A model generated the notes under the pieces. That model had not been told where the DNA came from. It saw nothing but the letters and a program-made list of their open reading frames with translations, and did no database searches. 24,775 bases of DNA, from the IMG/VR virus record IMGVR_UViG_3300042691_036083, positions 1-24,775 of that record; one strand, 5' to 3'. Both the position numbers and the translations under genes were made by a program. Every line of letters begins with the position of its first letter. Within the stretch, counting starts at the first letter, position 1. This stretch comes from a virus. Below are positions 1-24,775 of this stretch, piece by piece.

Positions 1-199
1 CCTCTACGCAGTTGTAGTATAAAACTCCGTCAGAACCATCCGTTAAAAAGTTAGCCGCCTTTTCAAGGCGTGAGCCGGAAGGTTTTAGGAAGATCATTAC
101 GGGATCTAGACATTCGGACAAATCAACGGCGACTCCATCGTCCTGTATAACTAGGCGGAACTCAGTTCCAATATCGTCTTTATGTACCTCGTCGCTCAT
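1..199 (-). CDS. Baseplate/fibre-type structural protein, N-terminal fragment (runs off the left edge)
   Basis: The ATG at 197-199 opens a frame that stays open to the window edge, giving 66 codons. GAGGT lies a few bases upstream of the ATG, so the start is well supported. The protein begins MSDEVHKDDIGTEF and continues with RLVIQDDG, a proline/glycine turn (LKPSGSRLEKAA) and GSDGVLYYNC. This pattern resembles the N-terminal beta-sandwich of BppU-like baseplate or fibre-anchoring proteins of siphophages, where such domains join receptor-binding proteins to the tail tip. It is the last gene of the minus-strand tail/adhesin cluster seen here, which fits that role. Only the N-terminus is visible, so total length and receptor-binding part are unknown. 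The family call is inferred from sequence pattern. Confidence 0.72.
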   Translation of the reverse strand, partial: MSDEVHKDDIGTEFRLVIQDDGVAVDLSECLDPVMIFLKPSGSRLEKAANFLTDGSDGVLYYNCVE

Positions 200-206
200 A
201 TATACC

Positions 207-305
207 TCAGTAAGCTAAACTTACGATAAAGATGAAAACCTTGTGGCTGGTAGAGCCAGACACATTTGAAGATATTGGGGCTGAGCCCATAGGAATAGAT
301 ATCAT
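207..305 (-). CDS. Possible 32-aa small ORF between the glycine-rich adhesin and the next tail gene
   Basis: The ATG at 303-305 overlaps the TGA of the glycine-rich gene (ATGA), an arrangement common in this operon. The frame ends just before the ribosome-binding site of the next gene. It encodes a Ser-rich start and a hydrophobic tail (KVFIFIVSLAY) that could be a small membrane segment. No good Shine-Dalgarno site is present. The opposite strand also has an open 34-codon frame from 232 (MKTLWLVEPDTFEDIG...), again without a clear ribosome site. Either may be chance. The only support for the minus-strand version is the stop-start overlap and the way it fills the gap. Confidence 0.25.
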   Translation of the reverse strand: MISIPMGSAPISSNVSGSTSHKVFIFIVSLAY

Positions 306-973
306 AAGAATTGAAAAAATTTCGGATAAGAAGTGAAACTATCGCCAGCGGTGTACGTAAGCACTATTTCTCCGCGACGACCTACCGCACCTGCCGCACC
401 ATTGTACCCACCACCACCTCCACCACCGGGGGTGCCACCCGCACTACCCGCACCTGATACGCTGCCATTTCCACCGGCGGTTCCGCCCGTCACGGCGGTT
501 GCACCTGTGGACCCACTACCAGCGTTCCCATTCGCTGCGGTCCCGCCACTACCGCCACCACCGCCGCTATAATTAAATCCTGATCCAGATGCCCCAGCAC
601 CACCTGAGTACTTTATGTCTCCGACCCCGGATGCCGATGCACCACCCGCACCGCCTGCCCCGCCATCCTCTAGCCCCGCAGTTGAGCCGCCAACACCACC
701 TTTAGCCAGTACGGTGCCGGACGTACTGAACCATGTGTCACCGCCAGATCCGGCTGCTGTTCCTGCTGCCCCGATTGTCGCCGTATATCCTACCCCCGGC
801 GTTACAGACACACTCAGTTTTTTACTGTAGGCACCACCGCCCCCACCCCCGCCACCGCCATCCGTATCGGAATTGCCGCCGCCACCTGACCCACCCCAGC
901 ACTCAACGTCGACGGAGGTCACACCAACCGGGCAGGTCCATGTTTGTGTGAAGGTTAATGTTTCAGTTGTCAT
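302..973 (-). CDS. Glycine-rich phage tail adhesin/fibre protein
   Basis: This 223-aa protein has a short N-terminal beta region with a WTCPVGVTSVDVECWGGSG motif, then long glycine-rich runs (nine glycines near residue 40, and GGGGGSGG, GGTPGGGGGGGY later). It ends in a short beta segment, GEIVLTYTAG. That N-terminus (W-x-x-P-x-G-V-x-x-V-x-V-x-x-W-G-x-G-G-x-G) is typical of the Gly-rich domain of phage tail fibres and adhesins, where polyglycine helices present a receptor-binding tip. Translation starts at the ATG at 971-973, directly after the TAA of the upstream HNH gene. Its perfect AGGAGG ribosome site lies inside the last codons of that HNH gene. Before the HNH gene arrived, that ribosome site was presumably in the end of the big fibre gene. 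The role in host binding is inferred. Confidence 0.85.
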   Translation of the reverse strand: MTTETLTFTQTWTCPVGVTSVDVECWGGSGGGGNSDTDGGGGGGGGGAYSKKLSVSVTPGVGYTATIGAAGTAAGSGGDTWFSTSGTVLAKGGVGGSTAGLEDGGAGGAGGASASGVGDIKYSGGAGASGSGFNYSGGGGGSGGTAANGNAGSGSTGATAVTGGTAGGNGSVSGAGSAGGTPGGGGGGGYNGAAGAVGRRGEIVLTYTAGDSFTSYPKFFQFL

Positions 974-1600
974 TTAGACCTCCTGACTTGTGGCTAATTT
1001 ATTTTTTGAATTACCATATGTCGGAGTTTTTCTATGACAAGCTTCGCACAAAGTTCTCCCATTTGTTAAATCAAATCTTAGTTCTGGATAATCTGAGAAT
1101 TTAGCGATATGATCGGCATTTAAAATACCACCGCGTTGGCCGCATAAAACACACGTATAATTATCTCTAATAAAAACCTGCTTTCTCCAATATTTATATT
1201 CAGCAGATGCTCTTATTAGTTTATTCTTAGAAGTTTTTCCGTTATTCAGATAGTGATAAGCACATTTTTTACAACAAAATTTAGCAATACATTTTCTATA
1301 TGGACGAACCTTAAATATCGTATTGCAATTTACGCAATTTAATTCCGTTTTTCCACCTTTCCAATTACCATTTTTTTCTCCAGAACTCTCTGGTCTTTTA
1401 ATCCCTCTTCTATTAAAATATATTATTTTTAATTTTCTATAGTTATCTAGCCTATCCTTAAAAGGATAGATACCCCTTTGTGAATTTGTATAACAACTTT
1501 TGGAACAAAATTTAATAGTTTCCCAATATCTATTAGAATGACTTTTCTTTTTAAAAAATTCATTGTTACAATAATTACATGATTTAGATTTTTCAGTCAT
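974..1600 (-). CDS. HNH homing endonuclease inserted at the fibre stop codon
   Basis: This 208-aa protein has two N-terminal treble-clef-like cysteine clusters (CNYC...CSKSC near residues 8-36, and CVNC...CCKKC near 89-113). A C-terminal HNH nuclease domain follows: [10 protein letters not shown], then NADHIAKF, then [14 protein letters not shown]. Such free-standing HNH proteins cut a DNA target and spread by gene conversion. The gene is visibly AT-richer than the fibre genes on both sides. Its last residues, LATSQEV, repeat the last residues of the upstream fibre (LATSQE), because a 14-bp sequence is duplicated at both ends of the insert. The ATG at 1598-1600 has AGGA upstream, lying in the end of the fibre gene. 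The TAA touches the ATG of the glycine-rich adhesin. The gene is therefore fitted between two tail genes without breaking either. Confidence 0.9.
981..994 (-). repeat. 14-bp direct repeat, copy at the 3' end of the inserted HNH gene
   Basis: On the minus strand this reads GCCACAAGTCAGGA and continues into GGTC TAA ATG, supplying the AGGAGG ribosome site for the adhesin gene. It is identical to 1608-1621 at the end of the fibre gene. Both copies are read in the same frame as ATSQE. One further upstream position differs (TTA versus TTG, both Leu), so the similarity extends past the exact match. Confidence 0.85.
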
Positions 1601-1603
1601 AAT

Positions 1604-4600
1604 TTATTCCTGACTTGTGGCCAAAACTCGCCATTGGTTGTTAGATTGGTTATATAATATTCCGGCATAGAATAACTTATTGGCCACCGTAGTAGTAGGT
1701 AAAGTTACTCCAACCGCTCTATAACCAGACCAAGCTAAAGTCTTGGCAACACCAGTATCCATAATTTCTATGATCATGGTCTGTTTGTCATAAGCGGTTC
1801 CCGAAGGAACCGAGATAGTTGTGTTTACGGCAAGGCCCGTACAACTGAATACATCATATAAAACAGAAGGTCTTAACCCAGTACTAGAAACGGCGTATTC
1901 GACTGTCTTTTTGTATCTCTTATTCTCAAAAGTTTCTGGGTTTGCTAAAGTAGCGACAATCCCAGAAGATGGAAGAGTAAGAACAGTAGTTCCGGTTGGA
2001 ACGATCGTGACGGAATAAGCCCCACTAGTCGCGAAAGTACCGCTATTCGCAATTGAAATTGTAGCAGTATTAGCTGGTTGTGTAACAACCACCCGATTTA
2101 TTGAGGTGACTGAAGCCGCCCCCAAAGTTGGGGCTGTTAATGTCGCCCCACTCTGTAATACAACACCACCGGAGCCCGATAGGGCTCCGAATTGAGCTAA
2201 CCCACTCGATACCGTAGCTAGACCAGTTATAGAACCGCCCAATGAAATTGAAGCTCCATTGATCGAAATAATTCCGGTCGGAGTATAAGCCTTTACTAAC
2301 TTCCCTGTGGTCCCATCGAACAATACTATTTGGGAATCCACACTAGAAGAGGGACCAACTACGTCGCCTGCAGCACCAGAAGCGGCAACATTAGCGTCTG
2401 AGATAGCAGTATTTAATTGAGCCAAAGTGAAAGAGCCAAGACTTGCTGTAGTACCAGTGGTTGTTACGTGTCCTGTTAAGCCGGGATTTGTCACATATCC
2501 GGCGGTAAAGTTAGCCCCTGTTCCCGTAATATTAGTTCCCACTAACACCGAGGGTGTCCCCAAATTTGGAGATACCAAGGAGGCTCCGCTCGAAAATACT
2601 AGATTACCAGAGCCGGTTTCATCGCTCATTATCCCAGCGAGCTGGGAAGAAGTGGTCGTTGCAAATTGGTTCAGTCCGCTTGAGGTTACGGCAATTCCAG
2701 TGAGTGAACCACCTAAAGATAAACTAGCTCCATTTATGGAAACCGAACTATTAGTTAGAGAGGCATTGCCGATATTAGTTAGCGTATTCGCTGACCCAGA
2801 GATACTCTTATTTGTCAGAGCCTCTACATTAGCTAGGGTGGAAGCCGTACCGGAGGCTGGTAAAAGGAGAAAGGTATTGGCTGACCCGCCCAAAGTGATC
2901 GAATACGCCCCACTGGTGGCGAACGTCCCACTATTGGCGATAGTAATAGTCGCTGTATTAGTGGGCGATGTAATCGCCACCTTATTTACAGAAGTAGGAG
3001 TTATCTCGCCAAGTGCCAAAGTAATAGCAGGTGTTGTGCCACTATTTGCAACTACACCACTTATACCATTAGCGGTAGTAACCGAAACTAAAGTTACAGT
3101 ACCAGACCCACCACCAGAAGGAGTGGCCCAAGTACCATCACCTCTCCAGAATGTGGCAGAACTAGCAGATGTCCCACTATTTAGTCTAGTCACTGGTAGA
3201 TTACCAGTAGTACTATGTATTGATAAACCAGAACAATTTACTAAGTTGCCAGAAGATGGGGTCCCTAAAAATCCGCCATTTAAGACCGGACTTCCAGAAG
3301 AACCAATATTAGTGGCTAAAGCCGTACTTATCCCAGTTCCAAATCCGGTGATTGAACCAACAGCGGGGGTAATAGTTAATCCGCTAGCTGCGGTGACTAA
3401 ACCTTTAGCATTAACTGTTACTATAGGTGATTGAGTAGAAGAACCAAAAGTTCCGACTCCAGAATTAACGGTTGCTAAGGTTAATGCCCCAGAACCAGTA
3501 ACGTCGCCAGTGTGTGTGACATTACTAATGATACCAGAATACAAAGAATTTACAGCGTTATCTCCGGTATTCACTCCGCTCGAAGATCCGGAGAAATTGC
3601 TAGCGGTGATCGCCCCACTAAAGACTGGTGTCACCAAAGTAGAAGAATATAATACTGCCCCGCTGGCTAGAACGATACTACCAGATCCACTCACATTACC
3701 AAATTGGCCAAGGCCACTTGATACAACCGCCAGCCCACTTAAAGACCCTCCTAAAGACAAAGAGGTTCCATTTATGGTGACCGAACTATTGGTTAGGCTA
3801 GCATTTCCTATCTGGGTCAGCGTATTCGCTGCCCCAGAGATTGATTTGCCAGAAAGAGTCTGGCTATCTGAGTCACCCACTACGATCCCTGTCGGGGCCG
3901 CTACAGTTGAGGCTACACCACCTGTTACAACCACAATCCCAGTAGGCGTAAACGCTTGAATTAGTTTACCAGTAGTCCCACTGAACAAAGCAATCTGAGA
4001 AGATACACTTGAAGATGGGCCGACTACATCTCCGGTTCCAGCGGAGCCAGACGATGAAATTGTTACATTTGATCCGTTATTCGTTATAATTATGCCAGAA
4101 CCAGCAACAATCCCAGTAGGGGATATAACGTCAGCATCTGAAATAGCCGTGTTTAACTGAGCCAAAGTGAATGAGCTAAGGCTCGCGGTGGTCCCAGATG
4201 TGGTTATGTGCCCAGTTAATCCCGGATTGGTTACATAACCGGCGGTGAAATTAGCCCCTGTCCCAGAAATATGGGTTCCAACCAGAGCGGTTGGAACCCC
4301 AAGGTTTGGTGAAACTAAACTAGCTCCGCTCGAAAACACCAAATTACCAGAACCAGTTTCGTTACTTATTATTCCAGCTAGTTGGGCAGAGGTAGTCGTT
4401 GCGAATTGGTTTAATCCACTAGCTGTGACAGCTAAACCATTTCTAGTTCCACCTAAAGCTAAAGATGTTCCATTTATAATGACTGCCGGATTAGTTAAGG
4501 CAGAATTAGGAATATTGGTTAGAGTATTAGTGGACCCGCTTATGACTTTATTAGTGAATGTCTCACTACCAGCCAAAGTGGTTAAAGTACCAGATGTTGG

Positions 4601-6202
4601 AATATTAACTGAACTGTTACCAGAGGCAACAACAGTAATTGAATACGCCCCGCTCGTCGCAAAAGTCCCACTATTTGCGATAGTAATGGTGGCAGTATTC
4701 GTTGGTTGTGTAAACACAACCTTATTTATTGAGGTAGCGGAAGCTACACCTAATATTGGGGCAGTTAGTGTCGGCGAAGCTGAGAACACTAAATTACCAG
4801 AACCTGTTTCCCCTGAGATTAAAGTGGATAGGCCCGTACTAGTTGGAGTAGTTAAAAACGAGACAACTCCACTCCCCAACCCAGAAATTCCGACCAATTC
4901 TCGCCCAGCCGAGGTGAAAGAAGCTAGACTTGCTGCACCCGATCCAGTAAAATAAGGAACTTTATCTGCCGCAGAAGTTAAACCGGCTAAAGCCGTCAAC
5001 TCTGTATCCTTCGGTTGGTAGCCGTTAGTTGCGTCAACTTCGGTTAAATAATCCCCAAGTAATGTATCAACTTGGGTGGTGGTATAGTAACCACTATGTG
5101 TATGGGAAAAGGCAGCTACATCTGATCCAATAACCAACCCTAAATTTTCTCGGGCTTCTCCAACATTTGATAATTCGCTTAAGTTACCCAGAATGGAAAG
5201 ATAAGTTCCGGTGGTTCCATTGTACTTAGTAAATGATAAAGAAGTAGTCCCTACAACTATGGTTCCAGTAGTCGCTAAAACCCAAGCGGTTCCGGCGTTT
5301 ATTGAGCCTTCCTCAACATACATATACATACCGGCGGTAATTTCACTGTTTGTATCCGCGTCAGAGGTACGAGTCCATGATGTAGATTTAGCTGAATAAA
5401 TCCCGTTTTGAGAAGCTGCGCTTTGATCTTTTACTAAGACTCTATCATTGGCTATGGTTTGATAGCCGTCTATTGAAAGAAGGCCATATAATGCAATATT
5501 AGAAGTTGTAGCCGCAGATACGGACGCTTTAAAGTCAACTAGCCCACCCGCATAAGTATCTACGTAGTACTTAGTAGCAACGTCTGTATTACCAGAAGGA
5601 TTCGGCATACCTGTAATAGAGCCGCCAGTTATGGTGACGTTACTACTGGATTGGGTCGCCATAGAACCCAACTCAAGATTCGTTCTTGCGCCCGCCGCTG
5701 TAGATGCTCCTGTACCCCCATCATTGATGGATAAATCAGTTATACCAGTTATCGACCCACCCGTTATGGAAACGCCCGAAGGTGACTGCGTAGCTAAAGC
5801 TGATAAATCAGCAATATCCGAAGCGACTACGACTACGTCACCCGTTCTGCCAGCAACAGAATGGACATAAGAGTCCACTGGTATAGATAGGGCGTCATTC
5901 CCATCTAGGTAAACATATTTTTCCGCAGGAACCGTAATGAAAACATTACTAGGTCCCGACAAAATCAGTCTGGACCCCGTCGAACTTTTTATAACAGAAT
6001 CTCGGGTTAAAGTATCTGGCCCGTATGTCCCCAATCCTATTTCAAAGTCTGCCCCGTTCTCTATGCAATAATAGGTAGTATCCCCACTACTCAACACATC
6101 CGAAAAGGATAAGAACCTTCGAGGAGTTGAGCCTAAAGTAATGGTCCCACTACCAGCCGTAGTAGAAACTTGTTTAACTCTATCGCCTAACCTAAAAGTC
6201 AT
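1604..6202 (-). CDS. Very long repetitive tail fibre protein
   Basis: This 1532-aa protein is rich in Ser, Gly, Thr and Ala. Its N-terminus has the phage-fibre pattern [17 protein letters not shown], then [30 protein letters not shown] and [10 protein letters not shown]. This pattern is common in the anchoring part of phage tail fibres. A second fibre module follows near residues 200-330 ([45 protein letters not shown]). The middle is built from repeats: [19 protein letters not shown] occurs three times, [10 protein letters not shown] twice, and a block of about 120 residues twice. A short C-terminal domain ends in [12 protein letters not shown]. It probably forms a trimeric fibre that reaches the host receptor. 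The ATG overlaps the stop of the 62-aa gene (ATGA). The stop region carries the duplicated 14-bp sequence and the HNH insertion. Confidence 0.93.
1608..1621 (-). repeat. 14-bp direct repeat, copy at the 3' end of the fibre gene
   Basis: This is identical to 981-994. Here it is followed by a new TAA stop and a short spacer to the HNH ATG, and its AGGA acts as the HNH ribosome site. The pair brackets the inserted homing endonuclease gene. Confidence 0.85.
2385..2770 (-). repeat. Fibre internal repeat, C-terminal copy
   Basis: This encodes a block of about 120 residues running from a NASLTNSS-type start through [33 protein letters not shown] and [17 protein letters not shown] to [13 protein letters not shown]. 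The same block occurs again at about 4125-4510. The two proteins are close, but the DNA differs at many third codon positions. This points to an old duplication kept by selection on the protein. Edges are approximate. Confidence 0.8.
4125..4510 (-). repeat. Fibre internal repeat, N-terminal copy
   Basis: This is the partner of 2385-2770, about 1.74 kb away. The protein matches at [35 protein letters not shown] and [17 protein letters not shown], while silent differences are frequent. Edges are approximate. Confidence 0.8.
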
Positions 6203-6387
6203 CTAATCACTCCTAAAGAGATGACCTGATCAATACCGCAAGTAAAATAGGAAAGGGTATTGATGGGTGAATCAAAAGATAATATTATACCATCGATCCT
6301 ATCCTCTATATCATAACCAAGGGTGATAATTTCCCCGATTGATCCGGCTGCTCCGAACCCTAATGTAGTTATGGAGTATTCTATCAT
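6199..6387 (-). CDS. Small unknown protein between two tail genes
   Basis: This 62-aa protein starts [12 protein letters not shown] and ends VISLGVIR. No known family is recognised and there is no signal peptide or obvious membrane helix. It consists mainly of alternating hydrophobic and small residues with several glycines, which suggests a small beta-rich domain. Its ATG overlaps the stop of the upstream 401-aa gene by four bases (ATGA), and its stop overlaps the fibre ATG in the same way. It is therefore probably translated by coupling in a structural operon and may be a minor virion part or a fibre attachment piece. That role is inferred from position only. Confidence 0.72.
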
Positions 6388-7589
6388 GCCCGAGTCCTTG
6401 AAGATGGACGGGTTGAACTATTCAAAGTATAAGAAGCGGCTTCAGTACCGTCTAGTTTCTTAACTGAGATAGTTACGCCCGAAATGGCGAACTCAGTTAT
6501 ACTTTGTTGTATCATATACAAGGCTTGAGCTAAAGTCATCTCGCTACCTGAGGTAGCGTAGCTTTCCGTCAAAGTATGAGTAGCTATGCCTGTTGGGATA
6601 TAACTAAATTGACTATCTAGGTTAGCTGAGGCCAACCCTACCGCATTTCTCACGCCAGAAGCGGTTAAACCACCACTCGCAGAATTTTCAAGCATATTTT
6701 CGGTAAACTGATAATTTTCCCCATCATATTGCAGACCAGTATCTATCTTTCCGAGAATGTCATTTGAGTTTTCAACCATAACAGAAAGATCATTAATTTC
6801 TGAAGAGGTAGCCAAATCTTCTTGAATCCATGAAACTAATTCAGTCGATACTGCCGCAACATTAACTGCATCATTTTCGATTTCATAGACATAAGATCTA
6901 ATAGACCCATTAATTAAACCAGAAGGTAACTGACCAGATATAGAGGCGAGTTGTGCATCAAGATTGGCCGAACCTAGACCTAAGATCTGTCTCATTCTAT
7001 CTTCAAAAGAGCCTTCAACATCAACCATTTGGGCTGTTACAGCAGAAACTGACCCAATATCATCATGTATATCATACAAATCCCCAGAGGATGCAACGAT
7101 AGATGGAAAAGTAGTAGATAAAAACCCAGAAGGTTGAGTATAGCCAACCATAGGCATACCACTTGTTTGTATACTGTTCCAATAAGTTGTATTAGCTGGA
7201 GCGGGCTCAAATTGTATCTCTGAGGGAGGACAATGTCCTCCAGAAGCTAGCACTGAAACTATCAGCGAACGAGCACCAGTATTAAATCTAGTGTTAGCTA
7301 ACTGAATTTCATAGATGCCGGGATGATAGGTAGAATCAACCTCTTTAAATCTGCACTTCCCCGATGTAGGAGCTGCGTAAGTTCCTAGTGTTGTAATAGA
7401 TTCAATGGTAGAACCAGAACTTGCATAAGAAGTAGTTGTCGGCTCATTATCGGCTATAGCCGAAATATAAAGTCCGGAAGAATCATGAGCGACCCCAGTT
7501 TTTCCACCACCGATAGTAGAAGAAGTATCTGATACTCTGACTCTTAAAATTACAGATGAAGTTCCGTCTTTGTAATTAAACTTAGCCAT
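6384..7589 (-). CDS. Tail/baseplate-type structural protein
   Basis: This 401-aa protein has an N-terminal beta domain (about residues 1-135: MAKFNYKDGTSSVILRVRV, VAHDSSGLYISAIADNE, GIYEIQLANTRFNTGARS). The pattern is seen in phage proteins with a BppU/Ig-like N-terminus. A linker with WNSI and GFLSTTFPSI follows. Two related segments come next, LGSANLDAQL near residue 208 and GLASANLDSQF near 320. The C-terminal part (ISVKKLDGTEAASYTLN) resembles the short beta-hairpin tails of such proteins. GGAGGA before the ATG at 7587-7589 supports the start. The gene overlaps the previous gene by eight bases. It is likely a tail-tip or fibre-base protein; the exact part is unknown. Confidence 0.8.
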   Translation of the reverse strand: MAKFNYKDGTSSVILRVRVSDTSSTIGGGKTGVAHDSSGLYISAIADNEPTTTSYASSGSTIESITTLGTYAAPTSGKCRFKEVDSTYHPGIYEIQLANTRFNTGARSLIVSVLASGGHCPPSEIQFEPAPANTTYWNSIQTSGMPMVGYTQPSGFLSTTFPSIVASSGDLYDIHDDIGSVSAVTAQMVDVEGSFEDRMRQILGLGSANLDAQLASISGQLPSGLINGSIRSYVYEIENDAVNVAAVSTELVSWIQEDLATSSEINDLSVMVENSNDILGKIDTGLQYDGENYQFTENMLENSASGGLTASGVRNAVGLASANLDSQFSYIPTGIATHTLTESYATSGSEMTLAQALYMIQQSITEFAISGVTISVKKLDGTEAASYTLNSSTRPSSRTRA

Positions 7590-8652
7590 TCATTCCTCCA
7601 GACATTCCACCAGATAAAAATGAAGACGAAGACGAAGACGAAGCACCTAATGTACCTAGTGTCGCTGAAGAATTGCGAATTCCGTAGGTAGCTGTTGCAA
7701 GGTTCGCAAACACCACCTTACCGTTGATCGGATGGATACAATCTGAGCCAGTTTCGGCAGTGCCGACTGAGGTCAATGTTGCACTAGTCCCACCATTGAC
7801 TGCTGGTGCAATAGCGGAGGTGGCTTTTCCTGCCACAGTCAACGTACCCGCACCAGTGTTGCTGGCACCGTATGCGGTCGCATTACTACCGCCGGTAGCA
7901 TTTCCACTGATTGTGATTGCGCCGGAGGAGGAATTCAATGCACCTGTGGCGTTCGCAGCAGACCCTCCTACCACCGAACCTGTGATGGCAACAGTGCCAG
8001 TCCCGGCATTTTGCACACCATACAAACTACTAGACCCACCCCCTGTGACTGTACCAGTCACAGTTCCGGCACCGCCAGCCCAGTAAGCCGACGCCGATCC
8101 AACGCTAGTGCCGCCAGTAACATTTCCAGTTATGTTCATCGTTCCGCTGCCTGATCGTGCTCCAGCAGAAGCGGAACCAACACCGGCCACAGGACTCCCT
8201 ACGATGCTAAGAGTGCCTGTTGAACTGTTCACAGCACCAAACGAACTTGCCGATGCTCCCCCAGTTGGATTTCCAGTGATGTTGAGCGTGCCTGTGTTGG
8301 TGTTTGTGGCACCGTGGCGACTTCCAGTAGTGGCTGATGCGAGTGGGTTGCCAACCAGTGTTGCAGAGTTACCTGATGTTCCTGAATAGGTGATACAGGT
8401 TGTACTACCAGCAATCGCGTTACCACCAGATCCTGTTAATGTGAGTGTTACACCATTTGATAACGTAAAACCACCACCAGCGACTGCGGTTGCACCCGCC
8501 GTAGTCCGAACAGTTAATGCGGTGTAACTATTATTGACTGTAACAGTGAATCCGTTTGCGTAAACGTCATCGCCGATATCTGGTAGAGTGCCACCATCCC
8601 ACGTTCCAGTAGCAGACCAGTTCCCAGTTGCAACTGCGTATCTCTCGGCCAT
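7582..8652 (-). CDS. Repetitive solenoid-like adhesin/structural protein
   Basis: This 356-aa protein starts MAERYAVATGNWSATGTWDGG, a motif seen at the start of many phage and bacterial surface proteins with beta-solenoid bodies. From about residue 110 to 290 it has about seven repeats of roughly 24 residues built on G-A-x-N-x-x-T-G-T-L-x-I-x-G-x-x-x-G-G-x-x-x-A-x. Each repeat alternates short beta strands and turns, as expected of a beta-helix. The end is low complexity: a run of serines then GGMSGGMNG. The serine run comes from a hexamer repeat in the DNA (7622-7643). The gene looks GC-richer than its neighbours, suggesting separate origin. It is probably a surface or host-binding virion protein; the function is inferred from architecture. 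Confidence 0.78.
   Translation of the reverse strand: MAERYAVATGNWSATGTWDGGTLPDIGDDVYANGFTVTVNNSYTALTVRTTAGATAVAGGGFTLSNGVTLTLTGSGGNAIAGSTTCITYSGTSGNSATLVGNPLASATTGSRHGATNTNTGTLNITGNPTGGASASSFGAVNSSTGTLSIVGSPVAGVGSASAGARSGSGTMNITGNVTGGTSVGSASAYWAGGAGTVTGTVTGGGSSSLYGVQNAGTGTVAITGSVVGGSAANATGALNSSSGAITISGNATGGSNATAYGASNTGAGTLTVAGKATSAIAPAVNGGTSATLTSVGTAETGSDCIHPINGKVVFANLATATYGIRNSSATLGTLGASSSSSSSFLSGGMSGGMNG
7622..7643. repeat. Hexamer microsatellite GAAGAC
   Basis: Three and two-thirds copies of GAAGAC on the plus strand encode the serine run near the C-terminus of the solenoid protein on the minus strand. As the unit is six bases, copy-number change keeps the reading frame. Confidence 0.85.
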
Positions 8653-9269
8653 TATGCCTCCAAGATAGCCGCGACTTGTTCGGGCGTAGTTAGGGAGCCA
8701 TCAGCTATCCCCATTTTTGCGGTGTTGTAGACGCCGACAAAGTTGGTATAAGCCGTGTCCGCAATAGATTCTAGTTCAGCCTTATTCTCAGCCAAGGCGG
8801 CAGCAGCTTCAGCAGACTCTCTTAAAAGAGAATATGACTCAGTAGTTAATGATTCATAAACCCACCCGCCACCTAAAGCGGCGATAGCTTCAAAATCACC
8901 TTCGCCGAATATGCCACTCTGGCTGAAAGCCAGAAAGAGATCGTGGAATGGTTTAGCGTAGTTTAGGTCTGTTGTGTCCCAATGGGTATTCCTTGGGTTA
9001 GTGATATGGGAAAGCCATCTGTCCACATGTGGAACAACATCGGACCCAGCAGAAACAAGAGCCGCTTTCATAGCTAATACAGAACCGGCCCATTTTTCGT
9101 CGGCATTGTTGCTAACTAACTTGGTCAACATACCCCGAAAATTAAGCAAAAAAAGAAGATCTGCCAAAACTATAGGGGAAGCCGTCAATCCGAACCCTTT
9201 AAGGGTTGCGGCGACTTCTGCGTCAGTTCCAGTCAGACCTAAACTAATTGATTTTTGATAAGCATTCAT
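8652..9269 (-). CDS. Unknown virion-operon protein, mostly helical
   Basis: This 205-aa protein starts MNAYQKSISLGLTGTDAEVA and ends SLTTPEQVAAILEA. It lacks membrane segments and looks alpha-helical, with an alanine-rich heptad-like stretch (LLRESAEAAAALAENKAELESIADTA is split by no proline, near residues 145-170). No family is recognised. GGAGAT upstream of the ATG at 9267-9269 supports the start, and its stop shares one base with the ATG of the solenoid gene (TAATG). It is the first normal gene after the homing endonuclease that follows the capsid gene, so in the ancestral order it was probably directly behind the capsid gene. A minor structural role is possible. Confidence 0.72.
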   Translation of the reverse strand: MNAYQKSISLGLTGTDAEVAATLKGFGLTASPIVLADLLFLLNFRGMLTKLVSNNADEKWAGSVLAMKAALVSAGSDVVPHVDRWLSHITNPRNTHWDTTDLNYAKPFHDLFLAFSQSGIFGEGDFEAIAALGGGWVYESLTTESYSLLRESAEAAAALAENKAELESIADTAYTNFVGVYNTAKMGIADGSLTTPEQVAAILEA

Positions 9270-9316
9270 AGATATCTCCTACCTATAAATACGCTTATTT
9301 GGCTATCAAAATGGGT

Positions 9317-10921
9317 TTATCTTGGTTTGTAGACGAATTTCATCTGTCCACAATCCCAAATTTTTAACATACCATTTTCGTAACCAGAGTTACCGCTAAA
9401 TGTCATCCTATGAAAAGTTTTTGATCCGTTAGTCCATTTGAATGAAGGATATGAAGTGGATGACTCAAAACCTAAGGAGGGCAAATAATCACCAGAGCCA
9501 TATCTCAGATCCACAAAGGTAGAAATCTGAACATCTCCAACGATCCTCTTAAAAAAGGAAATAAGGCGACTAAATCCGCCGACGATAGAAATTCCACTCT
9601 TAGTAGCAAATCTACTTATCTCCCAACCGTCTTTTATCTTCTTCATACGAAGACACGCTAAAATTTGGCCATCTTTAGATAGAGTGAAACATCGGCCTTG
9701 TCCCCTCCCCATTAAGTGATTCTTACCCAAAAACTCAGAACCTTCTTTTTTATCAGATTCTTTCAGCTCTAATTTTCTAGCATATAATCTTTCGTTTTTC
9801 CCAAGCTTATTTAAAATTATAGACTTAATAATTTCTCTCTTGCTGAGAAGTTCATCTTCCCTAAAAAACAGTGGAATATATCCTTCGTCGATATAGGTTA
9901 ATCTTTTCCTAACGTGATAATCGTCTTCTTTATGAAAATCGCTATGCCAAAAAATTCCGTCGACCTCAATAACTAATTCTCCAACAACAAAGTCGGCATA
10001 ATAAGATTTAATCTTAATTTGCTTAATATACTTTTCCCCGATTTCTATTAGAATCTCTTCCATGATTTTCTCTAATGAACTCATCTTTGGTTGCATACTG
10101 ACCGCTATATCCCAACCGTGCCTATTAACTAATGTATTAAAATGGCTTTTCGAGAATCCTAATTCTTTTGCCCACTCTGCTATACCTTTGTTTTCGTGTA
10201 AGTTAATTTGTCCAGCGGCAATTTTAGTCTCTAATCCTTTGTCCTGAGCCATACGAGCAATTTCTGGAACTTTCATCGCATGATCTACGCCATATTTTTC
10301 AATATTAGTAGATTTAATTTTTCTCTTAACCTCTTCTAACTGGAATACATTCTCAACACCATATTTCTCCATAACCTTATCTTTACAATCTTGCGACACA
10401 AAATAACATTCGGTCCCGAATTTTTCAAGATTAGTAGCTCTAACTTTATTTTTAATCTCCTCACTAGAAGTGGGGCTAACGCCCCCGTATCTCTCCAAAT
10501 TAGTGACTTCCATCTTAGCCCTTACTTCGGGTGATTGAAACACATTTTCTACACCATATTTCTCTAAACAAGTTTTCCTAGATTTTTGGCGAACTTCCTC
10601 ATTTTGTTGTGGAGAGGGCACCCCATATTTCTCCACATTTGTGGAGGCTATTTTTTGTTTAACAGATTTCAACTGAAATACATTATCCACTCCATATTTA
10701 ATCTGGTTCATTTCAGCCATTTTTTTATACTTACATTTTTTACAGCAATCATTAGCTATAACGCGATGGGCTATCTCCCTTCTCTTCTTGGAAGATTCAT
10801 AGATAATATGGCAGTAATCGCACCCCAGCAAAATTGTCTTACTTGACTTCTCAGTAAGATCAGATAAAGTATAGCCAAATTTTTCCTTTGTTTCGTTTTC
10901 TAATAGCATCCGAGACCCCAT
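9317..10921 (-). CDS. Large free-standing homing endonuclease (repeat domain plus Vsr-like nuclease)
   Basis: This 534-aa protein has recognisable parts in order. Residues 34-63 hold a zinc-ribbon-like Cys set (C34, C37, C59, C60, C63). Residues 71-228 hold seven short repeats of the K-Y-G-V-E-N-V-F-Q type spaced by basic helices, a DNA-binding repeat known from phage homing nucleases. Residues 245-268 look like a helix-turn-helix (AEWAKELGFSKSHFNTL). Residues 281-375 are a Vsr/PD-(D/E)XK-type nuclease with D310, E319, D321, H326 and D328 (ADFVV, then LVIEVDGIFWHSD). Residues 380-534 form the C-terminal domain often attached to these enzymes (FLGKNHLMGRGQGRCF). The gene is AT-rich and stands alone between the capsid terminator and the next tail gene. 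It is likely a selfish element. An internal ATG at 10907-10909 has a better ribosome site (GGGG) than the first ATG. Confidence 0.88.
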   Translation of the reverse strand: MGSRMLLENETKEKFGYTLSDLTEKSSKTILLGCDYCHIIYESSKKRREIAHRVIANDCCKKCKYKKMAEMNQIKYGVDNVFQLKSVKQKIASTNVEKYGVPSPQQNEEVRQKSRKTCLEKYGVENVFQSPEVRAKMEVTNLERYGGVSPTSSEEIKNKVRATNLEKFGTECYFVSQDCKDKVMEKYGVENVFQLEEVKRKIKSTNIEKYGVDHAMKVPEIARMAQDKGLETKIAAGQINLHENKGIAEWAKELGFSKSHFNTLVNRHGWDIAVSMQPKMSSLEKIMEEILIEIGEKYIKQIKIKSYYADFVVGELVIEVDGIFWHSDFHKEDDYHVRKRLTYIDEGYIPLFFREDELLSKREIIKSIILNKLGKNERLYARKLELKESDKKEGSEFLGKNHLMGRGQGRCFTLSKDGQILACLRMKKIKDGWEISRFATKSGISIVGGFSRLISFFKRIVGDVQISTFVDLRYGSGDYLPSLGFESSTSYPSFKWTNGSKTFHRMTFSGNSGYENGMLKIWDCGQMKFVYKPR

Positions 10922-10947
10922 ACAAAAAAAAGCTACGAACCCATCAG

Positions 10948-10953
10948 ATTATA
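10948..10953 (-). promoter_or_regulatory. Possible -10 box downstream of the capsid terminator
   Basis: TATAAT occurs on the minus strand about 27 bases before the homing endonuclease ATG and just after the terminator. It could restart transcription for the endonuclease and tail genes. No matching -35 box is seen at the usual distance, so the call is weak. Confidence 0.3.
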
Positions 10954-10960
10954 CAAATAA

Positions 10961-10994
10961 AAAACCCACACGCCTAGTGAAACGTGTGGGTTTT
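10961..10994 (-). terminator. Rho-independent terminator after the major capsid gene
   Basis: A perfect 12-bp stem (10961-10972 with 10983-10994, core CCCACACG/CGTGTGGG) with a 10-base loop is followed on the minus strand by a T-rich tail (TTTTTTATTTG, including stem bases). It lies 26 bases beyond the capsid stop. A further small inverted repeat, TTGATC-AAAA-GATCAA (11003-11018), sits between the stop and the terminator. Confidence 0.9.
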
Positions 10995-11019
10995 ATTGGT
11001 TTTTGATCAAAAGATCAAA

Positions 11020-12024
11020 CTAGAAGCTGCCGAGAATGCATCTCCGGTTGTCTAATACTGCGTAGCCAGCTTCTGCGAACCCGTAAAAACCAACCCTCTG
11101 TTGTCGATGCATAAGAGGATCTGGGTGAATTACGACTTCTTGTCGAATAGGCATCACGAAAGAGTCTCGGTTTACCATATCCATACCAACTACCAATTCC
11201 ACGTCAGAAGAAGGACCAAGAGATCCGCCTAGCTGAGAAGTGAAATAAGTCTGGTATTCTTGGGATTCGCCAAGCTCATCCAGAGCGTTAAGGTTAATAC
11301 CGAAAATTCGGGTAACCATACCGTCGTCAGTCGCAACGTAAATTTCTCTACGAGTTACTTCGTCAACGATATCAACACCCCAGTTTCGAATATCTTCTAG
11401 CCCTTCTGGGGATAGAAACATATCGGTAAGACGACCGCGACCAACCGAAGCACTGTTACCACCAGCGTTTCGACGCATAACTGATTTCATTACTGAAACC
11501 AATCGTTTCGTGAACTGGCCAGCCTGAGCATCCGCGTCATAAACGAGAATGTTTCGGTCGGTTGCAGCAGCTAGCATAGTATGCCAGCCGTCATCATTCA
11601 TCTTCTTAACGAAACCAGCTTCCATAACCTTAATAGCTCGGCCAGCAACGTCCCATCGGGCGTCACGAGCATATCGAGCTAGAAAGTCAATCGAAGAAGT
11701 GATAGCGTAGGTCGGAACCTGCACATAGTCACCTTCAACTGATCGTTCTGGAATCCGACCGTGGCCGGGATTCGTATAAGCTACGTGATCAACCTCATCA
11801 CCGGGATTTAGCAAATCCAGAGGATATTCTGCAGTCGAATTACCTTCAAGAGGTAGACGTTCATACAGATTAGAGGCGATATCACCTACGAGAATACCTT
11901 CACGTAGTGGTGTTTGTAGAGCTGTAGCCAACTCTTCCTGACCAGCCTGAGCAATGCCGGGATTTGGATCGCCAGCTTTCTTCAGGATTTCAATAAATTC
12001 AGGACTTGGTTTTTCGAACTTCAT
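11020..12024 (-). CDS. Major capsid protein (HK97 fold)
   Basis: This 334-aa protein is of typical size for a phage coat protein. The N-terminus is a charged helical region (FIEILKKAGDPNPG...LATALQTPLREG). The centre has the domain pattern of HK97-fold capsid proteins (VPTYAITSSIDFLARYARD, MFLSPEGLEDIRNWG). The C-terminus has the common ending DSFVMPIRQEVV, HRQQRVGFYGFAEAGYAVLDNRR, ILGSF. It forms the icosahedral shell. AGGAG seven bases before the ATG supports the start. It follows the protease-scaffold and decoration genes, the standard head-gene order, and it is followed by a strong terminator, as expected for the most highly expressed late gene. Family known, identity inferred from pattern and order. 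Confidence 0.93.
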   Translation of the reverse strand: MKFEKPSPEFIEILKKAGDPNPGIAQAGQEELATALQTPLREGILVGDIASNLYERLPLEGNSTAEYPLDLLNPGDEVDHVAYTNPGHGRIPERSVEGDYVQVPTYAITSSIDFLARYARDARWDVAGRAIKVMEAGFVKKMNDDGWHTMLAAATDRNILVYDADAQAGQFTKRLVSVMKSVMRRNAGGNSASVGRGRLTDMFLSPEGLEDIRNWGVDIVDEVTRREIYVATDDGMVTRIFGINLNALDELGESQEYQTYFTSQLGGSLGPSSDVELVVGMDMVNRDSFVMPIRQEVVIHPDPLMHRQQRVGFYGFAEAGYAVLDNRRCILGSF

Positions 12025-12037
12025 GTTTGGTCTCCTA

Positions 12038-12487
12038 TTATAGATTCACTGAAAGTTTAATAAAGCCATCAGAATCTTTGTTGCTTAGGAACTGGCCAAC
12101 CTTTAAGGTTCCAGTAGCTTGAGTAGAACTCAAGAGACCAGTACCAGCAAGATAGGCATCAGCACCAGCAGTAGGAGACCCTACAACGGCGTCTGTAGTA
12201 ACCCAACCCTTACGCAGGATTGTAATTTTACCACCCTTCTGAACTTCATCTTTGTGTTGGTTAAGATGCTGACGAGTCAAGTCTAGGTTGACCATGTCGT
12301 TCATCAAAATACCAAGAGGATAAGCACCAGATGGATTGGTTTTCACAGTGGCAAGAGCTAGAGCATGGTCCATTGCGGCACCAGAACCAGCAGTGCTAAC
12401 GGACACACAGAGTCCACGAGTAGCGGTTTCATTCATGAAATACGAAATGTCTGTGTCAAGTTCGTAACGATCACCTTTAAGACCCAT
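12038..12487 (-). CDS. Capsid decoration/cement-like protein
   Basis: This 149-aa, beta-rich protein lies between the scaffold and capsid genes, where decoration proteins are usually found. It has the pattern of small capsid cement proteins: a hydrophobic N-terminal strand, an Ala-rich segment (ALALATVKTNPSGAYPLG), a Gly/Lys turn (VQKGGKITILRKGWV) and a C-terminal strand pair (GTLKVGQFLSNKDSDG, FIKLSVNL). Such proteins bind the outside of the shell and stabilise it after expansion. Its ATG shares one base with the stop of the protease gene (TAATG) and an AGGGG site lies upstream. The call rests on position and pattern; another head protein role is possible. Confidence 0.7.
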   Translation of the reverse strand: MGLKGDRYELDTDISYFMNETATRGLCVSVSTAGSGAAMDHALALATVKTNPSGAYPLGILMNDMVNLDLTRQHLNQHKDEVQKGGKITILRKGWVTTDAVVGSPTAGADAYLAGTGLLSSTQATGTLKVGQFLSNKDSDGFIKLSVNL

Positions 12488-13761
12488 TATTTAGACCCCT
12501 TTTTAGTGGACTTCAGGACGCTATCACGCAACCATGCTGAAGCTACCGAGATTTTATCAGAGGTAGATTCATCGAGATCCACTACTGGATCTTCAACTTC
12601 TTCTACTGTCTCTAAAACTTCAGCCTCAACTTCTTCTTCCGTGTCAGCGTCGGCGACCGGAACTGGAACTGGGACAATAAGAGCTACAACACTCTCGAAC
12701 ATTTCGTCAGTGGCTTGTGAGAATTTTTCAATTAGCTCATCAGCCTTAACTTCACTCGCACCAGCACTAATGAGAGCGGCCTTGCGGGACACTGCCTTTA
12801 GATTTGCAACCATAACTTGAAGTTCTTGGCTTAGAGCCATTTTCTCGTTAGTAATAGTCGCAATGGTTTGCTCTAGCTCTGTAACTTTAGCTTCCAAAGA
12901 AGATACAGAAGCCTTATGGGCTTCAACTTCTGTGGTAAGAGTAGCTACACTAGCTTTAGCGGTTTCGAGTTCAGAATTATCTGGCATTTCAACCTCCATC
13001 GCTGTAAGAATCATATCTGCTTGAATAGGTCCGAAAGGCGTAACATCCTTCGGAAGAATAATACTTCGTGGATTAGCAGGTTTATCCACTAGGCCCTTAC
13101 CAGAGAAGTAAAGATCTCTTAAAAGTCGGCCAATTTTGTAACCTTCGAATTCGCCAGTACCCCCATAACATCGCAAATGCTTAGTTAAGAAGGCAGAAGT
13201 TTCATCTCGGGCCAAAACCTTTTTCTCGCCTGATGGCGACAATAGAGCGTAATCGAAGTTTCGAAATACACACTCCATTGATACGGCCAACTCGCCCCGG
13301 TCAATCTGTTCGATTAAACCTTCGATCCGAGTTCTTTGATCTGGATCAGACCAAACTTTATATATAACGGCACTTGTTATTAGATCGAGCTTCTCTGGAA
13401 GAGGAGCTGACTCCACAAATGTACCATCTTCCGTAATAGCTGCGGAAGCAATCATATGCCCGATGATATCAGAATCATCATGCATAAAATTAAATGGCTT
13501 ATCTACTGGAGTGTCTTTAGCATTGAAGAGATCTTCAACATCAAAGACATCGTCGTTCTTATTCCAACCTGCCGATACGAGAATGGAATTAAGGTAATAT
13601 AGATCAGACTGAGCTGGTCTCACTGAAGCTAAGGCCGTCCTTATGTCTTCGGATATCTCGCCATTTAAATCTTTATTACCGACTATATCACACACACACG
13701 CAATCGAGTTGTGTTTAAGCCGGTCAGCAAGACCATCTATAATTTCTGATTCATATATCAT
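12487..13761 (-). CDS. Prohead protease fused to scaffold
   Basis: This protein joins a protease and a scaffold in one 424-aa chain. Counting from the ATG at 13759-13761, the protease has the motif KPFNFMHDDSDIIGHM (probable catalytic His94) and later GELAVSMECVF (probable catalytic Ser161), the pattern of the assemblin-like phage prohead protease fold. Residues about 250-330 form a coiled coil (ELETAKASV, VSSLEAKVTELEQTIATI), as in scaffolds. The tail is acidic, rich in Val and Glu, and ends in a basic motif. The protease clears the scaffold from the prohead during maturation. The frame extends to a TTG at 13773, but GAGGT sits five bases before the ATG at 13761, which is taken as the start. 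Confidence 0.88.
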   Translation of the reverse strand: MIYESEIIDGLADRLKHNSIACVCDIVGNKDLNGEISEDIRTALASVRPAQSDLYYLNSILVSAGWNKNDDVFDVEDLFNAKDTPVDKPFNFMHDDSDIIGHMIASAAITEDGTFVESAPLPEKLDLITSAVIYKVWSDPDQRTRIEGLIEQIDRGELAVSMECVFRNFDYALLSPSGEKKVLARDETSAFLTKHLRCYGGTGEFEGYKIGRLLRDLYFSGKGLVDKPANPRSIILPKDVTPFGPIQADMILTAMEVEMPDNSELETAKASVATLTTEVEAHKASVSSLEAKVTELEQTIATITNEKMALSQELQVMVANLKAVSRKAALISAGASEVKADELIEKFSQATDEMFESVVALIVPVPVPVADADTEEEVEAEVLETVEEVEDPVVDLDESTSDKISVASAWLRDSVLKSTKKGSK

Positions 13762-13810
13762 GTAATACCTCAATATTAAATACGCAAGAAAATTTAATTT
13801 CCTCGCTTTT

Positions 13811-15727
13811 TTATTCTATGTAAGCTAAACAATAGAGCTGTCTTAGCTCATCAATAGCGGGCTCTCGCCCGTTTTTCGTTAGAAAAGCCTCATAAAAAGG
13901 AAAGATATTCTTAGGCTTCGCCGTATCTAATGCTTCGGCCACATTAGTTGGATTTATCTCGCTCTCGGGCGTTAGCCCACAAAGAGCGGTAAACTTAATC
14001 AGTTCTAATTCTTTCTGCTCTGCCTTAGTTAGCTCTCTTAGGGTTTTCTTTTCGTACTGTAAGAGCATAACTGGATTTAGAATTTCGGCTATTCTCTTTT
14101 GGGCGTCCATAGCCCACATCAAAGTTTCAGCCTTACTCTTCGGGGTTATGATTTTCTTTTTACGAGGGACCCCATCGGGAGTAAAAGGTGGGCGACCATT
14201 ATCTTTGCGGGCCTTCTTTGGCGGCCCGCCTAAAGGAGCGGCTACTGGGGGAGCTTGCTCCTTATATGGTGTCACGTCTTCTATAGAGATCAGATCTTTA
14301 TTCAATCCGATCTTGACATAGTCGGACTCTAAGTTACCATTATGGAATGGGCTAGCTTTAGGTGGTATCTTACCCTTGTCCCTGTCCTTCTGTTCTTTAG
14401 CTATTCTTGATTCTTCAACCTCATGAGATTCGCCCAATCTTTCCCTAGTGGTTTCGAGAGATATAATATGCCTATCGGATAAATCTTTAATTAAGTTCTT
14501 AGCTGCGACTTCGTCGCTTAGAACCATATGGTCAAATTCTAGTTGAGCAGCCGAAGGGAAGCCCATCGCTTTCGCTACGTTCTCAAATTGGCTCCGCCAA
14601 AAGCCTACTAGAATATCTCGCCCATATTCTAATTTTTCCACTAAAGTTTTAAGGGATAAGTAATTATTAGTAAACCCACCCCCAGTTGAAGCCCCAGTCA
14701 AGGTTTGTGGAATACCGAGGCCCCCATAAATCGAGTTCAAAACTGGCCCGTATTTTTGGTCGCCTAAGAATTTATAGATCTGGGTATTACTCTCCTCAAA
14801 ACTAATCTCGGGCCCCCACACTAAATCCATAGTGCCCCCACCTACATTGGAGGCGAGAATATCTCGAAGTTTATCTACAGCTTCTCTTTTAGGCATGATC
14901 TTATGATCTAAAGACCCAAGCTTCCACAATCTAATATTAGAGATGGCCCCATCTAGAGCAGACATATCCGCTAGTTTCATCTTTTCTAACATCATAATGT
15001 CATCTAGTACAGCATGGATCATCGGCTTAGCCCAAACCTCCCAGTCATCTTTCTTATAATGAAAGACATTGACTCTTTCAGAGTCCAAAGGCAAAAACTC
15101 TGCCCCGACTCCGGAGGGAGCAGGTAAAAAAGAAGTGGTATTCTTTTCCTTCAGAGCATTTTTCATTTTACTAGATAGACGAAGCTTGTATTTTCGGATG
15201 CCGGAGAAGATCTCGGAGTAATTCCCGTCTAGCTCAACCATAATTGGATTTAAGAAGTGGTACTGAAAAGGTATGACCCTCTTATCGGCCCTACTCATAT
15301 TGGTCTGGGTTGACTTACTTATTTTACCTGAGGAGGTATAGACTACTACATTGCCCAACCTATATAGAGTATTCAAGAATCTCTCAGAGACCCTCTCGCC
15401 TTCAACCTTCACCCAAAATCTCTTATAGAATCTCTCGATAGCTTTATTCGGGTGGGTTATTCTCGCACCTTGGGAGGCGAAGTCCCCCATTAAGTCAATA
15501 ACCTGCTTAATTAGGGCGACGTTATCGTAAGCCTTCTTACATTTCTTCATGATGGGTTTACAGTCACCATCTACATCCTCAGATGGGCGGAATCTGTAGT
15601 AATCATCTCGGCCATACTCATCCCTTATAGAAATGTTTGGCTCAATATCTATATAACTTCGGCGACTAGCAGTAGCAGATCTAACGCTGCCGTAACTCTT
15701 AGTCATGTCTTCTGTTGGTTTCGTCAT
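13811..15727 (-). CDS. Portal protein
   Basis: This 638-aa protein has the length and position of a phage portal, between the large terminase and the prohead protease. Features include YDNVALIKQVIDLMGDFASQG near residue 70, FLNTLYRLGNVVVYTSSG, FLNPIMVELDG, a stem/clip-like middle with VNVFHYKKDDWEVWAKPM, and YGGLGIPQTLTGASTGGGFTNN near residue 340. The last of these is a common portal motif just before the long helix and crown. The C-terminal third is charged and proline-rich. The dodecameric portal sits at one capsid vertex and feeds DNA into the head with the terminase. GAGAT upstream of the ATG supports the start. The leader contains a tandem repeat and a hairpin (15744-15781). Confidence 0.9.
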   Translation of the reverse strand: MTKPTEDMTKSYGSVRSATASRRSYIDIEPNISIRDEYGRDDYYRFRPSEDVDGDCKPIMKKCKKAYDNVALIKQVIDLMGDFASQGARITHPNKAIERFYKRFWVKVEGERVSERFLNTLYRLGNVVVYTSSGKISKSTQTNMSRADKRVIPFQYHFLNPIMVELDGNYSEIFSGIRKYKLRLSSKMKNALKEKNTTSFLPAPSGVGAEFLPLDSERVNVFHYKKDDWEVWAKPMIHAVLDDIMMLEKMKLADMSALDGAISNIRLWKLGSLDHKIMPKREAVDKLRDILASNVGGGTMDLVWGPEISFEESNTQIYKFLGDQKYGPVLNSIYGGLGIPQTLTGASTGGGFTNNYLSLKTLVEKLEYGRDILVGFWRSQFENVAKAMGFPSAAQLEFDHMVLSDEVAAKNLIKDLSDRHIISLETTRERLGESHEVEESRIAKEQKDRDKGKIPPKASPFHNGNLESDYVKIGLNKDLISIEDVTPYKEQAPPVAAPLGGPPKKARKDNGRPPFTPDGVPRKKKIITPKSKAETLMWAMDAQKRIAEILNPVMLLQYEKKTLRELTKAEQKELELIKFTALCGLTPESEINPTNVAEALDTAKPKNIFPFYEAFLTKNGREPAIDELRQLYCLAYIE

Positions 15728-15743
15728 ACGTATCTCATTTAAT

Positions 15744-15781
15744 CAATCGGATTACAATCGGACTATATATCTATACGTCCG
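15744..15781 (-). promoter_or_regulatory. Portal leader: tandem octamer and hairpin
   Basis: Two direct copies of TCCGATTG (minus strand; 15744-15751 and 15755-15762), three bases apart, partly overlap a hairpin (15759-15781, CGGAC...GTCCG arms with inner TATA/TATA pairs). The group lies 17 bases upstream of the portal ATG. It may be a protein-binding or RNA-structure control site; the function is unknown. Confidence 0.4.
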
Positions 15782-15787
15782 CTGAGA

Positions 15788-15907
15788 TTACTCATCCTCT
15801 TTATGAACTGGGTCAAAAACTATTGATTTATGATCCAGCCCCATCCTAAACCGAGAATGAGCTGTGTGATAACAAACCGCTCCTTCCACCTTTTCTGCTA
15901 CTGTCAA
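15788..15907 (-). CDS. Small ORF between terminase and portal, possibly frameshifted
   Basis: A frame from a TTG at 15905-15907 encodes 39 aa beginning TVAEKVEGAVCYHTAHSRF and ending VFDPVHKEDE. The frame is open further back to 15931 (NLELEIL) but has no ATG there. In the neighbouring frame an ATG at 15948-15950 starts MSLKQIGKEF and ends at 15846. Joining the start of one frame to the rest of the other with a single-base shift would give one smooth protein of about 55 residues. The gene may therefore have been broken by a one-base indel, use a weak start, or be read by frameshifting. No family recognised. Confidence 0.45.
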   Translation of the reverse strand: MTVAEKVEGAVCYHTAHSRFRMGLDHKSIVFDPVHKEDE

Positions 15908-15977
15908 AATCTCTAACTCTAAATTCTTTACCTATTTGTTTAAGACTCATTTAAATTAATTCTTTTATATATGATAT

Positions 15978-18900
15978 TTAGTAGCAATTCCGAACTGCGT
16001 CCACAAACCAAGCTGGGCCAATATACTCAGCACTTATTTTATCCTTGCCTTCATGCCTTTTCGAAAACCCGCCGTAAGTGCATGAATCAACATCCTTAGC
16101 CACCTTTATACTTCTAGCCCCCATATTCGCCATGATTAGAGCGGAGTATCGGTCCTTCCTCATTCTTCCCTTTTTATTAGATCCCGTTTTTAGTTCGGGA
16201 GTATCCCATTTATCCCTGCCGGTGGCCGTCTGTGTTATTTCTATGAGGACTAACTCATTCTTGAGTTCTTCAATTTCCGTGACACAATCCTCCAAAGTAT
16301 CATATAGTTTATTGTTGGCTTTATCTTGCTCTGCCGCTAAAGCTAAAATGACTGGGTCGAATTTGGGAAACAAGATGGCCTTATCCTCTAGATCCTTTCT
16401 TAATCCGTGATTCGCTTCAGAGGTCCAATCAGCCGAGGCGAAGTTAACCATCTCAATAATATGTAAGCCTGATTCATCGTCGGACGGCTTTTCTTTCTTT
16501 TCATCTATGATTTGCCATATGGGGACTTCGTTCTCGTAAAGGTTCGAGGTTTCATGTAAAGCTTCGCTTACAGCTACACCACCCCCCTGAGAGTCCAACA
16601 TGATCCTTTCCGTAGGAAAGAGACGCATAAGGTCTCTTATTTTACGAGCACAATAAGAGTAGAAGTTATCTTCCTTGACTAAGCCTAATTTAACCCTCTC
16701 AACGTGTACATGCCTATTGATGGTCCAACTATGCACTACACGACGATGGTCGGGGTGTATTTCAACAATAACTACGGCAAAATTATCTACTTCAGAAGCT
16801 GGGTCGACCCCGATCACATACTTACAATCCTTCCGACCCACTAGGGTCGCATCAAAGACAACCAACCCCGATGGTAAATGGAGGGAGTTATTTTCACTAG
16901 CTACGCAAGACTCAATTAAGCTACGCTTAAAGAAACCCTTGCTGTCGGAGCAAAAAATTGCGGAATATTCCATATCAAAGATGCCGCTATGAACGCTAGC
17001 TCTACTTCTAGCAATATTGGCATCATCCATAAAACCTTTAGGGATTAACTCGTATGGTAATCTAATAACTGAGTAATCCTTCCAATTAAAATCAGCCGGG
17101 ATATCCCCTTTAAAAATCTCGGCCACCTTTCTAGGGTCTCCCTTAGAATTAATAATCTGTTTCCACTTTTTCCAGTAATCCGCAAAGAAGTGAAAATCGT
17201 AATAGGCCGTACCCGATATAATAATTTGATTCGATATTGCTAATGGATTTTGGTCTACTAAATTGTCTTGATTAATTCCTAATCTTTTAGCTTCCTTAAT
17301 TGAAGATTGTCTCTTTACATTATCGACTGTGTTAGCGGCCACGTTACCGAATCCAGCTAGTACTGTTTCGAATATCTCTCTATTATGGGAATTGTGTTGA
17401 ATAAAACCATTACCTATAAAAGTGTGGGTTTTAGGCATATGGAAATCATAGAGATGTTCTTGCTCTGGTAATAATTCAACTGACCTGACCCTAAATAAAG
17501 GTTTTTCAGTTTTGATGTATTCCTCGAAAAATGCGACAGCTTCCTCCCTACTTCCAAAAGATCCGAGATGTTTATTCTTATTAGCTACGCTGGTAGATAG
17601 ATTATATCTCGTAGTTTTTTTGGTTACGACAGATATTGTTGGTTTCTTTTTCCATAAGTAAGCGTTATCAAATTTGCCCCTCCATTTGATTATATCTAAT
17701 AGGTCAAATGCTTTGGCCGCATTAGTGCCTCTTAATCCTAACATATAACTTTTTCTATCGGATAATTCACTACTATTTTTTATTACATTTGAACAAGTTA
17801 TACCAAATTTAAGTAATAAAATTTGTAAAGTATCGGCCAATTCTTTGCTAGAAGTATAATAAGCAATCCCTATTCTTTTCTTTCCTTTGTCGTCATAATA
17901 AAAAGCAGATCCATCCCCCTCAAACAAGCCAGACAAAAAAGAAGCAATTATCTTTTTTGGAGATAGTAATATCCCACTAGGTACAGTTTTGTTCAAACTA
18001 ATATCATAGCTGACACCAAAATCTCTTAAAGCTGTTCTAAAATCAACATCGTTATACTGAATTGACCAACATCTTTTGCAGTCAAATCCTCTCTTATCAA
18101 TATAAGGTTCTTTCTCTACTATTTTCCAATCGAACTCACTAAATTCCGATAACACTTTATCTATTAATTCTTTATCGGTGTTAGTAATCTGAATGTAATT
18201 TCGGTTAGTAACCGTTCCTTCAGAGATTAATATGCCGATCAACCAAGCTAATTTTTCATCTAAGACATATCCATTTTTTTCTAAAATCCTATCTGGGAAA
18301 TAAGAATTAATATCTAAAGGTAAATGATCCTCGATCGTTAAATCTTTAGCCAATTTCCACCCATCTTTGGTCATAACCTGATGAATACTAGAACAAGAGA
18401 ATGAATACCCATTATCGGTTTCGATCCTATAAACATCCGTCTTAGGAGTTTTGAAGATTTGATCTGGAGTTTCTAATTCCCCATCGATATTTATTAGGTC
18501 ATAAGCATCACCAGATAAATAATCAGATAATTTAATTAGTCCTTGATCTGATTGAATAATTGTTGAAGATACGAGGCAGGCAAACTCGTCAACAACTAAA
18601 TCATGAGCCCTGTAACCCCGGATCTTATCCCCAGTACCAATTGGAATAGCTTTAATTGTACTATTGTTAATAACAAAGGTACAAACGTCAGGCGATCTAG
18701 TTGGCCCACTGTTTACATCGCACAAATCTCTTAGTATGGGAGCATTCTTCCAAATCCCTTCCATGTATTCATGTAAGAATCTCGATTGGCGAAAACTGGC
18801 CCCAGCTATCATGATCTTTCTATTTGGGAGTATCAAAGCCCTTAAAAGAGAATATAAGGCCAAAAGCCACGTTTTTCCCGCGCCTCTGGAAGCCACAAAC

Positions 18901-19148
18901 ATAGGAAATTTTCTGTTCCAAATCTCAGACAATAAAACATCTTGAAATGGCAACAGCTCAATATTCATTATGTGTTTACATGTAAAAGAAAAAAATTCAG
19001 GTCTAGAGAACAACCAAGCTATTTTCTTCTCAAACTCACTATCGTCATCACCCCTTAATATATCCAAAGGATTATAACTAGGTTCTTCCCTAGCATATTC
19101 CATTAGCCATGCTTCATTGAGTTGTCTTGTTATTTTAGACGATACCAT
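15978..19148 (-). CDS. terL: Terminase large subunit, interrupted by an intein
   Basis: This 1056-codon gene encodes the packaging ATPase-nuclease. The ATPase has Walker A (SRGAGKT, residues 87-93) and Walker B (DLVVDE, 183-188). The coupling motif SGT is at 645-647. The RNase H-like nuclease has D782 (VIGVDPASE), D852 (RIMLDSQGGG) and D999 (RKDRYSALI). Residues 191-586 are an intein inserted two residues after the Walker B glutamate; without it the terminase is 660 aa, normal for the family. The enzyme docks on the portal, drives DNA into the prohead and cuts concatemers. The ATG overlaps the end of the ClpP-like gene by 14 bases and uses an AGGA site inside it. Function requires splicing, because the intein separates the ATPase core strands. 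Confidence 0.95.
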   Translation of the reverse strand: MVSSKITRQLNEAWLMEYAREEPSYNPLDILRGDDDSEFEKKIAWLFSRPEFFSFTCKHIMNIELLPFQDVLLSEIWNRKFPMFVASRGAGKTWLLALYSLLRALILPNRKIMIAGASFRQSRFLHEYMEGIWKNAPILRDLCDVNSGPTRSPDVCTFVINNSTIKAIPIGTGDKIRGYRAHDLVVDEFACLVSSTIIQSDQGLIKLSDYLSGDAYDLINIDGELETPDQIFKTPKTDVYRIETDNGYSFSCSSIHQVMTKDGWKLAKDLTIEDHLPLDINSYFPDRILEKNGYVLDEKLAWLIGILISEGTVTNRNYIQITNTDKELIDKVLSEFSEFDWKIVEKEPYIDKRGFDCKRCWSIQYNDVDFRTALRDFGVSYDISLNKTVPSGILLSPKKIIASFLSGLFEGDGSAFYYDDKGKKRIGIAYYTSSKELADTLQILLLKFGITCSNVIKNSSELSDRKSYMLGLRGTNAAKAFDLLDIIKWRGKFDNAYLWKKKPTISVVTKKTTRYNLSTSVANKNKHLGSFGSREEAVAFFEEYIKTEKPLFRVRSVELLPEQEHLYDFHMPKTHTFIGNGFIQHNSHNREIFETVLAGFGNVAANTVDNVKRQSSIKEAKRLGINQDNLVDQNPLAISNQIIISGTAYYDFHFFADYWKKWKQIINSKGDPRKVAEIFKGDIPADFNWKDYSVIRLPYELIPKGFMDDANIARSRASVHSGIFDMEYSAIFCSDSKGFFKRSLIESCVASENNSLHLPSGLVVFDATLVGRKDCKYVIGVDPASEVDNFAVVIVEIHPDHRRVVHSWTINRHVHVERVKLGLVKEDNFYSYCARKIRDLMRLFPTERIMLDSQGGGVAVSEALHETSNLYENEVPIWQIIDEKKEKPSDDESGLHIIEMVNFASADWTSEANHGLRKDLEDKAILFPKFDPVILALAAEQDKANNKLYDTLEDCVTEIEELKNELVLIEITQTATGRDKWDTPELKTGSNKKGRMRKDRYSALIMANMGARSIKVAKDVDSCTYGGFSKRHEGKDKISAEYIGPAWFVDAVRNCY
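17391..18578 (-). mobile_element. LAGLIDADG intein in the large terminase
   Basis: This 396-residue intein begins with Cys1 (CLVSSTIIQ) and ends with FIGNGFIQHN, followed by Ser as the first residue of the C-extein. The full splice set is visible: Cys1, a block-B His at intein residue 66 (SSIHQV), penultimate His395, Asn396 and Ser+1. It should therefore splice. Inside lies a two-motif LAGLIDADG endonuclease: LIGILISEG (residues 113-121) and LSGLFEGDG (215-223), with acidic residues E120 and D222. Near residues 322-358 a segment with KHLGSFGSREEAVAFFEEY resembles an AP2-type DNA-binding module. The intein DNA is AT-richer than the exteins. It is a selfish element targeting the conserved Walker B coding region. 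Confidence 0.93.
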
Positions 19149-19710
19149 CTATAAATCCTAGTTCTAATGCTTCTTCTGGGGTTAACCAAATGTCCCCATC
19201 GTTTTTAATTTTAGTGTCCAGATAGCTTCGTGTTTTAGACAAAGAGTAGTTGCGGCTCTTAAAAAAGGAACCATGCATACAGCGTTCCGCGTATATGTCC
19301 AACATTCTCTTATTTATGCGGTGGTTAGATTTAACCGTAGAACGAGCGTTTAATGTGTGCTCTGAGGCTACCGTACCCCTGTGAACCATAAACTCGCTCT
19401 CGCGAGAGAGTAATCTCTCACGAGCAGATTGCATAATCAGGGTGGCCGAACTACATATAAATCCATACCCAATTATTCTAATTGGAGTGGGACAGGTGCG
19501 GATAGCAGAATAAATAGCCAGCCCATCCGATAAATCTCCCCCGTCTGAAGATATGAGCTTAACCGTTATGAGCTTATTCGATGTCGATAAGACATCGAGG
19601 TTTTTTATAAACTGGGCCGAAGTTTTCCAGTCAATAGAATGTTCCCCACCTAAGTTGTGGAGATAAATTATCCTGCGTTTTATACTGATTCCGAATTCGT
19701 GCTGATCCAT
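19135..19710 (-). CDS. ClpP-like serine protease
   Basis: This 191-aa protein (from the ATG at 19708-19710) has the ClpP/crotonase-fold protease signature. The substrate strand LISSDGGDLSDGLAIYSAI corresponds to the N-S-P-G-G region. GYGFICSSATLIM carries the probable catalytic Ser (residue 87), MVHRG the catalytic His (110), and IKNDGDIWLTPEEALELGFIDGIV the Asp region and typical ClpP ending. Phage ClpP-like proteases often act as prohead proteases, but this phage also has a protease-scaffold fusion. It may therefore cleave another target or act on host proteins. The frame also extends to a TTG at 19719. The start lies inside the ERCC4 nuclease gene, and the end overlaps the large terminase start. 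Confidence 0.85.
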   Translation of the reverse strand: MDQHEFGISIKRRIIYLHNLGGEHSIDWKTSAQFIKNLDVLSTSNKLITVKLISSDGGDLSDGLAIYSAIRTCPTPIRIIGYGFICSSATLIMQSARERLLSRESEFMVHRGTVASEHTLNARSTVKSNHRINKRMLDIYAERCMHGSFFKSRNYSLSKTRSYLDTKIKNDGDIWLTPEEALELGFIDGIV

Positions 19711-20168
19711 TCGCCCCAAGCCTTTTCTAGCAAAAGAAAAGTAGTACGCTCTGCCTCGCTTCGCGAAGCACAGTAGATAAACTTAATATCGTATTTCTCT
19801 TCCACTTCGTAAATTAACTTACGTAAATATTTGGCCGAGACTTTTATGTTAGCCCTTTGGGCGATTGGGATACCACTCCCCTCGGGGAAGGTATGTATGC
19901 AGATCTCGGGAAACTCGCACAAAATGTAACGGTATTTAATCTTGGCCAGTTTTTCCATTTCCCTATGGAATCTATTTCTTGAAGATTCCTTAGCTAAATT
20001 CCCATAGAGTTCCCCCGTTGATGCCTTCCTCTCAATACATATGAAATGTTCTAAACCCTCTATGGAATAGTCCCCCGCCTTAAGACCACGAACAACAATT
20101 TCGGCTGTGGTAACAAATGGATCTGTAAAAAACCCATACTGTTCTCTAGTGTCTCTTATAATTTTCAT
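19680..20168 (-). CDS. ERCC4-type (XPF/Mus81-like) nuclease
   Basis: This 162-aa protein has the ERCC4 nuclease pattern: IIRDTREQ (D6, R8, E9), LKAGDYSI (D33) and ICIERKAS (E46, R47, K48). It is followed by a helix with KESSRNRFHREMEKL and the strand KYRYILCEFP. The family cuts branched DNA such as flaps and junctions. The single compact domain without a helix-hairpin-helix tail is usual for phage members. Next to packaging genes it could resolve branched concatemers before or during packaging, a job done by other enzymes (for example T4 gp49) in other phages. AGGGGA before the ATG supports the start. It overlaps both neighbours, so it is part of the packaging operon. The resolvase role is inferred. 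Confidence 0.88.
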   Translation of the reverse strand: MKIIRDTREQYGFFTDPFVTTAEIVVRGLKAGDYSIEGLEHFICIERKASTGELYGNLAKESSRNRFHREMEKLAKIKYRYILCEFPEICIHTFPEGSGIPIAQRANIKVSAKYLRKLIYEVEEKYDIKFIYCASRSEAERTTFLLLEKAWGEWISTNSESV

Positions 20169-20817
20169 TTTTATCCCCTAAGAAACAACAGTCTTTACCT
20201 TGGCCATCAAGTTCTATTAAGTATCCAACATAACATTTTATAGTACTACTATCATCAACAACGGATACAGCATTCGTAGCTACAAAATAACTAGTTTTAT
20301 TTCTCTGATTACAAATAGTATACCTTTCAGAATAAGATATATTCTCTGTAACTGCATACATCCAAGCTTCGTGTACTCTTTTTTTATCGTCCGTATGAAT
20401 ACCGGCTAACCATCCAAACCCTTTCATCTCCTCACTATCTAAGCCAAAAAGTTCCCTGAGGCGGTCGTTTGACCAGACACATTTGCCATTTGTTTCACAG
20501 ATGTAGACCCCAATCTTAAGGTAGCGTTCCGATATTTGCTGCCGTATCTCCAACACGTCATGGGCGTTTTGAATGGCCTCGTTAAGGGCCTTAATAGTTT
20601 CCGCTGGGTTATCTCCGAAGGTAGTATGAAAACTATTCCCAAGCATAATAGAACGAGCTGCATTTTTTATAAGCCTCCGGCCTTTAGTGGCTACGCCAAT
20701 AAAGGCACCAAGTAAAAGAGAAATAGTGCCATAATTGTCAATCCAAAATTTAAGATCCACGAATGATATCGTCAAAGAGTGGGGCATAATGCTGCTCGTT
20801 ATCTTTAATAGATTCAT
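20146..20817 (-). CDS. Membrane-anchored PAS-domain protein
   Basis: This 223-aa protein has one predicted membrane helix near residues 27-43 (YGTISLLLGAFIGVA), followed by positive residues (KGRRLIK), so the rest is probably cytoplasmic. A helical linker (residues 70-100) leads into a PAS domain at about 95-205: KIGVYICETNGKCVWSNDR, FGLDSEEMKGFGWLAGIHTDD, YTICNQRNKTSYFVATNAVSV and KCYVGYLIELD. These match the PAS core, including the W/HPDD-like segment. PAS domains sense small molecules, redox state or membrane signals and usually control an attached output domain, but none is attached here. The listed start overlaps the HNH gene by 68 bases and has a weak ribosome site. A later ATG at 20785-20787 is an alternative. 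Function in a phage packaging operon is unknown. Confidence 0.82.
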   Translation of the reverse strand: MNLLKITSSIMPHSLTISFVDLKFWIDNYGTISLLLGAFIGVATKGRRLIKNAARSIMLGNSFHTTFGDNPAETIKALNEAIQNAHDVLEIRQQISERYLKIGVYICETNGKCVWSNDRLRELFGLDSEEMKGFGWLAGIHTDDKKRVHEAWMYAVTENISYSERYTICNQRNKTSYFVATNAVSVVDDSSTIKCYVGYLIELDGQGKDCCFLGDKNENYKRH

Positions 20818-20998
20818 GACATTTCTTACATAGGGTGATCAAGTTGAAAGGTTCATATCTTAATGAGGAAGCATCGGCCCAACGTCTAATATGATGTACT
20901 TGTAATTTTTTTCTAGATCTACATCCGGGCATCCTGCATCTTTTATCTCTTAGGAGACATTCCTTTCTCGCTTGGTTATAGGCGGGGCAATATCTCAT
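20750..20998 (-). CDS. Small HNH endonuclease of the packaging cluster
   Basis: This 82-aa protein is almost only an HNH domain: C21 and C26 (CRMPGC), the paired histidines H35-H36 (LQVHHIRRW), N52 (FNLITLC) and C57-C60-H61 (CKKCHE). HNH proteins of this compact type next to terminase genes are common in tailed phages. In phages such as HK97 they stimulate specific terminase cleavage during packaging. It is therefore more likely a packaging partner than a homing nuclease, although it lies among several selfish nucleases. The ATG overlaps the stop of the upstream small terminase candidate by four bases (ATGA). Family identity is strong, role inferred from context. Confidence 0.88.
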   Translation of the reverse strand: MRYCPAYNQARKECLLRDKRCRMPGCRSRKKLQVHHIRRWADASSLRYEPFNLITLCKKCHESIKDNEQHYAPLFDDIIRGS

Positions 20999-21795
20999 TC
21001 TTTATCCATCACCGATTCCGGAGTTAATAATGGGATATCTATAACTCCGTCACTATAGGTGTGATAACTACCCAACTCCGCCCTTACATTAATCGACGCA
21101 AGTCGCATCAGCTCCATTTGTCTACCTTGCTCGGCGAAGAAATCAGGATCGGCCAATAATTTGCCAATTAGCCCAGAGAAGGTGCGTTTGTCGCTCTCTA
21201 ATTTTTGGACCCTTTGATCTCTAGTACCTTTAAGGTCTTTAATTAGGGCCGACTTTTTACTCTGGAGTTCCTTATAGTCGCGGCCTAGAGCCTCTTTCGC
21301 GGCTCGCAGAGACGCGATCTGCCTCTGTAAGGAGAAGTATAACTCTTTATCCCTCTCGGCGGCGGGTTTGTATTCTTCTATGGAAAGCTGGGCCTCTAAT
21401 TGGCTTACTTGACTTATAGTTTGTTGCTGCTCGATTAAAGCCCTTGTCATAAGGACCTCCATCTTAATAGCATCTATAATCTGCATTTCCTCAGTTGAGG
21501 TAACATCTTTTCTAAACTGGGCTATGATTTGTTTCCAGTGGTACAGAAACAGGTCTAACTCTTCCGAGCTAAATTGTTTCTTAAGGTCGCCCCAGAATGG
21601 GCGGGATTTTATGTCGTACTCAGCTTGTACCTCAAATGCCCCTTTCTTATTTGGGCTCTTTCCTATCTTTTTTAAATGCAAAAGGACGGTCTCTATGTCC
21701 CGCCCCATTAGTTTAGCTATCTCAGATGCACTTTTCTTTTCAGCGTTAGTCTCAATAAAATTCCACTCATGCTTAGACATCCTACCCTTCTTCAT
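20995..21795 (-). CDS. Probable terminase small subunit
   Basis: This 266-aa protein starts with a helix-turn-helix-like region (MSKHEWNFIE, then SASEIAKLMGRDIETVLLHLKKIG, residues 6-45). It continues through RPFWGDLKKQFSSEELDLFLYHW and then a long charged coiled coil (about 120-215), with a short C-terminal segment. A DNA-binding N-terminus plus a helical oligomerisation region upstream of the HNH and large terminase genes is what a small terminase (DNA recognition, ring-forming) would show. No decisive family motif is seen, so another packaging or regulatory DNA-binding protein is possible. GGGAG before the ATG at 21793-21795 supports the start, which overlaps the end of the sigma-like gene. 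Confidence 0.62.
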   Translation of the reverse strand: MKKGRMSKHEWNFIETNAEKKSASEIAKLMGRDIETVLLHLKKIGKSPNKKGAFEVQAEYDIKSRPFWGDLKKQFSSEELDLFLYHWKQIIAQFRKDVTSTEEMQIIDAIKMEVLMTRALIEQQQTISQVSQLEAQLSIEEYKPAAERDKELYFSLQRQIASLRAAKEALGRDYKELQSKKSALIKDLKGTRDQRVQKLESDKRTFSGLIGKLLADPDFFAEQGRQMELMRLASINVRAELGSYHTYSDGVIDIPLLTPESVMDKE

Positions 21796-22213
21796 TGATC
21801 TCCCTCACTTTCTCAAACAGGGCATCTCTTCTAGTGGGGGGAATAGGAACTCCTTGGGCCATTCGTTGAAAATCCGCCCTCATAGCTACGGGCAATTCGG
21901 CCAAGGTTTTTTCTAATTGATCTTTTAAATCTAAGTCGGGGAACTCGTATTCTTCTATGGGGCGATCTGTAAGCTCGGCGAAATCTATGGACTTCCTATA
22001 GTCGGGATTTCTATAATAAGTTCGAGCTAAGGAGATTAGCCGGTTGGAAACCGATAGCATCAAGAAATTCTCTAAAGACCTAACCCCATCCCATTTCTTG
22101 ACTATATCAAGACAGAGAATATATGCTTCCTGAGCTATATCGGCTTCCTCCATGAAGCCGAATTTACGTTTCCTTAGTTTTTTCACCACTTGGTGAATTA
22201 GTTCCATATCCAT
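21782..22213 (-). CDS. Sigma-70-like / late transcription regulator
   Basis: This 143-aa protein (from the ATG at 22211-22213) has a sigma region-2-like helical segment at about residues 20-65: EEADIAQEAYILCLDIVKKWDG, followed by LENFLMLSVSNRLISLART. This corresponds to the core-binding and -10 melting helices of sigma factors. The C-terminal part (LEKTLAELPVAMRADFQRMAQG) is only loosely like region 4. Small sigma-like proteins near the terminase genes often switch on phage late genes (compare gp55 of T4, or ArpU-type regulators). It is second in the late operon, just behind the divergent control region, and could drive that operon. The frame extends to a TTG at 22231. The ATG lies inside the 54-aa gene, so translation is probably coupled. 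Confidence 0.72.
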   Translation of the reverse strand: MDMELIHQVVKKLRKRKFGFMEEADIAQEAYILCLDIVKKWDGVRSLENFLMLSVSNRLISLARTYYRNPDYRKSIDFAELTDRPIEEYEFPDLDLKDQLEKTLAELPVAMRADFQRMAQGVPIPPTRRDALFEKVREINEEG

Positions 22214-22328
22214 TGATAATAGCTTTCGCAATTTGTAATTCTGGGTCTGGCAACCCTAGTTCAGTAGCTATCGCCACCGCGAGTTCGGGGGTTGGTTCTA
22301 CTTTGGGCGTGACGCATATAAGCGGCAT
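22164..22328 (-). CDS. Unknown 54-aa protein, first gene of the late operon
   Basis: The ATG at 22326-22328 has an excellent ribosome site (GAGGTG, six bases upstream). The 54-codon frame begins MPLICVTPKVEPTPELAVAI and ends SPSGEKTKET, stopping at TAA 22164-22166. It overlaps the start of the sigma-like gene by about 50 bases. The middle (ELAVAIATELGLPDPELQIA) looks helical; no family is recognised. Being first behind the late promoter region and strongly translated, it is likely real, perhaps a leader or a small regulator coupled to the sigma-like protein. Confidence 0.72.
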   Translation of the reverse strand: MPLICVTPKVEPTPELAVAIATELGLPDPELQIAKAIINGYGTNSPSGEKTKET

Positions 22329-22356
22329 AAAAGACACCTCATAAAAAAGAAATATA

Positions 22357-22396
22357 CACTATATTATAGGTGGAGTACCACCTAAGGTTATTTATA
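22357..22396 (-). promoter_or_regulatory. Divergent control region: inverted repeat, TATAAT and TATAAATA boxes
   Basis: A perfect 7-bp inverted repeat TAGGTGG-AGTA-CCACCTA occupies 22367-22384. On the minus strand, TATAAT (22363-22368) touches its downstream edge. The 17 bases before TATAAT are almost exactly the repeat, so a protein bound there would cover the promoter spacer; the -35 position is a poor match (ATAACC). Immediately upstream on the minus strand is TATAAATA (22389-22396), the form of T4-type late promoters. Both could drive the late operon starting at 22328. The plus-strand gene at 22413 starts on the other side with its own GAGGT ribosome site. Promoter and operator calls are from pattern only. 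Confidence 0.5.
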
Positions 22397-22412
22397 TATA
22401 CGCGAGGTAATA

Positions 22413-22835
22413 ATGAAAGTATGGTTAAGTGGGACAAGTGGGGCGGGTCTAGCAGCAGAGGTTGACCCAGTCGATTTTGGGCGAGTATCACGAATTAAGT
22501 GGTATTTAAGGAATGGGTACGCGACTGGTACAGTTGCGGGCAAGTCTATGAGACTTCATAGGTTCGTTATGATGGAGCACGATCTGTCAATAGTAATTGA
22601 CCATATTAATCGCGATAGACTCGACAACCGTCGCGAGAACCTGCGGCGGCTTACGGCGGTTGAAAACGCCAATAATAGAATCGACAACGTATTCGTCGAA
22701 GCCTTTGGCGAGACGCAAACTATTGCGGAATGGTCCAGAGACCCTAGATGCGGGTGTTCCTACGGGACCCTCCAAAAGAGGATCTACCGAGGTGACATGC
22801 CGGAGTTAGCTATCTTGGCTGTGGAGGAGTTATGA
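22413..22835 (+). CDS. HNH homing endonuclease (HNH_3 type)
   Basis: This 140-aa protein has the phage HNH layout: an N-terminal strand region (WYLRNGYATGTV), LHRFVM with H49, then IDHINRDRLDNRRENLRRLT with the catalytic D63-H64, N72 and N76, followed by AVENANNR. The C-terminal 45 residues (EAFGETQTIAEWSRDPRCG, TLQKRIYRGDMPELAI) form the small DNA-binding segment often seen behind this nuclease. Enzymes of this type are free-standing homing endonucleases in phages. The gene is the first on the plus strand after the divergent control region, with GAGGT before its ATG. Its stop overlaps the next ATG (ATGA). It could also serve a phage function, but the homing role is the usual one. Confidence 0.9.
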   Translation: MKVWLSGTSGAGLAAEVDPVDFGRVSRIKWYLRNGYATGTVAGKSMRLHRFVMMEHDLSIVIDHINRDRLDNRRENLRRLTAVENANNRIDNVFVEAFGETQTIAEWSRDPRCGCSYGTLQKRIYRGDMPELAILAVEEL

Positions 22836-23158
22836 GGTGGACCGAGGGGGAATCGGCAGCCGTTAGGCAATTCGTCGGCTCGGATCGAGCCCTTACTAAT
22901 TTTCTGAATCAAAGATTCGGCACCAATAGAAGCCTGACGAATGTCAGGAAGCACCGACAGAGACTTAAGCTAACTAAGACAGGCTTTGTCCCTTGGGCGG
23001 ACTACGCCCGCAAGAAGGAGGGATACCACTGGGCCTGCAAGGCTGGTAAAAAAGAAATAGTTATGTTGTCTAAAGACAGCGTGCTCACAATAGGGGAGGA
23101 ACACCCATATTCCCCCGAGTTGTTTGAGTGGGGCGGATATCTAGGGACTGCGTCCTAG
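22832..23158 (+). CDS. Small putative DNA-binding protein
   Basis: This 108-aa protein starts MRWTEGESAAVRQFVGSDR and continues with NFLNQRFGTNRSLTNVRKHRQRLKL. The pattern resembles a Myb/SANT- or HTH-like DNA-binding domain: a Trp near the N-terminus, three helices and a basic third helix. The rest is short and unassigned (GYHWACKAGKKEIVML, YSPELFEWGGYL). AGGAG upstream and overlap with the HNH stop (ATGA) support the start and show coupling to the homing nuclease gene. It may be a regulator, or simply travel with the nuclease. Function inferred weakly from the N-terminal pattern. Confidence 0.7.
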   Translation: MRWTEGESAAVRQFVGSDRALTNFLNQRFGTNRSLTNVRKHRQRLKLTKTGFVPWADYARKKEGYHWACKAGKKEIVMLSKDSVLTIGEEHPYSPELFEWGGYLGTAS

Positions 23159-23197
23159 GGGATCTCGTAAAAGAAGAAGTAGAATATAAAGATCCCC
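23158..23197 (+). repeat. 8-bp inverted repeat after the plus-strand pair
   Basis: GGGGATCT (23158-23165) and AGATCCCC (23190-23197) are complementary with a 24-base spacer, starting at the last base of the DNA-binding gene. No T-run follows, so it is not a standard terminator. It may be a weak RNA hairpin or a binding site. Confidence 0.4.
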
Positions 23198-23233
23198 CAA
23201 AATTTATAGATGGGTGTAACCGAAGAGATTGGG

Positions 23234-23458
23234 CTATTCACGCCTAGGATTGGATGCCCCATTTTTTCTTTTATAAGGCTTACGCCCACGGGAGACTTTA
23301 TCTCCCCATCTAAATCTGTATGGACGTATAAGAGATTTGGGGATAAAGTCCTCGGTGGACATTAGTGGGGGAGAGTCTGTATTTCGTCCAGTAGCCCCTG
23401 CCGCCGATTCCCACTTCTGAGAATTCTCAAAATTGAGAAAAAACCCCGGCATGGCCAT
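23234..23458 (-). CDS. Doubtful 74-aa ORF (a competing plus-strand ORF covers the same DNA)
   Basis: The minus-strand frame encodes MAMPGFFLNFENSQKWESA, then a basic, proline- and arginine-rich end (RFRWGDKVSRGRKPYKRKN). Its ribosome site is weak (GAGAAA), and it would start inside the TTGAGA box cluster. On the plus strand a 51-codon frame at 23210-23365 (MGVTEEIGLFTPR... ending FGDKVLGGH) is equally open. It follows directly behind the upstream plus-strand gene but has no clear ribosome site. No family is recognised for either. At most one is likely real; gene order slightly favours the plus-strand frame, length the minus-strand one. Confidence 0.3.
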   Translation of the reverse strand: MAMPGFFLNFENSQKWESAAGATGRNTDSPPLMSTEDFIPKSLIRPYRFRWGDKVSRGRKPYKRKNGASNPRRE

Positions 23459-23496
23459 TTTCTCACTATTGAGACATATTGAGATCGAGTCTCAAT
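23417..23496. promoter_or_regulatory. Cluster of TTGAGA boxes (candidate operator array)
   Basis: Within 80 bases the hexamer TTGAGA or its complement occurs repeatedly. A 12-bp palindrome TGAGAATTCTCA lies at 23418-23429. TTCTCAA-AA-TTGAGAA occupies 23424-23439. TCTCA-CTAT-TGAGA is at 23461-23474, ATTGAGA at 23478-23484 and GTCTCAAT at 23489-23496. Several are paired head to head with short spacers, as in arrays for dimeric repressors or replication initiators. The cluster lies just upstream of the promoter at 23550 and the small-gene module. A binding protein is not identified. Confidence 0.5.
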
Positions 23497-23549
23497 TAGA
23501 ATTCTTTAAAATATAATTTTATTTTATGTCTTCCCATGGCCGATATATT

Positions 23550-23558
23550 TGGTATAAT
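23550..23558 (+). promoter_or_regulatory. Extended -10 promoter for the small-gene module
   Basis: TGGTATAAT combines a perfect TATAAT (23553-23558) with the TG of an extended -10 element. The -35 region is poor, which is normal for extended -10 promoters. Transcription would start near 23565, giving a leader of about 50 bases before the ATG at 23616. A second TATAAT at 23512-23517 lacks supporting elements. Confidence 0.55.
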
Positions 23559-23615
23559 CCTGATGTCGAACGCAATGGTGCAAATGACAACAAAAACTTT
23601 ACGGGGAAAAAACAG

Positions 23616-23816
23616 ATGAAATACTGCATTATCGATTGTGGCGAAGGTATTCACATTCACACTCGTCGTCGCCGCTCCAATTTGTCTGATCGTCGGGCGG
23701 GAATGACGATCATTCGCCATGGTGAATTTTTCGGGACGACAATCGACCGACGCGACGCATTAAGAATGGTAAGGGCGGCCCGTCGGGCAGGTGTCGCGAA
23801 ATTGTTTCGAGACTAG
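23616..23816 (+). CDS. Small basic protein of unknown function
   Basis: This 66-aa protein starts MKYCIIDCGEGIHIHTRRRR and is very arginine-rich (RRRRSN, DRRAG, DRRDALRMVRAARRAG), giving a strong positive charge. It may bind nucleic acid or act on a host target. An upstream ATG in frame at 23526 would add 30 residues, but it lies before the extended -10 promoter at 23550 and would not be on that transcript, so the ATG at 23616-23618 is preferred. A GGGG site lies rather far upstream. It is the first gene of the module of tiny genes and is followed by a GC-rich hairpin. No family recognised. Confidence 0.62.
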   Translation: MKYCIIDCGEGIHIHTRRRRSNLSDRRAGMTIIRHGEFFGTTIDRRDALRMVRAARRAGVAKLFRD

Positions 23817-23828
23817 TGTGAACGTAAT

Positions 23829-23855
23829 CCGGGCAGGATTGTCCTGCCCGGAGTT
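23829..23855 (+). terminator. GC-rich hairpin between small genes (leader A)
   Basis: A perfect 10-bp stem CCGGGCAGGA (23829-23838) with TCCTGCCCGG (23842-23851), a three-base loop (TTG) and a short T-run (GTTTT) form an intrinsic-terminator-like structure. It starts 13 bases beyond the previous stop. The next gene starts 33 bases beyond the stem with an AGGATT ribosome site. It closely resembles the hairpin at 24617-24639. Confidence 0.75.
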
Positions 23856-23883
23856 TTATGGTGATTTTTAGGATTGCAAAAAA

Positions 23884-24261
23884 ATGAAAACGAAAAAACT
23901 GAAAATGGTTAATATCGCCTATCCTGAAAATGTCGTGGACTATCGCGATGTCTGCAATGACGCAGAATCCAATCCCGCAACACAGGCCGGGTTTGAACAC
24001 TATTTGTGCAATGGACAATCGCTGCAATTGCGAGAATCAGGCGTGGCGAATCTGGTCACGATTGAAAAATTATTCTTCGGGGATTATACAATCCTCGGAA
24101 CGTGTGAATTAACAGAACGTTCTCAGAATCGATGGACTGCAATCTATTCTATCGAAGTTTGTATGGTTCGAATAACGTTTGAAGTTCAGGGCAGTCTGTC
24201 GGCAGTATGTCAAGTATTGTTCCAGTGTGCTGCTGACGGGTGTGAATTCCGGATAGGGTAA
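23884..24261 (+). CDS. Unknown 125-aa protein of the small-gene module
   Basis: This protein starts MKTKKLKMVNIAYPENVVDY and ends CAADGCEFRIG. It has no membrane helix and no recognised motif. The second half is beta-rich (YTILGTCELTE, RWTAIYSIEVCMVRITFEVQG). Four or more cysteines are scattered in it. AGGATT lies upstream of the ATG. The gene is flanked by hairpins on both sides, so its transcript level is probably set separately from its neighbours. Such tiny accessory genes in phages often target host proteins, but nothing in the sequence shows this. Confidence 0.68.
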   Translation: MKTKKLKMVNIAYPENVVDYRDVCNDAESNPATQAGFEHYLCNGQSLQLRESGVANLVTIEKLFFGDYTILGTCELTERSQNRWTAIYSIEVCMVRITFEVQGSLSAVCQVLFQCAADGCEFRIG

Positions 24262-24274
24262 AACCCTGCAGTTT

Positions 24275-24307
24275 CGGGCGGACCTGCTGAAAATCGCCCC
24301 GTTTTTT
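24275..24307 (+). terminator. Weak hairpin with T-run after the 125-aa gene
   Basis: GGGCG (24276-24280) pairs with CGCCC (24295-24299), followed closely by GTTTTTTC. The stem is short (5 bp, slightly more with a bulge) and the loop large, so it is a weaker terminator than those at 23829 and 24617. It is not homologous to them. Confidence 0.4.
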
Positions 24308-24332
24308 CACTACGTTCAAAAACGAGAAAAAT

Positions 24333-24602
24333 ATGTTAATTGATTTTTTCGGCGTTAACGGGGATACACTGGCAAAACTGGCGACCGTATGGGTTTCCGA
24401 AGGTGTGATTATCGATAGTCCCGATCCGGCTGATATCGGGGAAACAGTTTACGACGTCGTGACTTCATACGATGACGGGACCGAAAACAGCGACGAATTG
24501 TTTGAACATGACCCGGACGATGATTTTCAGGTAATTCTGGAGAAAATCGACGAACTGGAAGATGAATACGGGGATGAGTTTGCGGAGTATGGTTGGTCTT
24601 AA
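24333..24602 (+). CDS. Small acidic protein of unknown function
   Basis: This 89-aa protein starts MLIDFFGVNGDTLAKLATVW and is strongly acidic in its second half (SYDDGTENSDELFEHDPDDD, then KIDELEDEYGDEFAEYGWS). That composition recalls DNA-mimic and other host-inhibitor proteins of phages, but no specific family is recognised. A GAGA site precedes the ATG at 24333-24335. It lies between two hairpins in the same arrangement as its neighbours, and contrasts with the basic 66-aa protein two genes earlier. Confidence 0.68.
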   Translation: MLIDFFGVNGDTLAKLATVWVSEGVIIDSPDPADIGETVYDVVTSYDDGTENSDELFEHDPDDDFQVILEKIDELEDEYGDEFAEYGWS

Positions 24603-24616
24603 GGTTGTGGGTGTTT

Positions 24617-24645
24617 CCCGGCAGGACGTTCCTGCCGGGGTTTTC
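24617..24645 (+). terminator. GC-rich hairpin between small genes (leader B)
   Basis: CCCGGCAGGA (24617-24626) and TCCTGCCGGG (24630-24639) form a perfect 10-bp stem with a CGT loop, followed by GTTTTC. Sequence after the stem (TGGGTG, TTTT, AGGATT) also matches leader A at 23829. The third stem pair is C-G here and G-C in leader A, a compensatory change. Confidence 0.8.
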
Positions 24646-24669
24646 TTGGGTGTTTTCAGGATTAATACA

Positions 24670-24775
24670 ATGGGCGCGTTTAAAAATGCTGTAATCGAGT
24701 TTATCGAATTCAAGCTTCCCAAGTACTGGGAATACGAACAATTCGAAGAAATGCAGGACCTGCTTCTGGCTGGTG
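24670..24775 (+). CDS. Unknown small-module protein, N-terminal fragment (runs off the right edge)
   Basis: The ATG at 24670-24672, preceded by AGGATT, opens a frame to the window edge. It starts MGAFKNAVIEFIEFKLPKYW and continues YEQFEEMQDLLLAG. The visible part looks like an amphipathic helical segment rich in Phe, Glu and Leu. It follows the leader-B hairpin in the same way the 125-aa gene follows leader A. No family can be recognised from 35 residues. Confidence 0.65.
   Translation, partial: MGAFKNAVIEFIEFKLPKYWEYEQFEEMQDLLLAG

Follow-up and report, generated by a model that had tools for sequence, protein, structure and literature searches.

Gene order and repeats at the fibre end

The window analysed here, a 24,775-nucleotide stretch of viral DNA, carries three consecutive genes on its minus strand: a tail fibre-like gene of 1532 aa (1604-6202; phrog_11518 tail fiber protein), an HNH endonuclease gene of 208 aa (974-1600; PF01844 and PHROG HNH families), and a glycine-rich tail gene of 223 aa (302-973; PF21722). 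The fibre gene ends with GTT TTG GCC ACA AGT CAG GAA TAA ATT ATG, where ATG is the HNH start codon. The HNH gene ends with AAT AAA TTA GCC ACA AGT CAG GAG GTC TAA ATG, where ATG is the start codon of the glycine-rich gene and directly adjoins the HNH stop codon.

The 14-mer GCCACAAGTCAGGA (repeat R1) occurs exactly twice in the window, in the last fibre codons (copy 1; 1608-1621, minus strand) and at the end of the HNH gene (copy 2; 981-994, minus strand). The two copies are 627 bp apart, which is the length of the HNH ORF, and both are in one reading frame. A preliminary description of this DNA had placed the 14-mer at these positions and read it as ATSQE in both, and this was confirmed to the base. 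With the flanking Leu and Glu codons included, the match is 16/18 (TTG GCC ACA AGT CAG GAA vs TTA GCC ACA AGT CAG GAG). The same description had the downstream copy run on into the ribosome site and start codon of the next gene; the sequence indeed continues into AGGAGG (979-984, minus strand), the putative ribosome-binding sequence of the glycine-rich gene, which lies within the HNH codons (Q)EV, and into its ATG. In copy 1, AGGA (1608-1611) is located 7 nt before the HNH ATG, and at each of the two junctions 7 nt separate GGA from the start codon.

The length of R1 is unremarkable, since a 14-bp repeat is expected about once per 24.8 kb and the window contains 14 repeated 14-mers. It is the flush position at both gene ends that is not expected by chance: a 14-mer so placed at the two ends of a single gene has a probability of ~1e-5 (4^-14 multiplied by the possible placements). 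Flush repeats of at least 14 bp were found at 4 of 1414 control genes and at 1 of 92 HNH genes, the one in the window, and among these 92 only the window has its flanks duplicated at the DNA level.

A second repeat, the 9-mer AATAAATTA (R2), follows R1 copy 1 flush (1600-1608, minus strand) and directly precedes R1 copy 2 (995-1003, minus strand), so that the junctions read R1R2...R2R1. The fibre stop codon TAA (1604-1606) is contributed by R2 copy 1. The chance of R2 is ~1e-4 per test, counting the eight bases that it does not have in common with R1. R2 would fit either an element with 9-bp ends placed in a duplicated target of 14 bp or joining through micro-homology; in an A+T-rich insert, such a repeat is suggestive only. 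A longer duplication that would take in the first bases of the glycine-rich gene (ATGAC...TGAAA) was considered and rejected as weak, 65 of 3000 shuffles being equally good.

The HNH gene scores 25.1 bits against the PF01844 profile, above the curated cut-off of 21.4. Its domain comprises residues 150-191 (1028-1153, minus strand), in which C150, C153, H164, N180, C185, and C188, that is, the catalytic His/Asn and the zinc-binding Cys, are invariant among the aligned homologues. The G+C content is 29% in the HNH gene, 45% in the fibre gene, and 60% in the glycine-rich gene, and the composition of the insert is foreign.

Five endonuclease-type elements are present in the window, of which the HNH gene at the fibre end is one. 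The terminase large subunit gene (15978-19148, minus strand) contains an intein (PF14890) that has a LAGLIDADG endonuclease domain. A 534-aa homing endonuclease-like gene (9317-10921, minus strand; phrog_3339, DUF7487/DUF559) directly follows the major capsid gene; L258, L260, and L332 have related sequence in this position, and the site is therefore recurrently occupied. The remaining two are small HNH genes at 20750-20998 (minus strand) and 22413-22835 (plus strand), belonging to PF01844 and PF13392. None of the window's other nuclease genes has flank repeats of note.

Endings of fibre relatives and HNH homologues

A total of 116 HNH-free relatives of the fibre were collected from IMG/VR by two scans. 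Their C-terminus is strongly conserved as LPTTTVANK...YVGCIYN...WDVVAVxQE followed by one residue and the stop codon; in nearly all 116, that residue follows QE and is mostly A or V, with I, T, S, or L also observed. The window fibre stops at QE and is short only of this final A/V, and the missing V-stop is found at the end of the HNH gene. The fibres of L185, L188, L194, and L196 end exactly with QE-stop, and the shortened fibre is thus a tolerated, viable form. The preliminary description held that both neighbours were left whole; the fibre is essentially whole, lacking only its last residue, and the fibre-like HNH tail carries the putative start signal of the glycine-rich gene.

The most informative relative is L049, whose fibre ends VAVTQEV-TAA-ATG and is followed directly by a glycine-rich-type tail gene. 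Its GAGGTCTAAATG is identical to the junction of the HNH and glycine-rich genes in the window, and among 89 junctions compared with the stop codons anchored, L049 has the highest score. From this comparison, the downstream copy in the window fits a native junction, and R1 copy 2 is read as the native fibre end. The glycine-rich-type gene of L049 gave no BLASTP alignment with that of the window. The fibre gene passes without interruption to a comparable gene also in L040, L066, L067, L075, L082, L083, L094, and L187.

An exact empty site, ATSQEV-stop-ATG, was not found in IMG/VR. Close relatives identified through the capsid protein (65-77% identical) and a neighbouring structural protein have fibres with other C-terminal modules, and no direct twin was found among them. 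The evidence for the ancestral ending is therefore at the family level. The proposal in the preliminary description that an ancestral fibre ending in ATSQEV-stop was split by the insertion is supported at that level by the relatives with QE+A/V-stop and by L049. Its expectation for HNH-free relatives was borne out in the QE[A/V]-stop endings and in the TQEV-TAA-ATG of L049 before a glycine-rich-type gene, but not as an exact ATSQEV site. The HNH gene is absent at the fibre end in the 116 relatives, no HNH gene was found downstream of the fibre among them, and none is a close sister with both neighbours of the window.

The fibre has a modular build: the capsid-related phages L261, L269, and L283-L334 share its N-terminal part but have other C-termini, whereas its C-terminus belongs to a family that occurs in unrelated phages, among them mycobacteriophages such as Tonenili.

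The phage HNH genes of PHROG 1271, 5956, and 589 are similar to the window HNH gene in domain sequence but, among the homologues surveyed, lack the LATSQEV tail. The surveyed homologues terminate near TPTYGN..., and none of them ends with ATSQEV or carries LATSQEV; a homologue elsewhere with LATSQEV had been named beforehand as the finding that would speak against the proposed insertion. The fibre-like tail LATSQEV-TAA (974-997, minus strand) is unique to the window copy among them. No HNH homologue was confirmed from bacterial genomes.

The next gene starts between -40 and +15 nt from the HNH end in 36 of the 65 HNH genes with an identified next gene, and in 16 homologues from that set a motif resembling a ribosome site lies within the HNH end or immediately at it. 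As judged from such motifs, HNH tails carrying the putative ribosome site of the next gene are common in the family. In L079, an HNH homologue (2737-3399) lies directly before a related fibre gene, and the putative fibre ribosome site AAAGGAGG is in its last codons. Short leaders repeated between consecutive genes were also observed. In L160, the 16-bp leader TATAATTAAAACATGA is located at the junction of the HNH gene and the next gene (4302-4317), with the HNH stop codon inside it, and again at the following gene junction (4811-4826). In L112, an 18-bp leader including the start codon (TAACTAACTAGATATGAA) precedes two consecutive genes (7027-7044 and 7567-7584).

HNH tails resembling the end of the upstream gene

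HNH tails were compared with the ends of their upstream genes in a C-terminally anchored alignment, flush at both stop codons, with a BLOSUM62 score of at least 22. The anchoring was introduced once the pattern had been seen at a first look, and the six positives include the window, without which five remain. These six among 96 HNH genes are the window, L109, L149/L150, L154, L173, and L177. Permutation with shuffled pairs expects 0.07 of 96, and the control genes gave 7 of 2122 (Fisher 7.6e-6). The mirror test, comparing the HNH start with the start of the next gene, showed no excess, and the signal is therefore specific to the upstream gene end.

In L177, the upstream gene ends with ...YDVYSIAF and the HNH gene with ...YDTYSVAF, and in L149/L150, a collagen-type fibre ending with ...IRSTEMTF is followed by an HNH gene ending with ...IRTTEMTY. 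A glycosyltransferase in L109 ends with ...KIRVQKLLQILRERGIIN and the HNH gene with ...KIRVEEMMKVLKKRKII. In L154, an unknown 111-aa ORF with the end ...KLNTVKEFIDLMNFFIKIL lies upstream of an HNH gene with the end ...NLKTVKDFIKAMDLLIKIL. L173 is a weak case, in which a glycosyltransferase ends with ...SVLKLESVLKSK and the HNH gene with ...SVDILEKALKGK. The matching stretches are longer in L109 and L154, about 18-30 residues. The upstream genes are mutually unrelated and include two glycosyltransferases, a collagen-type fibre, and a small gene of a structural cluster. In every one of the six, the endonuclease gene lies at the 3' end of another gene, with the C-terminus of that gene on both sides.

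The DNA identity of the copies is 18/27 in L177 (where Ser is TCG in one copy and AGT in the other), 31/51 in L109, 24/39 in L173, and 70/109 in L154, compared with 14/14 in the window. The recurrence is visible at the protein level only, and the window alone shows it at the DNA level. A copied tail was not found in the 12 loci of named phages with HNH homologues, and no relatives of the host genes of L177 and L149 were found in named phages. For the host genes outside the window, the search gave no HNH-free relatives that would distinguish the native copy.

By comparison of protein ends, at least four or five further phage loci have an HNH tail with an apparent copy of the upstream C-terminus. 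This looks like a recurrent route for HNH genes to settle at gene ends, of which the window is the shortest, best-conserved, and presumably the youngest case. The arrangement had been called unusual in the preliminary description; this holds for the duplication at the DNA level, unique among 92 HNH genes, but not for tails carrying the ribosome site of the next gene, which are common, nor for the copied C-terminus, which recurs.

Origin of the duplicated end and comparison with known systems

It is likely that a free-standing gene of the HNH homing endonuclease type was inserted at the junction of the fibre and glycine-rich genes and left the fibre end on both sides. The ancestral fibre most likely ended with ...LATSQEV-TAA-ATG, and its last codons (CAG GAG GT) would have doubled as the ribosome site of the next gene. 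Because these codons would have served as both, an inserted element must preserve the fibre end as well as the ribosome site, and the 14-18 bp overlap at the two joins would preserve both functions. The upstream copy would close the fibre one residue early with a stop codon from the element, and its AGGA may serve the HNH start. The downstream copy would be the native end, now the HNH tail and stop codon, with its AGGAGG serving the glycine-rich gene. Selection is expected to keep both copies, because without one of them the fibre would be damaged or the next gene silenced. Homing of the HNH gene, and its mobility, are suggested by its family membership.

The origin of copy 1 may be seen differently. 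Local duplication during repair would be sufficient for the window, where the copies span just five codons and agree at 14/14 positions. The element might instead have brought a replacement C-terminus, which would now be the upstream copy, and pushed the native one downstream into the HNH tail. Fungal mitochondrial mobile ORFs have the same layout (PMC3630166), and the diverged DNA copies in L177, L109, and L173 fit a different origin as well as an old duplication; such import is possible for the diverged cases, and as a general account it is conceivable but rather doubtful. An HNH gene lying between two fibre copies, or with longer fibre DNA behind it, could also have been fused to the last fibre codons by a deletion. 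That just the last 14-18 bp remain is compatible with a longer ancestral copy, as are the longer stretches in L109 and L154, but this account requires two events and no larger downstream remnant was found at any fibre-relative locus, which makes it unlikely.

Resemblance by chance, with the HNH tail selected for a Shine-Dalgarno sequence, would draw on the recurrence of CAGGAG codons at fibre ends and on the frequency of ribosome sites in HNH tails. It is very improbable, because the common run includes GCCACAAGT, which is outside any ribosome site, ATSQE has 384 possible codings, and six such tails were seen where permutation expects 0.07 among 96. A group I intron or an intein, with the two copies as exon ends, might be suspected from the other mobile elements of the window, such as the TerL intein. 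An in-frame TAA lies between the fibre and the HNH gene, duplicated exon ends are not an intron feature, and covariance models gave no Rfam match in the window; this explanation can be practically dismissed.

Under the insertion reading, the other phage loci would be more diverged examples, in which an HNH gene sits at the 3' end of a gene that retains its C-terminus, and the displaced copy of the C-terminus has become the HNH tail. A plausible though tentative extension is a phage-borne class of free-standing HNH homing genes with no fixed target gene: each would enter at a 3' end and supply the host gene with a new C-terminus, either carried along or generated there, while the displaced native end turns into the tail of the nuclease. 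If true, this would be a phage counterpart of the fungal mobile ORFs, spreading without an intron or intein and leaving the host gene unharmed. Selfish nuclease genes of this kind must avoid breaking their insertion site, and using the last codons twice would be a solution that phages have found repeatedly. The signature, a nuclease ORF tail resembling the end of the preceding gene, could reveal insertions and their targets where no empty-site relative is available. The insertion is also predicted to be cleanly reversible: a deletion from one 14-bp copy to the other would give back the exact ancestral junction.

Free-standing HNH mob genes of T4-like phages, such as mobE between nrdA and nrdB, likewise lie between two phage genes, are read as part of an operon, and touch their neighbours (PMC2988022). 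In these phages, free-standing endonuclease genes are close-packed and overlapping, and expression signals of downstream genes are located inside the endonuclease gene (PMC2988022). The review of these mob genes, from which the stem 'duplicat' is absent, mentions no case of an upstream gene with its end duplicated (PMC2988022). No phage report of such a C-terminal duplication was found in the literature, for which open-licence papers were covered, and its absence there is unproven.

In fungal mitochondria, C-terminal duplication around an endonuclease ORF is described for atp6, atp9, cox2, and nad3 (PMC3630166), and related C-terminal duplications beside endonuclease ORFs have been reported (PMC6279837). 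The fungal mobile ORFs of Allomyces macrogynus atp6 and Glomus atp6, atp9, cox2, and nad3 are the closest known kind, with an endonuclease gene at the 3' end of the host gene and the C-terminus on both sides (PMC3630166). They encode LAGLIDADG or GIY-YIG endonucleases in mitochondria and have long, diverged copies, with the copy of the element fused to the host gene. In contrast, the window has a phage HNH gene and a copy of 14-18 bp, and the HNH ORF itself ends in the downstream copy, which includes the putative ribosome site of the glycine-rich gene. The pattern is real and recurrent, and connects homing genes of phages with a mechanism known from fungal mitochondria; its known kind is the fungal mobile ORFs, and its phage HNH form appears to be new.
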